Shown: one piece after another, positions 1-64,000 of the stretch
How positions within the stretch are numbered: the stretch's first letter is position 1
How the letters are laid out: every line of letters starts with the position of its first letter
Source of the DNA: Janthinobacterium sp. LM6
Lineage (GTDB): Bacteria; Pseudomonadota; Gammaproteobacteria; Burkholderiales; Burkholderiaceae_D
Reading direction: 5' to 3'
Assembly (NCBI RefSeq): GCF_002002885.1
Contig: NZ_CP019510.1
Span: 4,278,001-4,342,000 of the forward strand
DNA: 64,000 nt
Translations under genes and position numbers: made by a program
The notes under the pieces: model-generated
What the model saw: the letters and a program-made list of their open reading frames with translations, nothing else
Database searches by the model: none
Told to the model about the DNA's origin: nothing

Positions 1-197
1 GAATTCATCGTCACGACGGTCGGGGGAATCTCTTGCGGTTCAAGCACCTCGGCGCGGCCCAGCTCGTCGAGCAAGGCAGCCTTGTCCGGCGACAGATTAT
101 TACCCAAGGCATACAACAACGCTTCCAGTCGTTCCAGGTCTTGTGACGACAAAATAATTTTTGGTTTTTTTTCCAAGATATCCTCACTATTGATCAT
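1..197 (-). CDS. rnk: Rnk, regulator of nucleoside diphosphate kinase (C-terminus outside the window)
   Basis: Only the first 65 codons are present; the gene runs off the left edge. The reading starts MINSEDILEKKPKIILSS and ends at PPTVVTMN, matching the N-terminal coiled-coil region of Rnk, whose E. coli form has the comparable PEEMPHDVVTMNS segment. Rnk proteins are GreA/GreB-like RNA polymerase secondary-channel binders with an N-terminal coiled coil and a C-terminal FKBP-like domain; the latter is outside the window. The ATG at 195-197 overlaps the end of a small upstream frame (187-312). Identification rests on the short conserved segment and overall length of the coiled coil, so it is good but not certain. 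Confidence 0.82.
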   Translation of the reverse strand, partial: MINSEDILEKKPKIILSSQDLERLEALLYALGNNLSPDKAALLDELGRAEVLEPQEIPPTVVTMN

Positions 198-312
198 TAG
201 GGCGACGTCCGGTTTTGCTGGCGGCAGCTTGCTTGGCCGCTGCAGACAAAACCAACAGCATCAGGACGTCCATCATCAGCGGATTATGGACGAACTCGCG
301 GAGCAAGGCCAT
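187..312 (-). CDS. small hypothetical protein upstream of rnk (41 aa)
   Basis: A 41-codon frame starting MALLREFVHNPLMMDVLMLL and ending in a basic tail (SKTGRRPNDQ). Its stop overlaps the rnk start by 11 bp, an arrangement that fits translational coupling. The middle is a hydrophobic run of about 15 residues that could be a single short membrane segment. No clear Shine-Dalgarno was seen before the ATG, and no family was recognised. It may be a genuine small gene co-transcribed with rnk or a chance frame; the overlap with rnk is the only positive sign. Confidence 0.3.
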   Translation of the reverse strand: MALLREFVHNPLMMDVLMLLVLSAAAKQAAASKTGRRPNDQ

Positions 313-755
313 AGCGTTCTCGCATTCTTCATTAAAATTTATTAAAATCAATGACTTGCAATGGCCTATGCAGACAAAAAGTTAATCCGCGCCGCGATGC
401 CGGGGCCATTGAAGTTATTCTTGATGGCATTTTGTTTATTGTCAGCATGTTTTTAAAGGAAAAAAACAGCCGGCAAAAAAAGGATTAAAATTCAGCTTGG
501 ATTATTATTAGAAAGACACGCCCCGCCTTTTCCGACCGGTTTGTCGCCTTGCCCGCTGCCACCGGCCTGTGGCATGCAGACAAAATTGCCGCGCGCCCTG
601 TACTTTCACGCTGCAAAATGACAATATGTCGGCCTTAACAACACGTCGAGAGTTCCGGCTCACTTCGGTTTTCATCAGACTGGAACGTAAAGTATGGCAG
701 GGCGAGGCGGGATCACACGGGGCGGCGGCAAGCGGGGCCGGCAGGAGAAAGCGTC
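313..755. other. intergenic region between the rnk and GGDEF/EAL genes
   Basis: About 440 bp separating divergently transcribed genes. The left half (roughly 340-520) is much richer in A and T than the flanking genes, with runs of A, and probably holds promoters for both directions. No convincing -35/-10 pair, operator palindrome or RNA gene could be assigned. A tiny plus-strand frame at 361-456 was judged not real. Confidence 0.4.
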
Positions 756-2648
756 ATGATGGCGCCATTGATGCTGCCGTCGGCGCAATTGCGCGGCGAC
801 CGCATAGCCAGGCTGAACTTGCTGGCCGCCGCGGCCATGCTGGCCATGGCCAGCCTGCTGTTGATCCTCTTCCAGTTGTTTTCCCTCCAGGCATCCTTCC
901 AGCGCACGCTGCGCATCCAGGCCGACATGCTGGCGCCCGCCGCCACGCAGGCCATGCGCCAGGACAATCGTCTTGCAGCGCAACAACTCCTCGCTTCCCT
1001 CGCCGCCGCCCCGCATATCCGGCAAGCACTGCTCTACAACCCCTATGGCACGCCGTTTGCCCGCTACGCGCGCAGCGGCAGCGATACCGCGCCCACGGCG
1101 CCGCGCAGAGGCCTGCAGATCGATTACCTGGACGGCAGCGCTGCCATTTTGACGGCCTTGCCCGGCGGCGGCGCGCTGTACCTGCGCGCCAGCCTGGCGC
1201 CGCTGTACGCCAGCCTGGCGCAATTTGCCGCCTTCACCCTGCTGGTCTGCCTGTGCGCGTTCGGCCTGACGTTCCTGATGGTGCGCCGCACGCGCACCGC
1301 CGCCCAGCATGCGGAAAACCATTTGCACTACCTGGCCCACGTCGATCCCGTCACGCAGCTGCCGAACCGCCATGAATTCAACGATGCGCTGGCCTATGCG
1401 CTGGCGCGCGCCGACCGCCAGGACAGCAGCGTGGGCCTGCTGCTGCTGGACCTGGACAACTTCAAGATCGTCAACGATACGCTGGGCCACCACTGCGGCG
1501 ACCAGCTGCTCAAGCTCGTGTCCGAGCGCCTGGTGGCCATCCTGCGCGGCACCGATATCATTTGCCGCATCGGCGGCGACGAATTCGTCGTCATCGTCGA
1601 ACCGGCCGACGACGCTTCGGAAATGGCCAGCGTGGCGCGCAAGATCCTCGCCGTGCTGGCCGCGCCGTTCGCCCTCGAAGGCCACCAGCTGTACGTCAGC
1701 GCCAGCATCGGCGTGAGCCTGTATCCGTTCGACGCGCAAGACGTGGCCACCCTGACGCGCAATGCCGATACGGCCATGTACCACGCCAAGCACCAGGGCA
1801 AGAACCGCTACGCCGTGTTCAAGGCTGAAATGGAGCTGCGCGCACAGCGCCGCCTGCGCATGGAAGCGAACCTGCGCCGCGCCCTGCAGAACGAGGAACT
1901 GTATCTGCACTACCAGCCGCAGATCGACCTGCGCAGCGGGCGCATCGTCGGCGTGGAAGCGCTGATACGCTGGCACTGCCGCGACATGGGCCAGCTGAGC
2001 CCCGCCGAATTCATCCCCGTGGCAGAGGAAAGCGGCATCATCGTCGACCTGGGACGCTGGGTGCTGCAAAGCGCCTGCCGCCAGGCGGCTGCCTGGTGCA
2101 AGGCGGGCCTGCTCGATTCGCTGGAACACGTGGCCGTCAACCTGTCGGCCTGCCAGGCGCGCGATCCGGGCCTGATGGACGATATCCGCGCCATCCTGGA
2201 CGAAACGCAGCTGCCGCATGGCTTGCTGGAGCTGGAAATCACGGAAGGCGTCCTGATGGACAATGTCCACGCCAACGTGGAATTGATGCGGCGCCTGCAG
2301 GAAACGGGCATCCACCTGTCGATCGACGATTTCGGCACCGGCTATTCCTCGATGTCGTACTTAAAACGCCTGCCCATCGACCAGCTGAAAATCGACCGCA
2401 GCTTCGTGCACGACCTGCCCGGCGAGGGCGAAGCCATCGTCACGGCCATCATCGCGATGGCGCACAGCCTGCACCTGAAAGTGGTGGCCGAAGGGGTGGA
2501 AACCCTGCAGCAGGTGGAGTTCCTGAGAAAAGCGGGCTGCGACAATGTGCAGGGCTTCTTCTTCGCCCGCCCGATGACGGCGGCGCAGCTGACGGCATTG
2601 CTGCTGGAGCGGCGCGACTGGAGTACGCGCACGATCCTGCCGGCGTAA
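756..2648 (+). CDS. membrane GGDEF-EAL protein (diguanylate cyclase / c-di-GMP phosphodiesterase)
   Basis: A 630-residue bifunctional-type c-di-GMP protein. Membrane segments at about 21-42 and 155-176 bracket a periplasmic sensor region of about 110 residues. The GGDEF domain (about 190-350) has an intact GGDEF at 273-277 and an RGTD inhibitory site at 264-267, exactly five residues upstream, so product inhibition is expected. The EAL domain (about 370-620) has EAL at 401-403 and an intact DDFGTGYSS loop; both activities are therefore possible. The start at 756 follows AGGAGA at 743-748. It is monocistronic and converges with prfC. Input signal is unknown; the sensor region was not assigned to a named family. 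Confidence 0.93.
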   Translation: MMAPLMLPSAQLRGDRIARLNLLAAAAMLAMASLLLILFQLFSLQASFQRTLRIQADMLAPAATQAMRQDNRLAAQQLLASLAAAPHIRQALLYNPYGTPFARYARSGSDTAPTAPRRGLQIDYLDGSAAILTALPGGGALYLRASLAPLYASLAQFAAFTLLVCLCAFGLTFLMVRRTRTAAQHAENHLHYLAHVDPVTQLPNRHEFNDALAYALARADRQDSSVGLLLLDLDNFKIVNDTLGHHCGDQLLKLVSERLVAILRGTDIICRIGGDEFVVIVEPADDASEMASVARKILAVLAAPFALEGHQLYVSASIGVSLYPFDAQDVATLTRNADTAMYHAKHQGKNRYAVFKAEMELRAQRRLRMEANLRRALQNEELYLHYQPQIDLRSGRIVGVEALIRWHCRDMGQLSPAEFIPVAEESGIIVDLGRWVLQSACRQAAAWCKAGLLDSLEHVAVNLSACQARDPGLMDDIRAILDETQLPHGLLELEITEGVLMDNVHANVELMRRLQETGIHLSIDDFGTGYSSMSYLKRLPIDQLKIDRSFVHDLPGEGEAIVTAIIAMAHSLHLKVVAEGVETLQQVEFLRKAGCDNVQGFFFARPMTAAQLTALLLERRDWSTRTILPA

Positions 2649-2676
2649 AAAAAGGGCAGAACCGCTGGTTCTGCCC
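2647..2676 (-). terminator. rho-independent terminator of prfC
   Basis: A perfect 10-bp stem (2654-2663 with 2667-2676) and a 3-base loop. The A-run at 2647-2653 becomes a U-run on the minus strand, so the element ends prfC transcription. It partly overlaps the stop codon of the convergent GGDEF-EAL gene. Confidence 0.85.
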
Positions 2677-2697
2677 CTGGCACCTACTTGATATTCA

Positions 2698-4386
2698 TCA
2701 AGCCAGCTTGGCCGAATGCTCGCGCGTGGCGTGGAATGTCAGCTTCGGCCAGCGCTCTTCCGTCAGGCGCAGGTTCACGCCGGATGTCGCCAAATAGGCC
2801 ATGTTGCCGGCCGCATCGTAGGCCACGTTGTGGCCCAGCGCGTTTTCGAAATCCTGCAGGATGCGCTTGTCGTCGCAGCTGACCCAGCGGGCGCTGCTGA
2901 TGCTGGTGCCTTCGAACACGGCGTCCACGCCATATTCGTTGAGCAAACGGCTGGCCACCACTTCGAACTGCAGCACGCCGACGGCGCCCAGTACCAGTTC
3001 GCCGCCCTGCACCGGCTTGAAGACCTGCACCGCGCCCTCTTCGCCCAGCTGCTGCAAGCCCTTGTGCAACTGCTTGATTTTCAAGGGATTACGGATGCGC
3101 ACCGAGCGGAAGAAGTCCGGCGCGAAGTACGGGATGCCTGTAAAGGTCAGCATCTCGCCTTCGGAAAAGCTGTCGCCGATCTGCATGTTGCCATGGTTCG
3201 GCAAGCCGATGATGTCGCCCGCGTACGCCTCTTCCACCTGTTCGCGCGAGGAAGCCATGAAGGTCACCACGTTCGACACCTTGATCTCGCGCCCCAGGCG
3301 CAAGTGCTTGACCTTCATGCCGCGCTCGAAACGTCCCGAGCACACCCGCAAAAAGGCGATGCGGTCGCGGTGCGCCGGGTCCATGTTCGCCTGGATCTTG
3401 AAGACGAAACCGGTAAACGGCTGCTCGGACGGCGCCACCGAGCGCACGGTCGCGTCGCGCTCGCGCGGCGCCGGCGCCCAGTCGACCAGCGCCGAGAGAA
3501 TCTCGCGCACGCCGAAGTTGTTGATGGCAGAACCGAAGAACACGGGCGTCTGCACGCCGGAGAGGAATTCTTCCAGGTTGAACGGGTTCGACGCGCCGTG
3601 CACCAGTTCGACTTCCATGCGCAATTGATCCATTTCAAGCGGGAACATCTCCTGCAGGCGCGGGTTATCGATGCCCTTGATGATCTCGAAGGCGCCGTCG
3701 GCCTTCTCTTCACCGGCCTTGAACAGCATGATTTCGTCGTTCAGCAGGTGGTACACGCCGCGGAAGTTCTTGCCCATGCCGATAGGCCAGGTGACGGGCG
3801 CGCACTGGATCTTCAGCACCGATTCCAGCTCGTCGAGCAGGTCGAGCGGATCGCGCGTCTCGCGGTCCATCTTGTTCATGAAGGTGACGATCGGCGTATT
3901 GCGCATGCGGCACACGGCCAACAGCTTGATCGTCTGCGCTTCCACGCCCTTGGCCGCATCGATCACCATCAGCGCCGAGTCGACCGCCGTCAGCACGCGG
4001 TAGGTATCTTCCGAGAAGTCCTGGTGGCCCGGGGTGTCGAGCAGGTTGACGACGTGGTCGCGGAATTCGAACTGCATCACCGAGGAAGCGACGGAAATGC
4101 CGCGCTGCTTCTCGATCTCCATCCAGTCCGACGTCGCGTGGCGGCCCGATTTGCGCGCCTTGACGGTACCGGCCATCTGGATCGCGCCCGAGAACAGCAG
4201 CAGTTTTTCCGTCAGCGTGGTTTTACCGGCATCCGGGTGGGAAATGATGCCGAAGGTGCGGCGGCGCTGCACTTCGCGCGCGATCACGGCCGGCGCCTTG
4301 CTGCTTACTGGCGCTGCGGCGTTGTCCGCGCTGTCGCTGGAATCGGGGGTATTGATGTCGTTCTCGTTGGCCATATTGGTGACCAT
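2698..4386 (-). CDS. prfC: peptide chain release factor 3 (RF3)
   Basis: A GTPase that recycles RF1/RF2 from the ribosome after peptide release. The G1 loop is HPDAGKTT (about 50-57), followed by [14 protein letters not shown] and the NKMDRE specificity motif, all diagnostic of RF3 within the EF-G superfamily. The start at 4386 is preferred because GAGGG lies a few bases upstream; it gives 562 residues, slightly longer than the usual 525-530 because of an Ala/Ser/Asp-rich N-terminal extension of about 30 residues. An ATG four codons later (4374) is a possible alternative. It ends at a strong terminator. Confidence 0.96.
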
Positions 4387-4573
4387 AATATGGCCCTCGC
4401 AAAAAACCCTCGATTTTACAGAAGGATCGGCCTTCCGTGTGAACTGCTTCACTCTGGCGAACGGCAAAATCGGCGGCGCGAATTGGCCAAGCAGCCGCGC
4501 AGTTCATCAAGGGGTCACAATCCGCAGGCAACATTGCACTGCAGAAATGTTGTCACCCTACCCTGGAAACCCG

Positions 4574-6631
4574 ATGAAAATGCTCCTCACCCCCGCCATC
4601 CGCCTCATGCAGCGCTTGCGCCTGCTGCCCAAATTCATGCTTGTCTGCCTGGTCTTCCTGCTGCCGCTGGCGCTGGCGACCACCCTGCTGATCTCGGAAC
4701 TGGGCAAGTCGCTGGCCCAGGCGCAGGATGCGCAGCGGGGCGTGGCCTATGTGCGCCAGCTGCAGGAAGGCACGCGCTTGCTGCAGCAGCGGCGCGGCCT
4801 CGAGCACTTGCGCCTGAGCGGCAAAGTGGGCATGGACAACACGGCCGTCAATGCGCGCATCACGGCCGCGCTGGCCGCCCTGGCGCGCCTGCCGGCGGGC
4901 GCCGGCCTGCCCCAGGCGGCCGAGCTGACGAAGCAGTGGCAAGCCCTGCTGGGCCGCCAGGCGGGCCTCGCGGCGCGCGACAGCTACGCGGCGCACACGG
5001 CGCTGCTGCGCCAGGCGGCCAAGCTGGGCCAGCTGGTGGCCGACCGCTCGCACCTGAGCCTGGACCCGGACGCGGGCGCCAACCACCTGAGCGCCGCCTT
5101 CACCGCCACCCTGCCCGACCTGGCCGAGAGCCTGTCCGACATCGGCGGGCGCGGCGCCGCCTACATCGACACGGGCCTGTTCGAGGCGAACGAAGATCAA
5201 CTCGTCAACGCCAACGCCCTGATCGCGCGCCACGAACTGGAACGCCTGCCGGCCCGCTTCGACGAAATCATCGCGGCCAAGCCGGCATTGCGCGCCAGCC
5301 TGCAGCCGGCCCTGAAAGCCGTGCCGGCCGCGCTGGCCTTCCTCGAACGCACGAAGAATGAAGTGACGAATTCCTACGACCAGACGTCGGGCGCGCAATT
5401 CCACGCGGCCGGCATGCAAGCCATCGACGCCCTGCACGCGCTGTCCGGCGCCTCCGCCACCGCGCTGGACGGCTTGCTGGCGCAGCGCATCGCGCGCGAC
5501 GAGGCGCGCCGCGCCCTGATCCTGGCGGCCATGCTGCTGGTGCTGCTGGCCGCCGCCTACCTGTGCGCGGGCTTCTATGCCGCCTTCGCGCGCGACGTGC
5601 AGCAATTGCGCGTGGCCGTCGGCGCCGCGGCGGCAGGAGACCTGTCGCAGCGCATCACCTCGCAGGCGCACGACGAAATCGGCGACCTGGTGCGCGACTT
5701 CGGCGCCATGACGCAGGGCCTGGCCACGCTGGTGCAGGAAATCCGCGGCGGCGCGGCCGTCATCGCCGCCGCCGGCGCCGATATCGCCCAGGGCAACGCC
5801 GCCCTGTCCGGCCACACGGCCACGCAAGCGGACGCGCTGGGCGCCACCGTGGACTCGATGCGCGAGCTGACGGCCACCGTGGGCCGCAACGAAGCCCACG
5901 TAGGACAGGGACGCACCCTGGTGGCGTCAGCCGCCGAAGTGGCCCTGCGCGGCGGCGAGACCGTCAGCGCCGTGGTCGAGACCATGGCCTCGATCAAGGC
6001 CAGCTCGCACAAGATCGTCGACATCATCGGCGTCATCAACGGCATCGCCTTCCAGACGAATATCCTCGCCCTGAACGCGGCCGTCGAAGCGGCGCGCGCG
6101 GGCGAACAGGGACGCGGCTTTGCCGTCGTCGCGTCCGAAGTGCGCAGCCTGGCGCAGCGCTCCAGCGAGGCGGCGCAGCAAATCAAGCGCCTGATCGGCG
6201 ACTCCGTGGCCACCGTGGATGCGGGCGGCGACCTGGTCAACGCGGCCGGCAGCACCATGCGGCAAGTCGTCGATGCGGTGCAGCAAGTGTCCGTCGTCAT
6301 CGGGCGCATCAGCAGCGCCGGCGCCGAGCAGAATGGCGAAATCGCCCGCATCAACGGTGCGCTGGCGCAAATCGACGACATGACGCGCCAGAATGCGGGC
6401 CTGGTCGACGAGGCGCGCGCCGGTTCCCAGCGTCTGCACCAGGAAGGCGAGGCGCTGACGCAGGCCGTCAGCCGCTTCCGCCTGGGTGAACACGAGGCGC
6501 CTGCCACGCGCCAGACGAGCGCCGCGACCAAGCGCGACGGCTTGCCCAGCGTGCGTCCGGCCGGCCTGTGGAGCGCCAACAAGCCGCGCGTCATATCACA
6601 AAATCGCGCGGAACGGCGCAAGGCTAGCTAG
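4574..6631 (+). CDS. methyl-accepting chemotaxis protein
   Basis: A 685-residue transmembrane chemoreceptor. It has membrane segments at about 21-42 and 304-326, with a periplasmic ligand-binding region of about 260 residues that is mostly helical. A HAMP linker follows, then a signalling domain with the canonical hairpin tip ([20 protein letters not shown] followed by [12 protein letters not shown]) at about 480-540, which contacts CheA and CheW. The periplasmic region is repetitive in Ala/Leu and was not matched to a named sensor fold. No CheR-docking pentapeptide is visible at the C-terminus. The start at 4574 is chosen because it lies just before the first membrane segment; the Shine-Dalgarno is weak. 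An in-frame ATG two codons later is also possible. Confidence 0.92.
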
Positions 6632-6685
6632 TCAAAAGTGTGCACGTAGGACAAGGACTACAATTTCGCCTCAAAAGAGACTACA

Positions 6686-6718
6686 AAGTGGCGACTGCTA
6701 ATCTTATGTTCGCCACTT
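6686..6718. repeat. inverted repeat upstream of the Crp-family gene
   Basis: Nine-base arms AAGTGGCGA (6686-6694) and TCGCCACTT (6710-6718) separated by 15 bases, about 140 bp before the downstream start codon. No T-run follows, so it is not a standard terminator. It could be an operator or a leader RNA structure. Confidence 0.5.
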
Positions 6719-6856
6719 ACATAAGCTTTTAAAGTAGCTACATCGCGATCTGCACCGCGCGGTCGAAAAAAACGCTGTTCCCTAAGGGATGCGGCAACTT
6801 TTTTGACCAGCAACGCGGCAGTCGCACTCCGATGTAAAAAGCCTGTGAGGAATACT

Positions 6857-7666
6857 ATGAGCCATACTCAACTTATCACCCCGGTCCAGAAGAACCAGTT
6901 GCTGCCGCGCGCCATGCCGGCGGCCGGTCGGGAAATCAAGCTTGCGTCGCGGGTTAGCCTCAGCAGTGCCCAACAAAATGAATTGCTGGCCGCCCTGCCG
7001 CGCGCCGCGCTCGAATCGCTGTTCGAAGACCTGGAACTGGTGGAACTGCCTTTCGGCAAGGAATTGTATGCCTACGGTAACAACCTGGAATACAGCTACT
7101 TCCCCACCACCGCCATCATTTCGCTGCTGTATGTCATGGAAGACGGCGCCACGACGGAAATCGCCGTCGTCGGCCATGAAGGCGTGGCCGGTGCTTCGCT
7201 GCTGGCAGGCGAGCGCGCCATGTGCACGGCGGTCGTGCAAAGCGCCGGCTACGGCTACCGCCTGAAGACGCAAAGCCTGCGCGACGCGTTCAATCAAGGC
7301 GGCGCCTTGCCCCAGTTGCTGATGCGCTACACCAACGCCCTGTTTGCGCAAATGGCGCAGAACGCCGTCGGCGGCCGTCACAGCTCGATCGAGCAAAAGC
7401 TGTGCCGCTGGCTGCTGGACCGCCTGGACCGTTCGCCATCGAACGAATTGAAAGTGACGCAAGAGTTGATCTCGATCATGCTGGGCGTGCGCCGCGAAAG
7501 CATCACGGCCGCCGCCGGCAAGCTGCAGGAAGAAGGCTTGATTCATTACCGCCGCGGCAATATCACGGTGCTGGACCGCGCCGGCCTGGAATGCTATGCG
7601 GGCGAGTGCTATAAAGTGGCCAAGACGGAATACGACCGTTTGCTGCGCGACGTTTCACGCTGCTGA
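6857..7666 (+). CDS. Crp/Fnr-family transcriptional regulator
   Basis: A 269-residue regulator with an N-terminal cyclic-nucleotide-binding-like beta barrel (about 50-160), a dimerisation helix, and a C-terminal winged helix (about 195-250) that includes the recognition-helix stretch MLGVRRESITAAAGKL. No Cys cluster of the Fnr type is present, and the phosphate-binding cassette of cAMP-binding Crp is not obvious, so the ligand is unknown. The start at 6857 follows GAGGA with good spacing. It converges with a two-component pair and shares their bidirectional terminator. Confidence 0.88.
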   Translation: MSHTQLITPVQKNQLLPRAMPAAGREIKLASRVSLSSAQQNELLAALPRAALESLFEDLELVELPFGKELYAYGNNLEYSYFPTTAIISLLYVMEDGATTEIAVVGHEGVAGASLLAGERAMCTAVVQSAGYGYRLKTQSLRDAFNQGGALPQLLMRYTNALFAQMAQNAVGGRHSSIEQKLCRWLLDRLDRSPSNELKVTQELISIMLGVRRESITAAAGKLQEEGLIHYRRGNITVLDRAGLECYAGECYKVAKTEYDRLLRDVSRC

Positions 7667-7686
7667 TCAGGCAAGATAAATAAAAA

Positions 7687-7717
7687 ATGGCCGGGCTGCA
7701 TGCCCGGCCATTTTTTT
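7687..7717. terminator. bidirectional rho-independent terminator
   Basis: A 10-bp GC-rich stem (7687-7696 with 7702-7711), flanked by A-rich sequence on the left and a T-run on the right. It can end both the Crp-family gene and the convergent histidine kinase gene. Confidence 0.85.
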
Positions 7718-7730
7718 GTCTCAAGGAAAA

Positions 7731-9146
7731 TTACGCTTCGGCATCCGCATCGATGTCTTCCGGCTCCGGCGTCAGCGGCAGCGGAATCACGGCTTCCACG
7801 CACGTGCCCTTGCCTTCCGGCCCCTGGCGCACAGTGAGTGTACCGCCCAGCAACAAGGCCCGCTCGCGCATGCCCAGCAAACCGTGCGACATGGGTTTTT
7901 GCAACGCATCTTCCGTGATGCCGATGCCGTCGTCGATGACGCGCAGCACCAGGCCGTGCTCATTGCGCTTCAAGGTCACGCTGACCATGCCGGCGCGCGC
8001 ATATTTGAGGATGTTGGTCAGCGATTCCTGCACGATACGGAACAGGGCAATCGTCAGGGTGGCTTCGCGGTTGTCGATATTGATGGCCACGTCCGTTTCG
8101 CAGCGCACGGAACTCATGCGCGCAAAATCCTCACAATAGCTTTCGATGGCGGCGCACAGGCCCAGGTTGTCCAGCAGACTGGGGCGCAAGTCTTCGACGA
8201 TGCGGCGCTTCAGTTCCACCGTTTCCAGCAAGGTGGCCTTGGCGCGGCGCAATTGCGCGGCCAGTTCCGGCTGCGTGTGCGCCAGTTGCTGCGTGACGGC
8301 GCCCAGGTCCATGCTGATCGAGGTCAGGTTGGCGCCCAGTTCATCGTGCAATTCGCGCGCCAGGCGCGCCTTTTCCACTTCATTGACGCTGATCAAATGG
8401 CGCGACAGCACGGATAACTGCTCCGTACGCTTGCTGACCGTCGATTCCAGGGTGTCGTTGGCATTTTGCAGTGCATACTCGACGGCCGCGCGGTTCTGGA
8501 AGCTGCGCCGCACCAGCTGGTAAAACATGATCAGCACGAGGATGGCCAGGGCATTGATGCCGATGCCGAGCAGCACGGCTTTCTGGTACTCATGGTAAAA
8601 GGCGGCGCTGCCGGACGACAGCGCTTCATTCTGCTCGCGCGTCATGATCACCACTTGCAGGCGGATCTCGTCCATGGTGGCGCGGTCATCGGTCACGCGG
8701 GAAATATTGACGATCTCGGCCAGCCCGCCCTGCTTGTAGACATCGATCGACTGTTGCAGCATCGACATCTTGCGACGGATTAAGCTTTTCAGCTGGCCCA
8801 GGTTTTTCAACTGGGTAGGACTGCCCGCAAGCAAGGTTTGCAGCTCATTGAATTCGTTTTCGATTTCGGTGGTCGCTGTCTTCGACGGCCCCAGATAGGT
8901 TTCGGAGCCGGAAATGAAATAGCCGCGCAAGCTGCTTTCCGCATCGAGCACGAGCACGTTCAAGTACTGCAGGCGGTCCGCGACGCGGGCGCTCTGGCTG
9001 AGCAAGGCGTTCGTGCCCTTCAGCGACTGCAGATTATGATAGAGACTGAAACCATTGAGTACAAGCAGCAAGGCGCAAGTCACGCACAGGATCGTCTTGT
9101 AGAGGGGCAGGCGGTGATTCGGGGCCGGTTCAGCGGTGAAATACAT
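7731..9146 (-). CDS. sensor histidine kinase (CHASE3, HisKA_3 type)
   Basis: A 471-residue membrane kinase of the NarX/DesK class. Membrane segments lie at about 16-36 and 189-211; the periplasmic region between them has the sequence character of a CHASE3 domain. The dimerisation helix carries ARELHDELGANLT with the phospho-accepting His at 267, followed by an HATPase_c domain with NILKYA (N-box) and DDGIG. The start at 9146 has AAGGA about ten bases upstream; an ATG four codons earlier (9158) is less well placed. The gene lies just downstream of the response regulator gene that it most likely controls. Confidence 0.9.
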   Translation of the reverse strand: MYFTAEPAPNHRLPLYKTILCVTCALLLVLNGFSLYHNLQSLKGTNALLSQSARVADRLQYLNVLVLDAESSLRGYFISGSETYLGPSKTATTEIENEFNELQTLLAGSPTQLKNLGQLKSLIRRKMSMLQQSIDVYKQGGLAEIVNISRVTDDRATMDEIRLQVVIMTREQNEALSSGSAAFYHEYQKAVLLGIGINALAILVLIMFYQLVRRSFQNRAAVEYALQNANDTLESTVSKRTEQLSVLSRHLISVNEVEKARLARELHDELGANLTSISMDLGAVTQQLAHTQPELAAQLRRAKATLLETVELKRRIVEDLRPSLLDNLGLCAAIESYCEDFARMSSVRCETDVAINIDNREATLTIALFRIVQESLTNILKYARAGMVSVTLKRNEHGLVLRVIDDGIGITEDALQKPMSHGLLGMRERALLLGGTLTVRQGPEGKGTCVEAVIPLPLTPEPEDIDADAEA

Positions 9147-9290
9147 CCTGATGTGCATCCTTAGCAAGGTTCGGCGCGGGAAAAAGCGCCGGCGCCGGCC
9201 AATTATAGTCCTCGCCACAAACTGCTGCACTGCACAAGTCGTGCCGGCTGGCTGGCTGAGCGATCATGTTTCCATGATCGCACCGCAGCG

Positions 9291-9923
9291 CTAGTCAAGC
9301 AAATTGTTTTTCATTGCGTAATAGGTCAAGTCGCTGTTGGATTGCAAGCCCATTTTTTCCATGATGCGCGTACGGTAAGTACTCACCGTCTTGATGCTCA
9401 GCGACAAGGCGACACCGATATCGGACACGGTGGCGCCGCGCGCCAGGCGCAGGAAGACCTGGAACTCGCGGTCCGACAATTCCGTGTGCAGCGCGGCATT
9501 CGTGTCGCGGTCGAACGATTGCGCCAGCAATTCGCCGACGGTGGAACTGACGTAGCGGCGGCCCTGGAACACGGTGCGCACGGCCGTCATCAGCTCGTCG
9601 GCTTCGCATTCCTTGTTCAGATAGCCATTCGCGCCCATCTTGAACAGGTTCAACGCGTATTGCTGCGCAGGATAGCCGCTGAGTATCAGCACGGGCAATT
9701 CCGGCTGGCCCTGGCGGATCGTGCGCAAGGTATCGATGCCGCTCTGATCGGGCATGGCTATATCGAGCAGCAATACATCGCAAATTTCGCGGCGGGCGAT
9801 ATCGAGCGCTTCGCGCCCGGTACCGGCTTCCGCCACCACACTGAAATCGCTCGACGACGAAAAAATCTGTTTGAATCCAGCTCGTACTATTTGGTGATCA
9901 TCACAAATGGCAACGCGTATCAT
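9291..9923 (-). CDS. LuxR/NarL-family response regulator
   Basis: A 210-residue regulator with a receiver domain (acidic pair D8-D9, phospho-acceptor D54 in LLLDIAMPD, and the switch lysine in GYLNKE) and a C-terminal LuxR-type HTH (LSDREFQVFLRLARG through TVSTYRTRIMEKM). The start at 9923 follows AGGGGAAAC. It precedes the histidine kinase by about 145 bp on the same strand, so the two probably form one system. The sequence resembles the UvrY/GacA/NarL group, but the targets cannot be deduced. Confidence 0.92.
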   Translation of the reverse strand: MIRVAICDDHQIVRAGFKQIFSSSSDFSVVAEAGTGREALDIARREICDVLLLDIAMPDQSGIDTLRTIRQGQPELPVLILSGYPAQQYALNLFKMGANGYLNKECEADELMTAVRTVFQGRRYVSSTVGELLAQSFDRDTNAALHTELSDREFQVFLRLARGATVSDIGVALSLSIKTVSTYRTRIMEKMGLQSNSDLTYYAMKNNLLD

Positions 9924-10015
9924 TGTTTCCCCTTAAATTTTCCTGGCCTGGGAAAGACTACCGGAACCTGAACGCTGCTCCGGCTTAGCGTCACTAACAA
10001 AAACGCAACATTAAC

Positions 10016-10021
10016 ATTATA
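10016..10021 (-). promoter_or_regulatory. candidate -10 box for the response regulator gene
   Basis: TATAAT on the minus strand, about 93 bp before the start codon, in an AT-rich patch. No good -35 lies 17 bp upstream, so an activator may be required. Confidence 0.35.
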
Positions 10022-10133
10022 TTCAAAATATGGCGCGCCGTACGGCAGCGTCAGCGCCAAGGCCGAGCGCCCATGCAGTATAGTCAACTTAGTCAACTGC
10101 TACCGGACAACCCCACCTATATTGGTACAAATC

Positions 10134-10538
10134 TTATTTTAGCAAGTTTAAAATCGCAATTAATTCATTGCGTATCCACACGCGGTCCAGCGGTGCTTCC
10201 TGCGGCGCGACGGGCATGGCCGGCAGCACTGGCAGCTCATCGGCGATGGCATGCGATGCGCCACGACTGTCGAGCTTATTGCGCGCGCCGCTGATGGTGA
10301 AGCCCTGTTCGTACAGCAATTCGCGGATGCGGCGTATCAACAGCACCTCATGGTGCTGATAATAACGGCGGTTACCACGTCGTTTGACCGGCTTGAGCTG
10401 GGAAAACTCCTGCTCCCAGTAGCGCAATACATGCGGTTTGACGCCGCACAACTCGCTCACCTCGCCGATCGTGAAATAGCGTTTCGCCGGAATCGGCGGC
10501 AAGGCGATCAACTCGGTTTTACTGATGCGCTCGTTCAT
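10134..10538 (-). CDS. MerR-family transcriptional regulator
   Basis: A 134-residue protein with a classical N-terminal MerR DNA-binding domain (YFTIGEVSELCGVKPHVLRYWEQEF, with RRGNRRYYQHHEV forming the wing) and a short divergent C-terminus. No metal-binding Cys cluster is seen. This gene sits directly after ihfA in many betaproteobacteria and is probably the last gene of the operon. A GTG two codons upstream (10544) is an alternative start; either one lies within a few bases of the ihfA stop, consistent with coupled translation. Confidence 0.88.
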   Translation of the reverse strand: MNERISKTELIALPPIPAKRYFTIGEVSELCGVKPHVLRYWEQEFSQLKPVKRRGNRRYYQHHEVLLIRRIRELLYEQGFTISGARNKLDSRGASHAIADELPVLPAMPVAPQEAPLDRVWIRNELIAILNLLK

Positions 10539-10548
10539 CGCCACTCAC

Positions 10549-10896
10549 TCAGGCAGCACGTGCCAGCGGACTGGTCTCTTCGACCATGCTTTTCAACTTC
10601 TGGCTGGCATGAAAGGTCACGACACGGCGCGCCGTGATGGGGATCTCTTCGCCCGTCTTCGGATTGCGGCCCGGCCGTTGCGGCTTGTCGCGCAACTGGA
10701 AATTGCCGAAACCGGACAGCTTGACAGCCTCGCCCCGTTCGAGCGCATTGCGGATCTCGTCGAAAAAGGTCTCGACCATATCCTTCGCTTCGCGCTTGTT
10801 CAGGCCCACTTGCTCGAACAACAGTTCGGCCAGCTCCGCCTTGGTCAAGGTGGGTAAATCTTTTTCCGCTTCCTGGCGCACTTTGGCAACCAGCAT
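10549..10896 (-). CDS. ihfA: integration host factor subunit alpha
   Basis: A DNA-bending nucleoid protein that works as an IhfA-IhfB heterodimer. The core [27 protein letters not shown] and [11 protein letters not shown] then [16 protein letters not shown] matches IhfA closely, including the DNA-intercalating Pro in the [10 protein letters not shown] arm. The ATG at 10896 gives 115 residues, with about 17 more at the N-terminus than E. coli IhfA. The open frame extends further upstream to 11046, but the added residues look non-homologous. Shine-Dalgarno support for 10896 is weak, so the exact start is uncertain. It follows pheT, the conserved arrangement. Confidence 0.93.
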
Positions 10897-11066
10897 GGCC
10901 CGATGCAGATCTGCGGCCAGTGCGGACTGCAGTACGGCGGAATCAACGTCGCTGTTATTAATTTTCCTGCCCTGCCTTTTCTGTGCGCCCGAGCTCGCCA
11001 CATGGCAAGCTCGTCTACGGTTGACGACGGAAAGGCCGTCACGCAAGGCGACGGCCAGTCCGGTAA

Positions 11067-13493
11067 TTACGAACGCAGTTTCGCGTCGTGGCCCTGCTTG
11101 GCCGCATCGACCAGGACAGCCATCAGGCCATCGACGACATCGTCTTGCAGGGTGTTTTGAGTATCTTGCAAGCTAATCCGGAAAGCAAGGCTTTTTTCAT
11201 CCGCTTCCAGCCCTTTTCCACGATATTCATCAAATAAAACAATGGCTTGCACGATACGCGCTGCCGCGCTCGACTTGGCGGCGGCGTGGAAGCTGTCGAG
11301 CAGATCCTGCACGGCCACCGATTGCTTGACGACCACGGCCAGGTCGCGGCTGGCGCCAGGGAATTTCGAGATTTCCTGGTACACGGGCACGACTCTTTGC
11401 GTCAGGGCAGCGGCGTCGACTTCGAACAGCACGGGCGCCAGCGGCAAGTCGTACTTTTGCATCCAGCGCGGGTGCAGTTCGCCGATGAAACCGATGACCT
11501 TGCCATCGAGCTCCACGTTGGCGGAACGGCCCGGATGCAGGGCCGGATGTTCCGCCTTGCTGAAACGCAAGACCAGCGGCGCGAACAGCGCTTCCAGGTC
11601 CGCCTTCACGTCGAAGAAATCGACCGTGCGCGCAGCCTGGCCCCACTGCTCGTCGGCCACCGCGCCGTAGGCCATGGCCGCCACGCGCTTCGGCTGGGCG
11701 TAGCCGGCCACCGACAACGGGCCGTTTTCCACGCTGTCGTCGCGCTGGTAGATGGCGCCCACTTCGAAGATGCGCACGCGGTTCGTCTTGCGGTTCAGGT
11801 TATAGCGCACATTGGCGATCAGGCTGCCAATCAGTGAGGAGCGCATCACGCTCATCTGGCTGGCGATCGGGTTCTGCAATTTGATCGGATTGGTGTTGCC
11901 CGAGAAGTCGCGCTCCCAAGCTGTATCGACAAAGCTCATGTTAACCACTTCCTGGAAGCCCAGGTCGGCCAGCTCATGACGTACCGCAAACAAGGAGCGG
12001 GTATTTTCTGGTGCAATCTGCATCACGTTCGCGGCCACGGGCGGCAAGGTCGGGATGTTTTCAAAGCCGTACACGCGCGCCACTTCCTCGATCAAGTCTT
12101 CCTCGATCTCGATGTCGAAACGGTAGCTGGGCGAGGTCACGGAAAACACGCCGTCCGCCAGGGTGAATGGCAGGGCCAGGCGCGTGAAGATGTCGGCGAT
12201 CAGCTCATCGGTGAGCGGCACGCCGATGACTTTTTGCGCGCGCGCCGTGCGCATCGACACAGGCTGGCGTTGCGGCAAGTTCACCACGTGGTCGTCGACG
12301 GGGCCGACAGTCGTGGCCGGCGTGCCGCAGATTTCCACGATCAGGGCCGTGATGCGCTCGATGTGCTCGACGGTGGTGGCGAAATCGACGCCGCGCTCGA
12401 AGCGGTGCGCCGCATCGGTCGAGAAATTCAGGCGACGCGCGCGGCCTTGAATCGCGTTCGGCCACCAGAAGGCCGCTTCCAGGTAGATGCTGTCCGTATC
12501 GTCCGACACCGAGCTGGCGTCGCCGCCCATGATGCCGGCCAAGGATTCAATTTCCTGCTCATCGGCAATAACGCCGAGCCACTCGTCGACGGCGATAGTG
12601 TTGCCATTCAACAGCTTGACGGATTCGCCCGCCTTGCCCCAACGCACGTCGAGGCTGCCGTGGATCTTTGCCAGGTCAAACACGTGGCTGGGACGGCCCA
12701 GTTCCAGCATGACATAGTTGGAAATGTCGACCAGGGCCGACAGCGGACGCTGGCCGCTGCGCTCGAGGCGCTGCTTCATCCAGTCCGGCGTGGCGGCACG
12801 GGCGTTCAAGCCGCGGATGACGCGGCCCGTGAAACGGCCGCACAGGTCCGGCGCGCTGACTTTCACGGGCAGGATTTCATCGCTGGAAACCGGCACGGTG
12901 CGGAACTGCGGCGCATTCAGCGGTACGCCCGTCAGGGCCGACACTTCGCGCGCCACGCCCAGCACGGACAGGCAGTCCGCCTTGTTCGGCGTCAACTTGA
13001 TGGTGAATTTCAAGTCGTTGAGCGCAAAGTAATCGCGGAAATTCTGGCCGATCGGCGCGTCGTCCGGCAATTCCATCAAGCCGGCGTTTTCTTCCGACAA
13101 TTTCAGTTCGCGCGCGGAGCACAGCATGCCTTGCGACTCGACGCCGCGCAGCTGGCCTACCTTGATTTCAAACGGCTTGCCATCGGCGCCAGGCGGCAAT
13201 ACGGCGCCGGCCATGGCGCACACGACTTTCAAGCCAGGGCGCACGTTCGGCGCGCCGCAGACGATGTTGAGCATGGTGCCCGTGCCGACATCGACCTGGC
13301 ACACGTTCAGGCGGTCCGCGTTCGGATGTTTTTCCATCTCCAGGACCAGGCCCACCACCACGTTCGAGAACGGCGGGGCGACAGGATCGACGTCCTCGAC
13401 TTCGAGACCGGACATGGTCAGCAGATGGGCCAGTTCGTCCGAAGTCATCTTCGGATCGACCATGGTACGGAGCCAGTTTTCGGAAAATTGCAT
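11067..13493 (-). CDS. pheT: phenylalanyl-tRNA synthetase beta subunit
   Basis: An 808-residue subunit of the (alpha-beta)2 enzyme that charges tRNA-Phe. It starts with the B1 region and a tRNA-binding OB fold (around 40-150, [23 protein letters not shown]), continues through the B3/B4 editing region and B5 domain, and ends with the ferredoxin-like anticodon-binding domain. The start [12 protein letters not shown] is the family's usual N-terminus; upstream in-frame residues are not conserved. It is downstream of pheS with an 81-bp gap. Confidence 0.97.
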
Positions 13494-13574
13494 AATCAAG
13501 CTTTCAAATGTTCGATACGCGAGCATGCAAGGGCACGCTCCAGCGCATCGGGTGACATGGAATAATGAAACGCC

Positions 13575-14591
13575 TTAGTTAAACTGCTTGAGGAAGCGCA
13601 AATCTCCCTCGTAAAACAGACGCAGGTCGTTGATGCCGTAGCGCAGCATCGTCAAGCGTTCCAGGCCGGAGCCGAAAGCAAAACCGATGAATTTCTCGGG
13701 ATCGAGGCCGAAGTTCTTCACCACGGCCGGATGCACCTGGCCGGCGCCCGACACTTCCAGCCAGCGGCCTTTCAGCGGGCCCGAACCGAAGGCGATGTCG
13801 ATCTCGGCCGACGGTTCCGTAAACGGGAAGTACGACGGACGGAAGCGCACTTGCAAGTCATCCGTCTCGAAGAAGGCCTTGACGAAATTCAGGTACACGC
13901 CCTTCAGGTCGGCAAAGCTGATGTCTTCGGCGATCCACAGGCCTTCGACCTGGTGGAACATCGGCGAATGGGTGGCGTCGCTGTCGACGCGGTAGGTGCG
14001 GCCCGGCGCGATGACCTTGATCGGCGGCGTGTGCGTGCGCGCATAGCGCACCTGCATCGGGCTCGTGTGCGTGCGCAGCAGCAAGGGCTTGCCATCGGTA
14101 TCGTTGCCGTCGATGTAGAAGGTATCCTGCATGGAACGGGCTGGATGGTTTTCCGGGCTGTTGAGCGCCGTGAAGTTGGTCCAGTCATTCTCGATTTCGG
14201 GGCCGTCGGCCACGTCGAAACCGATGGAGCGGAAGATTTCCTCGACACGTTCCCACGTGCGCATCACGGGATGGATGCCGCCGGGCATGCGGCCACGGCC
14301 TGGCAGGGTCACGTCGATCGCTTCGGCGTTCAGACGGCCTTGCATCTGGGCATCGGCCAGCGCATCACGGCGCGCCGTCAGCGCGTCCTCGATCTGCACT
14401 TTGACTGCGTTGATCAGGGCGCCTTGCGCCTTGCGCGCGTCCGGGTCCAGTTTGCCCAGGCCCTTCATCATTTCGGTAATCTGGCCGGTCTTGCCCAGGT
14501 AGCGGGCTTTGGCGTTTTCAAGTGCGGCAGCGTCTGCGGCGGCGATAAAGTCAGCCTGGGCCGAGACGACGAGTTCTTCTAGGGAGTTCAT
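13575..14591 (-). CDS. pheS: phenylalanyl-tRNA synthetase alpha subunit
   Basis: The 338-residue catalytic subunit, a class II synthetase. An N-terminal coiled coil is followed by the catalytic domain with motif 2 ([12 protein letters not shown]) and motif 3 ([18 protein letters not shown]). The Ala/Gly of the Phe pocket lies in the usual [10 protein letters not shown] context. The start at 14591 has AGGAAAT upstream. A terminator-like hairpin separates it from rplT and may act as an attenuator. Confidence 0.97.
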
Positions 14592-14649
14592 GCGGCATTT
14601 CCTGTTTTGGACATCAATTCTGGACTCAGTTATCTAAAATCCAACAATC

Positions 14650-14692
14650 AAAAACGGAAACGGGGCATAAGGTGTTAAAACCCCTGCCCCGC
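14650..14692 (-). terminator. terminator or attenuator between rplT and pheS
   Basis: On the minus strand the arms CGGGGCA and TGCCCCG (14685-14691 with 14661-14667) enclose a 17-base loop containing a smaller complementarity, and T-rich sequence follows. A second hairpin built on ACGTCA/TGACGT lies at about 14700-14721. It may end part of the rplT transcripts or attenuate pheST. Confidence 0.6.
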
Positions 14693-14738
14693 TCTTTATG
14701 ACGTCACCCTACGGATGACGTTGTGCAATGACCGATGC

Positions 14739-15098
14739 TTACGCAGCGATTTTTGCTTTAACTGCGTTGACAATCGCAGCGAATGCTGGCTTGTCCATCA
14801 CAGCCATATCGGCCAGGACTTTACGGTCCAGTTCGATATTTGCTTTTTTCAAGCCGTTCATGAATACGCTGTACGTTACGCCATGCTCACGGGAAGCGGC
14901 GTTGATACGGGCGATCCACAGGCGGCGGAAAACGCGCTTCTTGTTGCGGCGATCGCGGTAAGCGTATTGGCCAGCGCGCATAACTGCTTGCTTGGCAACA
15001 CGGTATACACGGCTGCGGCGACCACGGTAGCCTTTAGCTTGAACAAGAATCTTCTTATGACGGGCACGAGCTGTAACCCCACGTTTTACTCTAGGCAT
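14739..15098 (-). CDS. rplT: 50S ribosomal protein L20
   Basis: A 119-residue basic protein starting [20 protein letters not shown] with the family's long helical N-terminus. It is required for early 50S assembly and, in E. coli, represses rpmI-rplT by binding the leader mRNA. The start follows AAGGAGTTACT, a strong ribosome-binding site. It is preceded by rpmI with a 26-bp gap. Confidence 0.98.
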
Positions 15099-15124
15099 AG
15101 TAACTCCTTAAATTGAGTGTGAGA

Positions 15125-15322
15125 TTAAGCAGTCGGCATCATGCGCATGACGGATGTGACATCCGATGCGTTGATGTTACGGGTACCGCGCAACTGACGT
15201 TTGTTTTTGGTGGTTTTCTTGGTCAGGATGTGGCGTTTGAACGCGTGACCCGACTTGACTGTTCCACCTGGACGCACGCGAAAACGTTTTTTCGCGGAGC
15301 TTTTGGTCTTCATTTTAGGCAT
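15125..15322 (-). CDS. rpmI: 50S ribosomal protein L35
   Basis: A 65-residue basic protein, [20 protein letters not shown] at the N-terminus, which is the standard L35 start. The frame is open a further ten codons upstream, but those residues are not conserved. It lies between infC and rplT as in most bacteria. Confidence 0.97.
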
Positions 15323-15442
15323 AGCAATCTGTCCTCTTACGGACAGCTCCATTTATAACAGGATTGCAGGTGGCAACACGACGCTGCGCTTAGATGCCTG
15401 CTTTCACATGTTGTGCAGCGGATGCGAGTCCACTACAGTTCA

Positions 15443-15472
15443 CGCGGCCCGGACATTGCTGACCGGGCCGCG
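15443..15472 (-). promoter_or_regulatory. strong hairpin in the infC-rpmI spacer (candidate L20 leader element)
   Basis: A perfect 10-bp GC-only stem (15443-15452 with 15463-15472) and a 10-base loop, about 120 bases before the rpmI start. No U-run follows, so it is not an ordinary terminator. E. coli L20 represses by binding structured RNA in this same spacer, which makes an autoregulatory or processing role plausible. No L20-site match to 23S rRNA was demonstrated. Confidence 0.5.
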
Positions 15473-15549
15473 CAAATTCTGCCTGGGGTTTGACACCGCG
15501 CCAATGCCGGCGCGAGCAGTTTCCACCCACAGTAAAACGCTATTGTATC

Positions 15550-16071
15550 TTACTTCTTCTTCTTAGGCGAAAGAACCATGATCATTTGGCGGCCTTCCAT
15601 CTTCGGGAACTGCTCGACCTGGCCGTACGGCTCCAGATCGGCTTTCAGACGTTCCAGCATGCGGAAGCCAATATCCTGATGCGCCATCTCACGACCGCGG
15701 AAACGCAAGGTGATCTTGGTTTTATCGCCATCTTCGAGGAACTTGATGAGATTACGCAACTTGATATTGTAGTCACCATCATCAGTCCCCGGACGGAATT
15801 TAACTTCCTTCACGAGGATGATCTTTTGCTTCAATTTGGCTTCGTGAGCTTTCTTTTGCTCCGAATACTTAAATTTGCCGTAGTCCATCAAACGGCACAC
15901 CGGTGGCTGCGCGGTAGGCGCAATTTCCACCAGGTCGACGTTTGCCTCTTCCGCCAGGCGGAAGGCTTCAGCCAAACTTACGATACCGAGTGGCTCGTTA
16001 TCGACCCCGCTTAAACGCATTTCAGGGGCAGTGATTTCGCCATTGATGCGATGTGACTTGTCAGTAGCTAT
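15550..16071 (-). CDS. infC: translation initiation factor IF-3, probable AUA start
   Basis: IF-3 binds the 30S subunit and rejects non-canonical start codons. Homology ([27 protein letters not shown]) extends 17 codons upstream of the first ATG (16018-16020), and there is no ATG, GTG or TTG in that stretch. The best placed codon is ATA at 16069-16071, seven bases after AGGA; ATT at 16075-16077 is also in frame but too close to it. This gives 173 residues, against 180 in E. coli, whose infC starts with AUU and is autoregulated through it. The C-terminal half has [10 protein letters not shown] and ends [15 protein letters not shown]. Confidence 0.95.
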
Positions 16072-16122
16072 TGTAATTTCCTTTAAAAATCTTGTAAGAC
16101 GGTCGTGCAGCGAGTTTCCTCG

Positions 16123-18030
16123 TCAGGCCTTGGTGTCGACTTCATGTTTGAGTCGCTCAATCAGGGCATCGACGGACATGACGCCCAGATCGACATTGCC
16201 CCGCGCCCGCACGGCCACTGTATTCGCATCCCGCTCTTTGTCGCCAATTACTAAGATGTAAGGCAATTTTTGTACGGAATGTTCACGTATTTTATAGGTA
16301 ATCTTCTCGTTACGCAAATCAGCCTGTACACGCAGCCCCGCTTTGCGCAGTTTTGTTGTAACTTCCTGTACATAGTCGGCTTGAGCGTCGGAAATATTCA
16401 ACACCGACACTTGCACTGGCGACAACCACAGCGGCATGGCGCCCGCATAGTGTTCGATCAGGATGCCGATGAAACGTTCCAGCGAACCGACGATCGCGCG
16501 GTGCAGCATGATCGGCACCTGGCGCGTGTTGTCCACGGCCACATATTCGGCGCCCAGGCGGCCCGGCATCGACGGATCGATCTGCACGGTGCCCACTTGC
16601 CATGCGCGGCCCAGGCTGTCTTTCAGGTGGTATTCGATCTTCGGACCATAGAATGCGCCCTCGCCCGGCAATTCCGTCCACTCCACGCCGCAGGCGCGCA
16701 GGGCCGAACGCAGGGATTCCTCGGCGAAATCCCACGACTCTTCCGTGCCGATGCGGTTATCGGGGCGCAAGGCCAGTTTCACGTCGATATTCGTGAAGCC
16801 GAACGCCGTGTACACATCCATGGCCTGCTGGTGGAACGCCGTCACTTCGCCGGCGATCTGCTCTTCCAGACAGAAAATGTGGCCATCGTCCTGCGTAAAG
16901 CCGCGCACGCGCATCATGCCGTGCAAGGCGCCCGACGGTTCGTTGCGGTGGCATTGACCGAATTCGCCGTAGCGCAATGGCAAGTCGCGGTAGCTGCGCA
17001 TGCCATTGTTGAAAATCTGGATATGGCCAGGGCAATTCATCGGCTTGAGCGCATAGGCGCGGTTTTCCGATTCCGTGATGAACATGTTTTCACGATAATT
17101 ATCCCAGTGGCCGGTTTTTTCCCACAGGCCACGGTCAAGGATTTGCGGCGCCTTGACTTCCTGGTAACCGTTGACCTGGTACACATTGCGCATGTATTGC
17201 TCAACCTGTTGCCAGATCGACCAGCCTTTCGGGTGCCAGAAGATCAGGCCCGGCGCTTCCTCCTGGAAATGGAAGAAATCGAGCTGCTTGCCCAGCTTGC
17301 GGTGGTCGCGCTTTTCCGCCTCTTCCAGATTGTGCAGATACAGTTCCTGGTCTTCCTTCTTGGCCCAGGCCGTGCCATAGATACGCTGCAGCATCTCGTT
17401 TTTCGAGTCGCCGCGCCAGTAGGCGCCGGCCAGCTTCATCAGCTTGAACACTTTCAGCTTGCCCGTCGACGGCACGTGGGGGCCGCGGCACAAGTCCGTG
17501 AACTTGCCTTCGGAATACAGCGACACTTCCTGGTCGGCCGGGATCGAACCGATCAATTCAGCCTTGTAGGCTTCGCCGATGCCCTTGAAGTATTCGATGG
17601 CTTCGTCGCGCGCGACAACCTTGCGCGTGACTTGCTCATCCTTCTTGGCCAGTTCCGCCATTTTCTTTTCGATCGAGACCAGGTCTTCCGGCGTGAACGG
17701 ACGCTTGTAGGCGAAGTCATAATAAAAGCCGTTGTCGATCACGGGACCGATGGTCACTTGCGCTTCCGGGAACAATTCCTTGACGGCATACGCCAGCAAG
17801 TGGGCCGTCGAGTGGCGGATCACTTCCAGGCCGTCGGCGTCCTTGTCCGTGACGATCGCCAGTTCCGCGTCTTGCTCGATCAGATAGGAGGTATCGACCA
17901 GCTTGCCATCGACCTTGCCGGCCAGGGCAGCCTTGGCCAGGCCGGTACCAATATTGGCCGCAACCTGGGCCACGGTGACCGGACCGTCAAATTGACGGGC
18001 GGAACCATCGGGAAGTCGGATTGTAAGCAT
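16123..18030 (-). CDS. thrS: threonyl-tRNA synthetase
   Basis: A 635-residue class II synthetase. It starts with a TGS domain ([18 protein letters not shown]), followed by the editing domain with the zinc-type [13 protein letters not shown] motif (HxxxH), then the catalytic core ([30 protein letters not shown]) and a C-terminal anticodon-binding domain. The start at 18030 has GGAG at good spacing. It heads the operon, with infC starting 51 bp downstream. Two tRNA-Val genes lie just upstream in the same orientation. Confidence 0.98.
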
Positions 18031-18240
18031 ATTGATCTCCATATCGGCGCTGGCGCCAGGTAAAACTGCAATGTGATGGGTAAATAACTGAAAGGAAAAC
18101 GCAGACGCAAAAAAACGCGGACTAGCCGCGTTTTTCACTTTCTTGAGACAAAGGAAACCCGTTCGACTAGCGTCACTCCCAAAGCTTGGTAGTAGTTCGC
18201 GGTGTCATAACCGGCTTTACCTTTCTCTCTAACTGCATTC

Positions 18241-18317
18241 TGGTGGGCGGTGAGGAATTCGAATCCCCGACCCCTTGGATGTCGACCAAGTATTCTAACC
18301 AGCTGAACTAACCGCCC
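18241..18317 (-). tRNA. tRNA-Val (anticodon GAC), copy nearer thrS
   Basis: A 77-base cloverleaf with encoded CCA. The acceptor arms GGGCGGT and ACCGCCC pair fully; the anticodon stem is CTTGG/CCAAG with loop TCGACAT; and the T arm is GGGGA-TTCGAAT-TCCTC. GAC at 34-36 assigns valine. Position 33 reads C rather than the nearly universal U, identically in the second copy. Confidence 0.95.
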
Positions 18318-18405
18318 GTAAAACTTTTTTGATCATTGTATTTCAAATGACCGCTTGCGGCTTGCGCCAGCTTAAAACTCTTGAAAACTGCCTACTACTA
18401 AATTC

Positions 18406-18482
18406 TGGTGGGCGGTGAGGAATTCGAATCCCCGACCCCTTGGATGTCGACCAAGTATTCTAACCAGCTGAACTAACCGCCC
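18406..18482 (-). tRNA. tRNA-Val (anticodon GAC), second identical copy
   Basis: Sequence identical to the copy at 18241-18317, with encoded CCA and a spacer of about 88 bp between them. The two were probably made by tandem duplication and are likely transcribed together toward thrS. C33 is also present here, which argues against a sequencing error. Confidence 0.95.
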
Positions 18483-18619
18483 CGAAGACCAGCATTATAG
18501 AGAGGCTTTCCCAGAATGACAAGGGCTGTTTTACAGGAAACTTTAATCATTTCTCCGGGCGTCAGCCCCCTTTATATAGAGACGGCCCGGCGCACGCGGA
18601 ATGCCGCTAGAATCGCGGC

Positions 18620-19084
18620 ATGAACTCCACCCTATTCGCCTGGCTGAAAACCCTGAGCCGCATCTGCGGTTTTGAAACGGCCGACTCCTTCCCGCCCGGC
18701 CACCCGTATGCGCGCACGCGCTGGGAAGCCGCGTATTTCGATATCGCTTCCGACGTGAAGCCCGACGAGATGGAGCGGCGCCTGTGCGCGGCCATCACCA
18801 ACACGCCGAGCGTCTTCGCCTACATCACCAATCCCACGCCGCGCATGCAGCGCGCGCTGCTGAACGTGATCCACGACCGGCTGCGGCGCCAACCGGGCGC
18901 AGGCGCCACGGACCTGGTCTTGTTATTGATCAATGCCTACGCCAGCGAGCACATCATGGAAGCCGTGCCCGGCCTGCGCGCCTTGATCGTCAACACGGAA
19001 CATGAAGAGACGAACCTGCGCGTGCATGCCATCCTGGAATTGCTGGTGGGCACGCCGCGAGGACTCGATGTGATCGATATGTAA
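18620..19084 (+). CDS. hypothetical protein (154 aa)
   Basis: A soluble protein without signal peptide or membrane segment, starting MNSTLFAWLKTLSRICGF. It is rich in helix-forming residues, with a possible HEAT-like feel in the second half (LVLLLINAYASEHIMEAVPGLRALIVNTEHEETN). GC content and codon use match the neighbours, so it is probably a real gene. No family was recognised. No strong Shine-Dalgarno is visible before the ATG. It is divergent from the tRNA-Val pair and followed by a secreted Sel1-like protein on the same strand. Confidence 0.7.
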   Translation: MNSTLFAWLKTLSRICGFETADSFPPGHPYARTRWEAAYFDIASDVKPDEMERRLCAAITNTPSVFAYITNPTPRMQRALLNVIHDRLRRQPGAGATDLVLLLINAYASEHIMEAVPGLRALIVNTEHEETNLRVHAILELLVGTPRGLDVIDM

Positions 19085-19223
19085 TTTACTCCTGCGAACT
19101 TGCCTGTCAAATGCGCCACGTCAATTTCGTCGTAGCAGGTTCCTGTACATTCCAAGAACAATGATGCCTGCCGACAACACCGGCAGCACGCCATTTGAAA
19201 TGACCATCAGGCCAGGAGAGACA

Positions 19224-19913
19224 ATGAAAAAACGTTCAACCAAGATCGCCATGTGGCTGCAATCTACCCTCTTGATTGCCGCCATGGCTGGTCCAGGCGT
19301 AGCCGGCGCAGAAGATGTGCAGGCACCTGCGAGCCAGCGTATCGTAGAGGCATTGCCGCAAGATTGCAGCACTGAATCACACACACTCGTCAAGACGCGC
19401 GCCGACAGCGGCGATACGCAGGCTCAGCACTTGATGGGCATCAAGGCCTACCTCGGCGCTTGCGAGGACCGTGACCTCGACACTGCGGTGTTCTACCTAT
19501 CAAAATCCGCCGCGAAATTTTTCCCGCCATCCATGTTCCACCTTGCCAGCGTCTTGCAGCTCCGCGGAGGCGCGCGCGATGCGGACTTGCTGCAATTATT
19601 TCGCGGCGCTGCGGAACGGGGATTTGCCAAGGCAGAGATGAACGTCCTCCTGTACTACGTAGACAAAAAGTCCAAGGTCTACGATATTGCCGAGGCCTAT
19701 GCATGGCACTCTTTTTGCGCGCCACATGACACCTTTTGCGATTGGCCACAAATCAACGAGGCACTATCTCACATGAGCAAAAGAGAGAGGGAAAGGGGAG
19801 AAATACTCAAGACCAGCTTGTTTGAAAAAATGAAATCCGTTGAAAGATTCGACGATATATTTTGCTGCGCTGGCACGAGGGTTGGCTCCGGCTCGGGCTT
19901 TGGCCGGCGTTAA
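19224..19913 (+). CDS. secreted Sel1-like repeat protein
   Basis: A 229-residue protein with a signal peptide (basic MKKRSTK, hydrophobic stretch ending near AGAED). The mature part contains two or three degenerate Sel1-type (TPR-like) helical repeats, recognisable in GDTQAQHLMGIKAYLGA, DLDTAVFYLSKSAAKFFPPSM and DLLQLFRGAAERGFAKAEM. Such repeats usually mediate protein-protein contacts in the periplasm. The start at 19224 has AGGAGAGACA upstream. Base composition is a little lower in GC than its neighbours, and the C-terminus ends in a Cys pair and a Gly/Ser-rich tail. Partner unknown. Confidence 0.72.
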   Translation: MKKRSTKIAMWLQSTLLIAAMAGPGVAGAEDVQAPASQRIVEALPQDCSTESHTLVKTRADSGDTQAQHLMGIKAYLGACEDRDLDTAVFYLSKSAAKFFPPSMFHLASVLQLRGGARDADLLQLFRGAAERGFAKAEMNVLLYYVDKKSKVYDIAEAYAWHSFCAPHDTFCDWPQINEALSHMSKRERERGEILKTSLFEKMKSVERFDDIFCCAGTRVGSGSGFGRR

Positions 19914-19962
19914 ACATGCATGATGCAGCCTTGGCAAAGCCCACTGCGGGAAATGCCGTACC

Positions 19963-21075
19963 TCAGCGGTGATTAGCCGGCACATAACGCGCCCGCAATC
20001 GCATGAACGGCGTTTCCACCACTCTATATAAGAGCCAGCCCGTAAAGATACTGACGGCGATACTGACCAGTATCGCCGGCGCGCCGTCCGGGCCATACCC
20101 CATATCCTGCAAGAGCGGGCGCAGCAGGATGCACAGTTGTTTGTGCAACAGATAAATCGCATACGACCACAATGCCAGGCTGGCCGCGCCCGGCACGCGC
20201 AGTTGATACAAAGCACTGGCAGGACTCAGCGCGGCGATCAGCAATAAGGTAAAACTGGCGGCCAGGGCCGGATAGCCGAACACCGTTACCCAATAACCAT
20301 AGTGATCGGTGAGGAACACATAAAACATCAGCGCCGTGCCCGCGATTCCCGCCAGCAAGGTGCGGTTGCCGTAGGCGGTCAGGCGCGCCCAGGCGGCAGG
20401 ATGGTAGTTCTTCAGCAGCGCCAGCGCCACGCCCGCCACCAGCTCGTCGAAGCGGCACCACGACGCGTAATAAATGTACTTGTAATAGCCGAGGCCGCCG
20501 CGCGGCACGTGCACATATTCATTCCACAGATAGGCTCGCAGCAGCATGCCGGCGATAAAGCTGGCGGCCACGGCCACCCACGCCCACAGCAGGGACTTGC
20601 GGCAAGCCGCGATCGCCAGCGCCACGGCCGGCAGCAGCACGTAGAACTGCTCTTCCACACACAGCGACCACGCATGGGAAAACGCCGTGCCCGGCGTCAG
20701 ATTGATGTTTTGCGTAAACGTCAGGAATTTCCAAAGGGGCAATAACGCGCTGTCGCCGCGGAACGCGGGCCACAAATAATACAGGGCCAGCACGGCATAG
20801 AAACTGGGCAAGGTGCGCAGGAAACGGCGCGCATAGAAGCGCGGCAAGGAAAAGCCTTGCTCGCTGCGCAAGGCCGCAAAGATCTGGTTGCCGATCAGGT
20901 AGCCGCTGAGGGCAAAGAACAGGTCCACGCCCGTCCAGCCGATTTCTCCCCAGAAATCAAACGCCCCGCCCTCGCTGACGAACAGCAAATAATGGTTCAT
21001 GAAGACCAGCACGATGGCCAGCGCGCGCAAGGTGTCGAGGCCGTACAGGCGGGAAGGATGGGACGTACTGGACAT
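19963..21075 (-). CDS. acyltransferase 3 family membrane protein (OafA/YrhL type)
   Basis: A polytopic membrane O-acyltransferase of 370 residues with about ten hydrophobic segments. The N-terminus, LYGLDTLRALAIVLVFMNHY, has the family's conserved arginine and the active-site-region histidine. FFALSGYLIG and the CVEEQFYVLLP motif also fit. Members add acetyl or similar groups to surface polysaccharide or lipid sugars. The usual C-terminal SGNH domain is absent. The ATG at 21075 is preferred; one eight codons earlier (21099) is open, and neither has a clear Shine-Dalgarno. Divergent from the deacylase-like gene at 21234. Confidence 0.88.
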   Translation of the reverse strand: MSSTSHPSRLYGLDTLRALAIVLVFMNHYLLFVSEGGAFDFWGEIGWTGVDLFFALSGYLIGNQIFAALRSEQGFSLPRFYARRFLRTLPSFYAVLALYYLWPAFRGDSALLPLWKFLTFTQNINLTPGTAFSHAWSLCVEEQFYVLLPAVALAIAACRKSLLWAWVAVAASFIAGMLLRAYLWNEYVHVPRGGLGYYKYIYYASWCRFDELVAGVALALLKNYHPAAWARLTAYGNRTLLAGIAGTALMFYVFLTDHYGYWVTVFGYPALAASFTLLLIAALSPASALYQLRVPGAASLALWSYAIYLLHKQLCILLRPLLQDMGYGPDGAPAILVSIAVSIFTGWLLYRVVETPFMRLRARYVPANHR

Positions 21076-21233
21076 GGAATCGGCAAGGGAAAACAACATT
21101 GGCGCCGATCATGCCATGCCGGGGTGGGCGATGGGTACATTCCTGGCGACATTTTTACGGGTGCCGCCGCGAATCCCGCTAAAATATGCCGACCCCGCTT
21201 TCCCTTCCCCGATACCAATAGGATATGTCCAGC

Positions 21234-22187
21234 ATGAGCAGCGCACTCCACTTCAAGTCCATCAACTACACGGGCCAGGGCAGCGGCCCGCGCCTGATCG
21301 TCACCGGCGCCGTGCACGGCAATGAAACCTGCGGCACCAAGGGCATCCACCGCGTGATGGCTGAACTCGACAGCGGCGCCCTGTCCATCGTGGCCGGCAG
21401 CGTCACTTTCGTGCCCATCACCAACCCGCTCGCTTACGCCAAGGGCGTGCGCAGCGGCGACCGCAACCTGAACCGCAACCTGTTCCCGAACGACAATCCG
21501 CAAGATTTCGAAGACCGCATCGCCAATTGGCTGTGCCCGCTGTTGGGCCAGCACGACGTGCTGCTGGATTTGCACTCGTTCAATGCCGACAGCCAACCTT
21601 TCGTCATGGTGGGACCGCGCAACAACGACGGTCCGCTGCAACCGTTCCAGCACGAAGACAAGGAACGCGCGCTGGCGCGCCGCCTGGGCGTGCGCCGCTT
21701 CGTCGACGGCTGGCTGCATGCGTATGGCCAGGGCGTGCAGCGCCGCCTGGGCAATAGCGACCAGGTGGGCCTGGTCTTGCGCTATGGCGTGGGCACCACC
21801 GAGTACATGCGCTCGACGGGCGGCTATGCGCTCACCCTGGAATGCGGCCAGCACGCGGACCCGGCCGCGCCGGACGTGGCCTACCGCGCCATCATGAACA
21901 CCCTGGCTTTCCTCGGTTTCATTGATGCGCCGCAACCGGAAGCCATCGCCGACGCCGACATGGAAGCGCTGAACATGGTCGTCGTGCATGACAAGCTGCA
22001 TGCAAGCGACCGCTTCATCAAGACCTGGTCCAGCTTTGACAAGGTCAAACAGGGCGATCAAATCGGTGTGCGTGCGGACGGCACGCCCGTGACGGCCGAA
22101 TTCGACGCCTATATCCTGTTCCCGGACGTCAATGCGCAAGCCAATGCCGAGTGGTATTACCTGGCGCGGGTGGCTGCCAGCTTTTGA
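21234..22187 (+). CDS. succinylglutamate desuccinylase/aspartoacylase family zinc hydrolase
   Basis: A 317-residue M14-type zinc deacylase. The zinc ligands are visible as GAVHGNETCG (HxxE) and DLHS further on, with the RNLNRNLFP substrate-binding stretch between them. These enzymes deacylate N-acyl amino acids or related amides; the substrate here is not predictable. The start at 21234 is preferred over 21225 because AGGAT then has sensible spacing. The gene is convergent with the SMR pair, ending one base before the stop of the minus-strand gene. Confidence 0.85.
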   Translation: MSSALHFKSINYTGQGSGPRLIVTGAVHGNETCGTKGIHRVMAELDSGALSIVAGSVTFVPITNPLAYAKGVRSGDRNLNRNLFPNDNPQDFEDRIANWLCPLLGQHDVLLDLHSFNADSQPFVMVGPRNNDGPLQPFQHEDKERALARRLGVRRFVDGWLHAYGQGVQRRLGNSDQVGLVLRYGVGTTEYMRSTGGYALTLECGQHADPAAPDVAYRAIMNTLAFLGFIDAPQPEAIADADMEALNMVVVHDKLHASDRFIKTWSSFDKVKQGDQIGVRADGTPVTAEFDAYILFPDVNAQANAEWYYLARVAASF

Positions 22188-22529
22188 TTAATGGCCGACG
22201 GACTTGGAAAACAAGTTAATGACGAGCACGCCGGCAATGATCAGCCCCAGGCCGATCAAGGCCGGCGTGTCGAGGCTTTGCTTGAACCAGAACCAGCCGA
22301 CGGCGGAAATGAGCACGATGCCCACGCCCGACCAGATCGCGTACACGATGCCGGTAGGAATGACCTTCAAGGTCAGGGACAGGCACCAGAAGGCGATGCT
22401 GTAGCCAACCACGGTGATGACGCTGGGCCACAAGCGGCTGAAGCCGTCGGACGCCTTCAAGGCGCTGGTAGCGATCACTTCGGCGATGATGGCGATGGCA
22501 AGGTAGAAATACGTCATGGCGAGACTCAT
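22188..22529 (-). CDS. small multidrug resistance (SMR) protein, EmrE-like, second gene of riboswitch operon
   Basis: A 113-residue four-helix membrane protein. It has the essential proton/substrate glutamate in helix 1 ([11 protein letters not shown]) and the EmrE-like [16 protein letters not shown] helix 3. On sequence it is nearer EmrE than SugE/Gdx, yet it lies 11 bp after gdx on the same strand and shares its guanidine-II riboswitch. The start at 22529 follows AAAGGACG. Two explanations are open: a two-component SMR pump in which Gdx and this protein pair, or an independent exporter induced by guanidine. Confidence 0.9.
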
Positions 22530-22540
22530 GCTGGCGTCCT

Positions 22541-22861
22541 TTATTGCGGGCTGAGCAATTTCAAGCCCAGAATGCCCGACACGATCAGGGCGATGCAGGC
22601 GATGCGCGCGGCGCTGGCCGGCTCGCCCAGCACCATGATGCCGAAGATGGCCGTGCCGACGGTGCCGATGCCCGTCCAGATGGCATACGCCGTGCCCAGC
22701 GGCAAGGTGCGCAAGGCCAGGCCCAGCATCACCACGCTGCCCAGCATGGAAATAGCCGTCAGCACGGACGGCACGAGGCGGGTAAAGCCGGCACTGTATT
22801 TGAGGCCGATGGCCCAGCCGATTTCCAGCAAACCAGCCAATACCAAAATAATCCACGCCAT
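22541..22861 (-). CDS. gdx: guanidinium exporter (SMR family, SugE/Gdx)
   Basis: A 106-residue four-helix antiporter that exports guanidinium in exchange for protons. [20 protein letters not shown] matches the E. coli SugE N-terminus nearly residue for residue, including the critical glutamate E13 and following [22 protein letters not shown] is the Gdx-type helix 3. The start at 22861 has AGGAG upstream, immediately after the second hairpin of the guanidine-II riboswitch. Function follows from both protein and RNA evidence, which agree. Confidence 0.95.
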
Positions 22862-22875
22862 CGTACTCTCCTGAT

Positions 22876-22930
22876 GCGGCAGGGTCGTCCCCGCCATGCA
22901 GCCCCGTCATCGAGCGGGGTCGTCCCCACA
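22876..22930 (-). promoter_or_regulatory. guanidine-II (mini-ykkC) riboswitch
   Basis: On the minus strand two short hairpins follow each other: GGGG-ACGA-CCCC at about 22914-22929 and GGGG-ACGA-CCC with closing pairs at about 22878-22895. Paired stems with ACGR tetraloops are the defining feature of the mini-ykkC class, which binds guanidinium. The second hairpin ends a few bases before the gdx ribosome-binding site (CTCCT on plus, 22868-22872), fitting translational control. Confidence 0.93.
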
Positions 22931-23070
22931 GGAGCAAAAGGAAAAGTATACCATTGGGTGAAAAGGCTTGCCGCAAGCACATCTTTTACTAGTGCGGCCG
23001 CCCTAATCAAAAATTGCCAGAAAACATGCTGGTGGCAGCATAATGGCTATCTCACTCACTCTCGGGAACG

Positions 23071-23433
23071 ATGATGCTGCTACTGGCCCAGATTCTTACC
23101 GCCCTCATCCTGCTGCTGCACGTCTACATCGTGTTGCTGGAAACCGTGCTGTTCGATGCGCGCGGACGCAAGGTGTTTGGCTTGAGCAAGGAAAAGGCGG
23201 AGATCGTGCGTCCCGCCATGTCGAACCAGGGTTGCTACAACGGTTTTCTCGTCGCGGCGCTGGCGCTGGGCTTTTTTCACCCGGACGCGGCCATTGCCCA
23301 TGCGTTTACCGTGTTCGGCCTGGCGTGCATCGCCGTGGCCGGCGCATGGGGCGCGGCCACCGTCATGACGCGCATCCTCTACCTGCAAACGGTACCTGCC
23401 GTCATCGCCTTGCTGCTGTTCCACTTCGCCTGA
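23071..23433 (+). CDS. DUF1304 family membrane protein
   Basis: A 120-residue protein with four predicted membrane helices. The pattern MMLLLAQILTALILLLHVYI, ETVLFDARGRKVFGL and MSNQGCYNGFLVAALALG is typical of DUF1304 proteins, small inner-membrane proteins of unknown function. Either ATG (23071 or 23074) could start it; GGGAACG lies just upstream. It is divergent from the guanidine exporter operon and stands alone. A GC-rich inverted repeat (23443-23450 with 23456-23463) follows but lacks a T-run. Confidence 0.85.
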   Translation: MMLLLAQILTALILLLHVYIVLLETVLFDARGRKVFGLSKEKAEIVRPAMSNQGCYNGFLVAALALGFFHPDAAIAHAFTVFGLACIAVAGAWGAATVMTRILYLQTVPAVIALLLFHFA

Positions 23434-23592
23434 TCCCTGCCGGGGCGGCCAGCCCGGCCGCCCTACCCCACTCCGCGCCGCCGGCGCATACCCCAAATGG
23501 GTGATGTTTCCAAAAAACATGCCCGATACAATTCCTTGTAGTAAAGATACCACCAGACACATGGTGGCAAGTCACCGTCCACAGGGAAAATC

Positions 23593-24165
23593 ATGCAAGC
23601 ACATTCAACCACCTTTGCCGTCACTTTGCTCGGCTGCCTCATGCTGTCCGCCTGCGGCGGCGGCAGCGACGACAGTGGCTCGAGCGGCGGCTCCACCAGC
23701 GCCAGCGGCGGCACCTCGTCCACCTGCCAGTACAACAATCTGATCAGCGACGCGGAACGCAAGCAGGCCAGCGCCTGCGGCATCCAGGTATCGGGCAACT
23801 ACGCCCAGGCCGATTCCGGCTACGACAGCGTGATCGCCGCCTGCAAGCAGGGCTAAAAGGCCAAGGCGGATGCCTACTACAGCGGCACGTACCAGAAAAT
23901 GGTCGACTACGCGCGCTCCGTGAGCAAGGAACTCGGCTGCGGGCAAAACAACGGCGCCACCTTGCCCAACAACACCGTGGCCAGCAACTACAATTTCTGT
24001 GTCAAAAGCACCACCGTCAATGGTAAGCTCAGCTATGAAGGCGCTTGCTACGGCCCCGTCAAATCCGGCGAAGGGGGCTGCGGCAGCGGTTATAACTATG
24101 TGAGCCAGTACGCCAGCCTCAGCACGTGCACCTCCGGCGGCAAAAGCTGGCTGGAATCGCACTAG
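23593..24165 (+). pseudogene. lipoprotein gene interrupted by an in-frame TAA
   Basis: The frame starts with a lipoprotein signal (LGCLMLSAC, lipobox Cys, then a Gly/Ser-rich linker) and stops at TAA 23854-23856 after 87 codons. The same frame stays open beyond it, through KADAYYSGTYQKMVDYARS and a Cys-containing C-terminal half, to TAG at 24163-24165. Composition and codon use are continuous across the stop, so one 190-residue gene is broken by a single substitution such as CAA to TAA. The full product would be an outer-membrane or periplasmic lipoprotein with several Cys residues; no family was recognised. A short secreted N-terminal fragment could still be made. Sequencing error is a possible alternative. 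Confidence 0.75.
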
Positions 24166-24238
24166 GGAAGCCGGGCGGCCGCTGCCAAGGCCGCACGAGC
24201 CATGCCTTGTCCACCGCTTGCCGCCATGAGGATCGCCA

Positions 24239-25411
24239 ATGACGCCATCGCTCGCCGTCGCCAGCCAGGCACTGATTACCCTGATCTATGAAGCGGCCAC
24301 ACAACATATCCAATGGCAAGATTTCCTTGCCGCTTTTGCACGCCAGCTGAAATCGCACGCGGGTTTGATCTGGGCCAATGATTTCAGCAACCGCTCGGTC
24401 GACGTCCAGCTGCCCGGCAGCGGCCTGTCCGCCGCCTATGGCTTCGAAACGGACGCCATGGCCAGCTTTGCCAGCTATTACGGCGCGCGCAATGTCTGGC
24501 TGGAAGACGCCACCCTGCACCACGAAGGCGCCGTCGTCACCGGCTCCATGCTGTTTCCCGACCATTGCCTGAAGAAAACCGAATACTGGGCGGACTGGCT
24601 GCGCCCGCAAGACATCTTTTATACGGCGGCGGCCATCGTCGAATTGCGCGCCGAGCGCTCCACCAACGTCACCGTGGTGCGCCGCGAACGGGCGGGCGCC
24701 TATGAGGCGGGCGAGCTGGCGCTGATCCGCAGCCTGATGCCGCACCTGCAAACGGCCTTTGCCCTGCAGCGCAAGCTGCGCCGGCTGGAAGTGCTGTCCC
24801 GGAGTTCCACCCAGGTGCTGGAATTGCTGCCGTTTGGCGTGCTGCTGCTCGACGCCACGTCGCAATTGCTATACGCCAACGAGCGGGCGCTGGCCATGAC
24901 GGCTGCGACGCGGCTGCTGCAGTTGCGCGAAGGCGCGCCCCTGTATTGCCCGCGCGAAGCGGACAACGGCGCGCTGCGGCGCATGCTGCACGAGGCGGCG
25001 CAAACGGGCACGACGGCGGCAGGCGGTCCCGGCGGCGTGCTCAACCTGAGCGGCTTGACGGGAGAACAGCTGCGCCTGCGCGTCACGCCCCTGCCCTCCT
25101 GGCACAGTCCGTTCGGTGCGGCCAGCGCCATCGCCGTCTTTCTCAGCGACAGCAGCGACCTGATCACCTCCCTGGCCGCCACCCTGCGCAATTTCTATGG
25201 CATGACGGTGGCCGAGGCGCGCCTGACGGAAGCGCTCGTCAATGGCTATTCCCTGCAGGAATACGCCGAACGCCAGCGCATTTCCATCCACACAGCGCGC
25301 ACGCAGATCAAGAGCGCCACCGCCAAGGCCGGCGCCCAGCGCCAGGTGGACCTGGTGCGCATCGTGTTGACGGGCCCGGCCGTGCTGCAGCGCAATCCCC
25401 TTCCCGCCTGA
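24239..25411 (+). CDS. LuxR-type HTH transcriptional regulator with PAS-like region
   Basis: A 390-residue regulator. The C-terminal 65 residues form a LuxR-like HTH (MTVAEARLTEALVNGYSLQEYAERQRI and HTARTQIKSATAKAG). The middle (about 190-300) looks PAS-like, beginning VLELLPFGVLLLDATSQLLYANE; the N-terminal 180 residues are aromatic-rich and unassigned, perhaps a second sensory domain. No receiver Asp is present, so it is not a response regulator. The start at 24239 has GAGGAT about ten bases upstream. It stands between the broken lipoprotein gene and the ArsR/OYE unit, and its targets are unknown. Confidence 0.8.
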   Translation: MTPSLAVASQALITLIYEAATQHIQWQDFLAAFARQLKSHAGLIWANDFSNRSVDVQLPGSGLSAAYGFETDAMASFASYYGARNVWLEDATLHHEGAVVTGSMLFPDHCLKKTEYWADWLRPQDIFYTAAAIVELRAERSTNVTVVRRERAGAYEAGELALIRSLMPHLQTAFALQRKLRRLEVLSRSSTQVLELLPFGVLLLDATSQLLYANERALAMTAATRLLQLREGAPLYCPREADNGALRRMLHEAAQTGTTAAGGPGGVLNLSGLTGEQLRLRVTPLPSWHSPFGAASAIAVFLSDSSDLITSLAATLRNFYGMTVAEARLTEALVNGYSLQEYAERQRISIHTARTQIKSATAKAGAQRQVDLVRIVLTGPAVLQRNPLPA

Positions 25412-25451
25412 ATCCGTTCAAAAACACGCGCCGCCAGCACGCTTTTCATTT

Positions 25452-25493
25452 ATATCGTAAGATGACGATATTAGAATTTGGAAAATACGATAT
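25452..25493. promoter_or_regulatory. probable ArsR-family operator
   Basis: ATATCGT (25452-25458) and ACGATAT (25465-25471) form a 7-bp inverted repeat with a 6-base spacer, and a third half-site ACGATAT occurs at 25487-25493, overlapping a TATATA that could be the -10 box. The position, 43-84 bp before the ArsR start codon, fits autorepression. Confidence 0.65.
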
Positions 25494-25535
25494 ATACATC
25501 GCTGAAAAGCGAATTATATGCTCAGGAGAAACAAT

Positions 25536-25832
25536 ATGGATATCGACGCCATCCACAAGGCGCTGGCCAATCCGGTGCGCCGGCAGATTTTGCAATGGCT
25601 CAAGGAGCCGGAACAGTATTTCCAGGAGCAGGACCACCCGCTGCACCTGGGCGTGTGCGCCGGCCTGATCGACCGCCGCCTGAACCTGTCGCAATCGACG
25701 GTCTCGGCGCACCTGGCCAGCCTGCAGAAGGCGGGCCTGATTTCCGCAACCAAGGTGGGCCAATGGAGTTTCTTCAGCCGCAACGAAGCCACCATCCAGG
25801 CCTTTCTCGATCATATGCAGCAAGGTTTGTAA
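25536..25832 (+). CDS. ArsR-family transcriptional repressor
   Basis: A 98-residue winged-helix repressor (MDIDAIHKALANPVRRQILQ, then LSQSTVSAHLASLQKAGLI as helix-turn-helix, then wing KVGQWSFFSR). The CxC metal site of ArsR/SmtB sensors is absent; the only cysteine is C41 in GVCAGLIDRR, close to the DNA-binding helix. That suggests a redox or electrophile sensor rather than a metal sensor. It starts at 25536 after AGGAGAAAC and precedes an Old Yellow Enzyme gene by 68 bp, likely its target. An inverted-repeat operator lies upstream. Confidence 0.9.
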   Translation: MDIDAIHKALANPVRRQILQWLKEPEQYFQEQDHPLHLGVCAGLIDRRLNLSQSTVSAHLASLQKAGLISATKVGQWSFFSRNEATIQAFLDHMQQGL

Positions 25833-25900
25833 GCACAGCTTTCATCTCGATAACTCCGTCTCAACGCCGCCCGAGCGGCCCCAACAAGGAAATAACAATC

Positions 25901-26965
25901 ATGGCAACTTTATTCGACCCCATCACCATTGGCAGTCTGCAACTGAAAAACCGCATCATCATGGCGCCGCTGACCCGTTCGCGCGCCGGCAATCCGGGCC
26001 GCGTGCCGAACGCCCTGATGGCCGAGTACTACACGCAGCGCGCCTCGGCCGGCATGATCATCTCGGAAGCGACGGCCGTCACGCCGCAGGGCGTGGGCTA
26101 CGCCGACACGCCGGGCATCTGGTCCGAGGAACAGGTGGAAGGCTGGAAACACATCACCCGGGCCGTGCATGACGCAGGCGGCCTGATCGTGCTGCAGCTG
26201 TGGCATGTGGGCCGCATTTCCGCCCCCGTCTTCCTCGATGGCGACTTGCCCGTGGCGCCCAGCGCCGTCAAGCCGGCCGGCCACGTCAGCCTGGTGCGTC
26301 CGAAACAGGAGTTCGTCACGCCGCGCGCGCTCGATACGGAAGAGATTCCCGGCATCGTGGCAGCCTACCGCCTGGGCGCCGAAAATGCGAAAAAAGCGGG
26401 TTTCGATGGCGTGGAAATCCATGGCGCCAATGGTTATCTGCTCGACCAGTTCCTGCAAGACAGCACCAACTTGCGCACAGACAACTACGGCGGTTCGATT
26501 GAAAACCGCGCCCGTTTGATGCTGGAAGTGACGGATGCCTGCATCGAAGTCTGGGGCGCGGACAAGGTCGGCATGCACCTGGCGCCGCGCCGCGACGCGC
26601 ACGACATGGGCGATTCGGACCCGCGCGCCACCTTCGGCTACGTGGCGCGCGAACTGGGCAAGCGCGGCATCGCCTTCATCTGCGCGCGCGAAGCGCTGGG
26701 CGAAGACCGCCTGGGCCCGTACTTGAAGCAGGAATTCGGCGGCGTGTACATTGCCAACGAGAAAATGGACAAGGCAGCGGCCGAAGCCTTGCTGGCCAAC
26801 GGTGAAGCCGATGCCGTCGCCTTTGGCCTGTGGTTCATCGCCAATCCCGACCTGCCCATCCGCCTGCACAGCGACGCGCCCTTGAATCCGCTGAATCCGG
26901 AGACGCTGTACGCGCCGGACGCTGCCGGCTACACGGACTACCCGGCGCTGGCGGCGCAAGCCTGA
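25901..26965 (+). CDS. Old Yellow Enzyme family NADH:flavin oxidoreductase (NemA-like)
   Basis: A 354-residue FMN-dependent ene-reductase. Visible features are the FMN-binding IIMAPLTRSRAG stretch, LQLWHVGR, the substrate-binding VEIHGANGYL (HxxN pair), and DSTNLRTDNYGGSIENRARL. Such enzymes reduce activated double bonds (N-ethylmaleimide, enones, nitro compounds) and detoxify electrophiles. The start follows AAGGAAATAACA. Co-transcription with the upstream ArsR-type repressor is likely, making an electrophile-inducible detoxification unit comparable in logic to E. coli nemRA, though with a different repressor family. Physiological substrate unknown. Confidence 0.93.
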   Translation: MATLFDPITIGSLQLKNRIIMAPLTRSRAGNPGRVPNALMAEYYTQRASAGMIISEATAVTPQGVGYADTPGIWSEEQVEGWKHITRAVHDAGGLIVLQLWHVGRISAPVFLDGDLPVAPSAVKPAGHVSLVRPKQEFVTPRALDTEEIPGIVAAYRLGAENAKKAGFDGVEIHGANGYLLDQFLQDSTNLRTDNYGGSIENRARLMLEVTDACIEVWGADKVGMHLAPRRDAHDMGDSDPRATFGYVARELGKRGIAFICAREALGEDRLGPYLKQEFGGVYIANEKMDKAAAEALLANGEADAVAFGLWFIANPDLPIRLHSDAPLNPLNPETLYAPDAAGYTDYPALAAQA

Positions 26966-26998
26966 ACGGCAAGCTGAACGGCACCCTGAAAGCCCCCT

Positions 26999-27021
26999 GA
27001 GCGGCACTGCGCCGCTCCTTT
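26999..27021 (+). terminator. probable terminator after the Old Yellow Enzyme gene
   Basis: A 7-bp stem GAGCGGC/GCCGCTC (26999-27005 with 27011-27017), 5-base loop, followed by CTTTCCCC. The T-run is short, so efficiency may be modest. Confidence 0.5.
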
Positions 27022-27124
27022 CCCCTGGCGGCGGACGCAACGATGCCAACGCACTGACTGCGTGACGATCACAGCGCCCGCCGCCGTGCTTTACCAAGCC
27101 TTATGTACGCCACCTTCCCCACCT

Positions 27125-27346
27125 TCAGCGCCATCGGCGCCGTGCCGGCCGGGCCGGGCGACGCGCCTGCACGCTGCTGAAGACGCGGCGTATCACCTCG
27201 ACCGGTACCGCGTGCTCGCGCAAATACGCTGTCGCCACCGTCCGCCCCAGTGCGTGATGGAAAGCAACGCCCCGCTCAACGAGCTCGGCCATCACTTTGT
27301 CCGTTCGCACATTCTCCCCATTCACCTCGTCGATGCTGTTTTTCAT
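27125..27346 (-). CDS. small hypothetical protein (73 aa)
   Basis: A 73-residue basic protein starting MKNSIDEVNGENVRTDKVM and ending in an Arg-rich tail. The central GVAFHHALGRTVATAYLREHAVPVEVIRRVF looks conserved in kind (an amphipathic helical domain) and I believe similar small proteins occur in other Oxalobacteraceae, from memory only. The start at 27346 has GGGAG at suitable spacing, which supports it over the plus-strand frame overlapping the same DNA. It stands alone between convergent and divergent neighbours. No function can be assigned. Confidence 0.6.
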   Translation of the reverse strand: MKNSIDEVNGENVRTDKVMAELVERGVAFHHALGRTVATAYLREHAVPVEVIRRVFSSVQARRPARPARRRWR

Positions 27347-27595
27347 GCCATGGCTCCCTGTCGGGTGGATCAACACTGCATGAAGTTTTGACCACATTGT
27401 GCGCATTTAGTGCCCGACACGGAGGTCAAGCATCGTTAAAATAGCAGCAGCAACGGCCCCGACACCGCATGAATAGCGGCCTCGGCTGCTTGTCGCCATC
27501 GCCAGCCCCGTATAGAATGCCTGCGCAGAATTTTGCTTCAAGGAAAATGGCCACCAGCGCCATCCCATTAAGAACAGTGTCACTGAAGGGTATCA

Positions 27596-28207
27596 ATGGA
27601 CGATTTATTTGTACAAGCGGGCGACTTGCCAACCTGGCACCAGCGTTGCGCGCTGCGCGTGCTGCACCTGTTTGGCTGGCGCATGCGCTTCCGTCCCCTG
27701 CCGGGGCCGCGCGGCATCGCCGTCGTCTACCCACACACGTCCAACTGGGATTTCATGGTGGGCCTGTTCGGCAAATGGGCGCTGTCGCTGCCTTTCCGCT
27801 GGCTGGCCAAGGACTCCCTGTTCCGCGGCCCGATGGGCAAGGTGCTGCGCTACCTGGGCGGCGAACCCGTCGACCGCAGCACCACCAGCGGCACGATTCA
27901 ACGCCAGGCCGAACGCATGCTGGCCGCCGACTGGTACTGGCTGGCGATCACGCCGGAAGCGACGCGCAGCTACCGCCCGAACTGGAAAAGCGGCTTTTAT
28001 CACCTGGCCGTGGCCGCCAAGGTGCCCTTGTTGCTGGTGTACATCGACTACCCGAACAAGGTGCTGGGCGTGGTCGACCATTTATATTTGACGGGCGACA
28101 AGGATGCCGACATGGCCGCCATTGCCGCCGTGTATGCGGGCCACCAGGGTTTACATCCGGAAAAGGCGGCGCCCATCGTGCTGTCCGACAAGCGCCCCGG
28201 CGCTTAA
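27596..28207 (+). CDS. PlsC-like acyltransferase (lysophospholipid acyltransferase family)
   Basis: A 203-residue protein with the HX4D catalytic motif as HTSNWD (about 47-52) and a downstream PEATRS segment in the position of the EGTRS motif. It would transfer an acyl chain to a glycerophospholipid or similar acceptor at the inner membrane. It is shorter than PlsC and resembles a group of soluble-looking glycerol acyltransferase homologues. The start at 27596 follows AAGGG. It converges with ureJ with a 4-bp gap and has no clear terminator. Confidence 0.85.
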   Translation: MDDLFVQAGDLPTWHQRCALRVLHLFGWRMRFRPLPGPRGIAVVYPHTSNWDFMVGLFGKWALSLPFRWLAKDSLFRGPMGKVLRYLGGEPVDRSTTSGTIQRQAERMLAADWYWLAITPEATRSYRPNWKSGFYHLAVAAKVPLLLVYIDYPNKVLGVVDHLYLTGDKDADMAAIAAVYAGHQGLHPEKAAPIVLSDKRPGA

Positions 28208-28211
28208 ACGA

Positions 28212-28772
28212 TTAAGCAAGCCCCATCAGCACCACGCCGGCAGCCGTCAAGGCCATGCCGGCCACGCGCAGCATGCGCTCGGCCAATACCTGGCCGAGGA
28301 AACGTCCGGCCCCCAGCAAGACAGCCGAGGCCAGCATGAAGCCGCACGCGGCCGAGGCGGCCGGCAATTCCTGGCCATGCGCATTGCCATGCGCCAAGGC
28401 AAACACGCCCACCAGGCCCATGCCGAGCCAGTTCGGCAAGGCCAGCGCCAGCGCGATGGCCAACCCCACCAGCGCCACCGTGGCGGCGATGCCCGTTTCC
28501 AGCCCCGGCACCGTCAATCCGACCATGCCGGCCAGCGCGCCCAGCAGCATCATGCCGAGAAAGGTGGCGGGCTGTGCCAGGCCGCCGCGCTGCTGGCCGC
28601 CCCAGATGCCCACGCCCAGCATGGCCAGCAAATGGTCGATGCCCGTGAACGGATGGGCGAAACCGGCCAGGAAGCCGGCGTTCTCGCCATGACCGGGATG
28701 GGCCATGACGGGCAAGGCCAGCAGGCACAGCGCCGCCACGGCGGCCGTCTTCTTCATCAGTCTTGCGCTCAT
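28212..28772 (-). CDS. ureJ: HupE/UreJ family nickel-associated membrane protein
   Basis: A 186-residue membrane protein with signal-like N-terminus ([20 protein letters not shown]) and about six membrane segments. It contains the family signature [13 protein letters not shown] (HPxxGxDH) and [10 protein letters not shown], both His-rich motifs proposed to bind nickel. In urease clusters UreJ is thought to aid nickel supply. The start at 28772 follows AAGGAGCTGCA and overlaps the ureG stop by 4 bp, so it is the last gene of the urease operon. Confidence 0.92.
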
Positions 28773-29407
28773 TGCAGCTCCTTGCCTGGTTGATCGAGCA
28801 AACCTTGCTCGCGGATAAAATCGATAACGACCTGCACGCCGTCGCCGCTGCGCAGGTTGGTAAACACGAAGGGACGCTCGCCGCGCATGCGTTTGGCGTC
28901 TTGCGCCATGATGTCCAGGTTGGCGCCCACGTAGGGCGCCAGGTCCGTCTTGTTGATGATCAGCAAATCGGAACGCGTGATGCCGGGCCCGCCCTTGCGC
29001 GGGATCTTTTCGCCACCAGCCACGTCGATCACATAAATCGTCAAGTCCGACAGTTCCGGGCTGAAGGTGGCGGCCAGGTTATCGCCGCCCGATTCGACCA
29101 GGATCAAATCAAGATTGGGAAAATCTGCTTGCATGCGCGCGATGGCTTCCAGGTTGATGGACGCATCTTCGCGGATGGCCGTGTGCGGACAGCCGCCCGT
29201 TTCCACGCCCATCAGGCGCTCGGCCGGCAAGGCATCCGCGCGCAGCAGGATTTCCATGTCTTCCTTGGTATAGATGTCGTTCGTGATGACGGCCATGTCG
29301 TAGCGCTCGCGCATGCCCTTGCACAGCATTTCGCACAGGGCCGTCTTGCCCGAGCCGACGGGGCCGCCGATGCCTACGCGCAGGGGGTTTGAGGTAATCG
29401 ATGTCAT
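28769..29407 (-). CDS. ureG: urease accessory GTPase UreG
   Basis: A 212-residue SIMIBI-class GTPase that delivers nickel to apo-urease with UreE, UreF and UreD. The P-loop is GGPVGSGKT (14-22), followed by the nickel-binding region [12 protein letters not shown] (CPH motif) and the [15 protein letters not shown] and NKTDLA nucleotide-specificity motifs. The ATG at 29407 starts the conserved N-terminus; the frame is open far upstream in GC-rich sequence, but that part is the shadow of ureF. It overlaps ureJ by 4 bp. Confidence 0.98.
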
Positions 29408-29430
29408 GTTGTAGTCTCTCGTGGTAGTGT

Positions 29431-30114
29431 TCAGGAGCGGTACAGCCGGCTGTACTGCACTTCGTGCCGCATCGACAGCAGCGACAGGCCCGGTGCCCAG
29501 TTGCCCATCTCGTCGTCTAGTAACGTTTGCGCCGTCAGGGCCGCCGCTTCCAGCTCCTGCCGCAGCGACAGCAGCAATCGCTGACCCGCCACCTGCCCCA
29601 GCGGCACGGATTTCACGCAGACAAGCACCTGGTTTTCCGCCCAGGCGAACAGCATGGCCAGCAGCGCCTCTTCGCGCGGGATGGCCAGCGCCGCCACGGC
29701 GCAGGCATACGCCGTGGGCAGGGCCACCTCCGGCTGGCCCTGCAGCATGTCGATCAACACGCCGTCGGCCACGCCCAGTTCGGCCAGCAATTTGGTCAGC
29801 GAATAGCCCATCTGGATGGTTTCGGCGCGAAATTCCGCCGTGTCGCGCGAAGCAATGAAACGCTCGCTCCAGCGCTGCACGGCGTGCAGATCCTGCGCTT
29901 CGAAGGCCTGCATCAAGCGCCAGCACAGGGGCGCCTCCCAGCGCGCCACCACCTGCGCCAGATGCTGGGCGATCCATTCGCGCGCCGTGGCCGCATCCGC
30001 CACCAGGCCCGATTCCAGCGCCGCCTCCAGCCCCTGCGAATAGCTGTAGGCGCCGATGGGCAAGGCCGGGCTGGCGAACTGCAGCAAATGCAGTAGGGCC
30101 GACGCCTGCATCAT
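29431..30114 (-). CDS. ureF: urease accessory protein UreF
   Basis: A 227-residue all-helical chaperone that bridges UreD and UreG on apo-urease and acts as a GTPase-activating factor. The N-terminus [24 protein letters not shown] is diagnostic. The start overlaps the ureE stop by 4 bp. An adjacent ATG one codon later (30111) cannot be excluded. The C-terminus ([14 protein letters not shown]) matches the conserved UreF tail that contacts UreD. Confidence 0.96.
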
Positions 30115-30644
30115 GCGGCGCCTGGCGCGCCCGGCGTATCACTGGGGCGGTGGATCTTCTGCCGCAGCGGCACGGGCGCCAGCAAGTGCTGGCCATGGCC
30201 GTCGTGGTGGCCATGGCCGCCGCCATATGCGCCCGCCTCGGGTTCGAACGGCGCGCTTTCTTCCGTCACGGTCGCTTGCAAGCCTTCCAGCATCTCCTTG
30301 AGCACCACGTCCTTGCGGATGCGCAAAAAGCCGTCGCCCACCTGCGCCTGCGTGTGGCGGTTCCCCAAATGAAAAGCGCAGCGCAGCAGCGTATGCGCAT
30401 CCGCGCACTGCACCAGATAGGTCGGCTCGCGCGCGGCGACGATCTGCACCACCTGGCCATCCGGCCCTGTCATGCGTTCGCCGTCGCGCAGCACCGTGCC
30501 GCGCACGGTGAACACGGCCACATCCTCGCCATTCGACAGCACGGCGCGCAGCCGGCATTTTTCGCGCTGGTCATAGGGCAGCACGAGTTGGGCAACGGCG
30601 GCGCGATGGTCGTCAGCCGTCAGTTTGGTATGCAAAGTCAGCAT
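30111..30644 (-). CDS. ureE: urease nickel metallochaperone UreE
   Basis: A 177-residue dimeric nickel chaperone. The N-terminal peptide-binding domain starts MLTLHTKL; the central metal-binding domain carries [10 protein letters not shown] with the interfacial histidine. The C-terminal tail is His-rich ([13 protein letters not shown]) and binds extra nickel. The frame is open above 30644, but those residues do not belong to the family. It lies 13 bp after ureC and overlaps ureF, a coupled arrangement. Confidence 0.95.
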
Positions 30645-30657
30645 GCTTGTCTCCTGC

Positions 30658-32358
30658 CTAAAATAGAAAATAGCGCTGCGCCATGGGCAGCACGGCGGCA
30701 GCCTCGCACACGAGCAGCTGGCCGTCGGCACGCACGGCATAGGTTTCCGGGTCCACTTCCATGTGCGGCGTGGCGCTGTTGTGGACCATGTCGTGCTTGC
30801 GCAAGCCGCGCATGTTCTTCACGGCGATGACGGATTTATTGAGTTTGAGCTGGTGGCCGATATCGAGCTCGTAGGCCGCCTGCGAGACAAACGTAAACGA
30901 CTTTTTCAGGCCGCCGCCGAAGGCGCCGAACATCATGCGGTAGTGCACGGGCTGGGGCGTGGGAATCGAGGCGTTCGGGTCGCCCATCTGCGCGGCCGCG
31001 ATCATGCCGCCTTTTAAGATCATCGACGGTTTGACGCCGAAGAAGGCTGGCTTCCACAGCACGATGTCGGCAATCTTGCCCGCCTCGATCGAGCCCACCA
31101 CGTGCGAAATCCCGTGCGTGATGGCGGGGTTGATCGTGTACTTGGCGATATAGCGCTTGGCGCGGAAATTGTCGCTGCGCGCCGTGTCGGGCGCCAGCGC
31201 TCCCCGCTGCACCTTCATCTTGTGCGCCGTCTGCCAGGTGCGCATGATCACTTCGCCGACCCGCCCCATGGCTTGCGAGTCGGACGACATCATCGAGATG
31301 GCGCCGATATCGTGCAGGATGTCTTCCGCGGCGATGGTTTCGCGGCGGATGCGCGACTCGGCGAACGCCACGTCTTCGGCAATGGCCGGGTCCAGGTGGT
31401 GGCACACCATCAGCATATCCAGGTGCTCGTCGAGCGTGTTGACGGTGAACGGGCGCGTGGGGTTGGTCGACGAGGGAAGCACGTTGGCTTGCCCGACGGC
31501 GGCGATGATGTCGGGCGCATGGCCGCCGCCCGCCCCTTCCGTGTGAAACGTGTGGATGGTGCGGTCCTTGAAGGCGGCCAGGGTGTGCTCCAGGAAGCCG
31601 CCCTCGTTGAGGGTATCGCTGTGCAGCGCCACCTGGATATCCATGCGGTCGGCCACCGACAGGCAATTGTCGATGGCGGCCGGCGTGCTGCCCCAGTCTT
31701 CGTGCAGTTTCAAGCCGATGGCGCCCGCGCGCACCTGCTCTTCCAGCGGCAGCGGCAAGCTGACGTTACCCTTGCCCATGAAGCCCAGGTTCATGGGAAA
31801 AGCGTCGGCGGCCGCCAGCATGGCGTGCAGATGCCACGGTCCCGGCGTGCAGGTGGTGGCAGCCGTGCCCACGGCCGGCCCCGTGCCGCCACCGAGCATG
31901 GTGGTCACGCCGCTCATCAGCGCTTCCTCGATCTGCTGCGGGCAGATGAAGTGGATATGCGTGTCGACGCCGCCGGCCGTGACGATCATGCCTTCGCCGG
32001 CGATGATCTCGGTGGCGCCGCCGATGGCGAGCGTGACGCCGGGCTGGATGTCCGGGTTGCCCGCCTTGCCGATGCCGAAAATCACGCCGTTTTTCAGGCC
32101 GATATCCGCCTTCACGATGCCCCAGTGGTCGAGGATGACGGCATTCGTGATGACGGTGTCCATCACCTCGGCCGCGCAGCGCTGCGACTGGCCCATGCCG
32201 TCGCGAATGACTTTACCGCCGCCGAATTTCACCTCTTCGCCGTAGATCGCATAGTCATGCTCGATCTCGATGAACAGTTCCGTGTCTGCCAGGCGGATGC
32301 GGTCGCCCTTGGTGGGGCCGAACATTTCGGCATACGCGCTGCGGGGAATGCTGGCCAT
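30658..32358 (-). CDS. ureC: urease subunit alpha
   Basis: The 566-residue catalytic subunit that hydrolyses urea to ammonia and carbamate. The metal ligands are present: HIHF (H134, H136), the carbamylated lysine K217 in GLKLHEDWG, and further His and Asp ligands in the usual places. The catalytic flap histidine is in the MVCHHLDP segment. Length and start ([19 protein letters not shown]) are typical, and GGAAAGGATTG precedes the ATG. It follows ureB with a one-base gap. Confidence 0.99.
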
Positions 32359-32359
32359 C

Positions 32360-32689
32360 TCAATCCTTTCCCGGTGGTGTGTCTTGCAAATCGCCCATCA
32401 CTGCGCCATTGAAGCCGTAGACCTTGCGTTCACCCGCCAGCGCCACCAGTTCCACCGTACGCTGCTGGCCCGGCTCGAAGCGCACGGCCGTGCCGGCCGT
32501 GATATTCAGCCGCATGCCGTAGGCGCGCCAGCGCTCGAAGGCCAGCGCCGGGTTGACTTCGAAAAAGTGAAAGTGCGAGCCCACCTGGATCGGCCGGTCG
32601 CCCCGGTTGGCCACCACTACGGTAGCCGTGGCGCGGCCCGCATTCAGGCTGATTTCGCCTTCTTCCAATTTGTATTCGCCTGGGGTCAT
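32360..32689 (-). CDS. ureB: urease subunit beta
   Basis: A 109-residue structural subunit starting [20 protein letters not shown], the family's normal N-terminus. [16 protein letters not shown] is the conserved core. The ATG at 32689 has AAGGAG seven bases upstream; an in-frame TTG at 32704 lies inside that ribosome-binding site and is unlikely. It follows ureA after a 93-bp spacer that holds no evident gene, longer than elsewhere in the operon. Confidence 0.98.
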
Positions 32690-32782
32690 GAGGGGCTCCT
32701 TCAAAGATCGCGTTATGCTTGCCGGCCGGTCGCCGGCGCAAAAACAGCCACGGCGCGGGTGGCGCCCTGGCCGCTCGAAAAA

Positions 32783-33085
32783 CTACGGTATCGGGTGGTG
32801 CACGGTCACCAGCTTGCTGCCATCGGGAAAGGTCGCTTCCACCTGGATATCGGGGATCATCTCGGCGATGCCGTCCATGACATCGGCGCGCGAAAGTATC
32901 TTCGTACCGTCCGACATCAGCTGCGCCACCGACCTGCCATCGCGCGCCCCTTCCATGATGGCGGCGCTGATCAGGGCCACCGCTTCCGGATAATTGAGCT
33001 TCAAACCGCGCGCCAGGCGCCGTTCGGCCAGCAGCGCAGCCGTAAAAATGAGCAGCTTGTCTTTTTCGCGGGGAGTCAGGTCCAT
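32783..33085 (-). CDS. ureA: urease subunit gamma
   Basis: The 100-residue smallest structural subunit, [20 protein letters not shown] at the N-terminus and [15 protein letters not shown] at the C-terminus, as in other bacterial ureases with three separate chains. It lies 25 bp after ureD on the same strand. Confidence 0.98.
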
Positions 33086-33110
33086 GGTTTTCCTTGCGCT
33101 TCTTTCCTGA

Positions 33111-33977
33111 TTAAGTGTTCCAGATGCGGGGCACGACGGCGTCGCGTCCCAGCATGGCGGGACGCAGCAGCTGCCAGGCGGCCAGCATGACGCGGCGCGC
33201 CGCCTCGCTGTCGCCGCACAGCAGGCGCACCACCACCAGCGCTTTCATGTGCGTGGCGCCAAACGCGGCGCCGGCCGGCACGGCGATGTCGCGCACGGCC
33301 GCCAGCACGGCGGGAGAAACGGGCATGCCGACGGCGATCAGGGTGGCGCACACCGTGTGCCCCCCCAGTCCCAGCGGGCTGGCCATCAGGGCGCCGCCGG
33401 CGGCCAGCACGCCCTGCTCCCACCACAGCAGCTTGCCGCCGCGGCGAATCTGCACCTGCTGGCTGATGCTGCCTTCATTGAAAATTTCGCCCGAGGCGCC
33501 GCGGCCCAGGCAGACGATGTCGCAGCCGATGTAGCCGGCGTCCGGCGCCAGCTCCACCTCGTGGCGCAGGCGCACGCAAGCCTGGTCGAAAAAGATGCTT
33601 TCCTGCGGCAGCCACTCGATGGCGGCGCCGCTGCCGGCGCGCAGCACGAGGTGCTGGCCCGAGACATGGCCGTTCGCGCGGTACCACTTGGCGGCGCCCG
33701 GCGACGTGAGCAAGGCGTGCGCGCCCTCGCCCACCGTGGCGTCGACGGCCAGCTGGTCGCCGCCCACCACGCCGCCGGGCGGATGGATGATGATGGCGTG
33801 GCAGACGGCTGCGCCTTCCGGATACAGCGCCTTTTGCACGCGCAGGGGCCCGCTGTGCGCGCGCTCGACGAGGCGGCTGACGCCATCGTGCAGCGCAAAG
33901 CCCAGACGCAAATGCGCCTGCCAGGCGCTGTGCGCGCTGGCGGCAGAAGGCGTTGCGAAATGTGAGCTGTCTGGCAT
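33111..33977 (-). CDS. ureD: urease accessory protein UreD
   Basis: A 288-residue scaffold (UreH in some species) that binds apo-urease first and recruits UreF and Ure[37 protein letters not shown] is the conserved core (positions about 70-105). The ATG at 33977 is preferred over an upstream TTG at 33986. It is the first gene of the operon ureD-ureA-ureB-ureC-ureE-ureF-ureG-ureJ and follows a sigma-54-type promoter; the untranslated leader would be only about 20 bases with a weak Shine-Dalgarno. Confidence 0.95.
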
Positions 33978-34006
33978 GCACTGCAATCGTGTAAATAACG
34001 ATCTAC

Positions 34007-34024
34007 AAAGCAGGATGCATGCCA
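34007..34024 (-). promoter_or_regulatory. sigma-54 (RpoN) promoter of the urease operon
   Basis: TGGCATGCATCCTGCTTT on the minus strand. GG of the -24 element and GC of the -12 element are exactly 10 bases apart, matching the consensus TGGCAC-N5-TTGC with two mismatches. Transcription would start near 33998, about 20 bases before ureD. Confidence 0.72.
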
Positions 34025-34072
34025 GCGTCAGAGGGAAGAAACGTGAGAATCATGCACCGCATTGCGGCGCCC

Positions 34073-34088
34073 GCACCATATCAGTGCA
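34073..34088 (-). promoter_or_regulatory. NtrC-like enhancer site upstream of the urease promoter
   Basis: TGCACTGATATGGTGC on the minus strand matches the NtrC pattern GCAC-N5-TGGTGC. It is centred about 80 bases upstream of the predicted start site. Adjacent TGCACTATAACTGCA (about 34085-34099) and GCGGTGCA (about 34053-34060) may be weaker half-sites. Confidence 0.65.
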
Positions 34089-34118
34089 GTTATAGTGCAG
34101 GCGCGGCGCGGGGTGTGC

Positions 34119-36341
34119 TTATGCCGACACGCATGCCGGCGCCACCGTCAGCACGCGCCGTTCGCGCAGCAGCGCCGTGAAGGCTTCCGCGGCCAGGGGG
34201 CGGCTGAAATAATAGCCCTGCATTTCGTCGCAGCCGTGTTCCGTCAAAAAATCCACCTGTGCGCGCGTTTCCACGCCTTCGGCGATGACGCGCATGTCCA
34301 GGTTGTGCGCCAGCGAGATGACGGAACGGGCGATGGCCGCATCGCTGCTGCTGGTGGTGACGTCGTCAACGAACGATTTGTCGATCTTCAGCACGTCGAT
34401 GGGGAAGCGTTTCAGGTAGCCGAGGCTGGAATAACCGGTGCCGAAGTCGTCGAGCGAAATGCCCACGCCGATGTCCTTCAGGCGCGTCAGGGCCGCCACC
34501 GCCTTGTCCGGGTCGCCCATCACCGTGCTTTCCGTGATTTCGATGCCCAGGCAGGCGGGCGCGATGGCGTATTTGCGCAAGGCCGCCTCGACGAACGGCA
34601 CCGTGCGGTCTTGCGCGAACTGCTTGCCGGACAGGTTGACGGCCACCTTGATGCTGCCCAGGCCCGCGTCGTGCCAGGCGCGGATTTGCGCGCAGACGCT
34701 TTCGAGCACCCATTCGCCGATGGCCGTGATCGAGCCATATTCCTCGGCCAGCGCGATGAACAGGCCGGGCGGCACCTTGCCCAGCACCGGGTTATCCCAG
34801 CGCAGCAAGGCTTCCGCGCCCAGCAAGGCGCCCGTGCGCAAGCACATCTGCGGCTGGTAGTGCACTTCGAATTCATCGCGGCCGATGGCGCCGCGCAGCT
34901 GCTGCTGCATCGCCAGGCGGGCGCGGATATCGCTGCCCATGCGCTCCGTGAAAAAGGCGTAATGGTCGCGCCCCATTTCCTTGGCGCGCACGAGGGCCGT
35001 GTCGGCGTGGCGCAGCACGTCGTCGAGACTGTCGCCGTCGGCCGGGCACATGGCGATGCCGATGCTGGTCGTCAGCGCCAGGCGCTCGCCATCGACGCTG
35101 AGTTCCTCGCGCAAGCCGGCCAGGATGGTTTGCGCCAGCGCAAGCGTGCGTCCCAGCAGGGCATCGTCCTGCAGCAGGATCTGGAATTCGTCGCCGCCCT
35201 GGCGCACCACCGTGTCGCCTTCGCGCACGCAGCCGGACAGGAAACGCGCCACCACTTGCAGCGCCTTGTCGCCCACGGCCTGGCCGTGCGAATCGTTGAT
35301 GTTCTTGAAACGGTCCAGGTCCAGGCACATCAGCACCACTTGCTGGCCGTCGCGCAGGGCGTTCGCGCGCGCCTGTTCGAAGCGCTCGCGCAGCAGCACG
35401 CGGTTCGGCAAGCCCGTCAGCGCGTCGTGGTAGGAGAGGAAATCGATCAGATGCTGCTCGGCCTTGCGCTCGCTGATGTCGAGGAAGACGCCGATGTAGT
35501 TGACGACGGCGCCGTCGGGGCCGTGCACGGTGGAGACGCTGAGCAGGCAGGGATAGGTGTCGCCGCTCCTGCGCCGCGTCTGCACCTCGCCCGACCAGCA
35601 GCCGCTGCTGCGCAAGCCCTGGCGCAGGGCCAGCAGCACCGCCTCGCCCGTGTATTCGGCGTGCAGGCGCAGGATGTCCGTGCCCACCACTTCCTGCGCC
35701 GCGTAGCCGGTGATGCGCGTAAAGGCGGGATTGGCCGTGACGATGACGCCGGCCGGATCGGTGATCAGGATGGCGTCCTGCGTCGCTTCGAAGACCTGGC
35801 CCGACAGGCGCAGCAATTCTTCATTGGCGCGGCGGATCTGCACTTCGCGCGCCAGCGTACTGGCCACCTGCTCCAGTTCGGCCGTGCGTTCGGCCACGCG
35901 CCGTTCCAGGTTGGCGCGCTCCTGCGCCAGCTGCAGCTGCGCGCGTGCCAGGCGCACGTGGGCGTCCGTGCGGGCCAGGATTTCCTCGGCCTGGAAGGGT
36001 TTGGCAATGAAATCGACGGCGCCCAGCGCGAAGCCGCGCACCTTGTCGTCCGTATCGTACTGGGCCGACAGGAAGATCACCGGCACCTGGCGCAGGGACG
36101 GTATCTCCTTCAGGCGGCGGCACACTTCAAAGCCGTCGAGGCCGGGCATGCGCACGTCGAGCAGGATCAGCTCGGGCGGGCGCGCCTGGGCCGTCCACAG
36201 GGCCAGTTCGCCGTTCGGCGCCTGGCGCACCGCATAGCCGGCGCCGCCCAGCAAATCGCTCAACAGCTTCAGCGAAGCCGGCGTATCTTCAACGATCAGT
36301 ACTTCGCCCTTCGAATTCACTTCCGAAAAATCGCGGTGCAT
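34119..36341 (-). CDS. response regulator with PAS, GGDEF and EAL domains
   Basis: A 740-residue soluble c-di-GMP effector. The receiver domain (about 13-130) has phospho-acceptor D62 in LLDVRMPGLDG. A coiled coil and PAS domain (about 175-290) follow. The GGDEF domain has an intact VVRQGGDEF motif and an REGD inhibitory site five residues before it. The EAL domain (about 475-725) has GAEALLRW and DDFGTGYSSLGYL, so both enzymatic sites look complete. It lies downstream of two histidine kinase genes on the same strand, which are the obvious candidates to phosphorylate it, although a 175-bp gap separates them. Confidence 0.92.
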   Translation of the reverse strand: MHRDFSEVNSKGEVLIVEDTPASLKLLSDLLGGAGYAVRQAPNGELALWTAQARPPELILLDVRMPGLDGFEVCRRLKEIPSLRQVPVIFLSAQYDTDDKVRGFALGAVDFIAKPFQAEEILARTDAHVRLARAQLQLAQERANLERRVAERTAELEQVASTLAREVQIRRANEELLRLSGQVFEATQDAILITDPAGVIVTANPAFTRITGYAAQEVVGTDILRLHAEYTGEAVLLALRQGLRSSGCWSGEVQTRRRSGDTYPCLLSVSTVHGPDGAVVNYIGVFLDISERKAEQHLIDFLSYHDALTGLPNRVLLRERFEQARANALRDGQQVVLMCLDLDRFKNINDSHGQAVGDKALQVVARFLSGCVREGDTVVRQGGDEFQILLQDDALLGRTLALAQTILAGLREELSVDGERLALTTSIGIAMCPADGDSLDDVLRHADTALVRAKEMGRDHYAFFTERMGSDIRARLAMQQQLRGAIGRDEFEVHYQPQMCLRTGALLGAEALLRWDNPVLGKVPPGLFIALAEEYGSITAIGEWVLESVCAQIRAWHDAGLGSIKVAVNLSGKQFAQDRTVPFVEAALRKYAIAPACLGIEITESTVMGDPDKAVAALTRLKDIGVGISLDDFGTGYSSLGYLKRFPIDVLKIDKSFVDDVTTSSSDAAIARSVISLAHNLDMRVIAEGVETRAQVDFLTEHGCDEMQGYYFSRPLAAEAFTALLRERRVLTVAPACVSA

Positions 36342-36516
36342 GTAGCAGTTCTCTCAGCTTTGGATGAGGCGCGGCGATCCGTTGCCGCGCTGGACAAGAC
36401 ATTTCTTTGCGATGAACTACGTACTATCATCATAATCTTTATTGCAATTTAGCACCATCCATCGGCGGCACTTAGTCCGTCTTTTCAGCGAATCCGATGT
36501 TGTCAGCCCACACTTT

Positions 36517-38682
36517 TCAAGCGTGCGCCAGCGCGCCCTCATTCTCCAGCAAGTCGCACAGCTGACGGTATTGATGCTGGTCAAGCATCGCCTGCAGCGG
36601 CGCCAGCACGGGCGCGGCCGCCGGCGGCAAGGCGCCCAGCAGCAGCGCCACCCTGGCCAGGTTCAATTCGCGCAGCGCCACCAGCAGGGCGGCGCGCTCT
36701 TCCCCGGCCAGCAGCAGCAAGTCCTGCGCCCGCAGCGCCGGCGGCGCCTCGGGCGCCGGCGCCACGGGCAGCGGCACGGGCGCCGCCACGGGCGCCTCGG
36801 CCGCCTGCGCGGGTATGCTGAAACGGAAGGTGGCGCCCTGCCCCGGCACGGATTCCAGCGTCAGTTCGCCTTTCATCAATTGCACGAATTCGCGCGAGAT
36901 GGCCAGGCCCAGGCCCGTGCCATCCTTCGGTCCCGCGCTGTCGGCCTGCACGAAAGGCTCGAAGATGCGCTGCTGGTCTTCCGGGGCGATGCCGATGCCC
37001 GTGTCGCTGACGGCGAACGACAGCATCCATTGCCCGCCCTTGCGCCGCTCGCCGCGCACGCGCAAGGCGACCTCGCCGCCGCCGGCAAACTTGACGGCGT
37101 TCGACATCAGGTTCAGCAACACCTGGCGCAAACGCGTCGCGTCGAGCAGCACGGCCGCCGGCACGTCGGCGCAATCGAGGCGCAAGGCCAGCCCCTGCTG
37201 CTCGGCGCGCATGCCCAGCATGTCCATCACTTCCTGCAGCAGCGGCGCCAGCGCCACCACGGCCGTCTGCGCGTGCAGGCGCCCCGCCTCGCCCTTCGAC
37301 AGTTCGAGGATTTCATTGATCAACGTCAATAAATGATTGCCGGAGCGGTGGATGATGGCCAGGTTGCGCTTTTCATCGTCCTGCATGTTGGGCGAGGCGG
37401 CCATCAGGCGCGAAAAGCCGATCACGGAATTCAAGGGCGTGCGCAGTTCGTGGCTCATGTTCGCCAGGAAGGTGCTCTTGGCGCGGTTCGCCGCCTGCGC
37501 CTGGCTGACGGCCACCGACAGGGCGCTCGTGCGCTCGGCCACCAGTTCTTCCAGGTGATGGCGGTGGCGCAGCAGTTCCAGTTCGGCCTCGCGGTGCGCC
37601 GTGATGTCGTAGTTCGAACCCACCAGGCGCATGGGCCGCCCCTGCCCGTCGCGGAAGATCACGGCGTCGGCCTTGATGTAGCGGATGGCGCCATCGGGCC
37701 ACAGGATGCGGTACTCGTGCGTAAAGGCCTGGCCGGCGCTCAGCGCGGCGCGCAGGGCCTGCTTGGCGGCCGACACGTCGTCCGGCACCAGCGCCGCGCG
37801 CCAGATCGCCGCCGGCGCCATCGTGCTGTCCGCATCGGCCTTGAACTGCGCATACATCTGCTCGTCCCACTGCAAGGCATCGTTGATGACGTTCCAGTCC
37901 CAGATGCCGATGCTGGCCGCGCCGGTGGCCATCTGCACGCGCTCCTCGCTGCGCTGCAAGGCGCGGTAGCGGCTGTCGAGCAGCGCCACCATGTCGCGGA
38001 TGGAACGGTACAGCGTGCGCAGCTCGCCCAGGAACCACGCTTTCGGCGGCGTGCCGGCCGCTTCGCTCTGCCCTGCCTGGACGCCGGCCGCATACTGGCC
38101 GATCGCCTTCAGGGGCTTGAGCATCAGACACCACATCAGCAGCCAGATGCTGGCCACCAGGATCACGTCGAGCGCCACGATCATGGCGCCGATGCCCAGC
38201 GCGCGCTGCCGCAGCTGCGCGTGCAGCAGGGCCGGCGTCGCGTACACGGCCACGTTGCCGATGACTTGCCCGCCCATCGTCACGGGGCGCCGCTGCACCA
38301 GCCAGCCGGGTTCCGCGGACAGCGAGGAGAAACTGCCGATGGCGCCGGCCGCGGTGCGGCGCAGGACCAGCGCTTCCTTGCCGATGCCCGGCGTCAGGGA
38401 GCTGGCCACCAGGTCGCGCTTGCCCAGCGTGCTGCGCATGATGGCCTGCATCTGCTTTTCATCGAGATTCCACAAGGGCAGTTCGATGGCCACGGCCAGC
38501 TGGTCGGCGCTCACGGCCAGGCTGCGGTGCAGCTGCTGCCAGCGCTGCTCGCGTTCGGACTGGTAAAACAGCACGGCAAACACCAGCAGCAGCGCGGTGA
38601 CGACAAAGGTCAGCGCCACGCTGACGGCCAGCACGATGGAGACGCCGCCCAGGCGCGCGCCCTTGGATGCGTGAACCGTCAT
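36517..38682 (-). CDS. membrane sensor histidine kinase with PAS domain
   Basis: A 721-residue kinase. Membrane helices at about 15-40 and 162-187 flank a periplasmic region (WNLDEKQMQAIM, like double-Cache-type or related sensors). A HAMP-like linker and PAS/PAC (about 245-365, ending RLVGSNYDITAHREAE) follow, then HisKA with the phospho-accepting H411 ([16 protein letters not shown]) and HATPase. After the kinase core there is no receiver domain, only a Pro/Ala linker and a helical tail ending MLDQHQYRQLCDLLENE. The ATG at 38682 overlaps the stop of the upstream kinase by 4 bp, so the two are translationally coupled. Confidence 0.9.
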   Translation of the reverse strand: MTVHASKGARLGGVSIVLAVSVALTFVVTALLLVFAVLFYQSEREQRWQQLHRSLAVSADQLAVAIELPLWNLDEKQMQAIMRSTLGKRDLVASSLTPGIGKEALVLRRTAAGAIGSFSSLSAEPGWLVQRRPVTMGGQVIGNVAVYATPALLHAQLRQRALGIGAMIVALDVILVASIWLLMWCLMLKPLKAIGQYAAGVQAGQSEAAGTPPKAWFLGELRTLYRSIRDMVALLDSRYRALQRSEERVQMATGAASIGIWDWNVINDALQWDEQMYAQFKADADSTMAPAAIWRAALVPDDVSAAKQALRAALSAGQAFTHEYRILWPDGAIRYIKADAVIFRDGQGRPMRLVGSNYDITAHREAELELLRHRHHLEELVAERTSALSVAVSQAQAANRAKSTFLANMSHELRTPLNSVIGFSRLMAASPNMQDDEKRNLAIIHRSGNHLLTLINEILELSKGEAGRLHAQTAVVALAPLLQEVMDMLGMRAEQQGLALRLDCADVPAAVLLDATRLRQVLLNLMSNAVKFAGGGEVALRVRGERRKGGQWMLSFAVSDTGIGIAPEDQQRIFEPFVQADSAGPKDGTGLGLAISREFVQLMKGELTLESVPGQGATFRFSIPAQAAEAPVAAPVPLPVAPAPEAPPALRAQDLLLLAGEERAALLVALRELNLARVALLLGALPPAAAPVLAPLQAMLDQHQYRQLCDLLENEGALAHA

Positions 38683-41600
38683 GCGTCTTCGCCCTGCGGT
38701 TCGCTGGCCAGCTGCGCCAGCAAGGCGCACAGCGGCTGGTACTGGTGCTGTTCCAGCATGGCGGCGATGTGCGCGGCCAGCTGCGGCAGGCTGGTCGCCA
38801 CGCCGGCCAGCACGATGGCGCTGCGCCGCAAATCGAGGGCCCGCACGGATTCGAGCAGCGCCTGCCGTTCGGCCGCGCCCAATTGGCCCAGCGCCTGCTG
38901 CAGGTCGAAGGCGGCCGCCGGCACGCGCGGCGGCGCGGCGGCGGTGCGCTGGAAGCGCACGCCCAGTTGCTGCTCCAGCATGGCGAACAGGTGCTCCTGC
39001 TCGATCGGCTTGCGCAGGAAGCCGTCGGCGCCGGCCGCCAGCGCCTCCTGCTTTTCTTCCTCGAAGGCGGAGGCGGTCATGATCACCAGGCGCGGCTGCA
39101 CCAGCGCCGGCTGCGCGCGCAGCCAGCGCGTCAGCGCCAGGCCGTCCATGTCCGGCATGCGCCAGTCGCTGAGCACGATGTCGTAGCGCTGCGCCGCCAG
39201 CATGGCTTGCGCCTGCGCGCCGCCCGCCGCCTCCTGCAGCTGGAAGCCCAGCGGCGCCAGCAAGCCGGCCAGCAGCTTGCGGCAGTTGTCGTCATCGTCG
39301 ACCAGCAGCACCGTGCGCCCGCGCTGGCCCGCCGGCAGGCGCGCCACGCGGCCCGGCGCCAGCGGTGCGGCGGCAGGGCACTGCACGCCGGGCGCGCGCA
39401 AGTCGAAGTGGAACACGGAGCCGGCCCCCAAGGTCGACTCGACGCGCAGCTCGCCGCCCATCAGGCGCACGAATTCGCGCGAAATGGTCAGCCCCAGCCC
39501 CGTGCCGGCCTGCGCCACGGCGCTGTCGGCCTGCACGAACGGTTCGAAGATGCGTTCCAGGTCCTCTTGCGCAATGCCGCTGCCCGTGTCGCGCACGGCA
39601 AACGCCAGCGCCACTTGCCCATCCTTGTCTGCCTGGCAAGCCAGCGACAGGGTCACGCTGCCCTGCTCGATGAACTTGAGCGCGTTCGACAGCAAATTGA
39701 GCAGCACCTGGCGCAGCTTGGCGCCGTCGAGGCGCACCAGCGGCGGCACGCCGGAACGCTCCAGCCGCAGCGCGATGCCCTGATCGCCGGAGCGCATGCG
39801 CACCATCTCGAGCACCTCGTCGAGCAAGCCGTTCAAGTCCACGGGCCCCGCTTGCAGCTGCATGCGGCCCGCCTCGATTTTCGACAATTCCAGGATATCG
39901 TTGATCAAGGTCAGCAAATGATGGCCGGCGCGGTTGATGATGGCCAGGTTATGCTTTTCTTCCTCGATCATGCTGCTCGAATCGGCCATCATCTGCGAAA
40001 AGCCGATCACGGAATTCAAGGGCGTGCGCAATTCGTGGCTCATGTTGGCCAGGAAGACGCTTTTCGCGCGGTTCGCCGATTCGGCCTCGGTGACGGCCAC
40101 CGACAGGGCCGCCGTGCGCTGCTGCACCAGTTCCTCCAGGTGGTCGCGGTAGCCGAGCAATTCCTGCTCGCTGTGCTTGCGCTCGGAAATGTCGACGATG
40201 CCGCTGCGCACCAGGCGCCGCCCTTCCATCGGCAGGCGCACCAGCCGCACTTCGCAGGGAAAGATGCTGCCGTCGGCGCGCCGCACATTGCGCTCGACCA
40301 GGATGGGTTCCCCCAGCATGGCGCGGCGCAGATGCTCTTCCATCATCAGTCCCAGCGGCAGGCCATCAGGCTGCTCGCCAGTGTACAGGTCGAACGGCCC
40401 GCGCGCCAGCAGCGCTTCGCGCGACATCCCCAGCATGCGCTGCGCGCTGCTGTTGGCGTCGATGAAGCGGTCCAGGTCCAGGTCATACACGACGATGGCT
40501 TCGGGCGCATGCTCGACGAGGATGCGGAAGCGCTGCTCGCTTTCGCGCGCATCGCTCTCGGCGCGGCGCAGGCGGCGGCGCTGCAGCAGCAAGGCGCTCA
40601 GCATGCACGCCATGGCGAGAAACACGGCGCCGGCCGACAGCACGGCGACGCGGTGTTCGTGCCACAGCTGTGGCGGGCGGTTGAAGAACAGGGTGTGCGG
40701 CGGCAGCCGGCTGAAGTCCGCATCCCAGCGCTGCAGCTGTTCCCAGTCATACATGGGCACCGGGCGGACCGGCGGCAGCAAGGCGCCCGGCGCGGCAGGC
40801 GCCTTGCCGGCCAACACGGCCAGCGACATCTGCGCCACCTGCTGCGCGGCCCCTTCGATGTGCAGGATGGAGCCGCCGAGGATACCCTTGCCCACGTTCG
40901 TGTTGTACATGCCGAACGCGGGCACGTTCGCCAGCCGCGCCAGCTGGGCGGCAAACTGCACGGGCGTGGCGATGGCGCCGTCCACGTCGCGGTTGACATT
41001 GCCCGCCACCAGCAAGGTATCGGCGGGCAGGTGCGCCACGGCCGCGCGCATCTGCGCCAGGGTCAGATCATCGAGGTAGCGCATGGCCACCTTGCCCTGC
41101 CACGCCTGCGCCGCCTGCTGCATGTTGCGCTTCAGGGCCTGGTCGGCCTCGCTGGCGCCGACGGCCATGACGATGGTTTTGGTCTCCGGGAACAGCGCCA
41201 TGGCTTGTGCCAGCGTGCCGGCAAAATCGACGTTCGCCTTTTGCTGCCAGATGGAAGACGGGCTGCCGGCCGGCAAGGCCTTGCCCGAGGTGTTAATCGC
41301 CAGCACGGGCACGCCGCGCGCCAGCGGCGCCAGGTCCGACAGCAACAAATCGAGCGCCGGCTGCTGCATGGCGATGATCAGGTCGGCCTTGCGGCCCATC
41401 ATCTTGGTGTATCTTAAAAGCAACAAATCACGCATCTCATTACGCAGCGCCGGGTCGCCCTGGGTATTCAGGTTCAGGTGCTCGACCATGATGTCTTCAC
41501 TGGCCAGGCCCGCGGCGGCCATGGCGGCCACATAAGTGCGCGTGTACGATTCCACGCCGGCACGGCCGTAATCGTAAGCGTTGAGAAACAGCACGCGCTG

Positions 41601-41741
41601 TCCCTGGTGCGGGGCCGCCGTGGCCGGCGTCCCGGCCGGCACGGCGGCAGGGGCCGCGGCAACACAGAATACCAGCAGCAATGCGCAGCTACAGCGGCGC
41701 ACCGCTGCCCTGCCCAGCCCGCCGCCAGGCACCTCACGCAT
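38679..41741 (-). CDS. hybrid histidine kinase with ABC-type substrate-binding sensor domain
   Basis: A 1020-residue hybrid kinase. A signal peptide is followed by a periplasmic domain (about 47-345) of the ABC-type substrate-binding kind (VLFLNAYDYGRAGVESYTRT; ADLIIAMQQPALDLLLSD), then a membrane helix (365-387), PAS (405-515), HisKA with H569 in [16 protein letters not shown], HATPase, and a receiver domain (VLLVDDDDN, phospho-acceptor in IVLSDWRMPDMDG, FLRKPIEQ). The C-terminal tail of about 75 residues resembles that of the downstream kinase. It heads a coupled two-kinase unit upstream of a c-di-GMP response regulator. The ligand is unknown. Confidence 0.9.
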   Translation of the reverse strand: MREVPGGGLGRAAVRRCSCALLLVFCVAAAPAAVPAGTPATAAPHQGQRVLFLNAYDYGRAGVESYTRTYVAAMAAAGLASEDIMVEHLNLNTQGDPALRNEMRDLLLLRYTKMMGRKADLIIAMQQPALDLLLSDLAPLARGVPVLAINTSGKALPAGSPSSIWQQKANVDFAGTLAQAMALFPETKTIVMAVGASEADQALKRNMQQAAQAWQGKVAMRYLDDLTLAQMRAAVAHLPADTLLVAGNVNRDVDGAIATPVQFAAQLARLANVPAFGMYNTNVGKGILGGSILHIEGAAQQVAQMSLAVLAGKAPAAPGALLPPVRPVPMYDWEQLQRWDADFSRLPPHTLFFNRPPQLWHEHRVAVLSAGAVFLAMACMLSALLLQRRRLRRAESDARESEQRFRILVEHAPEAIVVYDLDLDRFIDANSSAQRMLGMSREALLARGPFDLYTGEQPDGLPLGLMMEEHLRRAMLGEPILVERNVRRADGSIFPCEVRLVRLPMEGRRLVRSGIVDISERKHSEQELLGYRDHLEELVQQRTAALSVAVTEAESANRAKSVFLANMSHELRTPLNSVIGFSQMMADSSSMIEEEKHNLAIINRAGHHLLTLINDILELSKIEAGRMQLQAGPVDLNGLLDEVLEMVRMRSGDQGIALRLERSGVPPLVRLDGAKLRQVLLNLLSNALKFIEQGSVTLSLACQADKDGQVALAFAVRDTGSGIAQEDLERIFEPFVQADSAVAQAGTGLGLTISREFVRLMGGELRVESTLGAGSVFHFDLRAPGVQCPAAAPLAPGRVARLPAGQRGRTVLLVDDDDNCRKLLAGLLAPLGFQLQEAAGGAQAQAMLAAQRYDIVLSDWRMPDMDGLALTRWLRAQPALVQPRLVIMTASAFEEEKQEALAAGADGFLRKPIEQEHLFAMLEQQLGVRFQRTAAAPPRVPAAAFDLQQALGQLGAAERQALLESVRALDLRRSAIVLAGVATSLPQLAAHIAAMLEQHQYQPLCALLAQLASEPQGEDA

Positions 41742-41906
41742 CCTTCGCCATGCCCATGCTCACCCCCGCCTGTCACCATGTTTCAACTATGCGCTGACTG
41801 CTCAGCCACCGACACTTACAAAAACATGATAACGTCAACTGCAGGGGCAAGTCTATTCCTTAGGGCAATCTTTTGACAATACACCTTCGCGTAATGCCGA
41901 CCATCG

Positions 41907-43253
41907 TTACGCGGCGGTGCCGCTGATACCGAACAATTCCAGCTTCAACCCTTTTATGCCAGACGGCACATAAATCGCAATCGCCTGGGCCTTGATCATG
42001 CTGTCATAAATACTGCCCTTGTTATCGATCGAAAAGTAATACGTATTGGGCCGTACTGGCACCTCGGCAGGAACCTGGGCCATATGGCGCAACTCGGCAC
42101 CCGGAAGTGCCCGGCCCAGTAATAGGTCGATATTGTCCGGAGATGAAATCTTGAACTGCAACGGCACCGTGGCGACCAGTTCCAGCGCCGGCATATCGGC
42201 GTTCACCGCAAGACAGAGTTCGGTCTGACGGTCAATCCGCTTGGCATCGAGCAAGCCGTGATAGTGGGTATTTTGTTGCGTGTCATTGGACAGCGCAATC
42301 GGGAAGTAGCGCGACAGGAGCACGGTATCGATCAGGTCGCGAATGATGCCGTCGAGCTTGCCGAAACCGGGAGCGGCGTCATCGTGACAATATGCCGGCA
42401 AGTCGCTCAGCGCGTATTTTTTCGAAAATGTCATCAAGCCGCCGGCCAACGCCATCAATTTTTCAAACAGATACACGGGATGGTGGCGCCGGTAACTGGC
42501 GCAATGACTGAGCGTGGCGCTGGCCGTGCTCAAGGTATTGAGCATCCAGAACGAGGAAATATCCCCGCCATGAAATTCAACCGTATTGTTACCGGGCTGG
42601 CGGTGGCGGCTGTACAGCGCCTCAATTTTCGCGCCCATGCGGTCGATCAGTGACTCGAGCAGTTTCTGCAGCGAGGAATCAGCACTGATGCTCAGGCCAG
42701 GCGGAATGAAGGAGGCATCGATTTCAAAGCTGCCGTTGCCAGCGCGATACAAGCGGATCACCGGGATGGCAAGATAATCATGCAGGGGGTCCAGTTGCGA
42801 CAGCAGGTACACGCGTTTCTTCAGGTAAGCCACGTCTATGCTGACTGCCTCGCTGAACAGATCCGGGGTTTCGATATCCGCCTGGACATAGCGCGCACCC
42901 GCAGAATGCAAATTGCCGCCATGTGCCTGCAACATGGGCAGCGCGGCATAGAACGTAAAACTATGTTCGCCGGAAGGCAGCTTGGACAGGTCAACCGCAC
43001 TGGGCAATACATCGCCCAGCGGCGCTTCAAACAGTTCTCCATCCTGAAAGACGAGCGACATGGCATCCGCCCGCAGGCTATTGTTGGCCAGTGCATCCGC
43101 ATTCCAGCTGACGCCATGCACGCCCCACAAATGCGGATTAATGAGTGAGGCCAGGCGCTGCAGGCGCGCTTCATGGTAGCGGTCCAGCTGCTGGAATTGC
43201 TGGGGACCGATGGCCAGCCCCTCGGACCAAAGTAATTTGGATGGCAAAGTCAT
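41907..43253 (-). CDS. tssK: type VI secretion baseplate protein TssK
   Basis: A 448-residue baseplate component that links the TssF-TssG wedge to the membrane complex. It begins MTLPSKLLWSEGLAIGPQQF, with HLWGVHGVSW soon after, typical of TssK. It ends with the small C-terminal domain that contacts TssL/TssM. The start at 43253 has GGAGAACGCA directly upstream; earlier in-frame ATGs (43265, 43307) lack one. It is transcribed divergently from tssF. No other tss gene lies on this side. Confidence 0.9.
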   Translation of the reverse strand: MTLPSKLLWSEGLAIGPQQFQQLDRYHEARLQRLASLINPHLWGVHGVSWNADALANNSLRADAMSLVFQDGELFEAPLGDVLPSAVDLSKLPSGEHSFTFYAALPMLQAHGGNLHSAGARYVQADIETPDLFSEAVSIDVAYLKKRVYLLSQLDPLHDYLAIPVIRLYRAGNGSFEIDASFIPPGLSISADSSLQKLLESLIDRMGAKIEALYSRHRQPGNNTVEFHGGDISSFWMLNTLSTASATLSHCASYRRHHPVYLFEKLMALAGGLMTFSKKYALSDLPAYCHDDAAPGFGKLDGIIRDLIDTVLLSRYFPIALSNDTQQNTHYHGLLDAKRIDRQTELCLAVNADMPALELVATVPLQFKISSPDNIDLLLGRALPGAELRHMAQVPAEVPVRPNTYYFSIDNKGSIYDSMIKAQAIAIYVPSGIKGLKLELFGISGTAA

Positions 43254-43428
43254 TGCGTTCTCCATGTTGACCGTTGGAATCCTGCTGCCTTGCCAGTCTG
43301 AGGTCATCAGTTTGAACGTCCTTGATGTTGCGCAGCAACCCTGTTCAATTATTTGCGCAAACGCAATTTACCTTGGAGCAAACGCTCGGATACTGGCCAT
43401 TCCGCTGCAAAGACACAGGAAAAGAGAG
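43254..43428. promoter_or_regulatory. divergent promoter region of the T6SS locus
   Basis: 175 bp between tssK and tssF. It is more AT-rich than the genes, but no sigma-54 GG-N10-GC element or palindromic operator stood out. Promoters for both directions must lie here or upstream. Confidence 0.4.
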
Positions 43429-45234
43429 ATGGAGGACTTGCTGCCGTATTTCGAACGCGAGTTGGTGATGCTGCGGCGACATTGCCGCGAGTTTGCCGAA
43501 CGCTATCCGAGAATCGCCGGCAAATTGCACATGTCCGGCGAGTCGTGCGAAGACCCGCACGTGGAACACTTGATCGAATCGGTTGCCATGCTGGCGGCAC
43601 GCATCTCGAAACGGCTCGATGACGACTATCCGCAATTTACCGAAGCCTTGTTCGAAGCCCTGTTCCCCCATTATCTGCGCCCCTTTCCATCCTGCACCAT
43701 CGTGTGCCAGTCCACCCCAGCAGCTGGAGCGGGCGTATTGCACCTGCCGGCCGGCAGTGAAATGGATGCAACGCCCGTGCGCGGCGTGCGCTGCCGCTTC
43801 AAGACGGTGTACGACATGACGACCGGAGCATCGGTACTGGACAGCGCCGTTTTCGATGCGATGATCAAGGCGCCGCCGGGCGTGCGCCTGCCGGCATCGA
43901 CCAGTTCCTCGCTGAACATCGGCATCCGGCATCTCGATGCGGCGCCCGCATCGCTGCGCGTTTTCATCGATGGCGAAGCTTCTTTTTCCGCCGCCTTGCG
44001 CGATGCCTTGTTCATGCAGACCATCTGCGCTTTTGTGTCGACCGACGCGGCGCAATGGATAGCCTTGCCCGCCTTGCCTGTGACGCCGGTCGGCTTCGGC
44101 GACACGGATGCCTTGATACCTTTCGGTGCCCGTTCGCAGCCGGCCTACCGCATCCTGAGCGAGTATTTTGCGTATCCGGAAAAATTCAACTTCTTTGACA
44201 TCGATATCGCGACGCTGAGTGCGGCCCTGCCGCCTGCTTGCCAGCGCTTTACACTGCATCTGTGCATGGCCGGTTTGCGGCCCGATTCCGCTGCGGCGCG
44301 CATGTTGTCCAGTATTTCCAGCGAAAACTTAAGGCTGGGCTGCAGTCCGGCGGTCAATCTCTTCCGTCAGGAAGGCGTGCCGATTTCCATCACCCGGCAG
44401 AAAACCGACTATTCCGTGCTGGCCCATGCCACCCATGCCCATGGCTACGAAGTCGTCTCCGTCGATGCGGTACGTTTGCTGCGCCAATGCGGCAGCGAAA
44501 GCACGCTGAGCGAATTTCGCCCCCTGTACAGCCTGCGCCATGGCGAGGGCACGGCGCAACAAGGCCATTACTGGGTCATGCGCCACGATACGGCGTTGGC
44601 CATCAAAAGTCCTGGCCACGAAAAGAAAATCACGCTGGTCGACAGCGACTTCAATCCCCTGATCCATGAAAAGGCCAGCCTGTCGCTGTCGCTGACCTGC
44701 AGCAACCGCGATCTCCCGCTGTCACTCAAATACGGCCAGCCGCACGGCGACCTGCAGCCATGCGCCGGCGGACCCGCACTGCGATTGCTGCGGCGCCCGA
44801 GCCAGCCGCGACGCTTTTCCCCTGGTGCGGGCTTGCACTGGCGCCTGATTTCCCACCTGGCGCTGAATCATCACGCGCTGGTCCAGGAAGGCCTGCCGGC
44901 GCTGCGCGAAATGCTGACGCTGTATGACCTGTCCCAATCGGCCACCTCGCAGCGCCAGATCGGCGGCATCGTCGCCCTGGCGCACGCGCCGACCACGACA
45001 TGGCTGCGGCACAGGCGCGGCACCGCGCTGGCGCACGGCGTGGAAGTGCGCATCACGCTGGACGAGGAAGCCTTTATCGGCAGCGGCATGCACCTGTTTG
45101 TGCAAGTGATCGATCACTTCCTTGGCCTGTATGTGCAAATCAACAGTTTCATCGAACTGGTAGTGCTGTCAATGCAAAACGGAGAGGAACTGATCCGATG
45201 CAAGCCAAGAAGCGGACTGCAGAATCTGGTGTAA
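43429..45234 (+). CDS. tssF: type VI secretion baseplate protein TssF
   Basis: A 601-residue wedge protein (ImpG/VasA family). The N-terminus MEDLLPYFERELVMLRRHCREFAERYPRIAG and the following FPHYLRPFPSCTIV (about 80-93) are strongly conserved in TssF. The start at 43429 follows GGAAAAGAGAG; the longer open frame upstream is not homologous. It overlaps tssG by 37 bp on the same strand, indicating a single operon with PAAR, vgrG and the effector pair. Confidence 0.94.
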   Translation: MEDLLPYFERELVMLRRHCREFAERYPRIAGKLHMSGESCEDPHVEHLIESVAMLAARISKRLDDDYPQFTEALFEALFPHYLRPFPSCTIVCQSTPAAGAGVLHLPAGSEMDATPVRGVRCRFKTVYDMTTGASVLDSAVFDAMIKAPPGVRLPASTSSSLNIGIRHLDAAPASLRVFIDGEASFSAALRDALFMQTICAFVSTDAAQWIALPALPVTPVGFGDTDALIPFGARSQPAYRILSEYFAYPEKFNFFDIDIATLSAALPPACQRFTLHLCMAGLRPDSAAARMLSSISSENLRLGCSPAVNLFRQEGVPISITRQKTDYSVLAHATHAHGYEVVSVDAVRLLRQCGSESTLSEFRPLYSLRHGEGTAQQGHYWVMRHDTALAIKSPGHEKKITLVDSDFNPLIHEKASLSLSLTCSNRDLPLSLKYGQPHGDLQPCAGGPALRLLRRPSQPRRFSPGAGLHWRLISHLALNHHALVQEGLPALREMLTLYDLSQSATSQRQIGGIVALAHAPTTTWLRHRRGTALAHGVEVRITLDEEAFIGSGMHLFVQVIDHFLGLYVQINSFIELVVLSMQNGEELIRCKPRSGLQNLV

Positions 45235-46223
45235 TGCAACACTTGCTCGCCGAGCCGTACCGCTACCAATTCGTGCAGGCGGTGCGTATTCTGCTGTGCT
45301 GGCTACGTCAGCAGAACGTGTCCCATGCGCAAGCCTTCAGCCAGGTATTGCGCTTCAAGAACAGCCTGTCGTTGAATTTTCCGGCCAGTGAAATCGAACG
45401 GCTTTCACTCGACGAGAATGAACAACTGACCGTGACACCTACGTTCATGCGTTTTCTGGGCGTCGGCGGCACCTTGCCCTTGCATCACTCGGAACGCATC
45501 GCCGCCTGCCGCTTGTCGGGCAAGGACGCCGGCGTCTCGGCCTTCCTCGATATCTTTTCGCACCGCATGGTAGCGCTGTATTACCAGGCGTGGGAAAAGT
45601 ATCGACTGGAATCCACGCTCCAGACCCGGGCAAGAGATGCACAACGGCCATTGCTGACGGCACTGGCCGGCGTCCAGCGCGATGCGCTGCCGCCGAGCGC
45701 CGAACCCGATGCCGTGACGCAGGACGTGGCGGCCTGGTACGCGGGCCTGCTGCGCTGCCGCCCCGTCTCCGCGCAGGCGATCGGTCCCGTGCTGGCCGAG
45801 TACTGCGGCGTCCCCGTCGCCCTGCAACAATTTGTCGGCGGCTGGGACTATCTGGAAAAAAACCGGCGCAGCCTGCTGGGCAGTGCCAACTTTACGCTGG
45901 CGCGCGGCGCAACCGTGGGACTGCGGCTGTGGCGCCAGGACATGCGCGTCTGCCTGCATATCGGCCCGCTGGATCCCGCCGGCCTGCAACGCTTCCTGCC
46001 GCGCAGCGCAGGCGCGGCGGCACTGGCAAAGATGCTGGCGCTGTTTGGCGTACCTGATTTGCAATATGAAGTGCGGCTGATACTGAGTCCGCCATGCATT
46101 ACCCCCCTGCTCCTGAGCGCCAACCCGTCAGAAAGGCGGCGCCTCGGCTGGACGGCGTTCTTGCAGACGGCGCAAGGCAAGGTGCGCGGCGCCGAAGTGC
46201 GTTATTTGCTGCAGCTGGCTTGA
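45198..46223 (+). CDS. tssG: type VI secretion baseplate protein TssG
   Basis: A 341-residue partner of TssF (ImpH/VasB family), recognised by PYRYQFVQAVRILL, LRFKNSLSLNFPASEIE and LGVGGTLPLHHSERIA. The ATG at 45198 has AGAGGAAC upstream; another at 45234, overlapping the tssF stop, would shorten the protein by 12 residues and cannot be excluded. Core conserved positions lie after both. Confidence 0.92.
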   Translation: MQAKKRTAESGVMQHLLAEPYRYQFVQAVRILLCWLRQQNVSHAQAFSQVLRFKNSLSLNFPASEIERLSLDENEQLTVTPTFMRFLGVGGTLPLHHSERIAACRLSGKDAGVSAFLDIFSHRMVALYYQAWEKYRLESTLQTRARDAQRPLLTALAGVQRDALPPSAEPDAVTQDVAAWYAGLLRCRPVSAQAIGPVLAEYCGVPVALQQFVGGWDYLEKNRRSLLGSANFTLARGATVGLRLWRQDMRVCLHIGPLDPAGLQRFLPRSAGAAALAKMLALFGVPDLQYEVRLILSPPCITPLLLSANPSERRRLGWTAFLQTAQGKVRGAEVRYLLQLA

Positions 46224-46252
46224 GCAGTTCATCCCTGGAAAGCGAGGCAAGC

Positions 46253-46507
46253 ATGAAACATGCGGGACGCGGCGTCATCCGGCTCGGAGACGCAACCGAT
46301 CACGGCGGCAAGGTCACCAGCGCATCGTCGGGCAGCACCGTCATGGGAAAGACGGCGGCGCTGGCCGATGACATGACCTTCTGCCCCAAGTGCAAGGGCA
46401 GCTTCCCGATCACGCCCGACGGCGCCGGCGCAAAACACATGGGCAAGCCGTACGCCTATGACGGCGATGCCACCGCCTGCGGCGCCCGCCTGATCACATC
46501 GCTATAA
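46253..46507 (+). CDS. PAAR-domain spike-tip protein
   Basis: An 84-residue PAAR protein that caps the VgrG trimer. It contains GRGVIRLGDATDHGGKVTSASSG at the start and AYDGDATACGARLITSL at the end, with CPKCKGSFPI in the middle; His and Cys residues likely hold the structural metal. There is no effector extension, so cargo is presumably carried by VgrG or by partner binding. The ATG at 46253 lies within a short gap after tssG and 12 bp before vgrG. Confidence 0.88.
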   Translation: MKHAGRGVIRLGDATDHGGKVTSASSGSTVMGKTAALADDMTFCPKCKGSFPITPDGAGAKHMGKPYAYDGDATACGARLITSL

Positions 46508-46519
46508 CGGAGGCAGGGC

Positions 46520-49114
46520 ATGCATGCAAGCATCCAGGCGGCGCTATCGGCCTTCGACCTCGCCGCGCAAGAGCGGCGCCTGCTGAAGATCGATTTCCCC
46601 CATGACGATGGACCGGCCGGCGCCATACTGCTGGTCAATTCGCTGACCGCCAGGGAAGACGTATCGCGCGACTTCCGTTTCGAAGCCGAACTGCTGTCGG
46701 ACGACGCGCATATTGCACTGAAGGCCATGATGGGCCGCATGGTGACCATTTCGATGGTGCGCGACGATGGCACGCTGCGCCACTTTAACGGCTATGTGGG
46801 CGAATTTTGCCTGCTGCGCGCCGACGGCGGCTTCGCCTGGTACCGCATGGTGCTGCAACCGTGGCTGGCCTTTGCCCGGCTGCGCCAGGACAACGTCTCC
46901 TTTCATGGCCAAAGCGTGATGCAGCTGACCGAAACAACGTTTGCGCACTACGCGCAGCGCGACTGGAAAACCAGCATCCATGGCGACGATCCGCAGATCA
47001 CCTGCGCCAACCAGCACAATGAAACCGACTACAACCACCTGCACCGGCGCTGGGAAGCCCTCGGCTGGCATTACTGGTACGAGCACCGTGCCGATGGCCA
47101 TACCTTGTGGCTCGCAGATAACAGCACCCTGGCGGACATGATTGCCACAGCATCCGGCGACGGCGCCATGCGTTTCCACTCAGGGTCGGGCTCCATGGAA
47201 GACGATGGCTTGCAACAATGGCAAGCCGTGCGCCGGATCGGCTCCGGGCAGCTGACCTTGGCCAGTTTCGACTATAAGCATCCGCAGCCACGCCTTGCCA
47301 GCGGCTACTCGCTGAATCGCCAGGGCGACGTATTTGCCCACGAACTGTATGAAAACACGGGCGCCTATGGCTATAGGAATGTCGATGTTGGGGAATCCCT
47401 GGCACAGCGCCGCATGGAAGAAAGCGACCATCTGCGCCAGTATTTCGAGGCGGCAGGCAATCACCGTGGCGCACAGCCCGGCCTTTGTTTCCGCCTCGAT
47501 GGACATTTCAGCGCCGAGGAAAAACGCTATCAGCCCGGCCAGGAGCGCCCGGACAGCATTGCCGAACGCGAATACCTGATCCTGTCAGCCGAGCATAGCG
47601 CCAGCAATAATTATCAGGCAGGCCCCAGCGCGCCATCGGATTATGCGAACACGCTCGTATGCGTGCGGCGGGACATCCGCTGGCGCCCGGGCCGCGGCTA
47701 CAACAGCACGCCGTGCATCGTTGCCGGCGTGCAGACGGCGCTGGTCGTCGGGCCGGCCGGGGAGGAAGTCCATACCGATGCGCTGGGACGCATCCGCCTG
47801 CAATTTCACTGGGACCGCCTGGGTACATTCGATGAGCGCAGCTCGCCATGGATAAGGGTCATGATGCCGATGGCGGGAGCGCAAATGGGACAGATCGCCT
47901 TGCCCCGCGTGGGTCAGGAAGTGGTCGTGCAATTTCAGGACGGCAATATCGACCACCCCATCGTCATCGGCGTGGTCTACAACAGCGCCAATCCGCCGCC
48001 ATGGCAATTGCCCCAGCAACGCGCCCTGTCCGGCGTGCGCAGCCGCGAGCTGGGCGCCCGCAGCGCCAACCATCTCGTGCTCGACGATACCAAGGGCGCC
48101 ATCCAGGCACAGCTGCGCAGTGAGCACCAGGATAGCCGCCTTTCCTTGGGCAACATCACCCGCATCGACGACAACGCCGGCCGCAAGGAAGCGCGCGGCG
48201 CGGGCTTTGAATTGGCCAGCAATGCCTGGGGCGCCCTGCGCGCAGCCAAAGGCATGCTGATCACCACCGAAACATCAACAGGAACGGGATCAGTCAAACA
48301 GCTCGACGAAACGCAGGCCCGCCTGGCGCAAGCGCGCCAACTGCACGAGGGACTGGCCGGCATGGCCGTGGACGCAGGCGCGCAGGACAGTACCGCACAG
48401 CAAGGCGCCGTGGCCGACGCCATCCAGCGGCAAAACGCCGCCATCAAGGGCAGCGGCGGCGATTTCCCGGAGCTGTCCGAACCGCATCTGCTGCTGGCCA
48501 GCCCGGCCGGCATCGAACTGAGCACGGCCCAGTCCATCCACCTGGCCGCCAGCGAGCATGTGGCGCTCAGCAGCAGCAAGCATATTTCACTCGCCAGCGG
48601 CGACAGCATGTTTGCCAGCATCGCCAAAACCTTCAGCCTGTTCGTGCACAAGGCCGGCATGAAACTGATCGCCGCCAGCGGCAAGGTAGCCATCCAGGCC
48701 CACAGCGACGAGGTGGAAATCCTCGCCCAAAAAGTACTGTCGCTGATCAGCGAAGCGGACTGGGTCGACATCAAGGGCAAGAAAGGCGTGCGCCTGCACG
48801 GCGCCAACCACATGCTGGAAATCAGCGACAAGGTGCAGTTCTTCACCTCCTCACCCGTGCTCTTCAACGGCAACCTGGAAACCCTGGCGCCGAAGAGCGT
48901 GTCGCAGGAATTCAATGACCGGCCACACAGCAGTTTTGACCAGGAGGTCTTGCTGGTGAATGCCGACGATACGCCGGCCGTTGGCCTTGCTTTTGAAATC
49001 CTGCGCGATGACGGCAACGTGGCCGGCAAAAGTGCGGAAGACGGTTCCACGCAACTACAAAAATCCACGGGCATGGACAGCTACATCATTCGCTATAAGG
49101 GAGAACTGCCATGA
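46520..49114 (+). CDS. vgrG: VgrG spike protein (TssI) with C-terminal extension
   Basis: An 864-residue spike protein. The gp27-like and gp5-like parts (about 20-540) include the TDALGRIRLQFHWDR and SPWIRVMMPMAGAQMG segments shared by all VgrGs. A DUF2345 region (about 600-770) follows, then a small extra C-terminal domain of about 80 residues (FDQEVLLVNADDTPAVGLAFEI) with a transthyretin-like look, which may serve as effector adaptor. The stop codon overlaps the start of the lipase gene in ATGA, so the effector is translationally coupled to its carrier. Confidence 0.94.
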   Translation: MHASIQAALSAFDLAAQERRLLKIDFPHDDGPAGAILLVNSLTAREDVSRDFRFEAELLSDDAHIALKAMMGRMVTISMVRDDGTLRHFNGYVGEFCLLRADGGFAWYRMVLQPWLAFARLRQDNVSFHGQSVMQLTETTFAHYAQRDWKTSIHGDDPQITCANQHNETDYNHLHRRWEALGWHYWYEHRADGHTLWLADNSTLADMIATASGDGAMRFHSGSGSMEDDGLQQWQAVRRIGSGQLTLASFDYKHPQPRLASGYSLNRQGDVFAHELYENTGAYGYRNVDVGESLAQRRMEESDHLRQYFEAAGNHRGAQPGLCFRLDGHFSAEEKRYQPGQERPDSIAEREYLILSAEHSASNNYQAGPSAPSDYANTLVCVRRDIRWRPGRGYNSTPCIVAGVQTALVVGPAGEEVHTDALGRIRLQFHWDRLGTFDERSSPWIRVMMPMAGAQMGQIALPRVGQEVVVQFQDGNIDHPIVIGVVYNSANPPPWQLPQQRALSGVRSRELGARSANHLVLDDTKGAIQAQLRSEHQDSRLSLGNITRIDDNAGRKEARGAGFELASNAWGALRAAKGMLITTETSTGTGSVKQLDETQARLAQARQLHEGLAGMAVDAGAQDSTAQQGAVADAIQRQNAAIKGSGGDFPELSEPHLLLASPAGIELSTAQSIHLAASEHVALSSSKHISLASGDSMFASIAKTFSLFVHKAGMKLIAASGKVAIQAHSDEVEILAQKVLSLISEADWVDIKGKKGVRLHGANHMLEISDKVQFFTSSPVLFNGNLETLAPKSVSQEFNDRPHSSFDQEVLLVNADDTPAVGLAFEILRDDGNVAGKSAEDGSTQLQKSTGMDSYIIRYKGELP

Positions 49115-50964
49115 GCAAATGTGATGACTTGAATAAGCGCGGCAATCATCCTGCAAAGTTTAGTCAGGGCGTGGGAGGGTGGGCGGAACTCGCTGTTTCG
49201 ATGACGGAAACGAAAGATACCGCGCGACACGATGTCACCGTGCCGCCAGGCAAAGTCATTCCTGTCATCTTCCTGCCAGGCGTGATGGGGAGCAATCTGC
49301 GGATGAGCAGGGTTCGCCAAGAAGAATTGCGCCGTCCAGACAATCGGGCTTGGCGGCCAGACGATATGATGGGTGCGGGAGGCAAGGCGGCTGTCCTCAC
49401 AAGCAATGGCCTGGGGGGCTGGTTCAAAGATGCGTCGCCACGGCAGCGTCAATTGGTGTTCGATCCCACAGAAACCGAAGTCGAGTATTACCACTATACC
49501 GAGAGCAATAGCCGCTTCGATCCAGATGGTGCGGAAACCAAGGCCGCAGATGCGCGGCATCAAAATGTGCCTGACAGCTTTACCCCCATTCCTCCTCTGA
49601 TGGGAACGAACAGGATCGCGACAACATCACGCCCGAATCAAGGTAAAGCCTGCTCATATCAAAGCCCAGCACAAATAGCCCGTTGGCGAGGATGGAGTGA
49701 AGTGTTATTTGCTGGTGCGTACGGAACAATGTTGCGGGCTGCCGAATTGCATCTCAATAACATGATTTCCGACGGTAAGCCACATCCTGTCTGGCGTCAA
49801 ACGAGTGGCCTTGGCGCACTGCTTTTGCAAGATCCAAAAAATTTTGGCGCGTCAGCTGGCAACGCCATTACCGTCAGCGATTTAAAGAAAATTTCTCCTT
49901 GCTGGTATCCCGTGCACGCGATGGGTTATAACTTTATCAAGAGCAATGGAGTATCCGCCGTCACTATTGCAGAGCGACTACGCGGCCTAGTCAAAGGCTA
50001 CCAACAACGCGGATTCAAATGTAACGAAGTCATCATCGTCACACATAGCATGGGGGGCTTGCTGGCCCGTGCATTGATACATCCCAGCTATGGAAAGATG
50101 CTAGACGATAAAGATGTGAAAATTCTGGGCATTTATCACAACGTGATGCCGACCATTGGCGCCGCAGGAGCGTATAAACGCATGCGTTTTGGCTTTCAGG
50201 AAAGGGAAGGTTCCATTGCCGAAATAGAGGCCAGCATTCTAGGCATCGACGGTGTACATGCTACCGCCATTCTGGCAAATGCACCAGCGCCACTGGAAAT
50301 GTTGCCAGGTGCGGCATATGGCCAGAATTGGCTGAAAATTGTAGATGCACAGGATAAAGTTTTATGGAGCTGGCCACGCGATAAGGCCACTGCACTGGAA
50401 AGCATTTACCTTCAACCCGCCAATGCGTGGTGGAGGCTAATCAATCCAAAATGGGTAAACCCCGCAGACCTTCCTTATGAAAAAGGTGGGGGTATAGAAA
50501 GAACAATGGAAAGAATAACATCCGCTTCAAAATTTCTATCGTCCATAGAAGAAAAATTCCACCCAAAGACTTATGCAAGCTATTGCGCTTCCCGAAATTT
50601 TTTAAGTTACGGCGATGTCGTATTTAAATTAATTGAAGGTCTTCATAGTGGCTCAAATGATCCGTGAAATAAATTCGAGCCGTTACCTGAAAAATGGAAG
50701 TTACTTGAAGATGATGCAAAGGGACAACTCCTCGTCCAGGCCGGAGGTAAATTCTTAAAGTTAAGGCTACAAGCAGCTAATGCACGCGGTGATGGAACGG
50801 TGCCGTCAGACCGTTCTGCCCAGCATATCACAGGCACACTTTTCATACATGGCACGGCGGAAGCGAACGGTTATGAACACCAGAACAGCTACGCCGATAC
50901 AAATGTAATGGCATCCATGCTGTATTCCATCGTACAAATTGCCAAGACGGCAAAATGGGAGTAA
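49111..50964 (+). pseudogene. T6SS lipase effector (Tle4-like) interrupted by TGA
   Basis: An alpha/beta hydrolase with PGAP1-like character: oxyanion region VIFLPGVMGSN (about 52-62) and nucleophile S313 in VTHSMGG. The frame stops at TGA 50665-50667 (codon 519). Beyond it the same frame continues, with no break, to TAA at 50962-50964 and contains the remaining catalytic elements: GDGTVPSDRS with D561 and a GYEHQNSY histidine (H590). The intact protein would be 617 residues. The mutation is probably TGG to TGA in DP-W-NKFEPLPEKW. The truncated product lacks the triad Asp and His and should be inactive. It follows vgrG with a 4-bp overlap and precedes an immunity gene, so its role as antibacterial phospholipase effector is well supported. 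Confidence 0.82.
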
Positions 50965-50967
50965 GCC

Positions 50968-52095
50968 ATGAACAATAAGATAGAGAAAACAATTTTCCTC
51001 ACGATTACGGTTATTGCGATGGCATTCCTATCCGCCTACGCGAAAAAAAATTCAGCCAAGGAGATCATAATGCCTGAAAATTTCAAAATCAGCAAACGCC
51101 TGGAAACACTATTTTTAAAAACAAAAATAGTATGCTTCGGGCGCTATGCCATAGAGGTTCCGCAAGAAGCACAACTTATATCAGGAGGGACAACAATTCT
51201 TTCGGAAATCAAGACCATACCAGGCGGAATAACAGAAAAAAACGAACGCATAGCAGAAGAAATTGAAAAAATAAAAAAAAATGACCCAACCTCTGAAATT
51301 ACATACAATGGAAAAGGTCCAATAGAAAATAGCTGGCAACTTCAATACTATGATGGAGAATTCTCCAAAGAAGGTGGGCGTTTAATCTTCAAGACCTACA
51401 TCTCAAAAGGAAACCATATATTCATTCTTGACGGATCAACACGAAAAGGTGAAACAATAGCAGATTCCATAGGAAATCAAATGGTTCGCGCTAATAACTT
51501 ACGTCTACGCGATGAAAATGAAATTCCCAAGGAACCTGGCTATTGCGTCAAAAATGGCTTCATGGCCGACAACAAATATAATAGTCAGGAAATGGCAGAT
51601 GCAGGCCTGTATTTCCCCAGCTTTCCAGACGTGACTTTTTCCATCACATCAAATAAAAATGCCTACGGCGATTATCCTCCTGCCGAATATGATGCAAAAG
51701 TACGTGGGAAATTATCATTACTTGCTCGTATCCAGGAAGCAAAAGACCAGCAAGGCAAGAACTACCCTCCTCGTACTCTGCTACGCGAAGGCAAGCGTGA
51801 CGTGCAGCATTGGCACGGCGAGGAATCGTTGATACGGCGTACCGACGGCGTGCATGATTTTGAATGGACACTGGTAGGCACGCCGCGCGATATCGCCTAT
51901 CCAGCGGTATTGGAAGCATCCATGTACACCAAAGTCGCCCACAACATGGTCGGCGCCGCCGAAGCCGCGTCGCTGACCGACGAAGAGGCGATCGCCTTGT
52001 GGGACAAGCTGCTGTCCGGCCTGAAGTTCCGGGTGAAGGTGCCGGGTGCGCCGCCGGGTTCGTATTACATCAATCCGGACAAGCCGGCGCAGTGA
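50968..52095 (+). CDS. Tli4-family immunity protein for the lipase effector
   Basis: A 375-residue immunity protein, most likely periplasmic and tethered by an N-terminal hydrophobic segment (KTIFLTITVIAMAFLSAYA). The N-terminal part has KIVCFGRYAIEVPQEAQL and the C-terminal part has WHGEESLIRRTDG with LTDEEAIALWDKLLSGLKF, both typical of the two domains of Tli4 proteins that neutralise Tle4 lipases. It begins 3 bp after the effector frame ends. The first 270 codons are AT-rich (51241-51300 has 18 G+C of 60) while the rest is like the host genome (51961-52020 has 40 of 60), suggesting a mosaic gene joined near 51780. Confidence 0.85.
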   Translation: MNNKIEKTIFLTITVIAMAFLSAYAKKNSAKEIIMPENFKISKRLETLFLKTKIVCFGRYAIEVPQEAQLISGGTTILSEIKTIPGGITEKNERIAEEIEKIKKNDPTSEITYNGKGPIENSWQLQYYDGEFSKEGGRLIFKTYISKGNHIFILDGSTRKGETIADSIGNQMVRANNLRLRDENEIPKEPGYCVKNGFMADNKYNSQEMADAGLYFPSFPDVTFSITSNKNAYGDYPPAEYDAKVRGKLSLLARIQEAKDQQGKNYPPRTLLREGKRDVQHWHGEESLIRRTDGVHDFEWTLVGTPRDIAYPAVLEASMYTKVAHNMVGAAEAASLTDEEAIALWDKLLSGLKFRVKVPGAPPGSYYINPDKPAQ

Positions 52096-52178
52096 TGGAT
52101 GCACTACCCTGGCAGTAGGCCATGCTGGCGTCAAGTCATCTATTGCGCTAGCATGATCTTTTTGCCCGGAAAGCCGGC

Positions 52179-52658
52179 ATCACCATCACCCTGCGCCCCG
52201 CCCTGCCCGACGATATCGACGCCCTGTGGGCGCTGCGCACGGTGGCCGTGCGCGTCAGTTGCGCCACGCACTATGCGCCGGAGCAAATTACTGCGTGGAC
52301 GGCTACGCCTGTGCCGCCGGCGTATGCCGCCATGCTGGCCGCGGGTGGCGGCGTCGTGGCGATGCAGGGCGAGGCCATTGCCGGCTACGCCATGCTCGAT
52401 GCGGACAAGCAGGAAGTGGAAGCCGTGTTCGTCGATCCGGCCCGCGCAGGACTCGGTATCGGCAAGCGGCTGCTGGCGGCGCTGGAGCAGCTGGCGGGCG
52501 GGCGCGGCATAGTGCGCCTGCACCTGTCCGCGTCGCTCAATGCGGAGCCGTTTTACCGGGCCGCCGGTTTTGTTGCCTTGCGCGCAGAAGCGTATGCGCA
52601 CCCCAGCGGCATCAGCCTGGCCAGCGTGGCGATGGAAAAGGCGCTGGCGACTGCCTGA
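52179..52658 (+). CDS. GNAT-family N-acetyltransferase lacking a canonical start codon
   Basis: A GNAT acetyltransferase of about 159 residues. The acetyl-CoA loop is VFVDPARAGLGIGKRLLAALE, with strand beta-4 before it and FYRAAGFV near the end. Homology begins at ITITLRPALPDDIDALW, where no ATG, GTG or TTG exists in frame; a stop lies 30 bp upstream (52149-52151). A GGAAAG ribosome-binding site precedes an ATC at 52179 at the right distance, as if ATG ACC had mutated to ATC ACC. The first usable canonical codon, GTG at 52242, would remove the first strand and helix. The gene may be inactive or start at ATC. Confidence 0.65.
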   Translation: MTITLRPALPDDIDALWALRTVAVRVSCATHYAPEQITAWTATPVPPAYAAMLAAGGGVVAMQGEAIAGYAMLDADKQEVEAVFVDPARAGLGIGKRLLAALEQLAGGRGIVRLHLSASLNAEPFYRAAGFVALRAEAYAHPSGISLASVAMEKALATA

Positions 52659-52662
52659 GCCT

Positions 52663-52851
52663 TCAGTCAGGCACCGCGCCTGCCTCGGACTCGGCCAGGC
52701 ATTGCTGCAGCTTCGCGATCAGGGCGCGCACTTCGTCGTCGCCCAGGTCCAGCGGGTCGCCCTGCGCACCGACGGCGATCAGGCAGATGGCCGAGCCGTC
52801 GTACCACGCGTCCAGACGCTCCTGGCCCTCATTCATATTGATCTGATTCAT
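52663..52851 (-). CDS. small hypothetical protein (62 aa)
   Basis: A 62-residue acidic protein starting MNQINMNEGQERLDAWYDG and ending in a helical LAIAKLQQ-like segment. GAGGGA lies eight bases before the ATG at 52851. It overlaps the end of the DUF2750 gene by 23 bp and is the last gene of a five-gene minus-strand cluster. No family was recognised; size, acidity and company (Imm1, DUF2750) suggest an immunity-like protein, which is only a guess. Confidence 0.6.
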   Translation of the reverse strand: MNQINMNEGQERLDAWYDGSAICLIAVGAQGDPLDLGDDEVRALIAKLQQCLAESEAGAVPD

Positions 52852-53206
52852 GCTGCAAATCCCTCAGTAAATCGGCCGGCGCCGCGATGACGCCCGCTCC
52901 TTGCGGCACAGGAAAGACGGATGCCAGCTGCAAGTTGCCCGCCATGCCGGGCAGCCATTTGGCCAAGAAATCGCCGAGCGCGATGGCGCGCGGCTGGAAA
53001 TGTTCCCACTCGCCGCTGGCGCACGCTTGCGCGAATGCCGCTTCCGGCCAGAACGGGATGGCGACCTTGCCGCCGGCTTGCGCCGTGGCCCAGCCGTCAT
53101 GGTGCAAGCCCCACACTTCTTGCGTATCGGCCACCTTGCGCACAAAATAGCCATGGCGTTCGGCGGACGGCAGCCCCGCCACCTGCTTGAACTTTTCAGG
53201 ATGCAC
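52829..53206 (-). CDS. DUF2750 family protein
   Basis: A 125-residue soluble protein. The pattern GYFVRKVADTQEVWGLHHDGWATA, IPFWPEAAFAQACASGEWEHFQPRAI and FLAKWLPGM is typical of DUF2750, a family often found among small orphan immunity-like genes. Function unknown. It overlaps its upstream neighbour by 11 bp and its downstream one by 23 bp, which implies coupled translation within the cluster. Confidence 0.82.
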   Translation of the reverse strand: MHPEKFKQVAGLPSAERHGYFVRKVADTQEVWGLHHDGWATAQAGGKVAIPFWPEAAFAQACASGEWEHFQPRAIALGDFLAKWLPGMAGNLQLASVFPVPQGAGVIAAPADLLRDLQHESDQYE

Positions 53207-53480
53207 GGTTTTCCCCTACCTCGTCCCATACCCGCAGCTGCGGCGCGCACCAGCCCGTCACCATGTCGAGGGCATCCAGTATCACGTCTTCCCGCGCCTC
53301 ATCCTGCACGCCGTCCTGCGCAGACGCGCGCAATTCCTGCAGCAAGCCGGCCACTTGCTGCGCCGTCACGTCGCTGGCCTTGTAGCGCAGCAGGATGGCG
53401 CGCAGCGTCAATAAACCTACCCTGGCGTCCAGCGCGGCCAGCAAGTCCCTGTCGATATCGGCGATGATGGTGTGCGGCAT
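53196..53480 (-). CDS. hypothetical protein (94 aa)
   Basis: A 94-residue, mostly helical acidic protein starting MPHTIIADIDRDLLAALDARV. It has a long central helix region (LLTLRAILLRYKASDVTAQQVAGLLQEL). Its ATG at 53480 sits one base before the Imm1 stop, and its end overlaps the DUF2750 gene. The longer frame above 53480 is a shadow of the Imm1 gene. No family was recognised; the placement suggests a role shared with the neighbours. Confidence 0.65.
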   Translation of the reverse strand: MPHTIIADIDRDLLAALDARVGLLTLRAILLRYKASDVTAQQVAGLLQELRASAQDGVQDEAREDVILDALDMVTGWCAPQLRVWDEVGENRAS

Positions 53481-53481
53481 G

Positions 53482-53871
53482 TCAATCCGCCTCCCACGCG
53501 ATGGCGGCCGGCCGCGTGCCGCCTGTCTTGAAGAACGCGACGAAGGCGCGCTGGCATTGTTCCACATCAATGCACCACGCTTCCGGATACTCATCCACCT
53601 GGCCGTTCGCCAGCAGGTAGCTGCAAACGCCCTCGGCCTCCTCGTCGCCCAGCGAGTGAAAACTCAGGTCATCCTGGCCCGACAGATACATCAGCCATGC
53701 ATTGCCGCCATTGCGCAGCATGCACAGGGCCGGGCCCTGCTCCGCATCGCTCGCCATGGTCAGCCACAGCTCGCACTGGGCCAGCGCGCGTGCTTCCTGC
53801 AGCGCCTGTTCCACCGCAGCGATGGTGTCAACGGCGCGCGCCTCGCCATGCAGGTTCAACTCCATCGTCAT
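53482..53871 (-). CDS. Imm1-family immunity protein
   Basis: A 129-residue protein. The C-terminal half, YLLANGQVDEYPEAW then VEQCQRAFVAFFKTGG and IAWEAD, matches the Imm1 family of polymorphic-toxin immunity proteins. No cognate toxin gene is adjacent: upstream is a sulfate transporter and downstream are small genes. Its ATG at 53871 overlaps the transporter stop by 4 bp; an alternative ATG lies two codons on (53865). It is likely an orphan immunity gene protecting against toxins of other strains. Confidence 0.75.
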   Translation of the reverse strand: MTMELNLHGEARAVDTIAAVEQALQEARALAQCELWLTMASDAEQGPALCMLRNGGNAWLMYLSGQDDLSFHSLGDEEAEGVCSYLLANGQVDEYPEAWCIDVEQCQRAFVAFFKTGGTRPAAIAWEAD

Positions 53872-55508
53872 GCTTTGCTCCCGCTCAAATCGTTCGTCGC
53901 CAGCGCCGTGCTCAGATACAGCTTGCCGCTCAGGTCTTGTAATAAACTGCTCTGGCGCAAGCGGTCCATCACGGGACCCTTCACTTCGGCCAGGTTCAGG
54001 CTGATGCCGCGCTTGGCCAACGTGCTGTTGAGTTCGATCAAGCCCAGCAAGGCCGTGCTGTCGATCTGGTTGACGGCCGACAACACCAGCACCAGGTGGC
54101 GCGCCGTCGGGTGGCCGCGCAGCTCGTCCTCCACGCGCTCCGTGACGGCTTCGACGTTGCCGAAGAACAGGCCCGCATCTATGCGCAGCAGCAAGACGTC
54201 GGGCAGGGTTTGCGCCTCGTAGCGCTCCACGTTGCGGAAGTGCTCACTGTTCGGAATGCGGCCCAGCACGGCGATATGCGGGCGGCTGGCGCGCCAGATC
54301 AGGGTACCCATCGACAACAGCACGCCGATCACCACGCCTGCTTCCACGCCCAGCACCAGCACGCCGGCCGTGGTCGCCAGCAGGGCCAGCGCATCGCTGC
54401 GGTCGTAGCGCCACGACAATTTCAAGGTATCCCAGTCCAGCAGGCTGGACACGGCAAAGATGATGGTGGCGGCCAGCACGGGCAGCGGCAGCAGGGCCAG
54501 CCAGCCCGTGGGCGCCACCAGCGCCAGCGCCAGCAAGCCCGCCGTGATGATGCTGGCCAGCGGCGTGTTGGCGCCCGCCTGGAAATTGACGGCCGAGCGC
54601 GAAATGGAGCCCGTGACGGGAAAGCCGCCCGACAGCGCGCTGGCCACGTTGGCCGCGCCCAGCCCCAGCAGTTCTCGGTTCGTGTGCAGTTTTTCGCCCC
54701 GTTTTTGCGCCAGTGTCTGGGCGGCGGACATGCTCATCAAAAAGACGATGAAGGCGATCAGCAGCGCGGGCGACAGCAAAGTGCGCCAATGGGCGCCGGA
54801 GGTGGCCAGGTTCAGGCCCGGCAAGCCGCTGGGCACGTGGCCCGTCGTCTGCACGCCCATCGCTTCCAGGCCGCCATAGGCGACGAGCGCGATGCCGGCC
54901 AGCACCAGCGCCATCGGCGCCAGGCGCGCGCCCACGTCGGCCGCCACCTTGTTCAAGCCGCAGCGCTGCAGCAGGCGCGACGCATAGCGCTTGGCCAGCC
55001 ACAGGAACAGCAGGCCGGACAGCCCCAGCACGAGGCTGGGCGTATGCCAGTGGGGAAGCGTTGCGCCCAGCAGGGGCGTGATCTGGCCCCAGATGATCAG
55101 GATCGCGGCGCCATTGCTGAAACCGCTGATCACGGGGCGCGACAGGAAACTGGCCATGAAGCCCAGGCGCAGCACGCCGCACAGCAGCAGGACGACGCCG
55201 CTGATGAAGGCCAGCTGGGCGGCCAGCACGATATATAAAGAGGAACCGGGATCGGCCAGCGGCGCCAGAGCGGCGGCCGTCATCAGGGAAACGATGGCCA
55301 TCGGTCCCACGGATTGCGTCATGCTGCTGCCGAACAGGGCGTACAGCACGGGCGGCAGGATGCTGGCGTAGATGCCCACCACGGGCGGCAAGCCCGCCAC
55401 CAGGGCGTAAGCCATGCCTTGCGGCACCATCATCATGGCGACCACGATACCGGCGGTGATGTCTCCGGCCAACAGAGGACGCCGGTATTGCCTGAGCCAG
55501 AGCAGCAT
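53868..55508 (-). CDS. SulP-family anion transporter with STAS domain
   Basis: A 546-residue membrane transporter with about 12 membrane segments; the first is preceded by LLAGDITAGIVVAMMMVPQGMAYALVAGL, the SulP signature. A cytoplasmic STAS domain occupies about 425-540 (LVLVLSAVNQIDSTALLGL). Substrates in the family include sulfate and bicarbonate; the one here is unknown. The start at 55508 has GGGATC upstream; the longer frame is not conserved. It is the first gene of the cluster that continues with the Imm1 gene through a 4-bp overlap. Confidence 0.92.
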   Translation of the reverse strand: MLLWLRQYRRPLLAGDITAGIVVAMMMVPQGMAYALVAGLPPVVGIYASILPPVLYALFGSSMTQSVGPMAIVSLMTAAALAPLADPGSSLYIVLAAQLAFISGVVLLLCGVLRLGFMASFLSRPVISGFSNGAAILIIWGQITPLLGATLPHWHTPSLVLGLSGLLFLWLAKRYASRLLQRCGLNKVAADVGARLAPMALVLAGIALVAYGGLEAMGVQTTGHVPSGLPGLNLATSGAHWRTLLSPALLIAFIVFLMSMSAAQTLAQKRGEKLHTNRELLGLGAANVASALSGGFPVTGSISRSAVNFQAGANTPLASIITAGLLALALVAPTGWLALLPLPVLAATIIFAVSSLLDWDTLKLSWRYDRSDALALLATTAGVLVLGVEAGVVIGVLLSMGTLIWRASRPHIAVLGRIPNSEHFRNVERYEAQTLPDVLLLRIDAGLFFGNVEAVTERVEDELRGHPTARHLVLVLSAVNQIDSTALLGLIELNSTLAKRGISLNLAEVKGPVMDRLRQSSLLQDLSGKLYLSTALATNDLSGSKA

Positions 55509-55575
55509 GAATGATCCCGAAATCTGAAAACCGAAGCCTATCATGCGACGAGGCCGGCTGACAGGGGGCACGGGA

Positions 55576-56145
55576 TCAGTCTTGCAGCAATTGCGCCTTC
55601 ACGGCGTCGAGGATTTCCGTCGACAGGGACTCGTCATCGACGGAACGGGCCAGCACCATGGCGCCCACCATGGCGGCAAACGTGGTGATGGCCTGCTGGC
55701 GTTGCTCATCCGGCGCGCCGTCGGGCAGCAAGCCCTGCAGCAAGGCGAACTGCTGCCGCGTGGCCTGGGTAAACGCGGGACGCGCGCCGGGCGACATGCG
55801 CGCCACGTCGACGCCCATGGCCGCCGCCGGGCAGCCGCCGCCAGGCTGGTCGCGGTGTTTCGGGGTGAGGTAGTTGTCGATAATCGCCGGCAGCGCCCGC
55901 TGCGGGTCGCTGGCGACCTTCGCCCGCCAGCCTTCCAGCGATTTATTCAAGGCATGCTGGCACGCCTCGATCATCAAGTCTTCCTTGGACGCGAAATGGC
56001 CATAGAAGCCGCCATGCGTGAGGCCCGCGTTCTTCATCAGGTCGGCCACGCCGATGCCGTCGTAGCCCTTTTCGCGGAACAACCTTGCCGCCACCTCCAC
56101 GATGCGCTCGCGGTTCAGCGCCGCCTGCTCCCTGCTCACTTTCAT
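55576..56145 (-). CDS. TetR-family transcriptional regulator
   Basis: A 189-residue repressor with a typical N-terminal HTH (RERIVEVAARLFREKGYDGIGVADLMKNAGLTHGGFYGHFASKEDL) and a ligand-binding C-terminal domain carrying GGGCPAAAMGVDV, a feature of a subgroup that senses electrophiles or aromatic compounds. The start at 56145 follows GGGAGGG; an ATG five codons earlier (56160) is less likely. It is divergent from an SDR gene 128 bp away, a usual target arrangement, although no clear palindromic operator was found. Confidence 0.88.
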   Translation of the reverse strand: MKVSREQAALNRERIVEVAARLFREKGYDGIGVADLMKNAGLTHGGFYGHFASKEDLMIEACQHALNKSLEGWRAKVASDPQRALPAIIDNYLTPKHRDQPGGGCPAAAMGVDVARMSPGARPAFTQATRQQFALLQGLLPDGAPDEQRQQAITTFAAMVGAMVLARSVDDESLSTEILDAVKAQLLQD

Positions 56146-56272
56146 GCTGCCCTCCCACATTTATGTCAACCATCATATAACTTTGCGCCCGTTTGCGCCA
56201 CTCTGTTAGCAAGCGCACCGTTCGATGCGGGTGCCGCGCCGATACTGGATAGTCGTTTCCAGGGAGGCCAGC

Positions 56273-57250
56273 ATGAACGAGAACAAGGATCAGTCCGCCG
56301 GCAATTTGCAGCGCGCCATCCAGCAGGAGCAAGACGGCCGCGATGCCGCCAAGCCAGACAAACGGGACAGCCAGCCGCCCGTGCAGACGGGGAGCCGCAG
56401 CCAGCCGGCGCCTCCCCTGCCCGCCCAGCACCTGGACAAGCCCGCCAGCGAGGCGCAGATGCAGCTGAAACCGCGTTTCCTGGCGCCCGACTACTGCGGC
56501 AGCGGCAAGCTGGCCGGCATGGTGGCCATCGTCACGGGCGGCGATTCGGGCATCGGCCGCGCCGTGGCCGTGCTGTACGCGCGCGAAGGGGCCGATGTCG
56601 CCATCATTTACCTGAACGAACACGCGGACGCCCACGAAACGAAGCGCTACGTGGAAGCGGAAGGCCAGAGTTGCCTGTTGATTGCCGGCGATGTGCGCGA
56701 CCAGGGCTTTTGCCAGCAAGCCGTCAGCCAGGTACTGGACAAGTTCAGCCATATCGACGTGCTGGTCAACAACGCCGCCTTCCAGGAACACGCCGAATCG
56801 CTGCTGGACCTCAGCGAGGAACGCTTCGACCTCACCATGAAAACCAATGTCTACGGCTACTTTCACATGGCCAAGGCCGTGCTGCCCCACTTGCAGCGCG
56901 GCGCGTCCATCATCAACACGGGCTCCGTGACGGGCTTGCACGGCTCGAAGCACTTGCTCGATTATTCCACCACCAAGGGCGCCATCCATGCGTTTACCAT
57001 GGCGCTGGCCGGCAACTTGCTGGACAAGGGCATCCGCGTCAACGCCATCGCCCCCGGCCCCGTGTGGACGCCGCTCAACCCGGCCGACAAGTCGCCCGAG
57101 GACATCCGGCAATTCGGCGCGGACACGGACATGCGCCGCCCGGCCCAGCCAGAGGAACTGTCGCCCGCCTACGTCTTCCTGGCCTCGCCCGCCTGTTCCA
57201 GCTATATCAGCGGCATCGTCCTGCCCGTCACCGGCAGCGCAGGGGATTGA
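56273..57250 (+). CDS. SDR-family oxidoreductase (YghA-like)
   Basis: A 325-residue short-chain dehydrogenase. The cofactor motif TGGDSGIGRA follows a 75-residue N-terminal extension rich in Gln and Pro, as in YghA-like enzymes. NNAAF (about 165-169), the catalytic Ser in GSVTG, and YSTTKGA (YxxxK) are present, and the C-terminus ends ISGIVLPVTGSAGD. It probably reduces aldehydes or ketones with NADP(H). The start at 56273 follows GGGAGG. It lies immediately before the ku remnant, whose ATG is 4 bp after its stop. Confidence 0.92.
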   Translation: MNENKDQSAGNLQRAIQQEQDGRDAAKPDKRDSQPPVQTGSRSQPAPPLPAQHLDKPASEAQMQLKPRFLAPDYCGSGKLAGMVAIVTGGDSGIGRAVAVLYAREGADVAIIYLNEHADAHETKRYVEAEGQSCLLIAGDVRDQGFCQQAVSQVLDKFSHIDVLVNNAAFQEHAESLLDLSEERFDLTMKTNVYGYFHMAKAVLPHLQRGASIINTGSVTGLHGSKHLLDYSTTKGAIHAFTMALAGNLLDKGIRVNAIAPGPVWTPLNPADKSPEDIRQFGADTDMRRPAQPEELSPAYVFLASPACSSYISGIVLPVTGSAGD

Positions 57251-57253
57251 GCG

Positions 57254-57457
57254 ATGGCGCGCGCACGGTGGAATGGCGCCGTCAGCTACGGCCTCGTGCA
57301 CATCCCCGTCAGACGGCCTGAACCACCCACCGGCTCCGGCAGCATCGCCAGGAAGATAAATGCATTGACTTTGGTCAAGCTTCTCGCTACGTTATGCACA
57401 CAGCCTGCCACCCGGCAAGCCCTGTCATGCGTGCGGAAAAAATGGATGCCGAGTTAG
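57254..57457 (+). pseudogene. ku: N-terminal remnant of the DNA-end-binding protein Ku
   Basis: The first 19 codons, MARARWNGAVSYGLVHIPV, match the near-invariant N-terminus of bacterial Ku (MARAxWxGxxSxGLVxIPV). From codon 20 on, the reading ([15 protein letters not shown]) has no Ku character, and the frame closes after 67 codons inside the start of the next gene. The rest of Ku (about 250 residues) is absent. It starts 4 bp after the SDR gene with GGGGAT upstream, so the original gene was probably co-transcribed with it. A LigD polymerase gene lies 2.3 kb on, supporting a decayed NHEJ locus. Confidence 0.72.
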
Positions 57458-59760
57458 ATCAGCTTATCCTCAGCGGCGCCCCTGGCGGCGTTGTCATCAC
57501 GAGCGAAGACCATGTCGTCGTGCGCTGGACTGTCGGGGCGCAGCGCATTTTCGGCTATGCCAGCGACGAAGCGCTGGGCCGCACGCTGTGGGAACTGATC
57601 TCGCTGCCGGGACAGGCCGAGGCTGGCCCGCTGATCGCCGAGCAGCTGACCCTGCACGGCAGCTACGACCGCGAATCGCTGCGGCGGCGCAAGGATGGTG
57701 AACTCATCTACGTCGACGTGGCATGCCAGGCCGCACAGGCCGGGACGGAGGCCCCCCGCTACCTGATTTCCACCATGAAGGACACGACCTTGCTGAAGGC
57801 GGCGCGCGACGCCCAGTTCGTCGACGTGCGCTACCGCGTGCTGTTCGAATCGACGCCGGACAGCGTCATCATGGTCAATGCGACGGGCGCCATCGTGCTG
57901 GCCAACCAGCAGGCGCAGCGCCTGTTCGGCTATGCGGAAGGCGAATTGAGCGGCAGGCAAATCGATAGCCTGCTGCCGCAACGCCTGCGCCATACGCACG
58001 TGGCGCACCGCGCGCGCTATTTCGACCAGCCGCGCACGCGCACCATGGGCGCCGACCTGGAATTGTTGGGCTTGCGCAAGGACAACGTCGAATTCCCTGT
58101 GGAAATCAGCCTGTCACCGATCCAGACGGAAATCGGCACCTTCGTCATCAGCGCCATCCGCGACGTCAGCGATCGCCGCCGGGCCGAGCAAAAGTTCCGC
58201 GGCTTGCTCGAATCGGCGCCGGACGCCATCGTCATCGTCAACGGCGATGGCGAGATCGTGCTCGTTAACTCGCAAACGGAACGCCTGTTCGGTTACTCGC
58301 GCGCGGAGTTGCTCGGGCGCAATGTGGAAGTGCTGATCCCAGCCCGCTATGCACACGATCATCCGCATCACCGCCAGTCCTTTTCCGCGGCGCCGCGCGC
58401 CCGCTCCATGGGCGCGGGCCTGGAACTGTATGGCTTGCGCCGCGACGGCACCGAGTTTCCCGTCGAAATCAGCCTGTCGCCGCTGGAAACGGAGGAAGGC
58501 GTGCTGGTCTCGTCGGCCATCCGCGACATCACGGAGCGCAAGCGCATCGAGCGCACGCTGAACGAACAGAAAATCGAACTCGAACGGGCCAGCCAGGCAA
58601 AGGACCGCTTTCTCACCAGCATGTCGCATGAATTGCGCACGCCGCTGAACGCCATCCTCGGCTTCGCCCAGCTGCTGGCCAATGAAGCCCTGCCCGCGAC
58701 CGTGCTGCAAAAACGCGCTTTCGTGCAAAACATCGTCACCTCGGGCCGCCACCTGCTCACCCTGATCAATGAAATCCTCGACCTGGCGAAGATCGAATCA
58801 GGCAGTCTGAGCCTGTCGATCGAGCCGGTGGCGCTGCCCGTGCTGCTCGATGAAGTACGCGTGATGGTGGAAGAACAGGCGCAGCAGCGCCAGATTCACC
58901 TGGTGTTTCCAGCCTGCGAGGCGCTGACGCTCAGGGCCGACCATACGCGCCTCAAGCAAGTGCTGCTGAACCTGCTGTCAAACGCCATCAAGTACAACCG
59001 TCCGGCCGGCAAGGTGGAGCTGGAAGTCTCGCAGCCCGAGGCGCAGCGCGTGCGCATCGCCATCCGCGACACGGGCAAGGGACTGGACGATGCGCAGATG
59101 GCCGAGCTGTTCCAGCCGTTTAACCGCCTGGGACAGGAGGCGGGCAGCGAGGAAGGCACGGGCATCGGCCTGGTCGTCACCAAGCGCCTGGTCGAGCTGA
59201 TGGGCGGCAGCATGGGCGTGCACAGCTGCCTCGGCGTGGGCAGCGTATTCTGGATCGAACTCGATACGATGGCTGCGCCGCCCGCCGGGCAGACGGAAAC
59301 GGACTACCTGCCCGAAGCCGCCGGCGATGCCAGCGACGCCGGGGACGATGCCGGCGGCCAGGCGCTGCTGCTGTACGTGGAAGACAATCCGGCCAGCCTG
59401 CGCCTGGTCGAAGACATCGTCAGCTTCCTGCCCCATCTGCGCATGATCTCGGCCACCGACGCGCGCCAGGGCATCGCGCTGGCGCTGGAACGCCGCCCGG
59501 ACGTGATCTTGATGGATATCAACCTGCCTGGCATGAATGGCAACCAGGCGCAACGCATCCTGCGCAACGATACGCGTACGGCGCACATCCCCGTCATCGC
59601 CCTGACGGCCAATGCCATGAAGGGCGATATCCGGCATGGCCTGGCCGCGGGCTTTTTCCGCTACCTGACCAAGCCCGTCGAGATTCCCCAGCTCAACGCG
59701 GCCATCGACGAAGCGCTGCAGCTGGCGCGCGCCGTCGTGCCGTTCAGGCAGGAGGACTAA
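57442..59760 (+). CDS. hybrid sensor histidine kinase with three PAS domains
   Basis: A 772-residue soluble hybrid kinase with no membrane segment. It has three PAS/PAC units (about 1-110, 120-240, 245-365); the second and third are clear duplicates of each other ([20 protein letters not shown] versus [20 protein letters not shown]). HisKA follows with [17 protein letters not shown], then HATPase ([18 protein letters not shown]) and a C-terminal receiver ([15 protein letters not shown], phospho-acceptor in [13 protein letters not shown]). The start at 57442 is preferred for GGAAAA just upstream; 57427 is possible. It lies between the ku remnant and ligD and overlaps the latter's end by 17 bp, convergently. 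Cytoplasmic ligand unknown. Confidence 0.9.
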
Positions 59761-60664
59761 AGGCCAGCTTTTTCATCGCCGCATCGAGGCCCTTCGCGCT
59801 GCGCGCATAGCCATTCCACGGCGCGTTGCCCACGTCGAGGCGGCTGTGGACATTGCCCACGTTCCATTGATCGCCCGCCTTCAGCTGGTCGAGCTCCTCC
59901 CAGGCCAGCGGCACGGAAATGCCCAGCCCGGAACGCGTGCGGGCCGACCATGCGCACACGGTGGTGGCACCCCGGCCATTGCGCAAATAATCGATGAAAA
60001 TCCTGCCGACCCGGTTGGCGGCACCGCTCTTGACGACAAAACGCGCCGGGATGTGCTGCGCCATGTGGGCCACGACGGCTTGCGAAAACGCCTTCACCGT
60101 CTCCCAGTCGTGTTGCGGGCGGATCGGCACGACCACGTGCAGCCCCTTGCCGCCGCTGGTTTTCAGCCAGGCTGGCAAGCCCAGCTGCGTCAAAAAGGCC
60201 CGCAGCAGCACGGCCGCTTCGCGGATGGCGGGCCACGCCACGCCCTTGCCCGGATCCAGGTCGAACACCAGGCGGTTCGGCGTGTCGTAGGCGCTGGCCA
60301 GCGCATTTTGCGTGTGAAACTCCACCACATTCCACTGCGCCGCCGCCAGCAAGCCTTGCAGGCCGATCACGGCCAGCATGGGCGGGTGTCCGGGGGCCAG
60401 TCGTGCATCAAGCTGCTTGACGCCGGGCATGGCCGACGACTCCGCATGTTTCTGGAAGAACAACTCGCCGCCCACGCCGGACGGCGCGCGCACGAGCGAC
60501 ACGGGCCGGCCGCGCAGATGCACGAGCATCAGCTTGCCCACCAGCGCGTAGTAGCGCACCAGGTCGATCTTCCTGGCGCCGCTGTCCCTGTCGATCACCC
60601 GGTTCGCATGGCTGACCCTGAAACTGGCCGGCAAGACGCCGTCCCGCGTGGATGTGTTCTGCAT
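59744..60664 (-). CDS. ligD: stand-alone LigD polymerase/primase domain protein
   Basis: A 306-residue protein corresponding only to the POL domain of bacterial NHEJ ligase LigD, an archaeo-eukaryotic primase fold. The metal-binding aspartates are in [11 protein letters not shown] (DxD) and [26 protein letters not shown] and VEFHTQNAL add the nucleotide-binding and conserved His positions. No ligase or phosphoesterase domain is encoded on either side. A ribosome-binding site (AGGGAG) precedes the ATG at 60664, so this is a real start and not a fragment of a longer gene. Its natural partner Ku survives here only as a remnant. Confidence 0.87.
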
Positions 60665-60832
60665 CGTCGTCTCCCTGTCGATCGGGCCGCCGCCGGTGAC
60701 GAATTCCTGGCATTCCTGGCGCAGCCCGCATTTGAGCTTGACACCGTCCCCGGAACGGCATGTGGCCTTGAGTCTAGGCCGCCGCGGCACCTGGCGCGGT
60801 ACGCCAGCTAACAGAGCGCCCGCCCCGGCAAA

Positions 60833-60922
60833 TGTAAGTGTTTGTAATTAGATCGAATCGTTGTCAACGCTATTGCCGTGCGGCGCGTTTTTGGCTCAGT
60901 GACAGGGGAAATGCATCTCCTG
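60833..60922 (+). promoter_or_regulatory. promoter and leader of Asr-like gene 1
   Basis: TGTA at 60833 and 60843 (TGTA-N6-TGTA), GTCAAC at 60863-60868, exactly 17 bp, CGTT at 60886-60889, then GCTCAGTGAC and a leader hairpin CAGGGGA/TCTCCTG (60903-60909 with 60916-60922, one G-U pair). The TGTA pair sits 10 bp further upstream than in the two other copies. Confidence 0.65.
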
Positions 60923-60954
60923 AACTACAACCCCACTTCTCGAGGAACTGCACC

Positions 60955-61266
60955 ATGAAAAAAGTAATCGCTACTCTGATCGCCGGCTTGTTCGCTACCG
61001 CAGCCTTTGCTCAAACGCCAGCCGTGCCTGCCAAGGCCGAAGCCAAGCACACCAAGGAAGTGGCAAAAGCAGAAGCCAAGGAAACCAAGGCCGTAGTCAA
61101 AGCCGATGCGAAAGAAGCAGCCGTCGCCGCCGATGCCAAGGCCGATGTCGCCAGCGCCAAGGCCGACGCAGCCGCCACCAAGGCAAAAGCCCATCACAAA
61201 GCGAAAAAAGCCAAAGCCAAGGCTGACGAAGCCAAAACTGAAGCGACCGCAGCAGCAGCCAAGTAA
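60955..61266 (+). CDS. secreted Ala/Lys/His-rich protein, Asr-like paralogue 1
   Basis: A 103-residue protein with a signal peptide (MKKVIATLIAGLFATAAFAQ, cleavage after AFA) and a mature part made almost only of Ala, Lys, Glu, Asp, Val and Thr, in 11-residue-like units (KAVVKADAKEA). The basic AKAHHKAKKAKAKA segment near the end recalls the acid-shock protein Asr. It should be a soluble, helical or disordered periplasmic protein. It is the first of at least five paralogues and the only single-gene unit, with its own promoter and terminator. GAGGAACTGCACC precedes the ATG. Function inferred only by likeness. Confidence 0.85.
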   Translation: MKKVIATLIAGLFATAAFAQTPAVPAKAEAKHTKEVAKAEAKETKAVVKADAKEAAVAADAKADVASAKADAAATKAKAHHKAKKAKAKADEAKTEATAAAAK

Positions 61267-61293
61267 GTCCCTCCGCGCTTTTCCGCGCCACAC

Positions 61294-61319
61294 AAAAAGA
61301 CAGCCTCGGCTGTCTTTTT
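61294..61319 (+). terminator. terminator of Asr-like gene 1
   Basis: GACAGC-CTCG-GCTGTC stem-loop followed by TTTTTG; the flanking A-run pairs with the T-run. Confidence 0.85.
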
Positions 61320-61367
61320 GCATTTTCATGCAGCCTTCTTCAATGAACGTCGCTTAAATCACCTGAT

Positions 61368-61443
61368 TGTAAGCAAGTGTAAACAAGGTCAACCATAACC
61401 TTCCGGGGCGCGTTTTCTGCTCAGTGACACGGGAATCATCCCG
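61368..61443 (+). promoter_or_regulatory. promoter and leader of Asr-like genes 2 and 3
   Basis: TGTA at 61368 and 61378, GTCAAC at 61388-61393, 17 bp, CGTT at 61411-61414, GCTCAGTGAC, then hairpin CGGGA-ATCA-TCCCG (61430-61443). Spacing between the TGTA pair and GTCAAC equals that of the third copy. No second promoter is visible before gene 3. Confidence 0.65.
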
Positions 61444-61487
61444 GCACCAACCGACATACCAGACAAACCACCACAGAGGACTGCACC

Positions 61488-61841
61488 ATGAAAAAAGCAA
61501 TTGTTACCCTGATCGCCGGCCTGTTCGCTACCGCAGCCTTTGCCCAAACCCCTGCCGCCCCGGCAGCGTCGGTCCCCGCCAAAGTGGAAGCGGCGCACAC
61601 CAAGGCTGTCGTCAAAGCCGACGCCAAGGAAGCGCAAGCCGTCGTGAAAGCGGATGCAAAAGAAGCGAAAGCCGTCGTCGCCGCGAAAACGGAAGTGGCC
61701 AGCGCAAAAACGGAAGCAACTGCCACCAAGGCCAAGGCGCACCACAAAGCCAAGAAAACCAAGGCCAAGGCCGACGCAAAACTGGCTTCGGCCACCGCTG
61801 CAGCGCCAGCATCTGCACCAGCGCCAGCAGCCGCCAAGTAA
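61488..61841 (+). CDS. secreted Ala/Lys/His-rich protein, Asr-like paralogue 2
   Basis: A 117-residue paralogue with signal peptide MKKAIVTLIAGLFATAAFAQ. Two perfect-looking 11-residue units (AVVKADAKEAQ, AVVKADAKEAK) follow, then AVVAAKTEVASAKTE and the KAKAHHKAKKTKAKA segment, and an Ala/Pro tail (SAPAPAAAK) unique to this copy. It is the first gene of a two-gene unit; its near twin is at 63560. GAGGACTGCACC precedes the ATG. Confidence 0.85.
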   Translation: MKKAIVTLIAGLFATAAFAQTPAAPAASVPAKVEAAHTKAVVKADAKEAQAVVKADAKEAKAVVAAKTEVASAKTEATATKAKAHHKAKKTKAKADAKLASATAAAPASAPAPAAAK

Positions 61842-61882
61842 TCATCGACACACCATCACTTACCACTCGCCAGGAAAATAAA

Positions 61883-62215
61883 ATGAAAAAAGTTATCGCT
61901 ACCCTCATCGCCGGCCTGTTCGCTACCGCAGCCTTCGCCCAAACCCCTGCCGCCCCGGCAGCGTCGGTTCCCGCCAAGGCGGAAGCGGCCCACACGAAAG
62001 CCGTCGCCAAGGCAGAAGCCAAGGAAACCAAGGCTGTCGTGAAAGCCGACGCCAAGGAAGCGGTCGTCGTCGCCGATGCGAAAGCCGATGTCGCCAGCGC
62101 CAAGGCCGACGCCAAAGCCACCAAGGCCAAGGCCCATCACAAGGCCGGCAAAGCCAAGGTAAAAGCGGATGCGGCAAAAGCGGACGCCGCAGTTGCTGCC
62201 ACACCGGCAAAGTAA
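61883..62215 (+). CDS. secreted Ala/Lys/His-rich protein, Asr-like paralogue 3
   Basis: A 110-residue paralogue (MKKVIATLIAGLFATAAFAQ signal peptide). The mature part combines KAVAKAEAKETKAVVKADAKEA, as in paralogue 1, with KAKAHHKAGKAKVKA. It begins 41 bp after paralogue 2 with AGGAAAATAAA before the ATG and no promoter of its own, so the two are co-transcribed. A terminator follows at 62280. Confidence 0.85.
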   Translation: MKKVIATLIAGLFATAAFAQTPAAPAASVPAKAEAAHTKAVAKAEAKETKAVVKADAKEAVVVADAKADVASAKADAKATKAKAHHKAGKAKVKADAAKADAAVAATPAK

Positions 62216-62279
62216 GCACAAAGGTAGCCACGGGAGCGCATCCGCCGGGTCTGCGCTTGCGTGGCCACTTGCAGTACCA

Positions 62280-62304
62280 GGGACAGCTTCGGCTGTCCCT
62301 TTTG
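62280..62304 (+). terminator. terminator after Asr-like gene 3
   Basis: GGGACAGC-TTCG-GCTGTCCC (8-bp stem with a stable UUCG-type loop) followed by TTTT. It separates the Asr-like unit from the serine hydrolase gene. Confidence 0.88.
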
Positions 62305-62421
62305 CATGGCGCTCGTCCGGCGCGCCTTCACGCGAACTTCATCGAACAGGCCAGCTTGCGCGCGACAAAACGGCGCACATGGGCGACACTGGCAATCCGA
62401 CCATCGCCACGAAAGCTGTCC

Positions 62422-63444
62422 ATGCGCCGCCTGCCCTTGTCACTATTGAGTGCCCTCTTCCTGTCATGCCCTGTCCTGGCGCAGGACAGCGCCCCCGCCA
62501 CCCTCGATCAAGTCCTGCAAGCCCGGGAGCGCGACAGCCATGGCGACTTGCGCGCCGTCGTCGTGCTGCGCGACGGGGCCATCGTCGCCGAGCGCTATTA
62601 CAACGGCGAGACGGCCGACACCCTGCACGACATCCGCTCGGCCGGCAAGAGCATCACCGCGCTGCTGGTGGGGGCAGCCGTGGCGCGCGGCCAGCTGGCG
62701 ACAACAGGAACGGTGGGCGGCTACTGGCCCGAAGTCGCTGCCAGCCCGGCGGGCAAGGTCGTCCTCGACGACTTGCTGACCATGCGTTCGGGCCTGGCCG
62801 CCTTCGATGAAGACGAACAGTCGCCCGGCAATGAAGACAAGCTCGATGAAGCGCCCGACCCCGCCGCCTTCGTGCGCGGCGTGCCGGCCGCAACAAAGCC
62901 GGGCAGCATCTACCGCTACAACTCCCTGGGTTCGTACATTGCCGGGCGCGTGGTGGAAAACGCCAGCGGCGCCGACCTGGAAGACTACGCCGCCAAGGCG
63001 CTGTTCGCACCGCTGGGCATCACGCGCTGGAGCTGGGGCCGCGACGTGGCACGCCACCCGAAAGGCCAGGGCAACCTGTCGCTGCGCGCACGCGACACGG
63101 CCAAAATCGGCCAGATGGTGCTGGACGACGGCATATTTGACGGCAAGAGGGTGATCGATGCCGCCTGGCTCAAGGCAGCGCTGGCGCCGCGCGTGGCCAT
63201 CGGCGCCGTCGACCGTTACGCGGACAGCTACGGTTATTTCTGGTACGCGAAGTCGCAGGACGTGGCCGGGAAAAAGATCGCCGTGCATTTCGCCTCGGGC
63301 AACGGCGGCAACAAGATCTACGTGATACCGGCGCGCCGCATGGTGGTGAGCATCGCATCGAGCGCGTACGGCAAGGGCTACGGGCAGCGCCGTTCGGAAG
63401 ACATCCTGAAAGCCATTTTGGCCGTGGATGCCACGCAGATGTAA
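62422..63444 (+). CDS. periplasmic serine hydrolase (class C beta-lactamase / PBP-like family)
   Basis: A 340-residue secreted enzyme with signal peptide (MRRLPLSLLSALFLSCPVLAQ). The SxxK catalytic motif is SAGKS (after DIRS), and a YNS triad-like motif occurs in YRYNSLGSYIAG; a HFASGNGG segment is in the place of the third (KTG-like) motif. It may act on peptidoglycan-derived peptides or esters rather than on antibiotics. The start at 62422 lies before the signal peptide; there is no clear Shine-Dalgarno. Its stop codon overlaps the upstream TGTA box of the next Asr-like promoter. Confidence 0.87.
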   Translation: MRRLPLSLLSALFLSCPVLAQDSAPATLDQVLQARERDSHGDLRAVVVLRDGAIVAERYYNGETADTLHDIRSAGKSITALLVGAAVARGQLATTGTVGGYWPEVAASPAGKVVLDDLLTMRSGLAAFDEDEQSPGNEDKLDEAPDPAAFVRGVPAATKPGSIYRYNSLGSYIAGRVVENASGADLEDYAAKALFAPLGITRWSWGRDVARHPKGQGNLSLRARDTAKIGQMVLDDGIFDGKRVIDAAWLKAALAPRVAIGAVDRYADSYGYFWYAKSQDVAGKKIAVHFASGNGGNKIYVIPARRMVVSIASSAYGKGYGQRRSEDILKAILAVDATQM

Positions 63445-63515
63445 GCGTTTGTAATGAGCGTCAACGCAAGCGTCCGGGGGCGCGTTTTATGCTCAGTGAC
63501 ACGGGAATCATCCCG
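63440..63515 (+). promoter_or_regulatory. promoter and leader of Asr-like genes 4 and 5
   Basis: TGTA at 63440 and 63450, GTCAAC at 63460-63465, 17 bp, CGTT at 63483-63486, GCTCAGTGAC, and hairpin CGGGA-ATCA-TCCCG (63502-63515). Layout is identical to the copy at 61368. The first TGTA includes the stop codon of the serine hydrolase gene. Confidence 0.65.
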
Positions 63516-63559
63516 GCACCAACAGACATACCAGACAAACCACCACTGAGGACTGCACC

Positions 63560-63892
63560 ATGAAAAAAGTAATCGCTACCCTGATCGCCGGCCTGTTCGC
63601 AACCGCTGCCTTTGCTCAAACGCCCGCAGCTCCCGCAGCCTCGGTTCCCGCCAAAGTGGAGGCAGCCCACACCAAGGCCGTCGTCAAGGCTGACGCCAAG
63701 GAAGCGCAAGCCGTCGTGAAGGCGGACGCCAAAGAAGCGAAAGCTGTCGTCGCCGCGAAAACGGAAGTGGCCAGCGCCAAGGCGGAAGCGGCCACCACGA
63801 AAGCCAAGGCACACCACAAGGCCAAGAAAACCAAGGCCAAGGCTGACGCAAAAATGGCATCGGCCACCGCAGAAGCGGCTCCAGCCAAGTAA
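63560..63892 (+). CDS. secreted Ala/Lys/His-rich protein, Asr-like paralogue 4
   Basis: A 110-residue twin of paralogue 2: the same signal peptide type, AVVKADAKEAQ and AVVKADAKEAK units, and KAKAHHKAKKTKAKA, but a shorter tail. DNA differs from paralogue 2 mainly at silent positions, while the 5' leader is almost unchanged. It is the first gene of a second two-gene unit. Confidence 0.85.
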   Translation: MKKVIATLIAGLFATAAFAQTPAAPAASVPAKVEAAHTKAVVKADAKEAQAVVKADAKEAKAVVAAKTEVASAKAEAATTKAKAHHKAKKTKAKADAKMASATAEAAPAK

Positions 63893-63937
63893 TTCCTTCT
63901 CACTGCATCGCCCCGAAAATACACCAAGGATCTCATC

Positions 63938-64000
63938 ATGAAAAAAGTTATCGCCACCCTGATCGCCAGCCTGTTCGCCACCGCCGCTTTCGCCCAGACC
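63938..64000 (+). CDS. secreted Ala/Lys/His-rich protein, Asr-like paralogue 5 (runs off the window)
   Basis: The first 21 codons, MKKVIATLIASLFATAAFAQ and one more residue, encode the family's signal peptide. It begins 45 bp after paralogue 4, matching the paralogue 2-3 spacing, so the whole two-gene unit has been duplicated. The array therefore continues beyond the right edge. Confidence 0.82.
   Translation, partial: MKKVIATLIASLFATAAFAQT

Follow-up and report, generated by a model that had tools for sequence, protein, structure and literature searches.

Five paralogous genes for secreted Ala/Lys-rich proteins lie in three transcription units on the + strand of a Janthinobacterium-like genome, at the end of the window (the whole stretch of DNA analysed, 64,000 nucleotides). 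Every unit opens with the tandem box TGTAA-N5-TGTAA followed by the core GTCAAC-N17-CGTT, and a like box, conserved in the family, precedes the gene of a RisA orthologue. We see an even chance that the array serves to protect the periplasm, induced by stress and amplified in dosage, and that it is driven by RisA together with an ECF-type sigma factor and works like Asr of E. coli.

An array of secreted repeat proteins

The first gene, asr1 (60955–61266, + strand), encodes 103 aa with a signal peptide, 11-residue A/K/E units and a KAHHKAKK segment. Secreted paralogues are encoded on the same strand by asr2 (61488–61841, 117 aa), asr3 (61883–62215, 110 aa), which lies 41 bp 3′ of asr2 and has no promoter motif of its own, and asr4 (63560–63892, 110 aa). 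The window end cuts asr5 (63938–64000, + strand), whose full length in the genome is 87 aa (L007:6939–7202); its product shares the signal peptide and a His/Lys segment with the others and is A/P-rich with KATHKKAKHHKAKK. The initial annotation had described five tandem signal-peptide genes for proteins of about 103–117 residues built from 11-mers, which is true for four of the five only, because asr5 lacks the 11-residue units; its proposal of a multi-copy secreted system was borne out. The three transcription units that it proposed fit the sequence, with a terminator-like hairpin 3′ of asr1 (61293–61320, + strand; L007:4294–4321) from a scan whose total of 7 was not above shuffles (mean 8.2). 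Similar hairpins 3′ of asr3 and asr5 were seen by eye and are absent from the scan list. Between units 2 and 3 lies a gene for a serine hydrolase with a beta-lactamase fold (PF00144; 62422–63444, + strand) and a signal-peptide-like start, and its stop codon overlaps the unit 3 box.

No Pfam or NCBIfam model attained its cut-off on asr1–4. A lag of 11 residues gave the top self-match in each of them (lags 2–23; z 4.4 to 5.4 versus shuffles), and by eye the paralogues share an AFAQ-type signal sequence followed by a low-complexity Ala/Lys/His mature part. The structure model of asr4 is one helix over residues 31–106, at low confidence (mean pLDDT 61). A reading that we regard as plausible, if somewhat short of probable, is that these are not acid-shock chaperones and are induced by drying, osmotic or envelope stress, either as protectants of a general kind like LEA group 3 or as lysine-rich proteins with a structural role in the envelope. 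The 11-residue periodicity and the single long predicted helix resemble LEA group 3 proteins, which have 11-mer repeats according to excerpts of PMC12871917; in addition, the mature proteins of asr1–4 hold only three His each by composition analysis, and no acid-resistance gene was recognised by eye among the genes neighbouring the array. Against this, no LEA family profile matched asr1–4 at E 1 or below, and in composition both the KAHHKAKK segment and asr5, which is rich in A/P/K/H, are similar to Asr.

We rejected homology to Asr itself, given the lack of a PF06392 match and the opposite orientation of the box. The kinship assumed at the outset found no backing from PF06392, on which E. coli Asr scores 47.8 bits: none of asr1–4 matched at E 1 or below and nothing in the whole genome matched at E 1, with the E. 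coli control positive (the L261 entry in this scoring is void, being a wrong stretch of 33 aa). By BLASTP neither asr4 nor asr5 aligned locally with E. coli Asr, in a search that may be blind here because the sequences are of low complexity.

A conserved two-module promoter

By motif search, the tandem half-sites of unit 1, TGTAAGTGTTTGTAA (60833–60847), lie 15 bp 5′ of the GTCAAC of its core promoter (60863–60889); unit 2 has TGTAAGCAAGTGTAA (61368–61382) with a core at 61388–61414, and unit 3 has TGTAAGCGTTTGTAA (63440–63454) with a core at 63460–63486, all on the + strand. All three units thus carry TGTA-N6-TGTA, GTCAAC, 17 bp and CGTT as originally described, and the distance from the start of the second TGTA to GTCAAC is, as claimed, 10 bp in copies 2 and 3 and 20 bp in copy 1. 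TGTA-N6-TGTA occurs four times in the window (60833, 61368, 63440 and also 16357; chance mean 0.18) and GTCAAC-N17-CGTT three times (chance mean 0.08). The core alone is not enriched genome-wide, because it occurs 12 times versus 28 for the reversed control; the combined motif with at most three mismatches found only the three array sites in the genome, and its control found 0.

We found GTCAAC in 68/82 first-in-unit paralogues of related genomes, with the spacer to CGTT exactly 17 bp in all 68, and the core in 0/27 second-in-unit genes. An exact tandem box precedes 53 of the first genes; there the gap between box and core is 5, 6, 14 or 15 bp, and the two classes (5–6 and 14–15 bp) differ by about one helical turn. 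The combined motif was present in 25/41 genomes (25/25 of the genus, 0/16 from other families; reversed control 0), and a looser form in 51/116 family genomes, where the reversed control gave 9 matches. Conservation at orthologous loci, on which the initial annotation had staked its claim, was therefore found (68/82 first genes; 25/25 genus genomes). An order-wide search with a Caballeronia-type core returned 0/150 genomes, despite the core in Caballeronia loci fetched by protein, some of which lack the tandem box. The upstream region of a distant 163-aa paralogue (L008) is without the motif, and plasmids gave no match. In seven family genomes the loose pattern also fits promoters of cytochrome c genes, with a different upstream arrangement, and at a CusF site (L272) there is only a single half-site.

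As to a hairpin in the 5′ leader, leaders taken singly outdo their shuffles in folding (mean z −1.71; 85/119 below −1); for upstream control windows the mean z is −0.55, with 47/184 below −1. RNAalifold on 32 of the 51 listed leaders gave no pair, and Rfam had no match for the leader.

The core as a putative ECF-type promoter

An ECF-type sigma factor, as the initial annotation suggested, would suit the core itself, in which near-invariant AAC and CGT elements stand at a fixed spacer (17 bp in 68/68). Among promoters of ECF sigma factors, the AAC … CGT type includes that of EcfG, GGAAC-N16/17-CGTT; at E. coli degP, CpxR is found ahead of the promoter for sigma-E. The motif was the promoter of a Sigma70_r4_2 gene in 0 of the 30 loci fetched from 40 matches, so that these loci hold no autoregulated ECF candidate. 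Relaxed patterns gave three matches in the same 30 loci, none placed as the promoter of a sigma gene (L205 and L214, inside the locus and close to or within the part that encodes the domain; L230, at the very edge). Recurrent neighbours in 75 paralogue loci, judged by eye, were LigD-like, Ku-like, short-chain dehydrogenase and RND pump genes, and no sigma factor was recognised among them from the printed cluster starts.

Housekeeping sigma-70 might instead read the promoter, with GTCAAC serving as a third regulator half-site or an oddly kept −35 element and no ECF sigma taking part; we regard this as unlikely. In most copies GTCAAC does follow at the distance of a third repeat, 10 bp on from where the second TGTAA starts, a TGTCA-type half-site is present in Massilia promoters, and the lack of an ECF gene promoted by the motif among the 30 of 40 loci fetched speaks for this reading as well. 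However, the gap between TGTAA and GTCAAC varies (5, 6, 14 or 15 bp) while that between GTCAAC and CGTT is constant in 68/68, and GTCAAC therefore belongs with CGTT. Moreover, in the 67 promoters listed the −10 position reads CGTT and nothing resembling TATAAT, and the core stands without the tandem box in some Caballeronia promoters. A scan also found no sigma-70-type site in the array region, which is weak evidence because shuffles predict only 0.3. We keep an ECF-type sigma factor as the candidate reader of the core.

A like box at risA

Ahead of the core, the paralogue promoters have the tandem half-sites, repeated at 10 bp, that are expected where a regulator of the OmpR/RisA type is in control. 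We counted 12 TGTAA-N5-TGTAA sites genome-wide (control 2), one of them directly 5′ of an OmpR-type gene that is followed by a kinase gene with the domain PF16524 RisS_PPD. This kinase matches PDB chain 3te8, named RisS. The OmpR-type regulator encoded next to the box is a RisA orthologue. The risA box is exact in 27/30 family genomes examined, against a mononucleotide-shuffle expectation of 0.017 per set, and by eye is one base off in the other three. Among the nine genome sites outside the array, only that at risA directly precedes an OmpR-type gene by our own gene calls. At a further site (L163), a receiver-domain protein is encoded two genes downstream. The sequences thus support the proposed control by an OmpR-family regulator, because the same kind of box stands, conserved, at the risA gene.

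They do not favour RstA in particular, which the initial annotation had named: the array box reads TGTA in the gene direction, where its counterpart at E. coli asr, TACATATCGTTACA, has TACA, and the regulator gene that bears the box is the RisA orthologue. Several OmpR-family regulators use similar 10-bp direct repeats, which leaves some room for another of them (an RstA, CpxR or ColR equivalent) to bind the array box in place of RisA, although we think this improbable. In its favour, TACA-N6-TACA is the consensus layout published for RstA, as given in excerpts of PMC4117788, and on a matrix built from risA boxes alone the paralogue promoters score below the risA boxes (medians 8.0 and 8.8, versus a median of 34.4 and a lowest score of 22.8). 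Yet on the same matrix 97 of 104 paralogue promoters, drawn from 70 loci that were identified through their proteins' similarity, outscore the 99th percentile of random windows, and in 100 of the 104 the match has the same orientation; three of the seven under the cut are from Caballeronia (L098, L105 and L107). The position and conservation of the risA site, and an orientation unlike that of E. coli asr, also weigh against another regulator. On these sequence grounds we infer that RisA binds the array box and regulates its own gene.

The idea of a drifting tandem-duplication cluster, whose promoters are alike only through common descent of recent copies, draws on the near-identity of copies 2 and 4 and on array copy numbers that differ among genomes, but is very improbable and largely refuted by a pN/pS of 0 to 0.19 across 17 usable comparisons (0–0.16 for asr1 versus six orthologues; asr2 versus L013, on the wrong strand, left out), by a core kept over several genera where flanking sequence is not, and by the same promoter at unlinked paralogues of other genomes (G126 and others). 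The paralogue proteins are under purifying selection.

A model for envelope protection

In the mechanism that we prefer, each transcription unit would be driven by its two-module promoter, with an ECF-type sigma factor reading the rigid core and RisA binding TGTAA-N5-TGTAA upstream, on the same helix face as the core (5–6 or 14–15 bp away). Through the like box at risA, RisA would also control its own gene. The RisS kinase may respond to the state of the envelope, the signal being acid, low Mg or something related, upon which RisA-P and the sigma factor would jointly turn on all copies. The exported products, lysine/alanine-rich and predicted to be largely helical or disordered, could then shield the outer membrane and the proteins of the periplasm, as E. 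coli Asr does. The shared promoter probably lets the cell flood the envelope with secreted proteins under stress.

More tentatively, the array may belong to a Burkholderiales envelope-protection regulon built as an AND gate, its inputs RisA at a phased box and an ECF sigma at an invariant core, and its output a rapidly duplicating secreted 11-residue-repeat family, convergent with Asr and LEA proteins and joined in some species by a Spy-like chaperone. In one family genome (G112) a promoter of this kind heads a Spy/CpxP-like LTXXQ gene (PF07813), in keeping with a regulon for periplasmic protection.

A literature search of titles and abstract openings found no paper on the array or its promoter. 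If the model is true, RisA/RisS, a pair conserved in the family, gains a specific target outside pathogens. The promoters form a natural set with a constant core and a distance from box to core that shifts by roughly one turn of the helix, and so lend themselves to asking how a regulator of the OmpR family could cooperate with a sigma factor of the ECF type. The proteins suggest that disordered protectants of the periplasm made of 11-residue units evolved convergently.

Comparison with known systems

As in Bordetella and Burkholderia, the host has an orthologous RisA/RisS pair of the OmpR/EnvZ type. The system of Bordetella pertussis differs: in excerpts of PMC5020355, the kinase RisK serves RisA in place of RisS, the targets are virulence-repressed genes, and an Asr-like target is not mentioned. 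With LEA group 3 proteins the array proteins share 11-residue A/K/E-rich units and a helix predicted at low confidence; they differ in their predicted export, their His/Lys segment and the lack of a LEA profile match. Spy/CpxP chaperones (LTXXQ) have a like promoter in G112 and form a protein family of their own, distinct from that of the paralogues. Promoters of the EcfG type likewise have AAC at −35, CGTT at −10 and a fixed spacer, whereas the array has GTCAAC instead of GGAAC and a response-regulator box upstream. Another parallel in outline is E. coli Asr under RstA, annotated as a periplasmic chaperone and described in excerpts of PMC10746267 as intrinsically disordered: it too is small, secreted and Ala/Lys/His-rich, and its gene adjoins a tandem TACA/TGTA box. 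The array differs in its 11-residue A/K/E units and several copies per genome, and its promoter in the opposite orientation of the box, the GTCAAC-N17-CGTT core and a RisA-type regulator.

The array and its proteins

The array is a real, conserved and selectively maintained system. It comprises five tandem genes for secreted Ala/Lys-rich paralogues (asr1–asr5, + strand), of which four complete copies and the start of the fifth lie within the last 3.2 kb of the window, itself bases 4278001–4342000 of a single-contig genome of 6.29 Mb with Janthinobacterium as the nearest named relatives by protein search. A serine hydrolase with a beta-lactamase fold (62422–63444; PF00144, 122 bits) sits between units 2 and 3, and its stop codon falls inside the first of the two TGTAA half-sites heading unit 3 (window 63440–63444). 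The initial annotation had described 11-residue units and a His/Lys segment in all five genes. Periodicity was confirmed for asr1–4, with residue self-identity peaking at lag 11 (z 4.4–5.4); their mature forms contain ~40% Ala, ~20% Lys and three His, and their net charge ranges from +7 to +10. The whole asr5 gene, taken from the genome sequence, encodes an A/P-rich protein of 87 aa with a KATHKKAKHHKAKK segment and a signal peptide of the same type as the others; the 11-residue units are absent from it. A structure model built from 24 aligned relatives shows residues 31–106 as one long helix, at low confidence (mean pLDDT 60.8, pTM 0.30). Another secreted paralogue, more distant in sequence and longer (163 aa as listed), is encoded elsewhere in the genome (L008:4676–5167, − strand) and lacks the array promoter. 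Two database relatives, P0024 and P0041, carry a precomputed Pfam assignment to PF27998, a family absent from the results of the Pfam copy used here.

The array proteins are under selection. In 17 usable comparisons, each against an orthologue at another locus within the genus, pN/pS was 0 to 0.19 (an 18th row, on the wrong strand, was left out). The asr1 protein was unchanged relative to two loci despite pS values of 0.17 and 0.24, and a protein identical to it is found in the Janthinobacterium loci L038 and L039.

A two-part promoter conserved across the genus

All three units (asr1; asr2 and asr3; asr4 and asr5) are headed by a tandem box, TGTAA-N5-TGTAA, followed by a core, GTCAAC-N17-CGTT, each rarely expected by chance within the window, bearing out the architecture initially proposed. 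Allowing up to three mismatches, the combined motif occurs in this genome at the three array units only (reversed-motif control, 0). The core alone does not exceed its control (12 copies versus 28), and the signal therefore resides in the combination of box and core and in its conservation. Many 5′ leaders, at the array locus (L007, 3.9–7.2 kb) and at other loci, have a GCTCAGTGACA-like stretch at the start, and such leaders fold singly into a hairpin directly downstream of the presumed start, although they yielded no consensus structure.

A search of related genomes, as the initial annotation had suggested, supported this layout. We collected 109 Asr-like open frames from loci found through protein similarity, leaving out five overlapping own-genome loci and counting only frames that start with MKK, MKR or MKN and fall within composition limits, so that MNK-type relatives lie outside the count. 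GTCAAC was present within 220 bp upstream of 68 of the 82 first-in-unit genes, with CGTT starting exactly 17 bp after it in all 68, and no core preceded any of the 27 second genes. Of the 14 exceptions, many directly follow repeat-coding sequence and are therefore likely to be second genes too (judged by eye, with no count). Where the tandem box of a first gene is exact (53 genes), the distance between box end and GTCAAC was 5 bp (40 genes), 6 bp (6), 14 bp (3) or 15 bp (4), two classes that differ by about one helical turn. Given this spacing, GTCAAC and CGTT act as a single rigid module, and the TGTAA pair acts as another that shifts by whole turns.

With up to two mismatches, the full motif was found in 25 of 41 genomes: every one of the 25 belonging to the genus had it, the 16 from other families lacked it, and the control gave no match. 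A looser form matched 51 of 116 family genomes, some matches not being array-type promoters, and its reversed control gave 9 matches in 9 genomes. Massilia promoters have extra half-sites upstream, and in some Caballeronia loci the core lies ahead of a small secreted Ala/Lys/His/Ser protein.

Across the fetched loci, a very loose upstream filter returned 188 distinct core sites, a sample biased in that L001–L112 were found by protein and many later loci by motif. Composition placed 148 ahead of an Asr-like frame; the remainder, divided by eye, were 20 more that read as Asr-like, 16 before or inside something else and 4 without a called frame. Among the 16, full tandem box and core precede a Spy/CpxP-like LTXXQ gene (PF07813; locus L239, the same as L265, genome G112), and a single half-site accompanies a CusF-like protein (PF11604; L272). 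Others of the 16 fall within coding sequence (for example, L106, L107 and L205). A perfect combined-motif copy lies in L157 (G126:C3, near 119563–119609), where the script called no downstream frame. In seven family genomes, also counted among the 16 sites, a small cytochrome c gene follows a core match (about position 1500 of L249, L250, L251, L257, L258, L259 and L260) with an upstream layout unlike that of the array promoters, and these promoters may belong to another regulator. The cytochrome c gene is preceded by TGTAACGGTCAAT, in variant form in L251, L257 and L259.

Candidate regulators

AAC and CGTT elements that hardly vary, set at a fixed distance, are characteristic of ECF promoters, and an ECF-type sigma factor had been suggested for the array. 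With just 0.3 expected from shuffles, the lack of any sigma-70-type site in a scan of the array region is weak evidence. From 40 Sigma70_r4_2 matches, 30 loci were fetched; relaxed patterns hit three times in these, in no case positioned as the promoter of the sigma gene.

The box points to an OmpR-type regulator. The genome contains 12 copies of it, against 2 for the reversed control: three at the array, one before the OmpR-family response regulator gene risA (product P0001; PF00072 and PF00486) and eight near diverse genes. The third- and fourth-ranked PDB matches of P0001 are chains named OmpR, and the kinase gene that follows encodes a RisS periplasmic domain (PF16524) and matches PDB chain 3te8, named RisS. 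Of 44 family genomes searched, 41 have an orthologue of P0001; the box at the regulator gene is exact in 27 of 30 fetched loci and, by eye, differs at a single base in the remaining three, against a shuffle expectation of 0.017 per set. A matrix derived from the 27 risA boxes, and from no array sequence, was used to score the 45 bp upstream of GTCAAC. The set comprised 104 distinct promoters at 70 protein-identified loci; 97 scored above the 99th percentile (−1.7) set by 3120 random windows, and in 100 the best match ran in the gene direction. In a wider set, found partly by motif, 108 of 143 exceeded a stricter cut of 2.3 drawn from 2860 other random windows. Median scores were 8.0 and 8.8 for paralogue promoters versus 34.4 for risA boxes, so the match concerns the half-sites more than the whole box. 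Together these results make RisA the leading candidate regulator of the array, with binding predicted from sequence. TGTAAGCAAATGTAA occurs at position 4508 of L165 (own genome 6130507, − strand), ~350 bp ahead of a gene resembling lptD, which this regulator might also control.

Comparison with E. coli Asr

The initial annotation had named Asr and RstA, an identification that the analysis did not support: a profile search for PF06392 gave no match anywhere in the genome (E. coli control positive), and the E. coli asr box has the opposite orientation to the array box. We did not assign the array proteins to the Asr family; their likeness to Asr is limited to size, export and composition. The annotation of E. 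coli asr is that of a periplasmic chaperone. Passages of PMC10746267 present Asr as a chaperone that is intrinsically disordered and is induced about 1000-fold at pH 4.4, and a passage of PMC11135836 reports retarded bands for the asr promoter with RstA. We infer the function and signal of the array, whose proteins may work like Asr.
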